Assembly: GCA_015055865.1 (NCBI GenBank)
Contig: SVHK01000009.1
Location: 1-45,956 of the forward strand
Direction of reading: 5' to 3'
DNA length: 45,956 nt
From: Clostridiales bacterium
GTDB taxonomy: Bacteria > Bacillota > Clostridia > Christensenellales > Borkfalkiaceae
Below the pieces are notes generated by a model that ran no database searches, was not told the DNA's origin, and saw nothing but the letters and a program-made list of their open reading frames with translations. A program made the translations under genes and the position numbers. Positions 1 through 45,956 of this stretch are shown piece by piece. Position 1 is the first letter of the stretch. Each line of letters starts with the position of its first letter.

Positions 1-76
1 TCCAAGTTTTGAAAACGTAAAATATAATTTGATAATCTTTTAAACTATTACCAACCGCCACTTTTTATAAAAGCGC

Positions 77-105
77 TTGCTAACCGTTGATTTTTATGCT
101 ATAAT
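77..105 (+). promoter_or_regulatory. SigA-type promoter of pcp
   Basis: TTGCTA (77-82) and TATAAT (100-105) are separated by 17 bp, with an extended -10 TG at 97-98. They lie about 30 bases upstream of the pcp start. This is a motif match only. Confidence 0.75.
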
Positions 106-134
106 TAAATCATTCTACAAACAAGGAAATATCA

Positions 135-716
135 ATGAAAAAATTATTAATCACGGGCTTCGAACCGTTCGGCGGAGAAAAAATAAACCCGTCGTGGGAA
201 GCAGTTAAACTGCTCCCCGACCAAATCGGCGAATATACGTTAACAAAACTGCTTATACCCGTAGTCTTTGAACAATCCGCAGAAAAAGTCCTTGAAAAAG
301 CCAAAGAAATCATCCCCAACGCAATACTTTGTATCGGTCAAGCAGGCGGTAGAAACGCTATCACGCCCGAACTCGTCGGAATCAATCTTCGCCACGCAAC
401 TATCCCTGATAATAACGGAAATCAACCGCAAGACGAAAAGATTTTCTCAAATGGCGAAACCGCTTATTTTTCAACCTTACCCGTAAGAAAAATCGCAAAC
501 GCAATCAATGAAGCCGGCGTTTCGGCACAAGTATCTTATTCCGCAGGCGCGTACGTTTGTAACGACGTGATTTACACTTTGCTTTCGCATTATAAAGACA
601 CACAAACTAAAGTAGGTTTTATTCATATCCCCTACTGCGCCGAGCAAGACAAAACTCCGTCGATGCCTTTAGGCGATATTATTAAAGGTTTAATCGTCGG
701 TATTGAAAACATATAA
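135..716 (+). CDS. pcp: Pyroglutamyl-peptidase I (pyrrolidone-carboxylate peptidase)
   Basis: This cytoplasmic cysteine peptidase of MEROPS family C15 removes N-terminal pyroglutamate from peptides. The N-terminal TGFEPFGG motif (residues 7-14) is the family hallmark. The expected catalytic residues are present: Glu79 (in TPELVG), Cys142 (in YVCND) and His164 (in IHIPY). The length of 193 residues is slightly short of the usual 200-215 but covers the whole fold. The start follows an AAGGAA ribosome-binding site. The gene has its own promoter and sits just upstream of a cupin gene on the same strand, with no visible terminator between them, so the two may be co-transcribed. A role in peptide scavenging is inferred. 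Confidence 0.93.
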   Translation: MKKLLITGFEPFGGEKINPSWEAVKLLPDQIGEYTLTKLLIPVVFEQSAEKVLEKAKEIIPNAILCIGQAGGRNAITPELVGINLRHATIPDNNGNQPQDEKIFSNGETAYFSTLPVRKIANAINEAGVSAQVSYSAGAYVCNDVIYTLLSHYKDTQTKVGFIHIPYCAEQDKTPSMPLGDIIKGLIVGIENI

Positions 717-784
717 CGTAACGATAATTCACTAAACTTATTCCCTTTTCATATTATATAATAAACTTTTTAAGGAGTTTATTT

Positions 785-1213
785 ATGGACTTTGAATGGA
801 ATAATAAAAGCAAAGATTTAGGAGATAAGCCCGTCGTAATTGATATACATAACGAAACGGTATGCAATAATAATTTCCGCACCGCCATTTGGACGGGCGA
901 ACGTTTACAAGTAACCGTTATGTCTATTCCTTGCGGTGGAGAAATCGGTTTGGAAATCCACGAACATTTAGACCAACTTCTAAAAATTGAAAGCGGTTGC
1001 GCAAACGTGTATATGGGCAAGACAAAAGATTGCGTAAAATTTTTCGGAAAAATAAACCAAAATTATGCAATACTCATTCCCGCAGGGACTTGGCACAATG
1101 TTATTAACGCTTGCCATCAACCGTTAAAAATGTTTTCCGTTTACGCTCCGCCCCAACACCCGTTCGGCACGGTACATAAAACGAAATTAGATTCCGATTT
1201 AGCAGAAAACTAA
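785..1213 (+). CDS. Small cupin-domain protein
   Basis: A 142-residue single-domain cupin. Cupin motif 1 is seen around residues 51-71, with His59, His61 and Glu69, and motif 2 follows with PAGTWHN (99-105), where His104 is the fourth likely metal ligand. Small cupins of this kind are metal-binding beta-barrels with varied roles such as isomerase, dioxygenase or sensor, and the sequence does not fix a substrate. An AAGGAG site about 8 bases upstream supports the start. The gene lies 68 bases after pcp and ends at a bidirectional terminator facing the convergent SDR gene. Confidence 0.85.
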   Translation: MDFEWNNKSKDLGDKPVVIDIHNETVCNNNFRTAIWTGERLQVTVMSIPCGGEIGLEIHEHLDQLLKIESGCANVYMGKTKDCVKFFGKINQNYAILIPAGTWHNVINACHQPLKMFSVYAPPQHPFGTVHKTKLDSDLAEN

Positions 1214-1245
1214 TTTTTTAACGACAAAATACTTTCATTTTATAG

Positions 1246-1277
1246 AAAAAAGACGCGAGTTTTATTTCGCATCTTTT
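1246..1277. terminator. Bidirectional intrinsic terminator between cupin and SDR genes
   Basis: The stem arms at 1252-1258 and 1267-1273 are flanked by an A-run on the left and a T-run on the right. The hairpin pairs better as minus-strand RNA (U-G wobble) than as plus-strand RNA (C-A mismatch). It lies between convergent genes. Confidence 0.7.
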
Positions 1278-1278
1278 T

Positions 1279-2070
1279 CTATTTTAATATTTGTTTGATA
1301 ATCCACGTTTGCATACGTTTAGGCAAAATATTCAACAATAAAAGCAAAGGATTTCGGTTAATAGAATAAGTAAATTTCGGGTTTTTCTTACCGATTATCT
1401 TCATACTTTTTTCCGCCAATCGTTCAGGCGTAACGTGCCTTGCTTCTACACTATTAACGATTTTTTTAAACCGCTTTGCGTTGCAAGAATAGTAAGCAGT
1501 ATTCTCACAAAAACTATCTAAATCGCGAGTTGAAACGTCAAGCATACCCGTATTTACCGCGCCGGGACGTAAGGCAATCACTTTAACCCCTAAAAGTTGC
1601 AATTCCATTCTAAGCGAATAGGCGTATTTATCAAGCGAACTTTTAGTTATTGCGTACAGTCCCGTAAACGGTAAAGGGTCTAAAGGCGCAAGTTCGCTCG
1701 TCGTGATTAAAACCCTGCTCCCCGCCTTTAACATTGGCGCAAACGTTTTATTAATTCTATAAACCCCAAAAACGTTTACTTCAAAAATCTGTTTAAATTT
1801 TTCTTCGCTGATTTCCACTAAGGAGTTTAACGCATAAACACCTGCAAAATGCAATACGGCGTATAATTCATCCGTTACTTCTTTTACCCTTTCATAAGCG
1901 AATTTCACACTGTCTTCATTGGTTATATCCGTTTCAATCGGCATTACGTTGTCTTCTCTTTCCCCACACTTCAAATCAAGCGCAAAAACGTAATACCCTG
2001 CGTTTTTTAATTCCTTTACGACCGCGCGCCCCATTCCACCGTACGCGCCCGTAACTAAAACGTATTTCAT
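1279..2070 (-). CDS. Short-chain dehydrogenase/reductase (SDR)
   Basis: A classical SDR of 263 residues, an NAD(P)-dependent oxidoreductase. The nucleotide-binding TGAYGGMG motif is at residues 7-14. The catalytic tetrad is complete: Asn99, Ser125, Tyr139 and Lys143 (YAITK). Asp32 at the end of beta-2 suggests a preference for NAD(H), by family rule. The C-terminus is basic and hydrophobic (residues 235-263), which might allow membrane association. The substrate cannot be read from the sequence. The start has a GGAG site 6-7 bases upstream and its own promoter at 2099-2127. It is transcribed alone between spo0A and the convergent cupin gene. Confidence 0.88.
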   Translation of the reverse strand: MKYVLVTGAYGGMGRAVVKELKNAGYYVFALDLKCGEREDNVMPIETDITNEDSVKFAYERVKEVTDELYAVLHFAGVYALNSLVEISEEKFKQIFEVNVFGVYRINKTFAPMLKAGSRVLITTSELAPLDPLPFTGLYAITKSSLDKYAYSLRMELQLLGVKVIALRPGAVNTGMLDVSTRDLDSFCENTAYYSCNAKRFKKIVNSVEARHVTPERLAEKSMKIIGKKNPKFTYSINRNPLLLLLNILPKRMQTWIIKQILK

Positions 2071-2098
2071 AAATCACTCCGAAAGCATAATTTTATTT

Positions 2099-2127
2099 AT
2101 TATAGCATAGCGAATAAAAAAATGCAA
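2099..2127 (-). promoter_or_regulatory. SigA-type promoter of the SDR gene
   Basis: On the minus strand, TTGCAT (2127-2122) and TATAAT (2104-2099) have a 17-bp spacer and a TG extension before the -10. It lies about 30 bases upstream of the start codon. Confidence 0.75.
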
Positions 2128-2129
2128 AT

Positions 2130-2168
2130 AGAAACGCCGTAAGCATATCGTTTTACTTACGGCGTTTT
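2130..2168 (-). terminator. Intrinsic terminator after spo0A
   Basis: A 10-bp inverted repeat (2134-2143 and 2156-2165) follows the spo0A stop by a few bases and is followed on minus by a T-rich stretch. Confidence 0.75.
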
Positions 2169-2170
2169 CG

Positions 2171-2935
2171 TTATCCCATATTTTCCAAAATCAATTTATC
2201 TGCAACGAGCGCGATAAACTCGCTATTCGTCGGTTTTTCTCCACCTAAATATACTCTCGTTCCAAAAACCGCGCTAATGGCGTCTACTCTACCGCGATTC
2301 CAAGCGACTTCAATCGCGTGACGAATAGCCCTTTCGACTTTACTCGGCGTTGTTTCATACTTTTTCGCTATAGACGGATACAACTCTTTAGTAACGTTAT
2401 TGATAATTTGCGGTCTTTCCACCGTCGTTTTTATTCCTTCTCGCAAATATCCGTAGCCTTTGATATGAGGCGGTATTCCGATTGCTATAAATATATCGCT
2501 AATCTTTTCCTCCGTCGTTATCGCTTTTCGTCTCGCTACACTACCGAATTTTGCCTGCAAAAGTTCTTCTTCCCCAAGCAATTCGTTAATTCTTTCAAGC
2601 AATACCCCCGTCGAAAACGGTTTTACTATATAGTAATCCGCTCCACTCGTAATCGCCCTTTCCACGATTTGGTCACCCGCGTTTCCCATCGCCAAAATTT
2701 TCAATTTCGGCATCGTCTTTTTCAAAACACGAATAACACCACAACCGTCCGTTCCTTTTAAAAACATATTCACTAATACCAAATCAGGCGCTAACTCCGT
2801 TATCCGTTCAATCCCTTCTTCACCGTCGTCCGTCGCATAAATCAATGAATACTTCCCTGATTCTTCCAACGCCTTCTTCCATTGAGACAATGCAGTCTCA
2901 TTCGTTTCTAACACTACAATTTTCTTCGTTTGCAT
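2171..2935 (-). CDS. spo0A: Sporulation master regulator Spo0A with non-canonical receiver (Asn56)
   Basis: A 254-residue response regulator with an N-terminal receiver (about 1-120) and a C-terminal Spo0A DNA-binding domain (about 145-254). The C-terminal domain is strongly conserved, including SKVERAIRHAIEVAWNRG and PTNSEFIA, so recognition of TGTCGAA boxes is expected. The receiver is odd. The phosphoacceptor position, Asp56 in Bacillus subtilis, is Asn56 here (codon AAT at 2770-2768). The acidic pair before it, Asp10-Asp11 in B. subtilis, reads Glu10-Thr11. Lys105 in YIVKPF is kept. Phosphorelay activation in the standard way therefore seems unlikely, by inference. The gene has its own promoter and terminator, plus tandem 0A boxes upstream. 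An AAGGAG site precedes the start. Confidence 0.95.
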   Translation of the reverse strand: MQTKKIVVLETNETALSQWKKALEESGKYSLIYATDDGEEGIERITELAPDLVLVNMFLKGTDGCGVIRVLKKTMPKLKILAMGNAGDQIVERAITSGADYYIVKPFSTGVLLERINELLGEEELLQAKFGSVARRKAITTEEKISDIFIAIGIPPHIKGYGYLREGIKTTVERPQIINNVTKELYPSIAKKYETTPSKVERAIRHAIEVAWNRGRVDAISAVFGTRVYLGGEKPTNSEFIALVADKLILENMG

Positions 2936-2994
2936 TTTTTATTCTCCTTAATTTTTTACTTCCAAAAACTTCCAACGTTTTCGCTTGTGAATCT

Positions 2995-3023
2995 ATTATA
3001 CTACAAAAATCGCGTAATGTAAA
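2995..3023 (-). promoter_or_regulatory. SigA-type promoter of spo0A
   Basis: On the minus strand, TTTACA (3023-3018) and TATAAT (3000-2995) are separated by 17 bp. The region upstream is very A/T rich and may act as an UP element. Confidence 0.8.
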
Positions 3024-3083
3024 GCATTATTTTACAATATAAAAAAATAATTTTTAATAATTATGACTTATTTTAAAATATTA

Positions 3084-3100
3084 TGTCGAATTAAGTCGAA
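3084..3100. promoter_or_regulatory. Tandem Spo0A-binding sites (0A boxes)
   Basis: TGTCGAA at 3084-3090 exactly matches the core 0A box, and AGTCGAA at 3094-3100 matches at six of seven positions. Their spacing of 10 bp is one helical turn. They lie about 60 bp upstream of the spo0A -35 element, which suggests autoregulation. Confidence 0.65.
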
Positions 3101-3125
3101 TGGGTTAAAAAGAATGAAGACAAAA

Positions 3126-3164
3126 ATAAAAATCAGTCAAAATACGATTATATTTTGACCGATT
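3126..3164 (-). terminator. Intrinsic terminator after the ABC-F gene
   Basis: Inverted repeat arms at 3133-3144 and 3151-3162 with one wobble and a 6-base loop, followed on minus by a T-rich run. It lies 27 bases after the ABC-F stop. Confidence 0.8.
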
Positions 3165-3188
3165 TTGTTTAATTATAGTATTAATCTA

Positions 3189-4766
3189 TTAAGAATTTGT
3201 TTCTTCTACGTATTCGTCGTAAGTTACCTGTCTATCGTAAGTCTTGGTATCTTCGATTTCAATAATACGGTTTGCAACGGTATTCATCAATTCTTGGTCG
3301 TGTGAAGTTAAAAGCATACAACCGCGATAATTGCTTAAGCCGTTATTAAGCGCAGTAATAGATTCCAAGTCAAGGTGGTTAGTAGGCTCGTCGAATATAA
3401 GGAAATTACTGCCTTCCAACATCATTTTTGCAAGCATACAACGTACTTTTTCGCCACCAGAAAGGACTTTCGCTTTTTTAAGAGCTTCTTCGCCAGAAAA
3501 AAGCATTCTGCCAAGCCAACCGCGAAGATATTCTTCGTAATGGTCGGACGAGAATTGCGAAAGCCATTCTACGAGATTTAAATCACAGTTTTGGAAGTAT
3601 TCGTTATTGTTTTGCGGAAAATAGGAAACAGAAATCGTTTTACCCCACATAATCGTACCAGCGTCAGGTTGTTCTTTACCCGTTAAAATATCGTAGAGCA
3701 TCGTAAGCGTCGTACTCTTTTTCGATACAATACCGATTTTTTCGCCACGTTGCACGGTAAAAGTCAAATCCTTAAAATACCCTTCTTTCGTAAGCCCTTC
3801 CACCATCAAAATATCGTTACCAATTTCTCTTTCAAATTTAAAATCAATATACGGATATTTACGCATAGACGGCTTAAAATCGTTAATCGTAAGTTTTTCA
3901 AGTTCTTTCTTTCTGGAAGTTGCTTGTCTAGATTTAGACGCGTTCGCGGAGAATCTAGCGATAAATTCTTGCAATTCTTTCGCTCTTTGTTCCGCTTTCT
4001 TGTTTTGGTCTTTCATTTGACGGGCAAGGAGTTGGCTCGTTTGATACCAAAAATCGTAGTTACCAACAAACATATTGATTTTACCGAAATCAACGTCGCA
4101 AATATTGGTACAAACTTTATTCAAGAAGTGACGGTTGTGCGAAACGATAATGATAGTATTTTCAAAATCCATTAAATAGTTTTCCAGCCATCTTACCGTA
4201 CGAATATCCAAATTGTTGGTAGGCTCGTCCAACAGCAAAACGTCGGGGTCGCCAAACAAAGCTTGCGCAAGCAATACGCGAACTTTTTGCTTTGCATCAA
4301 GCTCGCTCATCAAACAATAATGCAAATCGTCGGAAATATCGAGCTGATTCAAAAGTTGTCCCGCTTGATATTCCGCATCGTAACCGTTCATTTCCGCAAA
4401 TTCGCTTTCAAGCTCCGCCGCGCGAATACCGTCTTCTTCGGAAAAATCAGGATTTGCGTATAACGCGTCCTTTTCGTCCATAACTTCGACTAAACGCTTA
4501 TAGCCCATCATTACGGTACGTAAAACCGTTTCGTTATCGTACATATTTTGGTTTTGTTGCAAAACGGACATACGCTCGTTTTTATCCAAAGAAACAAAAC
4601 CCTTTTGCGGTTCAAGCTCCCCCGACAAAATCTTCAAAAAAGTCGATTTACCTGCCCCGTTTGCGCCGATAATCCCGTAACAGTTTCCTTTCGTAAATTT
4701 AAGATTTACGTCTTCGAAAAGTTTTCTTCCGCCGAATTGCAAGCTTACGTTGTTTACTTGTAACAT
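3189..4766 (-). CDS. ABC-F family ATPase (translation factor or ribosome-protection type)
   Basis: A soluble protein of 525 residues with two ABC cassettes joined by a charged linker and no membrane segments, which is the ABC-F layout. Members bind the ribosomal E site and modulate translation or protect from antibiotics. Cassette 1 has Walker A GANGAGKS (34-41) and Walker B followed by DEPTNNLD, but its signature is degenerate (SELDAKQK instead of LSGGQ). Cassette 2 has a good LSGGEK signature and DEPTNHLD, but the Walker A site reads GIVSKKSTT and lacks the GxxGxGK pattern. The linker is rich in Lys and Arg (about 250-300). It has its own promoter at 4802-4830 and a terminator. The exact subfamily is uncertain. 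Confidence 0.9.
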   Translation of the reverse strand: MLQVNNVSLQFGGRKLFEDVNLKFTKGNCYGIIGANGAGKSTFLKILSGELEPQKGFVSLDKNERMSVLQQNQNMYDNETVLRTVMMGYKRLVEVMDEKDALYANPDFSEEDGIRAAELESEFAEMNGYDAEYQAGQLLNQLDISDDLHYCLMSELDAKQKVRVLLAQALFGDPDVLLLDEPTNNLDIRTVRWLENYLMDFENTIIIVSHNRHFLNKVCTNICDVDFGKINMFVGNYDFWYQTSQLLARQMKDQNKKAEQRAKELQEFIARFSANASKSRQATSRKKELEKLTINDFKPSMRKYPYIDFKFEREIGNDILMVEGLTKEGYFKDLTFTVQRGEKIGIVSKKSTTLTMLYDILTGKEQPDAGTIMWGKTISVSYFPQNNNEYFQNCDLNLVEWLSQFSSDHYEEYLRGWLGRMLFSGEEALKKAKVLSGGEKVRCMLAKMMLEGSNFLIFDEPTNHLDLESITALNNGLSNYRGCMLLTSHDQELMNTVANRIIEIEDTKTYDRQVTYDEYVEETNS

Positions 4767-4801
4767 TTTCTAACCACTTCCTATTTTTCAATCCAAAAAC
4801 G

Positions 4802-4830
4802 ATTATACCATATTGCAAATTTTTAAGCAA
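4802..4830 (-). promoter_or_regulatory. SigA-type promoter of the ABC-F gene
   Basis: On minus, TTGCTT (4830-4825) and TATAAT (4807-4802) with a 17-bp spacer, just after the acpP terminator. Confidence 0.8.
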
Positions 4831-4872
4831 CTGTTTCCACCGTCTTTTAACTTTTTCTTTTCCTTGATACAT

Positions 4873-4901
4873 AAAAAACTCTTGGCTGTTCGCCAAGAGT
4901 T
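4873..4901 (-). terminator. Intrinsic terminator after acpP
   Basis: A perfect 8-bp stem (4879-4886 and 4892-4899) with a 5-base loop is followed by a T-run on minus. A T-run on the other side means it could also work on plus. Confidence 0.88.
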
Positions 4902-4919
4902 TTGTTTAGATAAAAGTAA

Positions 4920-5147
4920 TTATTTCAACAATTTTTCAATTTCAACCGCAACGTCGCCAACCGTAACCAAATTTTCAACGTCTTCATCGGGAATCGTAAC
5001 GCCATATACTTCTTCCAAACGACTCAAAAGTTCAACGACGTCTAAAGAATCTGCGCCGAGGTCTTCAACGATTTTTGCATCCGCCGTTACTTTTTCAACG
5101 GGCAAGTTAAGCGCTTCTGCGAGCATTTCTTGAATTTTTTCTAACAT
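4920..5147 (-). CDS. acpP: Acyl carrier protein
   Basis: A 75-residue acidic helical protein that carries acyl chains in fatty acid synthesis. The phosphopantetheine attachment site is Ser34 in GADSLDVVEL. The length is typical. The gene is monocistronic here, with its own promoter and terminator, away from any fab genes in the window. A GGAGG ribosome-binding site precedes the start. The leader contains a small palindrome (5162-5177) that might be an operator or an RNA hairpin. Confidence 0.96.
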   Translation of the reverse strand: MLEKIQEMLAEALNLPVEKVTADAKIVEDLGADSLDVVELLSRLEEVYGVTIPDEDVENLVTVGDVAVEIEKLLK

Positions 5148-5190
5148 AATAATCCTCCATCAGTAAGTTTTCTTACTTAATAATGATATT

Positions 5191-5219
5191 ATTGTAATAT
5201 ATTTCATCGTAAAAGTCAA
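5191..5219 (-). promoter_or_regulatory. SigA-type promoter of acpP
   Basis: On minus, TTGACT (5219-5214) and TACAAT (5196-5191) with a 17-bp spacer. The downstream palindrome AGTAAG-TTTT-CTTACT lies in the leader. Confidence 0.78.
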
Positions 5220-5228
5220 GCCTTTTAA

Positions 5229-7403
5229 TTACTTCTTTTTATTTTTCATCGTAAGTCCGATACGTTTCTTCTTCAAATCAACTTCTTTAACCCAAACCTT
5301 AACGATTTGACCTACTTTCAATACTTCCGACGGGTGTCTTATATATCTATCCGTAATTTCGGAAATATGAACGAGTCCGTCCTGATGTACGCCAATATCG
5401 ATAAACGCGCCGAAATCGATTACGTTTCGAACCGTTCCCGTTAATTCCATTCCCGGTTTCAAATCTTCCATACCCATAATATCTTTACGGAGCGTGGGCG
5501 CAGGCAACGCTTCGCGAATATCTCTACCCGGTTTCATAAGCTCGGTAACGATATCCGTCAAAGTCGCTTTATCCAAACCCGTTTCCGCTACGACTTTATT
5601 TTCGCCGTACGCTTTAATCTTTTCGCGAAGATCGGAAATTCTTCTTTCTTTAACGTCTTCTTTCGTGTAAGCGAAAAGCCCTAAAAGTTTTTCCGCGTTG
5701 TCGTAAGATTCAGGGTGAACCGCCGTATTATCAAAAATATTTTTACCGCAATCAATCCGCAAGAATCCCGCGCATTGCGTAAACGCTTTTTCGCCAAGTT
5801 TAGGCACTTTTAAAAGTTGTTTTCTTGACGTAAACTTCCCGTTTTCTTCTCTATACGCAACGATATTTTTCGCCACCGCCGAATTTAACCCTGCGATATA
5901 ACGAAGCAACGACACGCTCGCCGTATTCAAATCCACACCCACGCTATTTACGCAATCTTCCAACACGCCCGATAACGCGCCGTCCAAACGTTTTTCGTTC
6001 ATATCGTGTTGATACTGCCCAACCCCAATAGATTTAGGGTCGATTTTAATCAATTCCGCAAGCGGGTCTTGCAAACGACGGGCAATCGAAACCGCGCTAC
6101 GCTCGGTAACGTCGTAATCGGGGAATTCTTCTCTTGCAAGTTCGCTCGCCGAATAAACGCTCGCGCCCGACTCACTAACGATTATATATCCGACTTCTCT
6201 ACCCGTTTCCGCTTTTACTTCCTTTATTAACTCCGCGATAAAAATCTCGCTTTCCTTACTCGCCGTACCGTTACCGCACGAAATCACTTCTACGCCGTGT
6301 TTATTGATTAATCCTTTTAAAATTACTTTCGCTTGTTTTTGCTTTTCTTCGCTAGGCAACGTCGCATAAACTACCGTTTTATCTAAAACTTTACCCGTTC
6401 CGTCCACAACGCAAATTTTACAACCCGTACGAAGACCGGGGTCCCAACCGAGCGTAATTTTATCTTTTAAAGGTGGTTGCATTAAAAGTTGCTTAAGATT
6501 GACTTCGAACATTTTAATCGCTTGTTCACTTGCGGTATCGAAAAGTTGCGCGCGGATTTCTCTTTCTACGGACGGCGCGATTAATCTTTCGTAAGCGTCT
6601 TCCGCCGCAGTTTTAACGATTTTGGAACTTTCTCCACCGTCTTTTAAAAATCCTGCCGACGTAATACGTTTAGCAAAATTGACGTCCACTTCAATCGCAA
6701 CCTTTAAAAATTCTTCCTTTTCGCCACGGTTCAACGCCAAAATTCGGTGATTTTTTACAAGAGAAACGGGTTCACGATGATTTGCGTACATTTCGTACGT
6801 CTTTTGCTCGTCAAGCTCCGCTTTGCCTTTCATATACGACGAAGTGATTTCCCCGTGATTAAAGAAGAAATTACGCAACTTCTTTCTCGTTGTAGCGTCG
6901 TCGGAAACAATTTCCGCAATAATATCGCTTGCGCCTGCAATCGCTTCGTCCACGCTCTTCACTTCATCAGTCAAATACTGCTCCGCTTCTTTTTGAACGT
7001 CAAGCGTCTTATCCTGTGCAAGTATTTTTTCCGCAAGCGGTTGCAAACCTTTTGCAATCGCTACGGAAGCACGCGTTTTTCTCTTTTGTTTATACGGACG
7101 GTAAATATCTTCCACTTCCGTCAGCGTAACCGCTTTAGATAGCGCAATCGAAATTTCTTCCGTCATTTTCCCTTGTTCGGTAATGGAGTTCGTTACTTCT
7201 TCCTTTCTCTTTTCAAGGGAACGTAAATAAGTAAGTCTATCGAATAAATCACGCAACGTTTGGTCGTCGATACCACCCGTCATTTCCTTTCGATAACGCG
7301 CGATAAAAGGGATAGTATTCCCTTCGTCAATAAGCGAAACGATATTGCTCGCTCTCAACGATGTTAAGTTAAATTCTTCGGTAATCGTTTGTAAGATATC
7401 CAT
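5229..7403 (-). CDS. tex: Tex family RNA-binding transcription accessory protein
   Basis: A 724-residue homologue of Tex, a conserved nucleic-acid-binding protein. It shows the N-terminal Tex helical region, a YqgF/RNase H-like domain around residues 320-450 (begins LGWDPGLRTG), helix-hairpin-helix repeats (about 490-550) and a C-terminal S1 domain (about 650-720, GTVRNVIDFGAFIDIG). The length is close to the family norm. AAGGAAAA precedes the start. It lies 18 bases after the AlkD-like gene and is the last gene of the long minus-strand run from uvrC. The precise cellular role of Tex in Firmicutes is not settled. Confidence 0.95.
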   Translation of the reverse strand: MDILQTITEEFNLTSLRASNIVSLIDEGNTIPFIARYRKEMTGGIDDQTLRDLFDRLTYLRSLEKRKEEVTNSITEQGKMTEEISIALSKAVTLTEVEDIYRPYKQKRKTRASVAIAKGLQPLAEKILAQDKTLDVQKEAEQYLTDEVKSVDEAIAGASDIIAEIVSDDATTRKKLRNFFFNHGEITSSYMKGKAELDEQKTYEMYANHREPVSLVKNHRILALNRGEKEEFLKVAIEVDVNFAKRITSAGFLKDGGESSKIVKTAAEDAYERLIAPSVEREIRAQLFDTASEQAIKMFEVNLKQLLMQPPLKDKITLGWDPGLRTGCKICVVDGTGKVLDKTVVYATLPSEEKQKQAKVILKGLINKHGVEVISCGNGTASKESEIFIAELIKEVKAETGREVGYIIVSESGASVYSASELAREEFPDYDVTERSAVSIARRLQDPLAELIKIDPKSIGVGQYQHDMNEKRLDGALSGVLEDCVNSVGVDLNTASVSLLRYIAGLNSAVAKNIVAYREENGKFTSRKQLLKVPKLGEKAFTQCAGFLRIDCGKNIFDNTAVHPESYDNAEKLLGLFAYTKEDVKERRISDLREKIKAYGENKVVAETGLDKATLTDIVTELMKPGRDIREALPAPTLRKDIMGMEDLKPGMELTGTVRNVIDFGAFIDIGVHQDGLVHISEITDRYIRHPSEVLKVGQIVKVWVKEVDLKKKRIGLTMKNKKK

Positions 7404-7421
7404 AATATTTTCCTTAATTTT

Positions 7422-8090
7422 TTATTTTAATTTTAAAGAGTACAAAAACTCTTTTTCTTTTTTGTCAACGCGATAGCTCTCTCGAGCTTTTTGTATCGCT
7501 TTATTATGCGTTTTTTTATCCAAAATACCTTCGTTTAAAATCTCTTTTCCGCACGAAGGAAATTTAATCAATAATTCCGCAGCCAACCAAGCAACTGCCA
7601 TACGTACGTAATAAAAGTTTGTATTTGCTCGTTTTATATAACTTTTTATCGTCGTTAAATACTTTTCTTCAACGTAATACCCCAACAATAAAACAAGCGC
7701 AAACCTTTCATAAAATTCTCCGCCGTGATTAAAGATATTTTCTAAAACCGGTAAAAACTCGTCTTTTCTTTGTTTTAAACAACTCGGTTTAAACGAATCG
7801 CACGTCGCCCAATTATCTATCCATTGTACGCAACTTTCCACGTTTTTCTTCAAGCCATCAAATCCCATTAACGAAACAATCGAAAGTTTTATAAAAGTGA
7901 CTTCGTAATACTCGTCGGGAAAAGCAATAAAAATATCGGCAAGAGAAAAATATTTCTTTGCAAGTTTTCTTAAGATAGGCGTTCTCACGCCTAAAATTTT
8001 CGCTTTTGTTTGGATTAGTCGATTTTGAAAGCGAGCGAACGGTTCTTCCGAATATGGAATCAATTCTTTTAAAAACTCATCGTAAGTCAT
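7422..8090 (-). CDS. DNA alkylation repair protein (AlkD-like HEAT-repeat glycosylase)
   Basis: A 222-residue all-helical HEAT-like repeat protein of the DNA alkylation repair family, which excises N3- and N7-alkylpurines without flipping the base. The segment IDNWATCDSF (residues 91-100) fits the conserved Trp/Asp active-site region of AlkD, and the following YERFA contributes the expected Arg. The start codon overlaps the end of the upstream deoxyinosine glycosylase gene by 14 bases, so the two repair enzymes are likely translated together. The family assignment is strong; the exact lesion range is inferred. Confidence 0.88.
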   Translation of the reverse strand: MTYDEFLKELIPYSEEPFARFQNRLIQTKAKILGVRTPILRKLAKKYFSLADIFIAFPDEYYEVTFIKLSIVSLMGFDGLKKNVESCVQWIDNWATCDSFKPSCLKQRKDEFLPVLENIFNHGGEFYERFALVLLLGYYVEEKYLTTIKSYIKRANTNFYYVRMAVAWLAAELLIKFPSCGKEILNEGILDKKTHNKAIQKARESYRVDKKEKEFLYSLKLK

Positions 8091-8571
8091 TCAACTCTTT
8101 CTCCCATTCTTCTTTTGAAAATCTCGGATTTGCAGGACTTGTAGAAGAAAGTTTTTTATACTCGATACCCTTGTCCAAACAATACTCCCCGTAAGCTTTT
8201 TCAAACAGTTTATAGGCAAGCCCGCCGTTTAAAAGAACTTTTTCTATCTTCGCCGTATCAAAAATCATCGACAAATCCGCCGTTTCCAATACTTCTATCG
8301 AAGAATCCGCAGAGCCTTTTACTTTACATTTTGCAACGATGTCCCACAACGCGATTCTTCGATTTAATAAAAACTCAATTTTTCCTACCGTAGTTTCGGG
8401 AACGGATACGTTAAAACAAGCGCAAACGGTTTTCCAAAACCGATTTTGTTTGTTGCCGTAATAAAAGGAAATTTCTCTACTCTTAACGGAAGGGAAACTA
8501 CCCAAAATTAAAATTTTACTGTTTTCATCGTACACGGGCGCAAAACCCATTTTTAGATTTTGTTTATCCAT
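8077..8571 (-). CDS. DNA-deoxyinosine (hypoxanthine) glycosylase, UDG superfamily
   Basis: A 164-residue member of the uracil-DNA glycosylase superfamily, best matching the family 6 hypoxanthine-DNA glycosylase type. Motif 1 is LGSFPS (about residues 26-31), followed by SR, FYYG and NRFW. Motif 2 near the C-terminus is LSSTSPAN. The enzyme would remove deaminated adenine from DNA. The start overlaps the M16 peptidase stop in a TAATG arrangement, and its 3' end overlaps the AlkD-like gene. An alternative is Mug-type mismatch glycosylase, but the SPAN-type motif 2 favours family 6. Confidence 0.87.
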   Translation of the reverse strand: MDKQNLKMGFAPVYDENSKILILGSFPSVKSREISFYYGNKQNRFWKTVCACFNVSVPETTVGKIEFLLNRRIALWDIVAKCKVKGSADSSIEVLETADLSMIFDTAKIEKVLLNGGLAYKLFEKAYGEYCLDKGIEYKKLSSTSPANPRFSKEEWEKELNDLR

Positions 8572-9809
8572 TAAAGTTCAAAAGGCTTTTGCGTATTTCC
8601 AACCAACGCAACAGATTTTCTATCGTCTTTAAAAACAAGTTCAATCGTTTCCAAAACGTCGTCTTTTTTCATCGAATTAATACGTTCCATCTTCTCGCTG
8701 AAATCGAAAATCTTATTGTTTTGGAGCATATATTTGCCATATAAAATCATTTGAGAAGACGTACTTTCGTTCGCAAAGAACATACTCGATTTCATTTGCT
8801 CTCTACTGCGCGAAAATTCGGCGTCGGTAATTCCGTTTTTCTTCAAATTATCCACGACTGCGTTTATCGCGTCGTAAGCAGACCGCGCGTTTTCCGCATT
8901 CACGCCTGCGTAAAGATTGAGCGTACCGCATTCTTCGTAAGCCGAAACGTAAGAATATACCGAATAAGCAAGCCCGAGTTTTTCACGTACTTCTTGAAAC
9001 AATCTCGAACTCATATTTCCGCCAAGCACCCCGCTCATCGCTTGCATTGCGTCCGCAAGGCGATGATTTCTATCCAAGGCGGGATACCCGATAGCAAGGT
9101 GGGTTTGTTCAATCGGTTTGGTTTTGACAAGACTTTTTCTACCGAACTGAATTTCCTTTTTCTCCGCTTGGAACACACCCTTGTCCATCGAAGCAAAAAA
9201 GCTTTCAACGAGCGCTTCCGCCGTTTTAAAATCCACTCCGCCTGCAAAAGAAATTACGATATTTTCGGGACGATACCATTTTCTTTTATAGTTATCGACC
9301 ATATCGAGCGTAAAAGCTCTTACGTTTTTTGCCGGACCTAAAATATTTCTACCGTAACCGCGTTTCCCAAATAAGCCCGTCGCCAAAAGGTCTAAACATA
9401 AATCTTCGGGCGTATCTTCGTTCATTGAAATTTCTTCGCAAATGACCCCCTTTTCGCGAATCATTTCTTCGTCGGGATAAGTTGCGTTCAAAAACAAATC
9501 GGCAAGCACTTCAAACGCCGTCGCCGTGTGGTCGGACGTACATTTGGTATAATAAACAGTCGCGTCTTTCCCCGTATAAGCGTTGACTTGCGCGCCAATT
9601 CTATCAAATGAATCGGATACTTCAAAGGCGTTACGTTTTTTCGTGCCTTTAAATTGCATATGTTCGATAAAATGGGAAATACCGTCTTCTTCGTCCGTTT
9701 CGTTGCTTGAACCTGCGCCGACGATAATCCCCATCGTTACCGACATTAACCCCGTCATTTCTTTTACGACGAGGCGCAATCCGTTTTCATATTTTTTTTC
9801 AAATTCCAT
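8571..9809 (-). CDS. M16 family zinc metallopeptidase (MlpA/YmxG-like)
   Basis: A 412-residue M16B (pitrilysin/processing-peptidase) protein. The inverted zinc motif HxxEH is His46-Phe-Ile-Glu49-His50, and the distal Glu ligand lies in the CEEISMNED segment (about 124-132). The second half is the usual inactive M16_C domain. No signal peptide is seen, so it is cytoplasmic. It follows ylxY directly, and their ends nearly touch. The ylxY-mlpA order is the same as in Bacillus subtilis, which supports the orthology. Confidence 0.92.
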   Translation of the reverse strand: MEFEKKYENGLRLVVKEMTGLMSVTMGIIVGAGSSNETDEEDGISHFIEHMQFKGTKKRNAFEVSDSFDRIGAQVNAYTGKDATVYYTKCTSDHTATAFEVLADLFLNATYPDEEMIREKGVICEEISMNEDTPEDLCLDLLATGLFGKRGYGRNILGPAKNVRAFTLDMVDNYKRKWYRPENIVISFAGGVDFKTAEALVESFFASMDKGVFQAEKKEIQFGRKSLVKTKPIEQTHLAIGYPALDRNHRLADAMQAMSGVLGGNMSSRLFQEVREKLGLAYSVYSYVSAYEECGTLNLYAGVNAENARSAYDAINAVVDNLKKNGITDAEFSRSREQMKSSMFFANESTSSQMILYGKYMLQNNKIFDFSEKMERINSMKKDDVLETIELVFKDDRKSVALVGNTQKPFEL

Positions 9810-9810
9810 T

Positions 9811-10581
9811 TTAACCTCCGTCTTGCAAATTCTCCGAAACGGTAATTGCTCGGAGCGAGCAAGATTTGTAATAATTCAAAATATCTTCAAGCGCCAAAGC
9901 CGTGTGTTCGGTCGGGTGCATTAAAACGAACTCCCCTGCCGAAATATTCTTCGTTGCTCTCGTATAAACGAGCGCTGAATTTTTATCACGCCAATCGATG
10001 GTATCTCTGGACCATAAAATCGTTTTCATTTTCAGCGTTTCCGTTGCGTTTAAGGTATTCTCGTCGTAAGCGCCCGACGGTGGCGCAAATAGTAAAATTT
10101 CTTTCCCCGTCGCTTTTTCGACGAAACGAGTACAAAGCGAAATTTCCTTTACGTTTTCCGCCTGCGAAAGCGTAGAGTGGTCTTTATGAAAATAACCGTG
10201 ATTCCCAAGTTCGTGACCTTTCTCTACGATTTTTTTCAAACAGTCCACGTTATCGTCCGCCCAACAACCGCCAATAAAAAAGGTCGCTTTTGCGTTATGC
10301 TTTTCCAAAGTGTCTAAAATTTTATAAACGGATTGCGTATCCGAATAGACGTTAAACATCAACGAAACTCCGTCTAAAGAAACGCCTTTACGAATAATTT
10401 TTTCTTCCAACGAGCCTGCCGTAGCGTTTCTATTAATAGGATAAAGGCAGGCAAACGCAACGGACAAAATTAAAAAGCCTAAAATTAGATTGCTCGCAAA
10501 TCCATTTTTTTTTACTTTTAAAACCGTTTTTTTTGAAAAAATTTTCTCTTTCAATTTTTTCAAGTTCGCAAAAATTTTCAT
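9811..10581 (-). CDS. ylxY: YlxY-like sporulation polysaccharide deacetylase homologue
   Basis: A NodB-fold protein of about 256 residues with an N-terminal membrane anchor (about residues 31-48 from this start). The start was placed at ATG 10581, which has a GAGGTG site; a TTG four codons earlier is the longer reading. The metal-ligand motif NHGYFH is kept, but the catalytic TFDDG motif is replaced by MFNVY, so the two catalytic/metal Asp residues are missing. YlxY proteins of Bacillus are known for such a diverged first motif, and the adjacent M16 peptidase gene fits YlxY. It may bind rather than deacetylate peptidoglycan, by inference. Confidence 0.82.
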   Translation of the reverse strand: MKIFANLKKLKEKIFSKKTVLKVKKNGFASNLILGFLILSVAFACLYPINRNATAGSLEEKIIRKGVSLDGVSLMFNVYSDTQSVYKILDTLEKHNAKATFFIGGCWADDNVDCLKKIVEKGHELGNHGYFHKDHSTLSQAENVKEISLCTRFVEKATGKEILLFAPPSGAYDENTLNATETLKMKTILWSRDTIDWRDKNSALVYTRATKNISAGEFVLMHPTEHTALALEDILNYYKSCSLRAITVSENLQDGG

Positions 10582-10659
10582 ATAGCACCTCAAAAAGAGT
10601 TTTTACGGCTACTTCGTAGCCTTTTATATTCTATTGCTCTTTTTTAAGGTTTATGAAAA

Positions 10660-13065
10660 TTATTTTATTTTTACTATCGTAACGCCCGTTTCGCCTTCGC
10701 CGTATCTACCCAATCTAAACTCGGCAACGTTTCTGTGTTTTCTCAAAAACTCGTGAATCCCTGCGCGAAGTTTTCCCGTACCAACACCGTGTACGATTCT
10801 CACTTCTTCCAAATTGCCAACTACTGCGCCGTCAATAAACGCTTCTACTTGAGGCAAAGCTTCTTGTACCGTTTGACCTATTACGTTGATTTCAAGAGAG
10901 GGCATAGGCCGAACGGCTAAATTTTTCGAAACGCTCACCGTTTCAGATTTTTGTTGAAGTCTTTTCTTCCATTTAGGCAATTTCTCTTCCTTTTTCTTTT
11001 CTTCGTAAAGAATCACGGACAAATCAGAGATTTTACTTCTAATTTTCATATTTCCGCAAAGGACTTCCACTTCTTTTTTATCCTTTCTGACGACTTGCAC
11101 AACTCCTTCTTGGTTGATATTTTTCACGAACACTTTTGCCCCGACTTGAATATCTTTTTCTTTCGCATCCGCGTATCGAGCAGAAGAAACGCCGTCGTCG
11201 TCCGTTTGATAAGCTTGGTTTGCTATCTTATTTTTGAGCGTCCTTGCCTTAATCAAATCCGCTTGTGAAATTTCTTCTTGGGCAAAAATATTTTCAATTT
11301 CTAAAAGCCATTCTTCCGCTTGCGCCGTTCGTTCGTTGATAATGCGCCTTGATTCCGCTTTCGCTGAAACGAAAAGTTTTTCCTTGTCCTTTTCCAACTT
11401 TTTCTTTTCTTCGTCAAGCTGACGCATCTTTTCTTGCCATTCCGATTTAATCGCGTTCGCTTTTCTTAATTCTTCGTCCGCTTTAATTCGGCTTTCTTCC
11501 GCATTTCTTACGATATTTTCAAAGTTTTGCGCTCCTTCCGACATATTTAAAAGCGCGTTCTTTAAAATACTTTCCTTTAATCCCAATCGCTTAGATATTG
11601 CAAGCGCGTTACTCGAACCGGGAATACCGATTTTAATCACGTATAACGGTTGCAAGGTATCGGCGTCAAATTCCATACACGCGTTCTCGATGCCGTCTTC
11701 CGCAAACGCAAATTCTTTCATCGCCGTATAGTGCGTGGTAACCACGCCCGTACAACCCGTTTTCAAAAGATGCGAAACGACCGCTTTTGCAAGTGCTTGA
11801 CCTTCTTCGGGGTCAGTCCCACCGCCCAACTCGTCCACAAGCACTAAACACTTCTCCGTTACGTTATCGACGATATTAATGATATTCGTAATATGCGACG
11901 AGAACGTAGACAAACTCTCTTCTATACTTTGCGCGTCCCCTACGTCGCAATAGATTTCATCAAAAACGGAAACGTCTGCACGCTTTGCCGGAATAAATAG
12001 ACCGCACATCGCCATCAACGAGAACAACCCGACCATTTTCAACGTAACCGTTTTACCGCCCGTATTCGGACCGCTAATGAGCAAAAACCGATAGTTTTTT
12101 CCAAGCGACAACGTTACGGGTACGACTTTCTTTCTGTCGATTAACGGGTGTCTGCCTTGTTCAAAAGCCACGACGCCCTTATCGTTGACTTCAGGACGGA
12201 CGCACGAAAGTTTATATCCGTATTCCGCGCAAGCGTAAATACCGTCTAATTCTTCTAAAATCTCTTTATCCCGTTCAAGTTCGTCGCCCATAAATCCAAC
12301 TCGACGGGTCAATTCGCCTAAAATACGCTCCACTTCTTCTTTTTCATCTATCGTCAAAGAACGGAGCTCGTTATTCATTTCCAGCACTTCTTCCGGTTCG
12401 ATAAAGAAGGTTGCTCCGCTTGCCGAACGGTCGTGGATAAAACCTTTTATATTGCGTTTATATTCTGCGCGAACGGGCAAAACGTAACGATTATCTCGCA
12501 TCGTTACGATATTGTCTTGTAAGTACTTGCCTTCGCTACCCGTAAGATATTCGCTCAATCTGGTTCTAATCCGTTCGTTTAAGGTGCGAATTTCTTTTCG
12601 TAACGAATAGAGCTTATCGCTGGCGTAATCGCTTACTTCCGAATCGTTTAAAATCTTCGTAGTAATATCTTCTTCAAGATTTTTATCGAAATACAAATTA
12701 TCCGCAAGCGCCTTTAACAAGCGCAAATTCTCGTCGTTTACCCCCGATATGCTCGTATGCGCAATTCTCGTCGAGCGCAAAAGATTTGCAAGCGACAACA
12801 GTTCCGCGCAAGAAAGCGTCGAACCTTTTTTCGCTCGTTGCAATTCGTCGGTAAACGGCTCGAAACGTTCGATTTTACTCACGCCGTAATGAAAAAGCAG
12901 TTCTATCGCTTCTTCCGTCAAAGATAGGCGTCTTTTTACTTCCCCTATCTTCGACGACGGCAATCTTTCCAAAATTTTATTTTTTCCGCCGTCAAGAACG
13001 GCAAAATCGGAAACCAACGAAAGTATTTTATTTAATTCGGTTTTTTCTATCGCTTTTTGGTTCAT
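10660..13065 (-). CDS. mutS2: Endonuclease MutS2
   Basis: An 801-residue MutS2. It has a MutS core and clamp (about 1-300), an ATPase with Walker A GPNTGGKT (332-339) and a DELGGGTDP Walker B segment, a long coiled coil (about 500-620), a KOW-like region, and a C-terminal Smr domain (about 725-801) with HGVGTGKL. In Bacillus, MutS2 acts in ribosome-collision rescue and suppression of recombination. The Smr LDLR motif, often needed for nuclease activity, reads LEINVIG here. It sits between the U32 gene and ylxY, with an AAGGGG ribosome-binding site. Confidence 0.95.
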   Translation of the reverse strand: MNQKAIEKTELNKILSLVSDFAVLDGGKNKILERLPSSKIGEVKRRLSLTEEAIELLFHYGVSKIERFEPFTDELQRAKKGSTLSCAELLSLANLLRSTRIAHTSISGVNDENLRLLKALADNLYFDKNLEEDITTKILNDSEVSDYASDKLYSLRKEIRTLNERIRTRLSEYLTGSEGKYLQDNIVTMRDNRYVLPVRAEYKRNIKGFIHDRSASGATFFIEPEEVLEMNNELRSLTIDEKEEVERILGELTRRVGFMGDELERDKEILEELDGIYACAEYGYKLSCVRPEVNDKGVVAFEQGRHPLIDRKKVVPVTLSLGKNYRFLLISGPNTGGKTVTLKMVGLFSLMAMCGLFIPAKRADVSVFDEIYCDVGDAQSIEESLSTFSSHITNIINIVDNVTEKCLVLVDELGGGTDPEEGQALAKAVVSHLLKTGCTGVVTTHYTAMKEFAFAEDGIENACMEFDADTLQPLYVIKIGIPGSSNALAISKRLGLKESILKNALLNMSEGAQNFENIVRNAEESRIKADEELRKANAIKSEWQEKMRQLDEEKKKLEKDKEKLFVSAKAESRRIINERTAQAEEWLLEIENIFAQEEISQADLIKARTLKNKIANQAYQTDDDGVSSARYADAKEKDIQVGAKVFVKNINQEGVVQVVRKDKKEVEVLCGNMKIRSKISDLSVILYEEKKKEEKLPKWKKRLQQKSETVSVSKNLAVRPMPSLEINVIGQTVQEALPQVEAFIDGAVVGNLEEVRIVHGVGTGKLRAGIHEFLRKHRNVAEFRLGRYGEGETGVTIVKIK

Positions 13066-13083
13066 TATACCCCTTTATGCGTT

Positions 13084-15312
13084 TTATAAAACGCTTTTCT
13101 TCGTATGCCCTGCCGTATAATTTAGATAGAGCTCCTTTTGTTTTTCTTCGTTATCTTTTACTTGAATAGCTTTCGTCGTTTCGTCCAAAGAAAACAACGT
13201 ACAATCCAAAATTTTATTATTTACGTTTTTTCCGCCGATTAAATTCACGCAATTATACGTTTCAAACCGACACTCGCCCGTCGCCAAAACGTATCGCTTA
13301 ACGGGAAACGTACGATTGTTCTCGTCCGTCAACGAATATATTGATTTCTTATCGCAAGATTTGCAACTTTTTTCAAACGGGCAATAACATAAGTCCATCA
13401 ATTTCAAATTACCACTCGTGAGAACAAATCCGTTTTCTTTCATTAAATCCATTTGCTCGCGCTCGTCTAACTCTTTTGAAACCGCGTAATATTTCACAAA
13501 CGGAGTTTTCGTCAACTCATCTATTGCTATTTTATTCGTTAAATTAAATCCCGTACCTGCAAAAACGTTCAAGTTACGTTCTTTAGCAAACTGAACGCCC
13601 GCATAATTTTCCGCATAAACCCCGTCTAAACAGTATTCTTTTATTAAATACTCAATTCTTTCTAAGTCTTTGGTTGTTAAAAGACAAGGAAAGTATAGAT
13701 ATTTTTCAAAATTGCCTTGCAAAAAGCTCTCGTTTAATTCTTCGTTATAATCGTTCGGTTTATATACCGCAATATCAATTTTTTCCGCATCGTAAAATCC
13801 AAAATTGCTTGCGATTACGGTCGTTTTTTGTTGTTTCCCCTTTTCAAAGTTTTCAACCTTAAACGTTTCGTATTCCAACCTTTCTCGCTTTTCGTTACCA
13901 TTTATTAACGCCGAGTAAAACTCCCGCCTAAACGCGTTTAACTGAGATTTTGCAAGAAAAATATCACCGACGATTTCCACGTTTTCAAAATTTACTTCCA
14001 ACGGCAAAGAATCGGTTTTCATAAAACAATCCGCTACGTCTTTTTTTGAAAGTGGTCTTGATTGCGCTTGTTGTAATGTAAAATCCGATTCAAAAACAAG
14101 CTCGTCGCAACTTACAACCGCTTGCTCGCCAACAGCAAAACGTAAATTTAAAAATATTTCTTTTCGTTTGCTCCCTTTAAGCAATTCGTCGTTCGTCGCT
14201 TTTGAAGTCGTGATAAACACATTATCGCCCGATAAAAGCCTGTTCTTCGACGAAATAATAAATCCGCGTTTATTAGCTTTTAAGTAAATTGCCCCGCCGA
14301 TTTCTCTGCCTTTTCTAAAAACTTTAAACGCGTCGCCTTCTCCGCATTTAATCGCGCTCTCTATTACGTATTGACCGTTTTCGACTTTCACAACGCCAAC
14401 TTTTTCGCCTAAATGCCCCTGCACGGCGCGAGATAAAAAACGTTTATCTTGCAAAAATGCCAACCCTTGCGTATAATTTCCGCGATTAAAGGTACGCTTT
14501 AAATCACTCAGCGCTTTTTCCTTTTGCGTTTCCGTTGCGCCATCGAGTAACAAACGATAATATTTAACCGCCGCCGCTACGTACTCAGCTCTACGCATTC
14601 TACCTTCGATTTTAAAAGATACGACGCCTGCGTTTTTGAGTTTTTCAATTTTTTCGCCCACACAAAGGTCGGATAAGGACAACGCGTAGGCTTTTTCTCC
14701 ATATCCCGTTCTATCGTACGAATAAAGTTTTCGACACGGTTGCTTACATCTTCCCCGATTCCCACTATTTCCGCCGGCGAAAGAAGAAAAATAGCATTGA
14801 CCAGAAAAACAAGAGCAAAGCGCGCCTTGCGCAAACGTTTCCGTTTCGATAATTTTCGTTATTTTTTCTATCTCGCTTATAGGCGTTTCCCTTGCCAAAA
14901 TAACGCGAGAAAAACCGTATTCTTTCGCCAACTTTGCGCCGTATTCGTTACAAACGCCGGCTTGCGTACTTAAATGCAAGATAATTTCCGGATATTTTTC
15001 TTTTATTGCTTTGCCAAGAAAAATATCTTGCAAAATTATCGCATCAACGCCGAGCGACCATACTTTTAATAAAGCGCGGATAAAATCTTCTATTTCTCCG
15101 TCTTTAACCAACGTATTCATCGCCACGTAAACTTTAACGTTTAATAATTTCGCTTTTTTGAGCAACGCAATTAACGAATCGTCGTCAAAATTCTCCGCGC
15201 TTGCACGCGCCGAAAAAGCGTTTAAGCCTAAATAAACCGCGTTCGCTCCGCTATTAATCGCAACTTCCGCGCAAGTCAAATCCCCTGCGGGCGCTAAAAT
15301 CTCATATTCCAT
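13084..15312 (-). CDS. U32 family peptidase / RNA hydroxylase-like protein
   Basis: A U32 protein of about 742 residues with the N-terminal LAPAGD motif and a TIM-barrel-like core. A cysteine cluster (LCSCFSGQC then RCKQPC, about residues 165-195) resembles the iron-sulfur site of U32 RNA-modifying enzymes such as RlhA. The C-terminal half matches the collagenase-like U32 extension. A further cysteine-rich segment, CYCPFEKSCKSCDKKS, lies near residue 650. The start was set at ATG 15312 because AAAGGAG precedes it; the longer frame would overlap hprK. The proposed role is 23S rRNA hydroxylation or a related prephenate-dependent reaction, by family. The substrate is unproven. Confidence 0.87.
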   Translation of the reverse strand: MEYEILAPAGDLTCAEVAINSGANAVYLGLNAFSARASAENFDDDSLIALLKKAKLLNVKVYVAMNTLVKDGEIEDFIRALLKVWSLGVDAIILQDIFLGKAIKEKYPEIILHLSTQAGVCNEYGAKLAKEYGFSRVILARETPISEIEKITKIIETETFAQGALCSCFSGQCYFSSFAGGNSGNRGRCKQPCRKLYSYDRTGYGEKAYALSLSDLCVGEKIEKLKNAGVVSFKIEGRMRRAEYVAAAVKYYRLLLDGATETQKEKALSDLKRTFNRGNYTQGLAFLQDKRFLSRAVQGHLGEKVGVVKVENGQYVIESAIKCGEGDAFKVFRKGREIGGAIYLKANKRGFIISSKNRLLSGDNVFITTSKATNDELLKGSKRKEIFLNLRFAVGEQAVVSCDELVFESDFTLQQAQSRPLSKKDVADCFMKTDSLPLEVNFENVEIVGDIFLAKSQLNAFRREFYSALINGNEKRERLEYETFKVENFEKGKQQKTTVIASNFGFYDAEKIDIAVYKPNDYNEELNESFLQGNFEKYLYFPCLLTTKDLERIEYLIKEYCLDGVYAENYAGVQFAKERNLNVFAGTGFNLTNKIAIDELTKTPFVKYYAVSKELDEREQMDLMKENGFVLTSGNLKLMDLCYCPFEKSCKSCDKKSIYSLTDENNRTFPVKRYVLATGECRFETYNCVNLIGGKNVNNKILDCTLFSLDETTKAIQVKDNEEKQKELYLNYTAGHTKKSVL

Positions 15313-15331
15313 TGTCCCGCTCCTTTTAATC

Positions 15332-16264
15332 TTAAAGTTTGCCCATACTTTGTTCAATCAGTTCTTGCGACGCGTCGTAGCCCATACGTTTAAGACGTTG
15401 ATTTCTCGCCGCAACTTCGATAATTATCGCCAAATTTCTACCGGGACTTACGGGAATGGTAAGCTTCGGCACGCTTATTCCTAAATATTCAGCATTTTCT
15501 TCCTTATCGCCAATCCTATCGTAATCTTTTCCCGTTTGACGGTTTTCAAGTTCTATTACCAATTCGATTTTCTTTTCGTCTAAAATAGAGCCTGAACCGT
15601 ACATACTCTTAACGTTAATAATCCCAATACCGCGTAGCTCCATAAAATAACGGATTCTATCAGGACAAGTGCCGTAAAGCTCGTTAGCTATCTCTTTGAT
15701 AATAACGCTATCGTCTGCGACCAATCTATGTCCGCGCTTGATAAGCTCCATCGCCGTTTCGCTTTTACCTACTCCGCTTTTCCCCGTCAATAAAATCCCA
15801 ACGCCGAATACTTCCAATAATACGCCGTGCTCCGAGCAAGACGGCGCGAGCAATCTATTAAGATAAATATACAAATCGCTCATAAGGTCCGTCGTTTCTT
15901 TGGGACTTACCAAAATCGGACAATTTTTCGATTTAGCCGAATCCAGCAATTCTTCATACGCGAGCAACGAACGGCTTAAAATAACGCAAGGTGCTTCCCC
16001 GTATTCAAAAAGCTTAGAAAGCTTTTCCCGTCTTTCTTGTGTTGAAAAAATACGTAAATATTCGTATTCCGCTAAACCTATCACTACGATACGGCTTGCG
16101 TCGTAATAATCGAAAAATCCTGCAAGCGGTAACCCCGGTCTTTCGACGCTCATCGTCGCGAGCGTAACGCTACCGCGCCCAGCATAAACGGTTTCCAATT
16201 TTAAGTCTTTAGAAAAAGTTTCCAAATCCACCGTCATAATCACTTGTTCTTCTTTATTTCTCAT
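15332..16264 (-). CDS. hprK: HPr kinase/phosphorylase
   Basis: A 310-residue bifunctional enzyme that phosphorylates and dephosphorylates HPr at Ser46, the key sensor of carbon catabolite repression in Firmicutes. An N-terminal domain (1-135) is followed by the catalytic domain with Walker A GKSGVGKS (161-168), His145 and the signature MELRGIGIINV (about 208-218). The start at 16264 has an AAGGTG site and overlaps the HAD gene end. An internal ATG at 16237 would align better with the N-terminus of B. subtilis HprK. Confidence 0.96.
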   Translation of the reverse strand: MRNKEEQVIMTVDLETFSKDLKLETVYAGRGSVTLATMSVERPGLPLAGFFDYYDASRIVVIGLAEYEYLRIFSTQERREKLSKLFEYGEAPCVILSRSLLAYEELLDSAKSKNCPILVSPKETTDLMSDLYIYLNRLLAPSCSEHGVLLEVFGVGILLTGKSGVGKSETAMELIKRGHRLVADDSVIIKEIANELYGTCPDRIRYFMELRGIGIINVKSMYGSGSILDEKKIELVIELENRQTGKDYDRIGDKEENAEYLGISVPKLTIPVSPGRNLAIIIEVAARNQRLKRMGYDASQELIEQSMGKL

Positions 16265-17090
16265 TTTCGCACCTTACTTTTCCGTATTTTTCAATAATCC
16301 GTCCGACTACGTTTTCATCGTTGGAATACTCGCTTACTTCAAACTTCTCTTTTAATATCGGCTCGGCGTTTTTCACGGCAATCCCTTTTCCTGCCGTGGC
16401 AAGCGCGGAATAATCATTCCAACCGTCGCCGATAGCGAGCGTTTCTTGAATATCCACCCCGTATTTTTCCGCTAAAAACTTCAACGCAGTACCTTTAGTA
16501 AATCCTTTTACGCAAATCTCCAACAGATTGATAGCTCCGGAAGTTACTTCACAAATATCCGATAAATTGCTTTCGATTTTATCACGATAACTTTCTCTAT
16601 CTTTGGGGTGCATCATCGAAAGGATTTTGATTGGTTCAATTTTATTCTCTAAAATAAAATCACTCATTTTCTTTTCAGGCAATATTGCCTTATCTTTTAA
16701 GATAGATTCGTAATACTCAAGATACGGAATACGTTCACTTGCGTAAAACTTATCAATTTCGTAAATTTGAACGTACATTCCGTTTTCTTCCATAAATCGA
16801 CAAATACGAACGCTATCTTCCACGCTAAAAACGTTTTCCAAAACCAATTCGCCCGTTTCTATATCCGCGACCACCGAACCGTTAAACGCTGAAACCAATC
16901 CCTTTAATCCAAGCTCCCTTGCAATTTTTAAAATGGATTGCAACGGTCTACCGGAAGAAAGCACGAACAAACCGCCCTTATCAACGAAGTCACGGATAGT
17001 TTGTATCGTTTCATCCGCAATCGTATGGTCGGAACGAAAAAGAGTCCCGTCAAAATCCGAAACGATTAAAGAGTATTTTCTTTCATTCAT
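16254..17090 (-). CDS. Cof-type HAD-superfamily sugar phosphatase
   Basis: A 278-residue HAD hydrolase of the Cof/IIB class. Motif I is DFDGT (12-16), motif II contains LSSGR, Lys211 is a plausible motif III lysine, and motif IV is GDGWND. The C2B cap lies between motifs II and III. Members dephosphorylate sugar phosphates or related metabolites, and substrate cannot be predicted. It abuts uvrC upstream and overlaps hprK downstream. Confidence 0.92.
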   Translation of the reverse strand: MNERKYSLIVSDFDGTLFRSDHTIADETIQTIRDFVDKGGLFVLSSGRPLQSILKIARELGLKGLVSAFNGSVVADIETGELVLENVFSVEDSVRICRFMEENGMYVQIYEIDKFYASERIPYLEYYESILKDKAILPEKKMSDFILENKIEPIKILSMMHPKDRESYRDKIESNLSDICEVTSGAINLLEICVKGFTKGTALKFLAEKYGVDIQETLAIGDGWNDYSALATAGKGIAVKNAEPILKEKFEVSEYSNDENVVGRIIEKYGKVRCENEK

Positions 17091-18896
17091 TTAAATATTC
17101 TCCTTGAAATGGGTTTTGATTTTTTCCGCAAGACTTTCCCCGATACCGTCCACTTGACAAAGCTCTTCTATGCTCGCATCCATTATTTTATCAATCGTAC
17201 CAAACTTTTCCATTAGCGCGATTTGCTTTTTCTTGCCCACACCGTCAATTTCTTGCAAGACTGAAGCCAAATTCCGTTTTGAATGCAAGTTTCTAAAATA
17301 GGTAATTGCGAAACGGTGCGCTTCATCACGAATCCGTTGCAAAGTTTTCAGCGCGTAATCGCGTTTATCAAGTTTAATGCTTTCCGCGCTAAAAAGCGTA
17401 AAAATCTCTTCTTCTCTTTCAGCAAGCGAAATTAAATCTATATCCGTTATTTTGTATTCGTCAAACACTTCCTTTATTGCGGAAAGCTGACCTTTACCAC
17501 CGTCAATTACGATTAAATCGGGCTTAGGAAAGCGTTCTTCTTCGCTATTTAGTTTTGCTAATCTCCGACGCATCATTTCTTGATGCGACGCGTAATCGTT
17601 CGCTCCTTCTACCGTCTTTATTTTAAATCGTCTATAACTCGTTTTATCTGCTTCGCCGTCGATAAACACAACCATCGAACCAACTTTATCCACACCCGAA
17701 ATATTTGAAATATCGTAACACTCCATACGCTTTGGATAACGGGAAAGGCTTAAAAGATTTTTCAATCTTTCGCAAGCGTTTTTCGTCATATCGTCTTTAT
17801 GCTTAATTTTATCAAGCGACTTCGTCAAATACTCCGTCGCGTTTTTTTGCGCCATTTCAAAAAGCTGAGCTTTCACGCCTTGCTTTGCAAAAATTATCTC
17901 CGTCTTTTTGGAATACGCGTCCCTAAAGAATTTCTCTAAAAGTTCCTTTTCGCAATATTCTTCGGTAATAATTTCGTCAGGCAATTCGTGGCTAGAATAG
18001 TATTGAATAATAAACGCCGTCAACGCGTCGGCGTCTGAAAGAGAAGCGTCTTCCAAAGCAAAACTGTTCCCCCCCTGCATAATTCCGCTTCGGGTTACGA
18101 GTACGTTGACCGCCGAATACAAATGATTCGTTTTTAAGGCGATAATATCCGCGTTTAACGCGCGATTGATTGCAGTTATCCGTTTTAATTTGAGTTTGGA
18201 TAACATATTCAATTTTTCGCGGTATTCCATTGCAAGTTCAAATTCTTCGTTTTGCGCAAATACGAACATTTTTTCACGGAGCAATTCTTCCGCTTCTTCG
18301 TAATTCCCGTCTAAAAACGATATCGCTTTTTTCACTCTTTCTTGATACTCCGCTTTATCGCACAATTTCGCGCAAGGGGCTAAACAACGCTTTAAATGAT
18401 AATCTAAACAAGGTTTTTTCGCCTTTTCGCCAATGACCGTTTGACAAAGCCGAACGTTATAGACGGAAGATAAAATATCTAAAACTTCTTTACAGCGTAC
18501 CCCACCCATAAACGGTCCGAAATATTTCCCGTCCTTTTTTATCTTTCTCGTAATAGAAATATGCGGAAATTCTTCCTTCGTGTGGACTTTGATATACGGA
18601 TAAGTTTTATCGTCTTTCAACAAAATATTGTATTTTGGCTTGTATTTTTTAATTAAATTATTTTCAAGCGCCAACGCGTCGATTTCCGTTTTCGTGATAA
18701 TATAATAAAAATCGTCGATATTTTCAACCATTGCGGAAACCTTACTGCTTTTTTGCGAACCGTGGAAATATTGCCGAACTCTATTTTTTAAAACGCGAGC
18801 TTTTCCGACGTAGATAACCACGCCGTCTTTATCAAGCATTATATATACCCCCGGATTATCGGGAAGTAATTTTAATTTTTCCTTAATTTGCCCCAT
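17091..18896 (-). CDS. uvrC: UvrABC system protein C
   Basis: An excision nuclease subunit of about 601 residues. It has an N-terminal GIY-YIG domain (GVYIM, then VIYVGKA), a UVR motif (about 200-235), a C-terminal RNase H-like endonuclease domain (YDISNISG, then DGGKGQL), and tandem HhH motifs at the end. The start was moved to ATG 18896. A promoter with its -10 at 18947-18952 would begin transcription near 18940, after the longer TTG start at 18941. An AAAGGAA site and the family N-terminus (xxIKEKLKLLPDNPG) also support 18896. Confidence 0.95.
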   Translation of the reverse strand: MGQIKEKLKLLPDNPGVYIMLDKDGVVIYVGKARVLKNRVRQYFHGSQKSSKVSAMVENIDDFYYIITKTEIDALALENNLIKKYKPKYNILLKDDKTYPYIKVHTKEEFPHISITRKIKKDGKYFGPFMGGVRCKEVLDILSSVYNVRLCQTVIGEKAKKPCLDYHLKRCLAPCAKLCDKAEYQERVKKAISFLDGNYEEAEELLREKMFVFAQNEEFELAMEYREKLNMLSKLKLKRITAINRALNADIIALKTNHLYSAVNVLVTRSGIMQGGNSFALEDASLSDADALTAFIIQYYSSHELPDEIITEEYCEKELLEKFFRDAYSKKTEIIFAKQGVKAQLFEMAQKNATEYLTKSLDKIKHKDDMTKNACERLKNLLSLSRYPKRMECYDISNISGVDKVGSMVVFIDGEADKTSYRRFKIKTVEGANDYASHQEMMRRRLAKLNSEEERFPKPDLIVIDGGKGQLSAIKEVFDEYKITDIDLISLAEREEEIFTLFSAESIKLDKRDYALKTLQRIRDEAHRFAITYFRNLHSKRNLASVLQEIDGVGKKKQIALMEKFGTIDKIMDASIEELCQVDGIGESLAEKIKTHFKENI

Positions 18897-18946
18897 ATTT
18901 CCTTTGAGTTTATCCATAGGATAAAAGCCGTAAAATTCCAAGTATT

Positions 18947-18975
18947 ATTATATACTAATTTGCGTAATTTTGCAA
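18947..18975 (-). promoter_or_regulatory. SigA-type promoter of the uvrC operon
   Basis: On minus, TTGCAA (18975-18970) and TATAAT (18952-18947) with a 17-bp spacer. It is the only strong promoter seen for the run of genes from uvrC to tex. Confidence 0.8.
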
Positions 18976-19069
18976 GGAAATAAAAGCAATTTTTCTTATT
19001 TTAAAACAAAAAGAAAGACCGTACCGGCTAAAAAAACCGCCACAGCCCTTTTATCTGAAAAAAATTTAT

Positions 19070-19408
19070 TTAACAACCTAAAAACTCTATCCCTTTTAAG
19101 ATGATATCGTTAACGGAATCGTTTGCCAAAGAATAAAAAATAATTTTACCCTGCCTTACGCTTTTTACCATTCCCGCGCTTTTTAGAAACCGTAATTGAT
19201 GAGATATAGTCGTTTGATTAATATCGAGTATCCTTGATAAATCGGTTACGCAAAGTTCGCTAATCGCCAACGCCGATAAAATTTTCACACGCGTATAATC
19301 GGCAAAAACAGAAAAGAAACAGACGATTCCTTCTAAAATTTCTCCTTGCGGTACGTAATCTTCTATTAATCCTTGCGTCCGTTTATCCAATAATAACATT
19401 TCCGACAT
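19070..19408 (-). CDS. ArsR/SmtB-family metal-responsive repressor
   Basis: A 112-residue winged-helix dimeric repressor. The helix-turn-helix spans about residues 50-85 (TDLSRILDINQTTISHQLRFL). The alpha-3 metal-site segment reads ELCVTDL, with one Cys where the classic sensors have CVC, and a second Cys is the last residue. It lies downstream of the copper ATPase on the same strand, with a 97-base gap, so it probably regulates that transporter or itself. A GGAGAAG site precedes the start. The metal specificity is not certain. Confidence 0.88.
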   Translation of the reverse strand: MSEMLLLDKRTQGLIEDYVPQGEILEGIVCFFSVFADYTRVKILSALAISELCVTDLSRILDINQTTISHQLRFLKSAGMVKSVRQGKIIFYSLANDSVNDIILKGIEFLGC

Positions 19409-19417
19409 AATTCTTCT

Positions 19418-19435
19418 CCCATATGCTTTATTGGG
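19418..19435. promoter_or_regulatory. Possible operator of the ArsR gene (imperfect dyad)
   Basis: CCCATATG and ATTGGG form an imperfect inverted repeat just before the arsR-type start codon, overlapping the leader. ArsR proteins commonly bind such dyads near their own promoter. Weak evidence; no clear -35 was found. Confidence 0.3.
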
Positions 19436-19505
19436 AATATGATAAACTATTTTCTATCGTCGTATTTTGGAAATTCTCGTCGTGAAAAAATTTATTTTGT
19501 CTTTT

Positions 19506-21932
19506 TTACGAAATCTTTTTTACTTCGTATCCCGCTTCGCTAATAACCGATTTAAACACGCTATCGTCTATCTCTTTTTCAAGCGTAACGACAGCCGATT
19601 TTTTCTTCAAATTCACTTCTACCGTTCCCACGCCTTCAATCCCTTGCAAAGCTTTCGTAACGTGCGCTACGCAATGAGAACACATCATTCCTTCGATTTT
19701 TAACGTTTTTTTATTTTCTTTCATAGTCTCCGTTTCCTTTTCTTTGTTTTTTCCAAATCTCGTCAACCGTAAAGCATTCGACACGACGAATAGTGAACTC
19801 AAACTCATACACCCTGCCGCAATCATAGGATTGAGCGTCAAACCAATAAACGCGAACGCGCCCCCAGCGACGGGTATCGCAACGCAATTATAAAAGAACG
19901 CCCAAAACAAATTTTGTTTGATGTTCCTGACCGTTGCTTTACTCAAATCAATCATCGTAGAAACGCCTTTTAAATCCCCGCTAACCAACACGACGTCCGC
20001 GCTCTCGATAGCAATATCCGTACCCGTCCCTATCGCAATGCCCACGTCCGCCCTTTTAAGCGCAGGACTGTCGTTAATCCCGTCGCCGACGAACGCGACG
20101 CATTTCCCGTTAGCGCGTACCTTTTCAACGCAGTCTGCTTTATCTTTGGGCAACGACTCCGCAAATACTTGGTTTATACCCACCTTTTTAGCGATTGCTT
20201 GCGCGACGTTTTTTATATCGCCTGTAACCATCGCCAAATCAACCTTGCGTTTTTTCAACTCTACGACGGCTAATTCGCTCGTTTCTTTTAAAGTATCCGC
20301 CAACGCAAATACCGCAACAAGCGTGTTTTTATCAGTTAAAAACACCACCGTTTTACCCTGCTCCGAGTATCTTTCTTCAATATTTTTCACTTGTTCTGCG
20401 TATTCAAAAGGCAAATTTTTACGGTTACCGAGCGAATATTCACACCCGTTTACTTTCGCCCTTGCGCCTTTACCCGTTTCATACGAATATTCTTCCACTA
20501 GTCCGCTTTGAACCGCGCCGTTTTCTAAAGCGTATCGTTTTATACATTCGGCTATCGGGTGATTGGATTGACTTTCTATTAAATATGCGACCGTCAAAGA
20601 TTCTTGTTTGTCCTTAAAACACTCAAAATCGGTTACTTTCGGCGCGCCGACCGTTAAGGTAGCCGTTTTATCAAGGAGCGCGAAATTTATATCTTTTGCT
20701 TTTTGTAAAACTTCAGCGTCTTTAAATAAAACTCCCAACGCCATACCCCGTCCCATTGACGCCATAACCGCTACGGGCGTAGCCAATCCCAACGAACAAG
20801 GGCAGGAAATTACGAGCACGCTAATGGCGTAATTTGCCGACGTAGAAACGTTATTCGTTGCTATCAACCAACTAAAAAAAGTAATTATAGATAATACTAC
20901 GACGATGGGAACGAAAACGCCTGCAATTTTATCGGCTAATTTTTGAATAGTCGCTTTACTTGCCCCAGCGTCTTTTACCATTTTTACAATTTGCGAAAGC
21001 GTCGTATCGTTGCCGACCTTTTCCGCCTGTACCTGTAAATATCCGCTTTTCACGATATCTGCGCCCGTTACAAAATCCCCTTCACTCACTTCAATCGGCA
21101 TACTCTCGCCCGTAATCGCAGCGCGGTCGATAAACCCGTTACCGCGGACTATCTTCCCGTCAACGGGAACGTAATCCCCTTGTTTTACGGCTAAAATATC
21201 TCCAATACAAATATCGGCAAAAGGTATATTTTTCTCGATTCCGTCCCGAATAAGCGTTACCGTATTCGGCATTAATTTAATGAGTTTTTCAACTTCGTCG
21301 CCCGTCTTTCTTTTTGATTTTTCTTCTAACCATTTACCAAGCGTTACGAGCGTCAAAATCATTCCCGCCGATTCGTAAAACAAATGCGCGCCGTGATGAT
21401 TATGCGTACCCAAAAATGCCAATACCGTTAAAACCAAGCTATATAAATACGAAACGGACGCCCCCATTGCTACGAGCGTATCCATATTGGGCGTTCCTTT
21501 CAACACGGCTTTTACGCCTACGGAAAAGAATTTGAAATTAATCGCAATAATAACCGCGGATAATGCCGCCTGTAAAACGTAATTGACTAAAATATTGGGC
21601 AACGGCAACGCAAGCATTCCGCCCATCGACAAATATACGAGCGGTAATAAGAACGCCAAGGAAATAAAAAATCTTTTCTTAAGCGTATTTTGCTCCGGTT
21701 CACGGCTTTTTAAAGCGTCGTTATCAAACGGTTTTATCCCGTAACCGAGCGAAACCACCGTTTCCATTATGCCATCACTATTTAATTTTTCATCGTCGTA
21801 GTCTACGGTCATACTTTCGCCCATTAAAGACACTTCTGCTTTTAATACGCCGTCGAGCTTACAAACCCGTTTTTCTATCCCCGACGAACACGCCGAGCAA
21901 GTCATTCCCGTTATCGTAAATTTTTCTTTCAT
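19506..21932 (-). CDS. copA: Copper-exporting P1B-1-type ATPase with N- and C-terminal HMA domains
   Basis: An 808-residue membrane ATPase for Cu(I) export. The N-terminal HMA domain has GMTCSAC (9-15). Eight membrane helices include the CPC motif of TM6 (SCPCSLG), the TM7 motif N..YN and MSLSS in TM8, which define Cu(I) specificity. TGES, the HP motif (SNHPIAE) and GDGIND are intact. The phosphorylation loop is unusual: DKTAT (Asp421, Ala424) instead of DKTGT. A second HMA domain with GMMCSHC is fused at the C-terminus (about 740-808), where other species use a separate CopZ chaperone. It has its own promoter and is followed by an ArsR gene. Confidence 0.94.
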   Translation of the reverse strand: MKEKFTITGMTCSACSSGIEKRVCKLDGVLKAEVSLMGESMTVDYDDEKLNSDGIMETVVSLGYGIKPFDNDALKSREPEQNTLKKRFFISLAFLLPLVYLSMGGMLALPLPNILVNYVLQAALSAVIIAINFKFFSVGVKAVLKGTPNMDTLVAMGASVSYLYSLVLTVLAFLGTHNHHGAHLFYESAGMILTLVTLGKWLEEKSKRKTGDEVEKLIKLMPNTVTLIRDGIEKNIPFADICIGDILAVKQGDYVPVDGKIVRGNGFIDRAAITGESMPIEVSEGDFVTGADIVKSGYLQVQAEKVGNDTTLSQIVKMVKDAGASKATIQKLADKIAGVFVPIVVVLSIITFFSWLIATNNVSTSANYAISVLVISCPCSLGLATPVAVMASMGRGMALGVLFKDAEVLQKAKDINFALLDKTATLTVGAPKVTDFECFKDKQESLTVAYLIESQSNHPIAECIKRYALENGAVQSGLVEEYSYETGKGARAKVNGCEYSLGNRKNLPFEYAEQVKNIEERYSEQGKTVVFLTDKNTLVAVFALADTLKETSELAVVELKKRKVDLAMVTGDIKNVAQAIAKKVGINQVFAESLPKDKADCVEKVRANGKCVAFVGDGINDSPALKRADVGIAIGTGTDIAIESADVVLVSGDLKGVSTMIDLSKATVRNIKQNLFWAFFYNCVAIPVAGGAFAFIGLTLNPMIAAGCMSLSSLFVVSNALRLTRFGKNKEKETETMKENKKTLKIEGMMCSHCVAHVTKALQGIEGVGTVEVNLKKKSAVVTLEKEIDDSVFKSVISEAGYEVKKIS

Positions 21933-21966
21933 TTCCGTTTACCTTTTATTTATTTATTCAAGAAAT

Positions 21967-21994
21967 ATTATACCACGTTATAAAAAAAAGTCAA
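21967..21994 (-). promoter_or_regulatory. SigA-type promoter of the copper ATPase gene
   Basis: On minus, TTGACT (21994-21989) and TATAAT (21972-21967) with a 16-bp spacer. I saw no obvious CsoR or CopY operator around it. Confidence 0.75.
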
Positions 21995-22025
21995 GTATTA
22001 AATTTTATAAAATTAAATACGTACG

Positions 22026-22056
22026 ACAAAAAGGCGGGAGCGTTACGCTACCCGCC
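22026..22056 (-). terminator. Intrinsic terminator after rpmF
   Basis: A long GC-rich hairpin (GGCGGG/CCCGCC outer stem with an inner AGCGT/ACGCT stem) followed by five T on minus. Confidence 0.9.
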
Positions 22057-22079
22057 CGTATTAAGGACGAAATGAAAAT

Positions 22080-22271
22080 TTAGTTGTTCTTTTCTTCTTT
22101 TTGAGCTACTACTTCTTTGCCGTCGTAGAAACCACAGCTCTTGCAAACTCTGTGCGCTTCCGTCAATTCGTGGCAATGAGGACATTCAACGAGCGTAGCC
22201 GCCGTTGCTTTGTAGTTTGCAAATCTCTTATTCGTTCTGCTTTTAGATTGTTTACTCTTAGGTACTGCCAT
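22080..22271 (-). CDS. rpmF: 50S ribosomal protein L32
   Basis: A 63-residue ribosomal protein. The N-terminus MAVPKSKQSKSR is the L32 hallmark. Two CxxC-type pairs (Cys30/Cys33 and Cys43/Cys46) form the zinc ribbon, so this is the zinc-binding form. It follows the DUF177 gene by 24 bases, the widely conserved yceD-rpmF order, and is closed by a strong terminator. GAGGTG precedes the start. Confidence 0.97.
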   Translation of the reverse strand: MAVPKSKQSKSRTNKRFANYKATAATLVECPHCHELTEAHRVCKSCGFYDGKEVVAQKEEKNN

Positions 22272-22295
22272 ATTTACACCTCACGTTTTTTTCTT

Positions 22296-22721
22296 TCAAT
22301 TTTTAGGTTGATTTTCATTAGAATATCGAATACCTTCACAATTCTCGTCGCACAATAACAAAAACGGCATACACGCCATTACCGCGTCTTCAAGCGCTTC
22401 TGTTAAATCAATTTTACCGCCTGAATAGGAATAATCTTCCGCGTCCTTTCTCGGCTCGAAATAAGCGTCTAATTCGCCTTTCACGTTCATAGACGTTTCT
22501 TTTAAACATCTTGAACATTGTCCAGAAAGTTCAAAGGAAATTTCTCCGCGAAGCTCCAACGAATCGTCTTCAAACAACTCGTAATCCGCTCTCACTTTAA
22601 CAGGCGAAGAAAATTTCACAAAAGGAATATTAATCAATTTTTCGTCCGCATCGTATTCGAAAACGAGTTCGCCCGAATACTTCTTTTGCACGTTAAGTTT
22701 TCTTATATCGATAATCATCAT
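22296..22721 (-). CDS. YceD/DUF177 family protein
   Basis: A 141-residue DUF177 protein. The conserved core CSRCL(K) (Cys70 and Cys73) and a C-terminal CDENC pair are visible. In E. coli and plants, this family has been linked to 23S rRNA accumulation, and it is nearly always next to rpmF. It is the first gene of the yceD-rpmF operon, with a promoter at 22737-22765. The start may be the first or second of two adjacent ATG codons. Confidence 0.9.
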   Translation of the reverse strand: MMIIDIRKLNVQKKYSGELVFEYDADEKLINIPFVKFSSPVKVRADYELFEDDSLELRGEISFELSGQCSRCLKETSMNVKGELDAYFEPRKDAEDYSYSGGKIDLTEALEDAVMACMPFLLLCDENCEGIRYSNENQPKN

Positions 22722-22736
22722 AAAACCGACTTTACA

Positions 22737-22765
22737 AGTATATTATATTTCAAAAACTTTGTCAA
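22737..22765 (-). promoter_or_regulatory. SigA-type promoter of the yceD-rpmF operon
   Basis: On minus, TTGACA (22765-22760) and TATACT (22742-22737) with a 17-bp spacer, a near-consensus promoter for a ribosomal protein operon. Confidence 0.85.
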
Positions 22766-22840
22766 CTTTTTTCCGTTGAATTTTTTAATTTTTTTCAACT
22801 ATTTCTATCAATTACCAACTCCAAAAGTTTTTAAAAGGAA

Positions 22841-24034
22841 TTAAAGCAATTCAACCGTTTCTCTTGCAATCACCAATTCTTCGTTGGTAGGAATAATCAA
22901 AACCTTAACTTTGGAATTCTTACCCGAAATATCGCGAATTTCGCCGTTGTTCTTTTCTTCGTTCTTTTCTTCGTCAATTTCTACGCCCAAATACTCCATA
23001 TTCTCGCAAATCGATTTACGAACAAAATTATTATTTTCGCCTACTCCGGCAGTAAATACGATACAATCCACGCCGTTCATCGCAGCAGCGTATGCGCCAA
23101 CGTATTTCTTACAACAATAGCCGAACATATCAAGCGCCAATTTTGCTCTCTTATCGCCTTGTTCACTTGCAGAAGTCAAATCCCTAAAGTCGCTCGAAAC
23201 GCCCGAAACGCCAAGCATTCCGCTCTTTTTATTGAGATAATTCAAAACTTCGGAAATGCTCATTCCTTCTTTCTTCGCAAGATATTCAGCCGCCGCAAAA
23301 TCAATATCGCCACTACGCGTACCCATCGGAACGCCGGCTAAAGGAGTAAAGCCCATCGAAGTATCTACGCATTTGCCACCGTCAACCGCAGTAATAGAAG
23401 AGCCGTTACCAAGATGGCAAGTAACTATTTTAAGTTCTTCGGGCTTTTTATTGAGATACTTCGCCGCTTCTTGAGAAACGAACTTATGACTCGTACCGTG
23501 CGCGCCGTATCTTCTAATCTTATATTTCTCATAGTGCTCGTAATCAATGGCGTACATATACGCGTATTCAGGCATCGTGAAATGGAAACCCGTATCGAAT
23601 ACAAGCCCCATCGGAGTATTCGGCATTGCCACGCGACAAGCGTTGACGCCGATAATCGACGCAGGGTTATGCAAGGGCGCAAGGTCTTTGATTTCTTCCA
23701 TTAACGCCATCGTTTCGTCCGTAACGAGCACGGGTTTTTTAAACGCTTCGCCCGATGCAACGACTCTATGCCCCACCGCATCGATTTCTTCCATTGAAGA
23801 AATTACGCCAACATCTTTATCCGTCAAGGCCTTTAACACGAGCGCAACCGCTACGTTATGGTCGGGCATTGGCGTTTCAACGATAGTTTCTTTACCGTTT
23901 GCTTTATGAATAAGCCTAGACCCATCGATGCCGATACGTTCGCAGTTACCTTTTGCCAGAACGTTCTCCGTTTCCATATCAATAAGCTGATATTTAAGAG
24001 ACGAACTTCCCGAATTAATAACCAAAACTTTCAT
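22841..24034 (-). CDS. ackA: Acetate kinase
   Basis: A 397-residue ASKHA-fold kinase that makes ATP and acetate from acetyl phosphate. The N-terminal NSGSSSLKYQL motif, the HLGNGSS phosphate motif and the later GENN segment are all seen. The length is typical. It follows pta by 11 bases, so the two form the standard pta-ackA fermentation operon. A GAGGG site precedes the start. It could also serve acyl phosphates made by PduL of the microcompartment operon, by inference. Confidence 0.97.
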   Translation of the reverse strand: MKVLVINSGSSSLKYQLIDMETENVLAKGNCERIGIDGSRLIHKANGKETIVETPMPDHNVAVALVLKALTDKDVGVISSMEEIDAVGHRVVASGEAFKKPVLVTDETMALMEEIKDLAPLHNPASIIGVNACRVAMPNTPMGLVFDTGFHFTMPEYAYMYAIDYEHYEKYKIRRYGAHGTSHKFVSQEAAKYLNKKPEELKIVTCHLGNGSSITAVDGGKCVDTSMGFTPLAGVPMGTRSGDIDFAAAEYLAKKEGMSISEVLNYLNKKSGMLGVSGVSSDFRDLTSASEQGDKRAKLALDMFGYCCKKYVGAYAAAMNGVDCIVFTAGVGENNNFVRKSICENMEYLGVEIDEEKNEEKNNGEIRDISGKNSKVKVLIIPTNEELVIARETVELL

Positions 24035-24045
24035 TTATATTTCCC

Positions 24046-25056
24046 TCACTCAGCCTGCAACGCCGTAACTGCAACCGTCGCAATAATGTCTTCTACGTTA
24101 CAACCGCGCGACAAGTCGTTCAAAGGTCTTGCAAAGCCTTGACAAATAGGTCCGATCGCCATATAGTTACCAAAGCGTTGCGCAATTTTATAACCAATGT
24201 TACCAGCGTTAATATTGGGGAACACGAATACGTTCGCCTTGCCGGCAACGGACGAATCAGGCGCTTTTAACAAACCGACTTCAGGCGCAACCGCCGCGTC
24301 GAATTGGAATTCGCCGTCAAGCGCCAAATCGGGTGCCATTGCTTTTGCAATAGCCGTTGCTTCTTGCATTTTCGGTACGGATTTAAAGAATTTATCGTCG
24401 TTACCGCTACCTTTCGTAGAGAAAGAAAGCATCGCAACTCTCGGTTCAATACCTGCAATCGCTTTTGCAGTTTTCGCTGAAGAAACCGCGATATCTGCAA
24501 GTTGTTGTGCGTCGGGTTCGATATTAATCGCACAATCCGCGAATACCGCTACGCCATCGGGGTTATAGGTATGTTCAACGCCTTCGGGCGCAATCATAAT
24601 AAAACAGCTCGAAACGGTTTTAATTCCGGGCGCGGTTTTAACCACTTGCAAACCAGGACGAAGCGTATTAGCTGTCGAATGACAAGCGCCTGAAACGTAA
24701 CCGTCTACGTCGCCTGCTTTGAGCATTAACGCACCGAACATCGTTCTATCCTTCGCTTGCTTCAACGCTTCTTCTTCCGTCATACCCTTAGCCTTTCTCT
24801 CTTGATATAAAATCTCGGCATACGTAGAAAGTTTATCCGATGTAAGGGGGTCGACTAACGTAATACCCGTAATATCCACGTCGGGAGCAACGCGCTTACA
24901 TTCTTCTTCGTTACCGATAAGCACGATTTTTGCAATCCCTTCTTTCGTAATCGTCGCGGCAGCCTCGATTACTCGTTTATCTTCACCTTCGCAAAGAACG
25001 ATTGTCTTTTTAAGCGATTTTGCTTTTAATTTTATTTCTTCTAAAACATTCTTCAT
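24046..25056 (-). CDS. pta: Phosphate acetyltransferase
   Basis: A 336-residue short-form phosphotransacetylase that interconverts acetyl-CoA and acetyl phosphate. It has the PTA_PTB domain throughout, with CEGEDKRV near the N-terminus and a NPDGVAVFADCAIN segment typical of Pta. It has its own promoter (25144-25172), divergent from tmcAL. A second, unrelated phosphotransacylase (PduL) is encoded at 44907-45560. Confidence 0.97.
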   Translation of the reverse strand: MKNVLEEIKLKAKSLKKTIVLCEGEDKRVIEAAATITKEGIAKIVLIGNEEECKRVAPDVDITGITLVDPLTSDKLSTYAEILYQERKAKGMTEEEALKQAKDRTMFGALMLKAGDVDGYVSGACHSTANTLRPGLQVVKTAPGIKTVSSCFIMIAPEGVEHTYNPDGVAVFADCAINIEPDAQQLADIAVSSAKTAKAIAGIEPRVAMLSFSTKGSGNDDKFFKSVPKMQEATAIAKAMAPDLALDGEFQFDAAVAPEVGLLKAPDSSVAGKANVFVFPNINAGNIGYKIAQRFGNYMAIGPICQGFARPLNDLSRGCNVEDIIATVAVTALQAE

Positions 25057-25075
25057 AAAACAACTCCTGAAACGC

Positions 25076-25104
25076 TTTATTTATTCATGATTTTATTGTA
25101 TAAT
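25076..25104 (+). promoter_or_regulatory. Probable promoter of tmcAL
   Basis: TATAAT at 25099-25104 with a weak TTTATT at 25076-25081 and a 17-bp spacer. A GGAAAC/GTTTCC inverted repeat (25106-25111 and 25124-25129) lies directly downstream and may form a leader hairpin. Confidence 0.5.
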
Positions 25105-25143
25105 AGGAAACGGAAGACAAAAGTTTCCAATTTTAACGATTCT

Positions 25144-25172
25144 ATTATACCACACATTTTTTTTAATGTAAA
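25144..25172 (-). promoter_or_regulatory. SigA-type promoter of pta-ackA
   Basis: On minus, TTTACA (25172-25167) and TATAAT (25149-25144) with a 17-bp spacer. It fires away from tmcAL. Confidence 0.8.
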
Positions 25173-25190
25173 GGAAAACAAAAAGAAAAG

Positions 25191-26345
25191 ATGAAAATTT
25201 GCGCAATTATTTGTGAATACAATCCCTTTCACAACGGTCATTTATATCATATCCAAACCGCCAAAAAATTATCAGGGGCGGATAAAATCCTTTGCGTAAT
25301 GAGTGGAAACTTCGTTCAGCGTGGCGAAGGCGCGATTCTCGAAAAACGTATTCGCGCCAAACACGCCGTCTTAGCGGGCGCAGACGCCGTTTTAGAACTT
25401 CCTTCTATTTTTGCCACTTCCAACGCTGAATTATTCGCTAAAGGCGCAATTAAACTTATTTCCGCTATTCCAAACGTAACCACTCTTTGTTTTGGTTCAG
25501 AAAACGCCGAAACAAACAAATTTTTAATGTCGGCACAACTTTTAAACGACGAACCGCAAGACGTTTCAGACGAAATTAAACGCCTTTTGTCCACCGGTAT
25601 CGGGTATGCGAAAGCGCGCGCAAACGCTTATTCAAAGTATATCCCAAACCATTTTTTATTAAAACCTAATAATCTTTTAGGGCTTGAATATACGCGCGCA
25701 CTTCTAAAATCAAACTCAAAAATTGAAATTTTACCGATAGTTAGACAAGGCAACGATTATTTGGATACTTCCTTAACCGAAAACTTTTCATCCGCTACGG
25801 CAATTAGAGAAGTTATCAAGCAAGACAAAACGGAAAAGCTCTCTTCAAACGTCCCCGAATTTACGCTTAATGATATAAAAAAGGCAAAAATTCCCGATTT
25901 ATTATCGCTTGAAAAACTCGCCGTTTTAACCAAATCCAAACAAGAAATCGCAAGAGTATGCGACTGCAGTGAAGGGCTTGAGAACGCCTTTAAACAAGTC
26001 GCCGAAAACAATCTTTCCGATTTCGAAAAAGAACTTACTTCCCCTAGATACACTTCCGCGCGAATCCGTAGAATAGCCTTACAAACCTTACTTGGCATAG
26101 AAGAAACGTTCATTCGCTCCGCGCTCGGCTCTCCTTTATATTTACGCGTCCTTGCCGTTAATAAATCAGACGAAGAAATTTTATCTTTATTAGGTCAATC
26201 GTCTTATCCTTTACTCGTAAAAAATTCCGACGCTAAAAAATTAAAGAACGTCGCGAAAGAAGTTTTTGAAAAAGAAGAATTTTGCGATAGAATCTACGCT
26301 ATCGCAAGCGGTAATTCTCCTTTATATCACAATCCACTCGTATAA
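25191..26345 (+). CDS. tmcAL: tRNA(Met) cytidine acetate ligase TmcAL
   Basis: A 384-residue nucleotidyltransferase-fold protein (old name YlbM). The N-terminal EYNPFHNGH segment holds the HxGH-type nucleotide motif. TmcAL uses ATP and acetate to form N4-acetylcytidine at the wobble base of elongator tRNA-Met in Firmicutes. The neighbouring pta-ackA operon, reading away, makes acetate. The length fits. The ribosome-binding site is weak (AAAGAAAAG). Confidence 0.93.
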   Translation: MKICAIICEYNPFHNGHLYHIQTAKKLSGADKILCVMSGNFVQRGEGAILEKRIRAKHAVLAGADAVLELPSIFATSNAELFAKGAIKLISAIPNVTTLCFGSENAETNKFLMSAQLLNDEPQDVSDEIKRLLSTGIGYAKARANAYSKYIPNHFLLKPNNLLGLEYTRALLKSNSKIEILPIVRQGNDYLDTSLTENFSSATAIREVIKQDKTEKLSSNVPEFTLNDIKKAKIPDLLSLEKLAVLTKSKQEIARVCDCSEGLENAFKQVAENNLSDFEKELTSPRYTSARIRRIALQTLLGIEETFIRSALGSPLYLRVLAVNKSDEEILSLLGQSSYPLLVKNSDAKKLKNVAKEVFEKEEFCDRIYAIASGNSPLYHNPLV

Positions 26346-26353
26346 AGAAACAC

Positions 26354-26386
26354 GAAAACGACGCGAAAAACGCGTCGTTTTCATTT
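26354..26386. terminator. Bidirectional intrinsic terminator between tmcAL and ftsZ
   Basis: A perfect 12-bp stem (26354-26365 and 26371-26382) with a 5-base loop between convergent genes, with T-rich sequence on both sides. Confidence 0.88.
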
Positions 26387-26398
26387 TATTATCGTCTT

Positions 26399-27754
26399 TT
26401 ATTTGTCGCCTTTTTTAATAAAGAAATCCACAAACTTAGGATGACGGCGTTTTACCGGTTCTTGCGGTTGTTCCGTCGCTTCGGGAATAAGGTCGTCCGG
26501 TTCAAAATTTTCTTGTGGTTGAACGGGAGCTTGCGGTTGATAAGCATTGACGGGTTGTTCGTACCCGTATCCAGTCGCGTAAGTAGGACGTTGCGGATAA
26601 ACGGGCTGTTGCGGTTGGTATGCCGTTGCCGTAGGTTGTTGTTCGAACGACGAAGCCCCTGCAATTCTATCCGAAAGCGCGGATAAACGTTGGTAACTAC
26701 TTGCCGTATCTTCGGTAGAAACGAAGCTTTGGTTGCTACCGTTAAAACCCGTTGCAATAATAACGACTTCTACTTCGTCGGACATATTTTCATCGATGCA
26801 AGCGCCAAATATAACGTTTGCGGAATAATCGATTACGCCCTTAACCAAATCAGCCGCCATCCAAACTTCATCAAGCGACAAATCTTTACCGCCGACCACG
26901 TTTAAAATAACCGAGCTTGCGCCTTCAATCGTGGTATTGAGCAAGGGACTGCAAACCGCACAACGTACTGCGTCGGAAATTCTCTTTTCGCCTTTCGCCA
27001 CACCGATACCCATGTGCGCGATACCGCGACCTTTCAACGTTGTTCTTACGTCCGCAAAATCAAGATTAATAAGCGCGGGATTTACGATAAGTTCGGCTAT
27101 ACCGCGAATACCTTGACGAAGTACTTCGTCCGCTACTTGCAACGCTTCGGGGAAAGACGTTCCCTTTGGTACGACTTCGCGGATTTTATCGTTCGGTATA
27201 GTAATAATGGAATCGACGCATTTACGAAGTTCTTCCACGCCGTTGAGCGCGTTGTCCATTCTGCGTTTTGCTTCGAACGTAAACGGCAAAGTAACGACGG
27301 CAACGGTAAGAATCTTCATTTCTTTTGCAATCTTAGCGATTACAGGCGCTGCGCCCGTACCGGTACCGCCACCCATACCAGCGGTAATAAATAACAAATC
27401 GGTATCTTTAAGAGCGTTTTGAATCGCTTCTTTATTCTCTTCCGCCGCTGCTCTGCCCACGTTAGGGTCTGCGCCTGCGCCAAGCCCTTTCGTAAGTTTT
27501 ACACCGATTTGAATACGGTTGCTTGCTTTAGAACGAGCAAGCGCTTGATTATCGGTATTGACAACGACGTATTCCGCGCTCTTTAACCCCGACTCGATTA
27601 AACGATTTACGGCGTTATTCCCTGCGCCACCGACGCCGATGACTTTAATTTTCGCAACGCCGGAGAGATTGTTGGTATCGTCCGCAACGAACGGGGAAGC
27701 ATATTGCTCGTCACGACGTTCGTAGTCGTATTCGTTATTGTAATTTTCCATCAT
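26399..27754 (-). CDS. ftsZ: Cell division GTPase FtsZ
   Basis: A 451-residue tubulin homologue that forms the division ring. It has an extended N-terminus (about 32 residues, acidic and Tyr-rich), the GVGGAGNNA motif, the GTP-binding GGGTGTG loop and the T7 region NLDFADV. After residue 350 a Gln/Pro-rich linker (about 80 residues) leads to a basic C-terminal peptide, KRRHPKFVDFFIKKGD, the likely binding site for FtsA. It overlaps ftsA by 4 bases and ends the operon. Confidence 0.97.
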   Translation of the reverse strand: MMENYNNEYDYERRDEQYASPFVADDTNNLSGVAKIKVIGVGGAGNNAVNRLIESGLKSAEYVVVNTDNQALARSKASNRIQIGVKLTKGLGAGADPNVGRAAAEENKEAIQNALKDTDLLFITAGMGGGTGTGAAPVIAKIAKEMKILTVAVVTLPFTFEAKRRMDNALNGVEELRKCVDSIITIPNDKIREVVPKGTSFPEALQVADEVLRQGIRGIAELIVNPALINLDFADVRTTLKGRGIAHMGIGVAKGEKRISDAVRCAVCSPLLNTTIEGASSVILNVVGGKDLSLDEVWMAADLVKGVIDYSANVIFGACIDENMSDEVEVVIIATGFNGSNQSFVSTEDTASSYQRLSALSDRIAGASSFEQQPTATAYQPQQPVYPQRPTYATGYGYEQPVNAYQPQAPVQPQENFEPDDLIPEATEQPQEPVKRRHPKFVDFFIKKGDK

Positions 27755-28935
27755 TTCTTTTTTCCTCCGAATAAATTCTTAAGTTTGTATAAAAGCCCGC
27801 TCTTTTCTCTCCCCTCAAGCGCAACGCTCAAAAGCGCAATCCTTGACGAGAAAGACGGCTTATCGTAATAAGGCAAATCAGGAAATACCGTTTCCGCAAC
27901 GCGCGCCACTCGGTTAGATAAATATTCCGCAAAGCCCGTGATACCGTTCAATCCTTCGCCCGTCAAAAGCAACGGCGCATTTAAAATCGCAACGGTCTTT
28001 TTATCTTTGTAGTGGCTTTCAAAAAATTCGTTAATCTTTTCACACAGCTCGTCCAAAGCGAATTTTATAACGTCGTTAATTTTCCATACCGGATAACTCG
28101 CCCCGTTCTCGCCAGTCCAAAGCAAATCTCTCGCGACCGCACCGCCTGAAATATTCGCCGAATAAAGCATTTCTTCCGCGACTGAATATTCTACCTGCAT
28201 TTGATTAATCAAATGCGCTAAAATGCTACCTAACCCGCAGTCGAAACTTTCTTCACGTACGATACCGTTTCCGTAAACGACGGAAAGCGAAGAAGTTAAA
28301 AAACCCACGTCAAGCAAAAACGCGTAACTCTCACGACGCTTTTGTGGTATCAAATACCTAGCCTGCGCCAAGCTCGACGGAACGAATCGAATTTTGAAAA
28401 TCCCAAGCCCAGAAAAGACTTCCGAAATGAACGCATAAAATTCTTCGCTGATAAAATAATAACTTAACGCGCCTTTTAAAAGCGAAGTCGGCGATCCATA
28501 AAGCGCGGAAACGTCAAAATATTTACGATTATCGCCCAAAGCAAAATACATAGCCGAACGTTCTACGCAACGTCCCGTAGCAAGAAGTTCGTTTAATCCG
28601 CTTGCAAACAACGCTTCTACGTCTTGATTAGAAATTTTTCGTTTGGACGGAAAGGAAATGGTATGTCCTTTCGTCTTTACCGAAGTAAACGACGTCGGAA
28701 CGGAAACGTAAACTTCGTCAATCGCGCCTTCGTAATTTTGACGAACGGAATCGACTACGGAAACGACTGCGTTTTTAAACGAATTTTTATCCCAAAAACC
28801 TTGCGTGGAATACCCTTCGTATCTTTCCGTTTTATTTCCGCAAATAATAAACGTATCGTTTACCCCTTGACCGCCAATCATAAAGGTAACTTCATACGAA
28901 CGTATATCTAAAACGGCAACTCTTTTGTTTTTCAT
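27751..28935 (-). CDS. ftsA: Diverged FtsA-like division protein
   Basis: A 394-residue actin-fold protein directly before ftsZ. The C-terminal LLYKLKNLFGGKKK is the expected amphipathic membrane-binding helix. LLLTGEGLNGI matches the adenosine motif. The phosphate-1 motif is diverged: LDIRSYEV where FtsA has DIGT/S plus K, and the phosphate-2 motif reads DVGFLTSSLSVV. ATP binding may therefore be weak or lost. Its role would be to tether FtsZ to the membrane. It has its own promoter at 28973-29001, after a terminator that separates it from ftsQ. Confidence 0.85.
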   Translation of the reverse strand: MKNKRVAVLDIRSYEVTFMIGGQGVNDTFIICGNKTERYEGYSTQGFWDKNSFKNAVVSVVDSVRQNYEGAIDEVYVSVPTSFTSVKTKGHTISFPSKRKISNQDVEALFASGLNELLATGRCVERSAMYFALGDNRKYFDVSALYGSPTSLLKGALSYYFISEEFYAFISEVFSGLGIFKIRFVPSSLAQARYLIPQKRRESYAFLLDVGFLTSSLSVVYGNGIVREESFDCGLGSILAHLINQMQVEYSVAEEMLYSANISGGAVARDLLWTGENGASYPVWKINDVIKFALDELCEKINEFFESHYKDKKTVAILNAPLLLTGEGLNGITGFAEYLSNRVARVAETVFPDLPYYDKPSFSSRIALLSVALEGREKSGLLYKLKNLFGGKKK

Positions 28936-28972
28936 ATTCCCTTTTTTCCTTTGGAAAAACCTTATTTATTTT

Positions 28973-29001
28973 ATTATAAACCATTCACTAAAAAAAGTCA
29001 A
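28973..29001 (-). promoter_or_regulatory. SigA-type promoter of ftsA-ftsZ
   Basis: On minus, TTGACT (29001-28996) and TATAAT (28978-28973) with a 17-bp spacer. Confidence 0.82.
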
Positions 29002-29017
29002 TCTCTTGACGAAAAAA

Positions 29018-29049
29018 AACGGAAAAAACACGCTTTTAGGCGTGTTTTC
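29018..29049 (-). terminator. Intrinsic terminator after ftsQ
   Basis: Stem arms at 29026-29033 and 29040-29047 with a 6-base loop and a run of T on minus. It separates the mraY-ftsQ unit from ftsA-ftsZ. Confidence 0.85.
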
Positions 29050-29063
29050 TCTTCTTTTTTATA

Positions 29064-29840
29064 TTATTCAAAAGAAATTTCGTTAGGATAATAAACGACG
29101 GTTGTTTTTCCATCTCCGCTTGCAACGTAAATCGACCCTTTCAACCGTTCGTCGTCTTTCAAAGAAAGGTAAACGTTCGCAATCTTTTCCGCTTTTTCTT
29201 CCACGAATTCTTTCGCCTGACGAACTCGAATTACCACGCCTTCCTTAGTGAAAAGGTCGTATTGTTCAATCGTACCGCCTAAAAGCTGATAATCAACCGA
29301 AACCAAATTACTTCTAAGCCCGTCAAAACAAACGGACAATTCTTTTAACAACGGCAAAATCCCGTTTATTTTTTCACCGATACAACGCTGACCTTTTACA
29401 CCGGAAATCTCCATTCCCGTTATCGCAACGTTGGCTTTTTTATCCGACCTATTTTCAGGCGTTCCACGAACGGAAAGCACCGTTCCGTCTAACCCTAAAA
29501 TATAATATTCTTCGCCGTTTTTCACCGAAAATACTTCCGCGTCTTCTATCGCTTCGACGACGAGTTTATTGGGATATTCTATTTTAAAGTCGGTCATTCT
29601 AAAATACGGATAATTTGCAAACGTACTCTCCGCAGTTTTCCGTTTCACGGTAAACACGCTTTCTTTATCGTAGAGTTTAATAAGTTCTAATCGCAAACTC
29701 TCCGCTTCTATTTTCGCCTCTGCCGAAACGAAACGGATATTTAAATCCAACTTCTCTACCCGATAAACGCTCGTAACGCCTAACGCCGTCGCCGATAAAA
29801 ATAAAACGAGCGTCAATAATATCGTAATAATTTTTTTCAT
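29064..29840 (-). CDS. ftsQ: Cell division protein FtsQ/DivIB
   Basis: A bitopic membrane protein of about 258 residues. One N-terminal membrane segment (about residues 3-23) is followed by an extracytoplasmic POTRA-like domain and a beta domain. Sequence similarity within this family is low, so the call leans on topology, length and position between murA and ftsA. The start was set at ATG 29840, which has an AAAGGA site, rather than seven codons upstream. It would be part of the FtsQLB divisome complex that controls septal synthesis. Confidence 0.83.
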   Translation of the reverse strand: MKKIITILLTLVLFLSATALGVTSVYRVEKLDLNIRFVSAEAKIEAESLRLELIKLYDKESVFTVKRKTAESTFANYPYFRMTDFKIEYPNKLVVEAIEDAEVFSVKNGEEYYILGLDGTVLSVRGTPENRSDKKANVAITGMEISGVKGQRCIGEKINGILPLLKELSVCFDGLRSNLVSVDYQLLGGTIEQYDLFTKEGVVIRVRQAKEFVEEKAEKIANVYLSLKDDERLKGSIYVASGDGKTTVVYYPNEISFE

Positions 29841-29857
29841 TCGTATCAATCCTTTTA

Positions 29858-31114
29858 TCAAACTCGAACGCGTTTAATTTGCGCTCCTAATTTTTTTAAT
29901 TTATGTTCAAATTCCGAATATCCCCTATCGACGTAGGACAAATCCAGCACCGTACTTTTTCCTTCCGCCTTCAAAGCGGCTATCACGAGCGCGGCTCCAC
30001 CCCGTAAATCTTCCGCCGTAACGGACGCGCCACGAAGTTTTTCCACGCCTCGAATCACTGCAGTCCTACCCCGAACGGTAATATCCGCGCCCATTCGTTT
30101 TAATTGCGCGGCGTATTTATATCTCGTTTCAAATAAATTTTCAACCACGAGCGAAGTCCCCGACGCCGTACAACAAAGCGCTGAATACTGCGCCTGCAAA
30201 TCGGTTGGAAATCCAGGGAACGGCATAGTTTCTACGATATCCGTCGCTTTAAGTCGTCCCGTGCTACTTAATATTATTCTATCATTTTTCGTATAGATTT
30301 TGCAACCGTTTTCACTCAATTTATGTAAAAGCGCGGCAATATTTTCCGAATTAAGCCCTTTCGTTTCAATTTCGCCACCGCAAGTAGCCGCTGCAATCAA
30401 AAAAGTCCCTGCTTCTATCCTATCGCACATCGCCTCGTATTCTACGCCGTGAAGTTTTTTCACTCCGTCGATTACGATAGTGCTCCCGCCTGCGCCTTGC
30501 ACTTTCGCGCCCATTGCGTTAAGAAAATTTTGCAAATCGACGATTTCAGGTTCTTTCGCCGCATTCCGAATAAGCGTCCTGCCTTCCGCCTTGACCGCCG
30601 CCAAAATGATATTTTCCGTCGCGCCCACGCTTGGAAAATCCAAAAGAATCTCCGCGCCTTTTAACACGTCCGCGCTACAAGAAATAAACCCGTTTTCTTC
30701 GACGATTTTCACGCCCAAACGTTGTAAGCCTTTCAAATGCAAATCAATCGGCCGAAGTCCTATATCGCAACCGCCGGGATAGGCGATTTTCGCACGACGG
30801 AAACGAGTTAAAACCGAGCCTAACATAAATACGGACGAACGCAATTCCTTGGTCAATCTTGCAGGGAGTTCGTGCGAAACGGCGTTAGCGCTATCAATCA
30901 TCGTGCAATCCCCGTCCCTTTCCGCTTTGCAACCAAGCTCTATCAAAATCCGTAACATATTCTCAACGTCCGAAATCATCGGCACCCTCCGTATTTTAAC
31001 GGGTTTATCCGTCAATATCGACCCCGCCAATAGAGGCAAGACGGAATTTTTCGCGCCTTGAAGATTCACCGTACCGTATAATTTTTTACCGCCGTCAATT
31101 ATGTATTTATCCAT
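29858..31114 (-). CDS. murA: UDP-N-acetylglucosamine 1-carboxyvinyltransferase
   Basis: A 418-residue enolpyruvyl transferase, the first committed step of peptidoglycan synthesis and the fosfomycin target. Lys22-Asn23 and the catalytic Cys116 in PGGCDIG are present. Cys at this position predicts fosfomycin sensitivity, by family rule. The start was placed at ATG 31114, after AAGGAG. It sits between ftsW and ftsQ, where murG is often found in Firmicutes. Confidence 0.96.
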   Translation of the reverse strand: MDKYIIDGGKKLYGTVNLQGAKNSVLPLLAGSILTDKPVKIRRVPMISDVENMLRILIELGCKAERDGDCTMIDSANAVSHELPARLTKELRSSVFMLGSVLTRFRRAKIAYPGGCDIGLRPIDLHLKGLQRLGVKIVEENGFISCSADVLKGAEILLDFPSVGATENIILAAVKAEGRTLIRNAAKEPEIVDLQNFLNAMGAKVQGAGGSTIVIDGVKKLHGVEYEAMCDRIEAGTFLIAAATCGGEIETKGLNSENIAALLHKLSENGCKIYTKNDRIILSSTGRLKATDIVETMPFPGFPTDLQAQYSALCCTASGTSLVVENLFETRYKYAAQLKRMGADITVRGRTAVIRGVEKLRGASVTAEDLRGGAALVIAALKAEGKSTVLDLSYVDRGYSEFEHKLKKLGAQIKRVRV

Positions 31115-31161
31115 ACGCAAAGCTCCTTATGCTTTATTGTATGAAATGTTTTCTTTGAAAG

Positions 31162-32292
31162 TTACTCGCCCCTTTTACTGACGGAATAAAGCAACCCCAT
31201 CGACGTCATCGTAATAATCAAAGCCGTATTCCCCGAACTTATAAGCGGTAACGGAATACCCGTGGGCGGAATAGCACCGCTGACGACGAGCGCGTTAATG
31301 CACACCTGAATACCGAATACGAGCGTTATCCCGAACGCCAATAAAAAAGAAAAGAAATCGTTGCTTTTTACAGCCGAACGCATTCCACGATAAACCAATA
31401 ACACCGTCGCCAAAAAGAAAACGGCTATCCCAACAAACCCCGTTTCCTCGCCGATAATCGCTAAAATAAAATCGCTTTCCGCAAATGGTAAAAATCTATA
31501 TTTTTGCCGTGATTGAAACAATCCCGTTCCAAACCAACCGCCGTTACCAAGCGCGTACAAAGATTGAATTAATTGATAGCCTTCTTCTTTCGGCGATGCC
31601 CAAGGATCTAAAAAAGCGCTTAAACGCAACAATCGATAAGGTTCACTAATAATTAATACGGGAACAGCTATTAAAGCCGGCAATAAAATGACGGCAAAGT
31701 GCTTCCATTTTACTCCGCCTGCAAACAACATTCCAATCATCAACGCTCCTACGCACATCGTAACCGACATATTCGGTTCTAAAATAATCAAAAGACAAAT
31801 TACTCCGCCTGCCAAAAGTACGGGAATCATTCCTGAAAATTTTCGCATTTTTCCCATATTTTCCGACATATACCCTGCCGAAAAAATAACGAACCCGTAT
31901 TTCGCGATTTCCGACGGTTGAATCGTAACGCCACCGATACCAATCCAACGCGTCGCCCCGTAATTTGTTTTACCTATCCCCGGCACGAATACGAGCGCCA
32001 ATAAAATAATAGGTACAAACAGCGAAAAAAATCGGACATTTTTATTCTTTAATTTTTTATAATCAAAACCGCAAGCAAAAATCATTCCCGCTAACCCCAA
32101 CAAAAAGCCGACGAGTTGTTTTTTTGCAAAATAAAATCTGTCGCCGTATTGGACTTCAGCAACGTAATAACTAGCAGAATAAACCATTATTACGCCAAAC
32201 CCTGCGAGTAAAACGGTTAGAATAGGAATTAATAGGTCGCCTTTTTTTCTATTCGACTTCGCCTTCGTCTGCGATAAATGCGTTGTCGTCAA
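31162..32292 (-). CDS. ftsW: Lipid-linked peptidoglycan polymerase FtsW
   Basis: A SEDS-family glycosyltransferase of about 376 residues with about ten membrane helices, working with a class B PBP at the septum. Seen are the GVIMVYSAS segment near TM1, the conserved GIGGVTIQPSEIAKY loop and NGGWFGTG. The open frame continues to 32391 inside murD. TTG 32292, with AAAGGAAA upstream, was chosen because it limits the overlap with murD to 44 bases. SpoVE is the alternative name for this paralogue type in spore formers. Confidence 0.92.
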   Translation of the reverse strand: MTTTHLSQTKAKSNRKKGDLLIPILTVLLAGFGVIMVYSASYYVAEVQYGDRFYFAKKQLVGFLLGLAGMIFACGFDYKKLKNKNVRFFSLFVPIILLALVFVPGIGKTNYGATRWIGIGGVTIQPSEIAKYGFVIFSAGYMSENMGKMRKFSGMIPVLLAGGVICLLIILEPNMSVTMCVGALMIGMLFAGGVKWKHFAVILLPALIAVPVLIISEPYRLLRLSAFLDPWASPKEEGYQLIQSLYALGNGGWFGTGLFQSRQKYRFLPFAESDFILAIIGEETGFVGIAVFFLATVLLVYRGMRSAVKSNDFFSFLLAFGITLVFGIQVCINALVVSGAIPPTGIPLPLISSGNTALIITMTSMGLLYSVSKRGE

Positions 32293-33664
32293 GTTCGAAG
32301 TTTTCCTTTCCCGACTTTGCTTTTTCTTCAAACGAGCGTACCAATTCAACAAATTTATCCCCCCTTTCTTCATAACCGGTAAACTCGTCAAAACTTGCGC
32401 TTGCAGGACTCAACAACACCGTTTGCCCACTTTTTGCCGTCAAGCGCGCAAGTTGTACCGCAATAGAAAACTTATCGCAAAGAGTAACCTTTCTATACCC
32501 CGTTTTTATTGCGCCGTCTAAAAGCTTTAAACGGTTTTCGCCGTACAATATCGCCTGCGCAATCTTTAAATTACGGAGCGCGGAAAACAGCGCAGTATAA
32601 TCGTAGCCTTTATCTTTACCACCCAGCAACAAAACCGTTTCTTCTTTCATACACGCTACCGCTTTAAGCGTTGCGTCAACGTTCGTCGCCTTAGAATCGT
32701 TAATATACGTTATTCCGTCGATTTCAGCGACCTTTTCTATACGATGTTTTACGCCTTTAAAAGTCATAAGAGAATTTACGATTTTCTCCGATTCAACGCC
32801 CATAATTTTCGCAACGGAAATTGCTGCCAACGCGTTTTGCACGTTATGTTCACCCGCTAAAGGCAAATCGGAAACTTCCATAATTTTTTCTTCTTTATAA
32901 TATAAAACTCCGTCGTTTAAATACGCCCCGTCCACCTTTCCTTTCAAAGAAAACCAGACGATTTTCGCACGCGTATTTTCAGAAAATTCTTTTACAATCG
33001 GGTCGTCGTAATTTAAAACCACCACTTCCGACTCCGTACTGTTTTTTAAAAGTTTCTTCTTTAAAAATATGTAGTTTTCCATATTATAATGCCGATTTAA
33101 ATGGTCTTGTGTGATATTTAACACGACAGCAACGTGCGGGCAAAGCGAATTGAGCGTTTCAAGTTGAAAACTTGAAATTTCCGCAACGGCAATATCTTCC
33201 GAGCCTAAATCAACCCGTTTAATCATCGGCGAACCCACGTTACCGCACGCCTCCGCGCGTTGACGGTTATCGGTAAATATCTTTTCTATCATAGAAACGG
33301 TCGTCGTTTTACCGTTCGTACCCGTTACCGCTACGATTAAGCAACGCATATACCGCACGGCAAGTTCGCTTTCTCCTACTATCGATTTCCCCGCGCGCCT
33401 AAAAGAAATTGCTATTGGGTGGTCGATAGGAATACCGGGGCTAAGAACGAGTACGTCGCAAATCTCCGGCATTTTAGAAAGTTCTTCTTTTTTAACGCGC
33501 AAACCACCAAGACTTTCAAGGCGTTCAATCGTCTTTTCCAAGCCTGCGCTCGTTACGTCGTCGTAAAGATATACTTTACCGCCTTTCTCAAGCAAAAACT
33601 CCGTCGCCGCAGTCCCCGAACGAGATAATCCTAAAACTAAAAACTTTTGTTGTTTTGGAAACAT
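32249..33664 (-). CDS. murD: UDP-N-acetylmuramoylalanine--D-glutamate ligase
   Basis: A Mur ligase of about 471 residues that adds D-Glu in the cytoplasmic phase of peptidoglycan synthesis. It has an N-terminal Rossmann domain (VLGLSRSG), the ATP loop GTNGKTTT, and the C-terminal segment LLSPASASFDEF. The start at ATG 33664 follows an AGGAG site; the longer frame would overlap mraY. It lies between mraY and ftsW in the usual dcw order. Confidence 0.96.
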   Translation of the reverse strand: MFPKQQKFLVLGLSRSGTAATEFLLEKGGKVYLYDDVTSAGLEKTIERLESLGGLRVKKEELSKMPEICDVLVLSPGIPIDHPIAISFRRAGKSIVGESELAVRYMRCLIVAVTGTNGKTTTVSMIEKIFTDNRQRAEACGNVGSPMIKRVDLGSEDIAVAEISSFQLETLNSLCPHVAVVLNITQDHLNRHYNMENYIFLKKKLLKNSTESEVVVLNYDDPIVKEFSENTRAKIVWFSLKGKVDGAYLNDGVLYYKEEKIMEVSDLPLAGEHNVQNALAAISVAKIMGVESEKIVNSLMTFKGVKHRIEKVAEIDGITYINDSKATNVDATLKAVACMKEETVLLLGGKDKGYDYTALFSALRNLKIAQAILYGENRLKLLDGAIKTGYRKVTLCDKFSIAVQLARLTAKSGQTVLLSPASASFDEFTGYEERGDKFVELVRSFEEKAKSGKENFELDDNAFIADEGEVE

Positions 33665-33681
33665 ATTTTTTCTCCTATTTA

Positions 33682-34618
33682 TTAAAAAATCAAACACAGC
33701 GTTGCCATCGCTAACGTCAACGCAAAATAGCCGTATGAAATTTTACTTTCCGAATATCCGCTTTGTTGAAGATGATGATGAAAGGGCGACATTTTAAAAA
33801 TCCTTTTTCCGCCCGTCGCTTTAAAATAAACGACTTGAGCAATCACCGACACGCCCGAAATAACGAACGCAATCCCCACGAGCGCAATATATAAAAACCC
33901 GCCTGAGAATACTCCTACGCAAGCAGCGAAACCGCCGAGCGACAACGAACCCGTATCCCCCATAAACACGCTTGCCGGCGACGAATTAAAAACGAGATAC
34001 CCTACCAACGCGCCCGTAATGGCGATAGAAGTTATAGACAATCCAATTTCGCTCTCCGACAAAATAACGCCAAAAAACAGAAAGAACGGCGCGCATACTC
34101 CTGTCGCGAGTCCGTCCAACCCGTCCGTTAAATTCACGCAATTTACGGTTGCCAAAAAGACGAACACGGAAACGGGGATAATCCCCCAAGCTATATCAAA
34201 TTCCGTTTTTAAAAAAGGCAAAGTTATTTTTGTTAATCCTGCTCGCCACGCGTAAACGGAAGCCAAAAACGCTACCAAGACTTGAAAGATTATTTTTTGC
34301 TTCGCCGTCAACCCTAAATTTTCTTTCCGTTTGAGCTTTAAAAAATCGTCCAACAACCCGACGAACATATATGCGAGCCCCACGACGAGCGTAACCAAAG
34401 TCGTTCGCGACAAATTCGGCAAAAACAAGAAAGTCGATATAACGCTCGCCAAGATAAAAGCAAGTCCGCCCATCGTCGGCGTTCCGCTCTTTTTTCGATG
34501 TTCTTTTACGTAAGATAAAACGTTTTGCCCTGCTCGCCATTTTTTTAATAAAGGAATGAGTAAAAAACAAAAAACCGACGATAAGACGAAGGAAACTACA
34601 ATGCGTATCTTTTAACAT
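33682..34618 (-). CDS. mraY: Phospho-N-acetylmuramoyl-pentapeptide transferase, 5' end frame-shifted
   Basis: MraY makes lipid I at the membrane. Family motifs are present: DDFLK, NLTDGLDGLA, FMGDTGSLSLGG and HHHLQQSG. The frame is open from 34611, but its first ATG (34473) falls inside the conserved GTPTMGG motif. Homologous sequence continues upstream of that ATG (RIVVSFVL through KKSGTPT). An ATG at 34618, with AAAGGAG upstream, is in the wrong frame by one base. Removing one A from the AAAA run at 34610-34613 would join it perfectly (MLKIRIVV). So either there is a +1 error or real frameshift, a rare non-ATG start, or frameshifting. The gene abuts the recombinase module, whose frame runs into it. 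Confidence 0.85.
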
Positions 34619-35416
34619 TATTCGCTCGTTCTCCTTTAAACGCGACCAATTTATCGAATGACCGCAATATTCGTAATCGGTTGCAATCGACCATACTTTT
34701 TCGGCGTTCCACTTTTTTGCCGAAGTTTTATGTAAGGGTTTTAATCCTAAAACCGTCGTCGCATACGCAGAACGTGTCAATACTCCGTCCGCATTCAGTT
34801 TATCTGCGATCTTGCCACAGGATAAACCTTCGTTTGCTACGTAGTCGTAAATACGTCGAACGATTGACGCTGAATAATTATCAATAATCTCCGTACCGTT
34901 TTCGTCGTAACGATAGCCGTATTTGGGATAATAATTTAAATGCTTAGTTTGCGCGTAATGAATTCTCGCTTGTTTGCACTTTTTTAAAAACTCTTTTCGG
35001 TAATACTCGTCCAAAAAACCGCGGAACAAAATAGACGTATCTTCCTTGTACGATTGACTATCGTACTTATCGTTTAATGAAATAACCCTTATCCCGTGCG
35101 CAGGAAAAACGCATTCCAAATATTCGCCCACTTTACGTAAAGAACGCCCAAGTCTTGATAAATCTTTCAATAAAACGATATTGAATTTTTTTCTTTCCAT
35201 ATCCGTGAGCATTTTTTTCAAAGCCGGACGCTCAAAACTTGCACCGCTATATCCGTCGTCTATATAAATTTCATAAATTTGAAAACGTTGTTCTTGAGCA
35301 AACATTTTTAGCGTAAAAATTTGATTTTCAATACTTTTAGACGTATCTTGAACGCACGTTTTGTTTTCATCTTCTCTAGACAAACGAACGTAAATAGCAA
35401 CCTTATCGCTCCGCAT
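34196..35416 (-). CDS. Large serine recombinase, truncated, open frame reading into mraY
   Basis: The first 256 or so residues form a serine recombinase. A resolvase/invertase domain (1-150) carries the catalytic Ser in YVRLSRED and the SRLGR motif, followed by a Recombinase domain (about 160-256) ending near CGHSINW. After about 34646 the frame is simply mraY read in the wrong frame. The zinc ribbon and coiled coil normally found in large serine recombinases are absent. It overlaps the upstream recombinase by 14 bases. Its 3' end appears lost or exchanged at an integration junction. The 406-residue reading is not a natural protein. Confidence 0.8.
   Translation of the reverse strand: MRSDKVAIYVRLSREDENKTCVQDTSKSIENQIFTLKMFAQEQRFQIYEIYIDDGYSGASFERPALKKMLTDMERKKFNIVLLKDLSRLGRSLRKVGEYLECVFPAHGIRVISLNDKYDSQSYKEDTSILFRGFLDEYYRKEFLKKCKQARIHYAQTKHLNYYPKYGYRYDENGTEIIDNYSASIVRRIYDYVANEGLSCGKIADKLNADGVLTRSAYATTVLGLKPLHKTSAKKWNAEKVWSIATDYEYCGHSINWSRLKENERIMLKDTHCSFLRLIVGFLFFTHSFIKKMASRAKRFILRKRTSKKERNADDGRTCFYLGERYIDFLVFAEFVANDFGYARRGARIYVRRVVGRFFKAQTERKFRVDGEAKNNLSSLGSVFGFRLRVASRINKNNFAFFKNGI
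34596..34649 (-). pseudogene. murF: Possible murF 3' end remnant at the recombinase junction
   Basis: A third frame across the junction reads LVAFKGERANNVKRYAL then stop at 34598-34596, overlapping the mraY start. VxFKGxRA near the end resembles the C-terminus of MurF ligases, and murF is the usual neighbour upstream of mraY. The tail is short, so this is a tentative reading. Confidence 0.35.
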
Positions 35417-37022
35417 CTCCCACCGCCGTTAAAAATTCCATCGGTAATTTGTATCGAATGCGCAAGCTTATTTCTCTTGCTCGAGCACTACCTTTTATCC
35501 AATCGCTACCCACTTCTATTTTATCTATAATCTTTTGTAAGAAATCATATCTTGCCATAGCAAAAACGGGTAGTCTTCGCAAAGCCGTTGGTATATCCGC
35601 AACCGTATACTCGCTTGTCCGCTTAACAAAAGCGTAGTTTTGCAATTTTTGTATTTCTTCTTCTAACGTTTCTTTTTCCGTTTTATATTTACTGATTAGA
35701 TTCTCAAAGGTTATATCCGTCAACAAACCTTCCGCGCGTTTTTCAATCAAAAATAAAATTTTTTTATCTACTTTTTCGGCGTTTTCTTTAGCTTTTTTCA
35801 CAGCTCTTTGAATATCTACTAATTTATTTTCACTGCTTATACGTTCTCGAATATCGTATTGTCTTGTATCGATTCCAAATAGCAACGTATTTTTAATCAA
35901 TTCCAACTCTCTCAATAACAACTCGTCCAAATATTTTTTTTGAATAGAATTGCCTTTAGAACAGTTTTTATTATTACAATAATATCTCCGCCCTTGACTT
36001 CCGTTTTTTGCGTTTTTTCTTTGCTCAAACCGTAAAGGTTTTCCGCAATTTTGACAAATTAGCAAGCCCTTATACTCGTTATCTTCGACGAATACCGACC
36101 CTGAGCGATTTTGATGAATTAAAGCGTTCGCTTGTTCCCAAACCTTTAAATCAACGAGGGGTTCGTATCGATTTTCAAAAACGTAGCACTCCTGATTTTT
36201 ACGTCGTTTTTTGTTTTTAAAACTCACGCCTTTCGTCTGCGCCGTTTTATACCTGCCAAGATACGCGTCCTTTATAATAATATCTCTAACCATGCCCGTC
36301 GTCCAAGCCGTGCGCTTTTCTTTCGGCTCAGTTAAAACTTTCGTTTTGTTATAACCGTATTTAATTGCATTAAAAAAACGTGGAACGTAAACCCCTTGTC
36401 GACGAAGAAATTTTGCAACTCTTGACGTAGATCCGTATTCTATATATTTTTGATAAATTAACCGTACTACGTCGGCGGTAACGGGGTCGGGTACTCGTTC
36501 GTACCGTTCGTTATAGGCGTACCCAAAAATAGGGAATACGGTGTTTCTCGGTTCGCCCTTTTTCGCCTTACCGTCTAACGTAAACCTAATTTTCTTAGAT
36601 ATATCTTTCGCATACCATTCGTTGATAATGTTTTTTAGTGGCATAAAATCGCCACTATCTTCATCAATACTGTCGTAATTATCGTTGACCGCAATATATC
36701 TTACGTTATGCTGAGGAAAATATTCTTCTACGTAGTATCCGGCGTGAATATAATTTCGACCGAGACGGGACAAGTCTTTGGTGATTACCATATTGATTTT
36801 CCCCTTTTCGATATCCGTCAACATTCTATTAAAATCCGGACGATTGAAATTCGTGCCCGTATATCCGTCGTCCGCATAAATTTCCACTACTTCCCAGTTT
36901 CTTCGTTGGACGTATTCCACGAGTATTTCTTTTTGCTGAATGATAGATTGACTTTCCTCTCTTCCGTCCTCCTGCGACAATCTACAATACACCCCTACTT
37001 GATAAGCTTGCTCATTCTTCAT
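35403..37022 (-). CDS. Large serine recombinase (site-specific integrase), full length
   Basis: A 539-residue large serine recombinase. The N-terminal catalytic domain holds the nucleophile Ser in YCRLSQED and the SRLGRN motif. A Recombinase domain (about 160-280) and a zinc ribbon (CQNCGKPL then YYCNNKNC, about 335-370) follow, then a coiled coil (about 410-470) and a C-terminal DNA-binding tail. Such enzymes integrate and excise mobile elements at att sites. It is translationally coupled to a 57-residue protein upstream (11-base overlap) and to the truncated recombinase downstream (14-base overlap). Confidence 0.94.
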   Translation of the reverse strand: MKNEQAYQVGVYCRLSQEDGREESQSIIQQKEILVEYVQRRNWEVVEIYADDGYTGTNFNRPDFNRMLTDIEKGKINMVITKDLSRLGRNYIHAGYYVEEYFPQHNVRYIAVNDNYDSIDEDSGDFMPLKNIINEWYAKDISKKIRFTLDGKAKKGEPRNTVFPIFGYAYNERYERVPDPVTADVVRLIYQKYIEYGSTSRVAKFLRRQGVYVPRFFNAIKYGYNKTKVLTEPKEKRTAWTTGMVRDIIIKDAYLGRYKTAQTKGVSFKNKKRRKNQECYVFENRYEPLVDLKVWEQANALIHQNRSGSVFVEDNEYKGLLICQNCGKPLRFEQRKNAKNGSQGRRYYCNNKNCSKGNSIQKKYLDELLLRELELIKNTLLFGIDTRQYDIRERISSENKLVDIQRAVKKAKENAEKVDKKILFLIEKRAEGLLTDITFENLISKYKTEKETLEEEIQKLQNYAFVKRTSEYTVADIPTALRRLPVFAMARYDFLQKIIDKIEVGSDWIKGSARAREISLRIRYKLPMEFLTAVGDAER

Positions 37023-37185
37023 TCGTCTTTTCTTCCTTTTCGTCTTGCTCTATAATCGATAGCAAGGTTTCTATCAAGGAAGAAATATTTTCCTGCTTGT
37101 CTTTCGTAATTTCTCTAATAACCGTGAACGTATTTTTTCCGTCCTTATATATCAATCGATTGTTTTCTTTTTCAAAAAGCTCCAC
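37012..37185 (-). CDS. Small acidic protein coupled to serine recombinases
   Basis: A 57-residue protein starting at GTG 37185 behind a strong AAGGAG site and ending inside the recombinase start. It begins VELFEKENNRLIY and has an acidic, Glu/Lys-rich C-terminal helix. I do not recognise a family. Similar short genes are often found in front of paired serine recombinases, and a role as a regulator or recombination directionality factor is possible but unproven. Support comes from the ribosome-binding site, the 11-base coupling and position. Confidence 0.7.
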   Translation of the reverse strand: MELFEKENNRLIYKDGKNTFTVIREITKDKQENISSLIETLLSIIEQDEKEEKTNEE

Positions 37186-37203
37186 GCAAAACTCCTTCGG
37201 CTC

Positions 37204-37266
37204 GTTTTAGAACAAAGTATTATCTAGCCCCGTATAGTATATCTTTTCATAAAAAGGTTTTAGAAC
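37204..37266. repeat. Direct repeat pair GTTTTAGAAC upstream of the recombinase operon
   Basis: Two exact copies of GTTTTAGAAC at 37204-37213 and 37257-37266, 53 bp apart, flank a TATACT -10-like hexamer (minus strand) of the recombinase operon. They could be operators or recombinase-binding repeats. The region 37186-37320 holds no gene. Confidence 0.45.
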
Positions 37267-37325
37267 TTATTGAGAGAATATCTCGCTTGATATAAATATT
37301 TTTTATTGCTTTATATTTTAATTTA

Positions 37326-37395
37326 CTAAAAAGACCAACGGAAAATTCCCGTTAGCCTTTATATTAAAAAAATCAGACTCCGTTTGGAATCTGAT
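37326..37395 (-). terminator. Tandem terminators of the microcompartment operon
   Basis: First hairpin: arms at 37372-37381 and 37386-37395, one wobble, GTTT loop, seven T on minus. Second hairpin: arms around 37335-37341 and 37349-37355, followed by a T-run on minus. They separate the BMC/ParA operon from the recombinase operon. Confidence 0.85.
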
Positions 37396-37438
37396 AATTT
37401 TTTCATTTAAAAGTTTATACCGTTGCTCTTTTGTTTTA

Positions 37439-37693
37439 TTAAAGCAAGAAATAAGGCATATCTTCGCCAAGCAAACAAGAAGAAAATCTATCCTTCTTTT
37501 TCTTCGCGCACGACTTTTTCGTCGTCTTTTTAGGCGCCGAATTTTTTTGCTCAATCGGCGCGATTAATTTTTCCGTTACTTCTTCCGCAGGCGCGGTAAT
37601 TACGTAACTGTTTTGCATATCCGGAGCATCCGTTTTCACTTTAGAATATCCGTTGTTTTCCACTCTTTTAAGCGAGCTCTTTCCGATTGACAT
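37439..37693 (-). CDS. Small basic ParA-partner protein (candidate BMC positioning adaptor)
   Basis: An 84-residue protein whose start overlaps the 3' end of the parA gene by 26 bases. It begins MSIGKSSLKRV, a short basic peptide of the kind that ParA partners use to stimulate ATPase activity. A polar, probably disordered middle follows. Then comes a Lys-rich stretch (about 54-68, KKTTKKSCAKKKKDR) and a hydrophobic C-terminal tail (CLLGEDMPYFLL). I do not recognise a named family. By position it is analogous to McdB, the small partner of McdA in carboxysome positioning. That function is inference. Confidence 0.72.
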   Translation of the reverse strand: MSIGKSSLKRVENNGYSKVKTDAPDMQNSYVITAPAEEVTEKLIAPIEQKNSAPKKTTKKSCAKKKKDRFSSCLLGEDMPYFLL

Positions 37694-38474
37694 TGTCTAT
37701 AATCTCCTTTGTTAATTGTATATATTCCATAGCGCTCCTGCTCGTCTTTTTAAAATCAACGACAGGACGGCTACTATCTTGTGCCCATTCCACCGTGCTA
37801 TCAACGCGTATGTAGGTATCGAACAATTTAACGCCTTCAAGCGATTGTAACGTTTCAAACGTTTGCTTGAAATATTTTTTTCTTTCATCGGCTTTGGTGA
37901 TTGCTATCCCCAAAATTTGCAACTTGGGATTAATTCTTTGAACTTGATTGCAAAATTCAAACATATTTGCCAAACCGAAAAGTCCCCAAGGGCTAGCTTC
38001 AACGGGAATGATTAAATAGTTTGACGCGCACATAATATTCATTACCCAACCGCCAAGCGTAGGGGGGGAATCTATCAATACGTAATCGTAATACCCAAGC
38101 GCGCAAATTTTTTCTAAGCACTTCGTAAGCACCAATTCTCTTTGCCATTTCGAAAATAAATCAAATTCAATTGAACTCATCAAAGACGACGACGGCACGA
38201 TGTCCAATCCGTCTATGCCCGTATGGGTAATAAAATCAGAAAGGTCTTTTTCTTCTTTTACCGCCGTATGAATTGTCTTGCCGTTTTGGGCAAATTCCAA
38301 CGCCTTTTCTTCATCAAAATAAGAAATGGTCAGGTTCATTTGCATATCGCCGTCAATCATCAGCACCTTATACCCTTCCAACGCCATCGCGCAACCAACG
38401 TTAGAACACGTAGTCGTTTTTCCGCTACCGCCTTTATTGTTTGCAAAAGCTATTACTTTCGTTTTACTCATCAT
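37668..38474 (-). CDS. ParA/MinD-family ATPase, last section of the BMC operon
   Basis: A 268-residue ParA-type ATPase. The deviant Walker A motif is NNKGGSGKTTT with signature Lys14 and Lys19. Walker A-prime is DGDMQMN and Walker B is YVLIDSPP. There is no N-terminal helix-turn-helix, as in small ParA/Soj/McdA proteins that bind DNA nonspecifically. It starts 21 bases after the EutP-like gene with an AAGGA site, and no terminator lies between them. The small partner gene overlaps its end. It could be a plasmid-type or element partition protein, but its place inside the BMC operon favours microcompartment positioning. Confidence 0.88.
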   Translation of the reverse strand: MMSKTKVIAFANNKGGSGKTTTCSNVGCAMALEGYKVLMIDGDMQMNLTISYFDEEKALEFAQNGKTIHTAVKEEKDLSDFITHTGIDGLDIVPSSSLMSSIEFDLFSKWQRELVLTKCLEKICALGYYDYVLIDSPPTLGGWVMNIMCASNYLIIPVEASPWGLFGLANMFEFCNQVQRINPKLQILGIAITKADERKKYFKQTFETLQSLEGVKLFDTYIRVDSTVEWAQDSSRPVVDFKKTSRSAMEYIQLTKEIIDNVNRKELA

Positions 38475-38495
38475 CGTATTCCTTCGTACTTTTCT

Positions 38496-39011
38496 TTACA
38501 ACAACCACGTATCCAAAGTCTTTTGAACGGAACTCACTTGTTTGGTTTGCGGTTTTTTCGTTTTCCTTACCGACTTTTTAGGTTGTTTCTCTTGCAAAAA
38601 CGCAGCCAAGTCCGCAACCCCTTCACCCGTGATAGAACTGACGGGGAATATCTTTTTGCAACCGGCAAGTTGCAACCATCTTCTCACGCGTTCCACGTTT
38701 GCGTCCGGTTTATCTATCCCCGTAATTATACCGATAGTTTCACGGTTCACCATACTCGTTAAGCAAGGCGAAAAAATGGAATAAGGCTCGTTCGCCGACA
38801 GAACCAATCCCACGACGTCCGCTTCATACGCATACAACGCCAACGCGCCACTCGTTTCTCTCCGTTCCGTATATTCGCCGGGCGTATCGATTACCGTATC
38901 TAAATAATTAACGTACTGCGTTTTATAATATTTAATTTCTTCACCGCGCAAAGCCTGCGTTAAAGTAGTCTTTCCAGCAGCCACTCTGCCGAGCAACATT
39001 AATTTTTTCAT
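38496..39011 (-). CDS. EutP/PduV-like small GTPase of the microcompartment
   Basis: A P-loop protein of about 171 residues. G1 is GRVAAGKTT, G3 is DTPGE, and the G4 region reads TGIDKPDA, matching EutP/PduV. The start at 39011 overlaps the upstream shell gene in a TAATG arrangement. After the GTPase core (about 140 residues) there is an unusual Lys-rich linker (KKSVRKTKKPQTK) and a hydrophobic end (VQKTLDTWLL). PduV has been reported to localise to the outside of Pdu compartments and to affect their movement. That fits with the ParA gene next to it. Confidence 0.88.
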   Translation of the reverse strand: MKKLMLLGRVAAGKTTLTQALRGEEIKYYKTQYVNYLDTVIDTPGEYTERRETSGALALYAYEADVVGLVLSANEPYSIFSPCLTSMVNRETIGIITGIDKPDANVERVRRWLQLAGCKKIFPVSSITGEGVADLAAFLQEKQPKKSVRKTKKPQTKQVSSVQKTLDTWLL

Positions 39012-39370
39012 TAGGTTTTCGTCAACTCGCAACAAGTGTAGCCAAGCTTATTGATGAAATATTCGCGAATTGCCATAAAAGCCGATTCAACGGACGAAAC
39101 GCTACCCGTAATAATCAACGTTCCCGTAAATCTATCTACGAACCCGATTTCCGCGCCCGAAGACTTCATTGCAATATCCGCCGCAATCACCGCGCTTTCG
39201 TAAGGAATAACGGTCAATACCCCAATCGCGCTTTTCGAATAATCCGCTTGAGGGTCCAACCCAAGTTTGGTATATAACGTTTCGCCGGGATTTGCGATAA
39301 TATGACAAAGGGTAATTTGTTTTCCTGGAACAAACTCTTGAATAATCGTCATTTTATCTTGTAATTGCAT
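39011..39370 (-). CDS. BMC shell protein, EutS/PduU type (circularly permuted)
   Basis: A 119-residue shell protein with the N-terminal beta-barrel segment IIQEFVPGKQITLCHIIANPGE typical of PduU/EutS (shortened here), followed by a permuted BMC fold. Hexamers of this type have a capped pore. AGGAG precedes the start. It lies between the activase and the GTPase genes, as in many glycyl-radical BMC loci. Confidence 0.93.
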   Translation of the reverse strand: MQLQDKMTIIQEFVPGKQITLCHIIANPGETLYTKLGLDPQADYSKSAIGVLTVIPYESAVIAADIAMKSSGAEIGFVDRFTGTLIITGSVSSVESAFMAIREYFINKLGYTCCELTKT

Positions 39371-39385
39371 ATTATTTTCTCCTAT

Positions 39386-40171
39386 TTAGCCCCCAATTTG
39401 ACATTTAAGACCACTTTCTTGCGCTACGCTTAAAAGATATTCCATCTTTTCTTGAGAAGGTGGCTCAACGCCTTTGAGAGCGTAATTTCTATTTAATCCT
39501 GCATATTTATCTTGCCCTAAGCGATGATAGGGCAACAAATGATGTTCTTCTACGTTAGGTAAGCTTACCGCAAATTTAGAAATTGCTTTAATCTCTTCTG
39601 CGGTATCGTTAAACCCGGGTATAACGGGAGTTCTTATCACTAATTCCACCCCGCTTTGCGCTATTTTTTTAGCGTTTTCCAAAATCAATTCGTTGGGAGC
39701 GTTAGTATATTCCTTATGCTTTGCCGAATCCATATGTTTGATGTCCAACAAATACAAATCTAAATACGGCAAAATTGATTTAATAACGTCAAACGAAGCG
39801 TTTGCCGTGGATTCCACTGCCGTATGTAACCCGTTTTCCTTACACGCACGGAGTAAATCACGCGCAAATTCAGGTTGAGCCAAAATCTCTCCGCCTGATA
39901 ACGTAACCCCACCGCCACTTCTACGATAATACGGCATATCGGAAAGCAATTCCGGCAAAATTTCTTCCACCGTAACGTCTTTTCCTACGATTTTTTCCTT
40001 ACCGTTTTCTTGCATCGTTTGGATTTCGTAGGATTGGGATTCAGGATTACAACACCATGCGCATCGCATATAACAACCTTTAAAAAAGACGATAGAGCGT
40101 ATCCCCGGTCCATCGTGGATTGAGAAACGCTGTATATTAAAAATTCGTCCTTTCGTTTGATATATGCTCAT
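39386..40171 (-). CDS. Glycyl-radical enzyme activating protein (radical SAM)
   Basis: A 261-residue radical SAM enzyme that makes the glycyl radical on the adjacent lyase. The CxxxCxxC motif is Cys33-Cys37-Cys40 (FKGCYMRCAWC), and SGGE follows near residue 92. It is the short form: the ferredoxin-like insert with two extra clusters found in many activases is missing. It lies 31 bases after the glycyl radical enzyme gene. Pairing by position and family is strong. Confidence 0.93.
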   Translation of the reverse strand: MSIYQTKGRIFNIQRFSIHDGPGIRSIVFFKGCYMRCAWCCNPESQSYEIQTMQENGKEKIVGKDVTVEEILPELLSDMPYYRRSGGGVTLSGGEILAQPEFARDLLRACKENGLHTAVESTANASFDVIKSILPYLDLYLLDIKHMDSAKHKEYTNAPNELILENAKKIAQSGVELVIRTPVIPGFNDTAEEIKAISKFAVSLPNVEEHHLLPYHRLGQDKYAGLNRNYALKGVEPPSQEKMEYLLSVAQESGLKCQIGG

Positions 40172-40202
40172 ATTTGCTTTTCCCTATTTTACTTAATTAG
40201 TC

Positions 40203-42734
40203 TTAAAAACCCTGCTCCGTACGGTTAATGATATCATTTTGCAAAGAACGAGAAAGCGTCGTAAACAATGCGCTATATCCTGCAACTCTTACTACGAGAG
40301 TTTTATATTTTTCAGGGTGTTTTTGCGCGTCGATTAGCGTTTCGCGCGTTACAACGTTAAATTGCATATGCATGCCTTTTTGGTCGAAATACGAACGAAT
40401 AAGCGCTACGAATTTCGTTAAACCCGACATTCCCGAAAGCGCGGACGGATGGAATTTTTGGTTAAGCAACGTACCGTTACTTGCCACGCATTGTTCGAGT
40501 TTTGCAACGGAATTTGCCGTTGCCGTCGGGCCTTTCTTATCTCTACCCGACGCAGGACCGATACCGTCTGCAATCGGCGTATACGCCAATCTTCCGTCCG
40601 GAGTCGCGCCCGTTTGCGCGCCTAAAGGTACGTTTGCCGATACGGGATACAATCCGGCTTGGAATACACCGCCACGGGGATTTTTATATTTTTCTACTTC
40701 CTTGGTGTACGAATTTGCAACGTCGCGAGCAAACATATCCGCTTCGTAAATATCGTTACCGTATTTAGGGCAAGTTTCGTCTATCAAGCGTTTAATTTCT
40801 TGATATCTAGCTTTTTGCGATTCAGTTAACCCTCCGCCCTTTTTAATTTCTTGATAAACGTTACGAACGATTTCTTCGTTAATCGAAACGCCCACTTTAG
40901 CAAGACTAGCAACCACTTCACAAGTAAGTCGTCCCGCAGCCACGCCGTCAAATCCGTAGCCGAAATTCGCTTTTAACGCATCACGAAGCTCCGCTAAGGT
41001 AACTTTTTTCTCTTCAAATACAAGCTGTTTTACAGCCAAGAGCGCGTCGGTATTATTTGCAATACCAAAGCCTTGCGGACCAGTGAAGTTGTAGATTGCC
41101 CCACCTTCTTGCAAAGACTTTCCTCTACCGATACAATCCTCTACCATACAAGATTGGAAAGGCAAAGGACATCTCGTTGCATGCGCCGTATCAATAGCGT
41201 TATTTGCATTTACAAGCAATTTGATAAAAAAGCTTTGTTGCGCTTTATAAGCATCGTAAAATTCTTCAAACGTTTGCATATACGCAACGTCGCCCGTCAT
41301 CGGACCTATTTGAACTCCTTTATCGACGCCATTCGAGAATACCAATTCAAGCGGACGACACATATTAAAAAATGCCGCGTCGTGCCAACCGTCCGTTTTA
41401 CCGCCCTTTTGCGGTTCTACGCAACCAATAATACAGTAATCTCGCGCATCTTCCAACGAAAGACCTCTTGCCATAATCGAAGGAATAATAATTTCGTCGT
41501 TGTAATAAGCAGGTAAACCCGTACCCAATCTAGTCAACGCCGCAGCTTTTACCAACAACGAGTCGGGGGAGCCGTTCCATACGCGAATCGAGATAGATGG
41601 TTGCGGTAAAGGTACGTGCATAGACGCCTCTAAACACATATACGATAAATCGTTCGTTGCGTCTAAACCGTGTATATCCTGACCGCCAACAATTAAATTT
41701 TGGAACATACCGTACCCGGCAAAACCATCCGCGGATACGGCGTCGCGTACTTTATTGATATCGTTGAGTTTTACCCAAATACAATCAATCAACTCTTGCG
41801 CCTGTTCTACCGTAATCACTCCGTTTTCTATATCCTTTTTATAGAACGGATACATATATTGGTCAAAACGACCGGGCGAAATGGAATGTCCGCTAGATTC
41901 TACTTGCAATAATAATTGTACAAACCAAAAAGATTGACACGCTTCGTGGAAATCCCTTGCGCCATATTCAGGCACACGCGTACAATTTTTCGCAATTTTT
42001 TCTAATTCTTCTTTGCGTAAAGCGTCGTTTTCTTCTTTCGCCATCTCCATAGCAAGAGTTGCATAGCGTTTTGCATAACCAATAACCGCTTCACAGCTTT
42101 CTATAACTGCGTATAAGAAGTTTGTTCTACTAACGTATTCGGGGTCGCTAACGTCTAATTTTGACAAAGCCGATTTCGTTTCTTCGATAATACCGCGATA
42201 ACCGATTTGTAACACTTTCTCGTAGTTGACGTTTACGTGCCCAATCCCGTTATAAAAATAATTACCGGGCGTAAAAATAGCGTGTTTCATAAAAGCGTCG
42301 TATGCTTCCGGCGCCATATTTGATTTCGCTAAATCGCTCGTAGTTTTTCCTTTCCAATAAGGGTAAACCGCTCTTAAATCGGCCTTTGTATCTTCGCTAA
42401 TATAAAAAGGGTCTGCCGAGCGCGTAGCTACCGTTTCAAACTCTGCTTCCAACCATTCGTAAGAATATTCAGGAAAGACTTGACAACTTCTCGGCGCAAC
42501 CGTTGCGCTACCGACAATCAATTCACCGTCACGAATAACGATGGGAATATTCTTTAAAATGTGCGCAAACGCAGCGCTACGGCGACGAATAATCGGTAAA
42601 TCTTCCGTAGCTTGATAGCTTTCCGTTATTAAAACGCCACGAGCCGATTCAATTTCAGGCATCTTTGCGTATAAATCGTCTATTAATTTTTCAATCCTTG
42701 CACTCTTTTCTAGAACGAATTTAATAGTTTCCAT
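40203..42734 (-). CDS. Glycyl radical enzyme, probable B12-independent diol dehydratase
   Basis: An 843-residue glycyl radical enzyme. The radical site is Gly819 in RVAGYSA, and the thiyl cysteine is Cys438 in GCVEPQ, with Glu440. From memory, Clostridium butyricum glycerol dehydratase uses His164, His281, Ser282, Cys433, Glu435 and Asp447. Matching residues occur here as His166, His283, Ser284, Cys438, Glu440 and Asp452. This favours 1,2-propanediol or glycerol dehydratase activity over choline TMA-lyase, although GCVEPQ is shared with CutC. GHVNVN has Asn170 where many relatives have Asp. Substrate is not certain. It is the signature enzyme of the compartment. Confidence 0.88.
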   Translation of the reverse strand: METIKFVLEKSARIEKLIDDLYAKMPEIESARGVLITESYQATEDLPIIRRRSAAFAHILKNIPIVIRDGELIVGSATVAPRSCQVFPEYSYEWLEAEFETVATRSADPFYISEDTKADLRAVYPYWKGKTTSDLAKSNMAPEAYDAFMKHAIFTPGNYFYNGIGHVNVNYEKVLQIGYRGIIEETKSALSKLDVSDPEYVSRTNFLYAVIESCEAVIGYAKRYATLAMEMAKEENDALRKEELEKIAKNCTRVPEYGARDFHEACQSFWFVQLLLQVESSGHSISPGRFDQYMYPFYKKDIENGVITVEQAQELIDCIWVKLNDINKVRDAVSADGFAGYGMFQNLIVGGQDIHGLDATNDLSYMCLEASMHVPLPQPSISIRVWNGSPDSLLVKAAALTRLGTGLPAYYNDEIIIPSIMARGLSLEDARDYCIIGCVEPQKGGKTDGWHDAAFFNMCRPLELVFSNGVDKGVQIGPMTGDVAYMQTFEEFYDAYKAQQSFFIKLLVNANNAIDTAHATRCPLPFQSCMVEDCIGRGKSLQEGGAIYNFTGPQGFGIANNTDALLAVKQLVFEEKKVTLAELRDALKANFGYGFDGVAAGRLTCEVVASLAKVGVSINEEIVRNVYQEIKKGGGLTESQKARYQEIKRLIDETCPKYGNDIYEADMFARDVANSYTKEVEKYKNPRGGVFQAGLYPVSANVPLGAQTGATPDGRLAYTPIADGIGPASGRDKKGPTATANSVAKLEQCVASNGTLLNQKFHPSALSGMSGLTKFVALIRSYFDQKGMHMQFNVVTRETLIDAQKHPEKYKTLVVRVAGYSALFTTLSRSLQNDIINRTEQGF

Positions 42735-42751
42735 AACCTACAACCTTTTTA

Positions 42752-43297
42752 TTATATCTGATCCCAAAGTTCTTCGTGCGGCGCTGCTATAATTGAATAA
42801 GAAGAAAGCATACCCGACGTTTTTGCATAGTTTGCGCCCGCTTCTACAGCCGCCGTTACGTCGCCAACTTCACCCGTGAGCATAAATACACCCTTTCCGC
42901 CCATACCACGGGAAACGCGAAGGTCGAAAATCCCGACTTTTGCCGTCTTAACGGCAACGTCTGCCGCTTTAATTGCCGTAGCAGCTGAAAAGGTTTCTAC
43001 CAAGCCCAACGAACCCGTTTTCTCCGAAGTTTGCGTGCCAAACAACGCGGATATTACCTGTTCGTCGATTCTACCCATAACCGACGAATCAATTACGTAA
43101 TTTTCAAATTTTGCGCGAACGTGGTCAACCGCGGCTTGTACGTTCGAGATTGAACCCGTTAAAATAATTTCGTATTTCCCCGGACAAGCAGGATGCGCCG
43201 ATACCATTTCTACACCCGCGCTTTTTAACGCCGCGTCCGTTGCTTCTACGCCTTTGGGAATACTTTTCAGTTCTATGACACCTACCGACTTAAACAT
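42752..43297 (-). CDS. pduT: BMC tandem-domain shell protein, PduT-like (Fe-S)
   Basis: A 181-residue trimer-forming shell protein with two BMC domains (about 4-85 and 96-178). Cys38 in PACPGKYE matches the cysteine that holds a [4Fe-4S] cluster at the trimer axis of PduT. Its start overlaps the end of the PduS gene, and PduS and PduT are thought to pass electrons across the shell. Confidence 0.93.
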   Translation of the reverse strand: MFKSVGVIELKSIPKGVEATDAALKSAGVEMVSAHPACPGKYEIILTGSISNVQAAVDHVRAKFENYVIDSSVMGRIDEQVISALFGTQTSEKTGSLGLVETFSAATAIKAADVAVKTAKVGIFDLRVSRGMGGKGVFMLTGEVGDVTAAVEAGANYAKTSGMLSSYSIIAAPHEELWDQI

Positions 43298-44618
43298 TAT
43301 AATTTACCTTATCTATTCTAATTTTATCGCCATTCTCTATCGTAACAACGCCCGCAATACTTGCATGTTGCGGTATAGACAACCCGTTTGCGCTATCCGC
43401 TATCAAATCGCCTCTATTCACCTTTGAGCCGTCCTTCACTATCGCCACGCTCGGCGCGCCGATATGTTGTCTTAAAGCAATTTCTGCTCGTTCAAAATCT
43501 AAATTCTCGCCTTTAAAAATAGGCAATTTGTCAAATCGAGCAACCCCTAAAACACTCGCCCAACGCTCGGAAGGAATCATACGATATTCGCGCTCCTCCG
43601 ACACGGATACGTCGTCTTTTGCAATAAAGCGCATTCCGTTTTTCGCCAACAAAGTTTTGTATTCGGCAATCACCGCCCGCGGTGAAATGCCTTGACAACA
43701 AGCAAGAGTTTCACAAATCCCGCAACCACAACAAAGCGTAGCGGCAAGCACCATTTCAGGCATAACCTTTGCCGCGCCCTTTGCGGTACGAACCATTTTA
43801 TGAGGCTCTAACGGATAGCCAAGCAATCCTCTTGGACACAAATCCGTACAGCGAGTACACTGACAACACGCCGTTTCAGCTCGCGCAATAGATTTTTTTC
43901 CGTCTAATAACTTACTTTCAACTGCCGCAGAAGTTTTAGGAAGAATCAACAACCCTTTAGTTGTCTTTGTTACAACTGCGACTTGCGGATTTATAATTTT
44001 TCCCATCGAAGGGCCACCGTCTAATACGACGTGGTCTTCGGGGATTGTAATCGAATTTTTTTCAAAAAGCTCGGCAATTGATATTCCTATCGGCACTCTC
44101 GTGACGATTGGATTGGTTATATTACCGCCAATTGTCAGCCATTTCATAGTAACCGGCGCAGAAAATTTAATCGCCGCCGCTATGTTATACAAAGTTTCTA
44201 CGTTATATACAATAACGCCGGCCGTTATCGGCAAATTTCCAGGTCGAACGACTCTACCCGTTGCCTGATAAATTAAACTAATTTCATCGCCCATCGGATA
44301 AACGTTCGGCAATACTTTCAAAACTACTTTTTCAGCAAGCTTTGTTCCATCTACTAATCCTAATCGCTCAGCCGTATGTTCTTTCACACAAAGCAACGCG
44401 CCTGGAATCTCAGCTTGTTGCAAAACTTCTTGAATACCCGCAAGTACCATAGGCATTTCGCGAAGTAACAAAAAATAATCGGTATAGAGCAAAGGTTCGC
44501 ATTCTGCGCCGTTCACGACAAGCAAATCCGCCCCTTGCGCCAATTTTGCGTAAGAGGGAAAACCTGCACCGCCTGCACCTACGATTCCTGCTTCTTTTAA
44601 CTGCTCTTTAAATCCCAT
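43290..44618 (-). CDS. pduS: PduS-like RnfC-domain electron transfer protein
   Basis: A flavo-iron-sulfur protein of about 442 residues. The N-terminus has GAGGAGFPSYAK, the NADH-dehydrogenase 51-kDa/RnfC-like fold. The region around 255-315 has two ferredoxin motifs (CCQCTRCTDLCP and CCGCGICETLAC). A C-terminal SLBB/barrel-sandwich segment follows. It is a candidate for regenerating cofactor inside the compartment, with PduT as shell conduit. The second of two ATG codons (44618) has the better ribosome-binding distance. Confidence 0.93.
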   Translation of the reverse strand: MGFKEQLKEAGIVGAGGAGFPSYAKLAQGADLLVVNGAECEPLLYTDYFLLLREMPMVLAGIQEVLQQAEIPGALLCVKEHTAERLGLVDGTKLAEKVVLKVLPNVYPMGDEISLIYQATGRVVRPGNLPITAGVIVYNVETLYNIAAAIKFSAPVTMKWLTIGGNITNPIVTRVPIGISIAELFEKNSITIPEDHVVLDGGPSMGKIINPQVAVVTKTTKGLLILPKTSAAVESKLLDGKKSIARAETACCQCTRCTDLCPRGLLGYPLEPHKMVRTAKGAAKVMPEMVLAATLCCGCGICETLACCQGISPRAVIAEYKTLLAKNGMRFIAKDDVSVSEEREYRMIPSERWASVLGVARFDKLPIFKGENLDFERAEIALRQHIGAPSVAIVKDGSKVNRGDLIADSANGLSIPQHASIAGVVTIENGDKIRIDKVNYNV

Positions 44619-44653
44619 ACCCATTTCCTGTTTTTGTTTATACTAAATATAAA

Positions 44654-44902
44654 TTAGTCTACGATACCGACGATTACCGCATCACACGGCGCATTCGTAT
44701 TATGTAACGCTAAGCGCGCGGAACTACCCGTAGTGATAAGCACGGTTTCGTTAATACCTGCCCCTACGCTATCCACTGCAATCAAATATTCTCCAGTTAA
44801 ATTATTGTTTTTAATAAGCTCTACTTCCATAAATTTCGAGCCAATCAAAGATTCTTGTTTTCTCGTGGAAACAATATTTCCTCTTATAATACCTTTTAAC
44901 AC
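44654..44902 (-). CDS. BMC vertex protein, EutN/CcmL/PduN family
   Basis: An 82-residue pentamer-forming protein that caps the corners of the shell. The start is GTG 44902 behind TAAGGAG; the longer open frame overlaps PduL and is not natural. Conserved pieces are GNIVSTRK near the N-terminus and DSVGAGINETVLITTGSSAR. Confidence 0.93.
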   Translation of the reverse strand: MLKGIIRGNIVSTRKQESLIGSKFMEVELIKNNNLTGEYLIAVDSVGAGINETVLITTGSSARLALHNTNAPCDAVIVGIVD

Positions 44903-44906
44903 TTTT

Positions 44907-45560
44907 TTACTCCTTAACGATCTGCACTTTACAGCCGTTTCCGATTCCCGTAGCATTCGCATCATCTGTATCTACGTGCATTTCCAAACGGAAATCCGGA
45001 TGGACACGAACTTGTACGTCATACCATCTAGTACGACGTGTTCCCGCCACGTCTACGATGACAAAATCCCCGTCTTTTACGTTGAATTTCATCGCGTCTG
45101 ACGGCGACATATGAATATGTCTATTCGCAATTATACAACCTTCTGCTAAAGATACTACTCCTTTAGGACCGATAATTGTAATACCAGCCGAACCAGTCAA
45201 ATTCCCCGATTCACGTACAGGAGGTTTTACTTTTAATACGTAAGAATCCGTCTTTGAAATTTCTACTTGAGACTTATTTCTCAACGGTCCTAATACGCGT
45301 ACGTTTTCAATTGGACGCAAAGAAGGACCGATAATTGTCAGTAATTCTTTGCACGCGTATTGTCCAGGCTGTGATAAGTCTTTGAAAGGAGTTAATTCGT
45401 ATCCTTCCCCAAACAGCGTTTCCAAATCAGCTTTATTAAGATGAATATGTCGATTAGATACCCCTACCGGTACGTCCTTGCCTACTGCAACCCCGTCCCC
45501 GTCTATATCTGCAAGAATTTTTTTGACTATTTCCGCAATTTGCGCGTTTGAAATTTCCAT
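44907..45560 (-). CDS. pduL: Microcompartment phosphotransacylase PduL
   Basis: A 217-residue phosphate propanoyl/acyltransferase, unrelated to Pta, that makes acyl phosphate and recycles CoA in the compartment. Two HxH zinc motifs are seen: NRHIHL and NRHIHMS. The first 19 residues (MEISNAQIAEIVKKILADI) form an amphipathic helix with a short linker after it, matching an encapsulation peptide. AAAGGA precedes the start. Confidence 0.95.
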   Translation of the reverse strand: MEISNAQIAEIVKKILADIDGDGVAVGKDVPVGVSNRHIHLNKADLETLFGEGYELTPFKDLSQPGQYACKELLTIIGPSLRPIENVRVLGPLRNKSQVEISKTDSYVLKVKPPVRESGNLTGSAGITIIGPKGVVSLAEGCIIANRHIHMSPSDAMKFNVKDGDFVIVDVAGTRRTRWYDVQVRVHPDFRLEMHVDTDDANATGIGNGCKVQIVKE

Positions 45561-45615
45561 GTTCTATCCTTTTTAATTAATCGGTAATTCTACCGTTTTT
45601 TATTTTTTATTGAAA

Positions 45616-45656
45616 AACCTCCGTAATACCTAAACGCCGTTTAGGTATTACGGTTT
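45616..45656 (-). promoter_or_regulatory. Perfect 15-bp hairpin between BMC-H and pduL
   Basis: The arms 45621-45635 and 45639-45653 are exact reverse complements with a 3-base loop, followed on minus by AGGTTTTTC. The T-run starts three bases after the stem, so this is a weak terminator or an RNA-processing/stability element that could set a high level of the shell protein relative to downstream genes. Confidence 0.7.
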
Positions 45657-45673
45657 TCCTGCCAATAATAAAA

Positions 45674-45949
45674 TTATTTAATGCTGGGAAGAAGTTTTTC
45701 AACGTCTGCGTGAGGTCTAGGAATTACGTGCGTTGCGATTACTTCGCCAAGCGACGTTGCTGCTGCAGAACCTGCTTCTACTGCTGCCTTTACTGCGCCT
45801 ACGTCACCTCTTACCATTACGCTTACCAAACCGCTACCGATCTTTTCGCTACCGATAAGTACTACGTTTGCTGCCTTTACCATTGCATCCGCTGCTTCGA
45901 TTGCTGCTACAAGACCTCTCGTTTCTACCATGCCTAATGCTTCCATCAT
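45674..45949 (-). CDS. BMC-H hexameric shell protein, PduA/PduJ-like
   Basis: A 91-residue single BMC-domain protein ([20 protein letters not shown], then [22 protein letters not shown]). The KIGSG loop lines the hexamer pore in PduA. It is the main shell tile and the first gene of the operon visible here. Two adjacent ATG codons are possible starts; the ribosome-binding site is mostly outside the window. More operon genes probably lie beyond the right edge. Confidence 0.95.
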
Positions 45950-45956
45950 TGTTTTT

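Follow-up and report, generated by a model that had tools for sequence, protein, structure and literature searches.

What does a ParA-family ATPase do at the end of a bacterial microcompartment (BMC) operon? The active positioning of metabolosomes is an open question, and the ATPase and small partner protein described here belong to a family that addresses it. In the publications covered by our search, McdAB has been shown only for carboxysomes, and Salmonella Pdu, the one metabolosome tested, was not moved by ParA-type systems (PMC12866334; published work is cited throughout from excerpts). We put at roughly 0.8 the probability that the ATPase and its partner are devoted, much like their carboxysome counterparts, to positioning a microcompartment of GRM5-like type (rhamnose/fucose, 1,2-propanediol).

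The operon and its organelle

The window, that is the whole stretch of 45,956 nucleotides that was analysed, is one entire contig (G000:C27) of a source genome of 1.43 Mb. Read from the contig end inwards, its minus strand carries the following features in order.

45674..45949, minus strand: BMC-H shell protein, at the contig end (PF00936, 2.2e-29)
44907..45560, minus strand: PduL phosphotransacylase (PF06130, 7.7e-77)
44654..44908, minus strand: EutN/CcmL-type shell vertex protein (PF03319, 3.2e-26); the ORF is listed up to 44965 and 44657-44908 is the part scanned
43290..44624, minus strand: PduS/RnfC-like electron carrier (Complex1_51K, RnfC_N, Fer4_17)
42752..43297, minus strand: PduT-like tandem BMC shell protein (two BMC domains; TIGR02526 at 109 bits, under the cut-off of 250)
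40203..42734, minus strand: glycyl radical enzyme (GRE), nearest to diol dehydratase (PFL-like and Gly_radical; PDB 5i2a/5i2g at 1218 bits, next best 999.5)
39386..40171, minus strand: glycyl radical enzyme activase (Radical_SAM and Fer4_12 only, no PF00037 ferredoxin insert seen; TIGR02494 above cut-off)
39011..39370, minus strand: EutS-like BMC shell protein (PF00936, 5e-12; NF012012 at 111.8 bits, under the cut-off of 123)
38496..39017, minus strand: EutP/PduV-type BMC GTPase (PF10662, 1.5e-50; TIGR02528 above cut-off); the start is taken as the ATG at 39017, the ORF list giving a TTG at 39035
37668..38474, minus strand: ParA-family ATPase (McdA-like), 268 aa, with deviant Walker A KGGSGKT and signature lysine (Pfam AAA_31, 1.3e-50)
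37439..37693, minus strand: partner (McdB-like), 84 aa, with N-terminal MSIGKSSLKRV, Lys-rich linker and C-terminal GEDMPYFLL (no Pfam, NCBIfam or PHROGs family)
37318..37402, minus strand: tandem intrinsic terminators at the operon end (folding z -5.1 and -5.5; one of the two also in the terminator scan)

The preliminary description had placed the ParA and an overlapping basic protein of 84 residues on the BMC transcript, and its coordinates, spacing and tandem terminators all proved correct. The parA start follows the GTPase stop (38496) after a gap of 21 bases, the first 26 bases of the partner gene coincide with the last ones of parA, and a Shine-Dalgarno-like AAAGGAG can be read upstream of the partner ATG. 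Both downstream hairpins are followed by a T run: the one at 37372-37395 (-15.4 kcal/mol, z -5.5) is present in the terminator scan, which returned 15 sites against 10.2 expected in shuffles, and the other, within 37318-37370 (-18.0 kcal/mol, z -5.1), is absent from it. Neither an Rfam scan nor a tRNA scan of the window gave a hit.

The GRM5 pattern comprises a GRE of the 1,2-propanediol dehydratase type, an activase without ferredoxin insert, and homologues of PduS and PduT (PMC6325248). All four are found in the window, with the PduT model below its cut-off, and from its gene content we read the operon as that of a GRM5-like rhamnose/fucose (1,2-propanediol) microcompartment. In a genome of the same genus (G035) the operon extends further out, to a class II aldolase (PF00596), an aldehyde dehydrogenase, a zinc alcohol dehydrogenase (PF00107/PF08240) and an acetate kinase; the window contig stops before the position that the aldolase and the alcohol dehydrogenase occupy there. 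An FGGY sugar kinase and a partial match to a GH106 rhamnosidase lie near the operon in G035, and RhaA does so in G005. In Lachnospiraceae loci the partner is followed by an L-rhamnose mutarotase (L077, 11139-11798, Pfam rhaM; L076, 11148-11795, assigned by eye), which ties the pair to rhamnose metabolism even without a BMC gene within 10 kb.

The ATPase and its partner

The best solved relatives of the window ParA are Soj (6iub, 2.9e-25) and McdA (6noo, 2.5e-13). Short peptide patterns retrieved 82 related ParAs, and the 80 loci retained (53-83% identity) thus favour ParAs that keep those peptides. The motif KGGSGK is kept in at least 95% of 83 aligned ParA sequences, the window among them, and the ATPase core is conserved. 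The closest loci belong to metagenome-assembled genomes (MAGs) of Clostridia, mostly from the guts of deer, sheep, goat, yak and rabbit. In a tree built without carboxysome McdA and without L134, the set separates with full support from ten other ParAs of the same order. The window ParA is unlikely to be the chromosomal Soj of its genus, because 18 of the 37 genus genomes, which as MAGs are incomplete, lack it.

A partner of this kind lies directly after parA in 74 of the 80 loci. It follows a fixed plan, with an N-terminal GKxxIxR helix, a variable middle and a C-terminal (L/M)Px(Y/F/W)LL. A six-frame scan of the 80 loci (1.35 Mb) for both ends jointly returned 73 matches, all of them at a partner start straight after parA and none elsewhere. 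Arginine 10 is present in 74/74 partners and K5 in 72/74; among the 73 complete proteins a proline occupies position -5 in every case and residue -3 is Tyr in 59, Phe in 5, Trp in 5 and His in 4 (Phe in the window), K5, the proline and the aromatic residue being partly built into the search pattern and R10 not. The last ten residues include an acidic one in 67 of the 73. The window partner holds 14 K, 2 R, 4 D and 6 E, with a computed pI of 9.4. The linkers of the 41 partners of the closest set average 72% K/A/P/T/S/E/Q, a figure of composition alone. Certain lineages have a ParB-type fold in place of the linker; their partners match ParB_N but none of the HTH families, and carry the shell-type tail at the C-terminus. 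The A2 structure model has a mean pLDDT of 69 and is confident only at about residues 26-119.

Both ends of the partner appear to fit features described for McdB proteins. The McdA-binding helix of McdB is N-terminal and includes a critical lysine among the first 20 residues (PMC12204374), and K5, I/L8 and R10 of the partner fall within the same first dozen residues; putative McdB-like proteins of GRM and PDU compartments carry Y/F in their last five residues (PMC11321042). With alpha-McdAB of the Halothiobacillus neapolitanus carboxysome, the pair shares a ParA-family ATPase, a small partner encoded immediately downstream, N-terminal lysines and an aromatic residue near the C-terminus. The two systems differ in their cargo, the window pair being encoded with glycyl-radical-type (GRM5-like) metabolosome genes, and in the C-terminal tryptophan, which is invariant in alpha-McdB and through which McdB reaches carboxysomes (PMC11321042), whereas the window partner has Phe and 59 of 73 relatives have Tyr. 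In addition, the window ParA matches Soj with a better score than any of the McdA structures (6non-6nop).

Other likenesses have been published. The putative McdB-like proteins that PMC11321042 describes near GRM and PDU operons, compared here by description only, resemble our family in a Y/F among the last five residues, in neighbouring acidic residues and in the association with a GRM BMC; the window partner, the product of the last gene of its BMC operon and ending in PYFLL, shows these features of the non-carboxysome McdB-like group. The excerpt of that paper does not mention Lys/Ala or ParB-type middles, or a genome-wide link in trans. ParA was noted among ancillary BMC genes by Axen et al. 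2014 (PMC4207490). The proposal of a candidate McdAB-like system for a glycyl-radical BMC is supported by the co-occurrence reported below, and loses its novelty, as putative McdB-like proteins of GRM and PDU microcompartments have already been described (PMC11321042, PMC8262871). In the excerpts covered by our literature search we found no report of a genome-level or strict GRM5 link, of Lys/Ala linkers or of ParB-domain partners of BMC ParAs; the primary analyses of MacCready 2020 and 2021 may contain more. The positioning idea for GRMs is thus already published, and what is new here are the variant features: the genome-level link, the Lys/Ala linkers and the ParB-type middles.

Association with microcompartment genes

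BMC-operon genes lie within 10 kb of parA in 46 of the 80 loci and shell genes in 45, some contigs being too short for a verdict. The ten-gene order BMC-H-PduL-EutN-PduS-PduT-GRE-AE-EutS-PduV-ParA is complete in 31 of the 41 closest loci, on which ground its assembly by chance is rejected; eight others lie on shorter contigs and are partial but ordered, and two are cut at the BMC-H end. The association extends beyond physical linkage. PF00936 was found in 40/40 genomes that carry the remaining loci (L062 is counted in both sets). For the 34 loci without a nearby BMC-operon gene, 33 genomes were searched and all 33 contain it. In G630 more than 400 kb separate the ParA from the closest of the shell matches listed (3 of 10) on its contig, so the link between ParA and shell is not one of operon linkage alone.

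Control samples chosen for relatedness and not for ParA content, each including its own ParA-bearing centre genome, gave the same picture. Among 61 relatives of the window, in which the ParA-positive call is clear-cut (at least 368 bits in the set, 122 for the next ParA), shell genes occur in 20/20 ParA-positive and 5/41 ParA-negative genomes. The corresponding counts are 19/19 versus 2/18 in the genus sample, where co-loss is partly trivial linkage and the MAGs are incomplete, and 3/3 versus 110/388 in a class sample of 391 members. In a family sample of 200 members around Blautia caecimuris (G064) they are 23/23 versus 35/177 (Fisher 1e-14), one of the positives, G529, having just one shell match, a weak one (9.2e-16). 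The P values are overstated because related genomes are not independent; the direction is the same in every sample. The co-occurrence of pair and BMC loci, proposed in the preliminary description as a check, is strong both in cis and by genome. The 35 ParA-negative family genomes with shell genes indicate that many BMCs manage without ParA.

Two local variations were seen. G009, of the same genus, has two copies of the BMC-ParA-partner arrangement (C12, locus L023, and C16, locus L079), both cut by a contig end and with diverged partners. In three close relatives (L011, L012 and L013) some 600-750 bases separate PduV from ParA, where elsewhere there are usually few.

No recognisable partner follows parA in six of the 80 loci (L048, L050, L053, L065, L073, L082); on the ParA tree L048, L050, L053 and L073 group together in one clade, while L065 and L082 fall with L133 in another. 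The partner pattern was shaped on the 80-locus set and the family sample serves as an independent check, though G064, G082, G087 and G093 were already known. There the partner was counted in 17 of 23 loci, against 13/23 under the strict pattern: those of L197, L189 and L206 were recognised by eye and that of L209 departs from the pattern at the last residue. It is absent after parA in the other six (L194, L196, L199-L201, L205), which are similar loci. Scanning partnerless genomes (five BMC and eight ParA loci) for the C-terminal motif yielded no match. Profile searches of seven such genomes detected no partner elsewhere, with profiles that were weak on their own controls. Profile A1, mostly ParB-type, missed the known Lys-linker partners of controls G064 and G095, and its hits in the partnerless genomes were mostly frames of 280-340 aa that we took for ordinary ParB/Noc; profile A4 found nothing in them and barely detected its own controls. 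In these loci the adaptor is thus missing, unlinked or unrecognised. Several of them lie among rhamnose-type genes, such as an AraC regulator (L201) and rhaM (L205) identified by Pfam and others, including a sugar kinase, by eye; ParA therefore stays with the pathway even there.

Proposed positioning and its alternatives

From the position of K5, I/L8 and R10 in the first dozen residues, together with the GEDMPYFLL end, we propose that ParA works as a ratchet whose cargo would be the organelle; by analogy, McdAB-like positioning appears to be the likeliest mechanism. ATP-bound ParA dimers would coat the nucleoid, and the C-terminal (L/M)Px(aromatic)LL tail of the partner would anchor it to the shell of the organelle. 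Docking of the partner's GKxxIxR helix, at the N-terminus, on ParA would trigger ATP hydrolysis and local ParA release, so that organelles would be drawn along the ParA gradient, spread out and shared at division. The Lys/Ala linker would hold the ends of the partner apart and may contribute a weak contact with DNA. Among the carriers of the family are gut species in culture, its ATPase and partner are defined and two short motifs can be mutated, and the unlinked ParA copies provide a natural comparison.

Where such a partner came from is more speculative. Chromosomal ParA-ParB-parS and Noc systems have HTH and dimerisation domains; none of these was matched in the window partner, which has a shell-type C-terminal tail instead. 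A tentative scenario, which we hold possible rather than probable, is that the family descends from ParB: the DNA-binding and dimerisation parts would have been exchanged for a shell-binding tail and the ParA-activating N-terminal peptide kept. The CTPase-type domain of ParB would persist in some lineages, where it could gate shell loading with nucleotide, and in others, including the window, an H1-like disordered linker would add contact with the nucleoid. The ParB-type partners join DNA partition to organelle positioning, and would show a DNA segregation machine turning into an organelle mover.

The basic linker also invites an explanation without active movement, in which the partner would resemble PhaM or AlgP as a passive tether to the nucleoid or a regulator of condensates, the Lys/Ala/Pro segment binding DNA directly and ParA having a different role, for example in regulating partner assembly or BMC fission. 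PhaM, PhaF and AlgP have a histone-like segment and hold an inclusion on the nucleoid (PMC13052382). Consistent with such a role, the linkers are rich in Lys, Ala, Pro and Thr, 72 of 74 partners are net basic, and the partner of a Blautia locus (L042, from Blautia caecimuris DSM 29492) has weak matches to histone-H1-like families (0.0012 and 0.001), both under cut-off. The partner of a close relative (L003), however, has no such match, and the excerpt of PMC13052382 names no ParA partner for these tethers. The location of the partner after ParA in 74 of 80 loci and the conservation of its N-terminus also argue against passive tethering, and since some lineages have swapped the linker for a ParB-type fold, the linker is not the essential part. 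We regard this explanation as improbable. That the pair controls the assembly of BMCs, their cargo loading or their gene expression, and not their position, with the C-terminal motif as an encapsulation-type peptide, is less probable still. Short conserved tails are known to direct BMC cargo, and parA adjoins PduV, whose role is unsettled (PMC8262871); nevertheless, the anatomy gives no call for a ParA in assembly, and a ParA partnered by an N-terminal activating-type peptide has the design of a positioning system.

The pair could finally be the DNA partition module of an adjacent mobile element, unrelated to the organelle, given that ParA is a partition-family protein and that a pair of ORFs for large serine recombinases (35403-37022 and 34196-35416) is found immediately downstream. 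We consider this very unlikely. The terminators separate the pair from the recombinases, which occur in 0/80 relatives (up to 10 kb on each side) compared with 46/80 for BMC-operon genes; the pair therefore goes with the organelle and not with the recombinases. The window partner has no Pfam domain match, and a scan of viral contigs found no ParA relative. Close homologues mainly beside plasmid or ICE partition genes, which the preliminary description had named as evidence against the idea, were not seen. The ParA has matches in 912 plasmid and 50 phage records, none of which reaches 60% identity; the best-ranked stand at 38.9% and 36.4%, respectively, against 53-83% in the 80 loci. Dedicated positioning of the microcompartment remains the reading that we favour.

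The recombinase ORFs, with weak matches to the Ccr family, are located between the BMC terminators and a mraY-murD-ftsW cluster, and the second is truncated where the mraY frame starts; they represent either an insertion or an assembly junction. In L067, whose ParA is the nearest neighbour of the window ParA in the tree, the genes after the partner are those for a Mur ligase, mraY, murD and ftsW. The MraY proteins of the window (33682-34473) and L067 (10157-10984) are about 39% identical and the ParAs 83%; judged from these sequences, the cell-wall genes look far more diverged between the two than the BMC genes.
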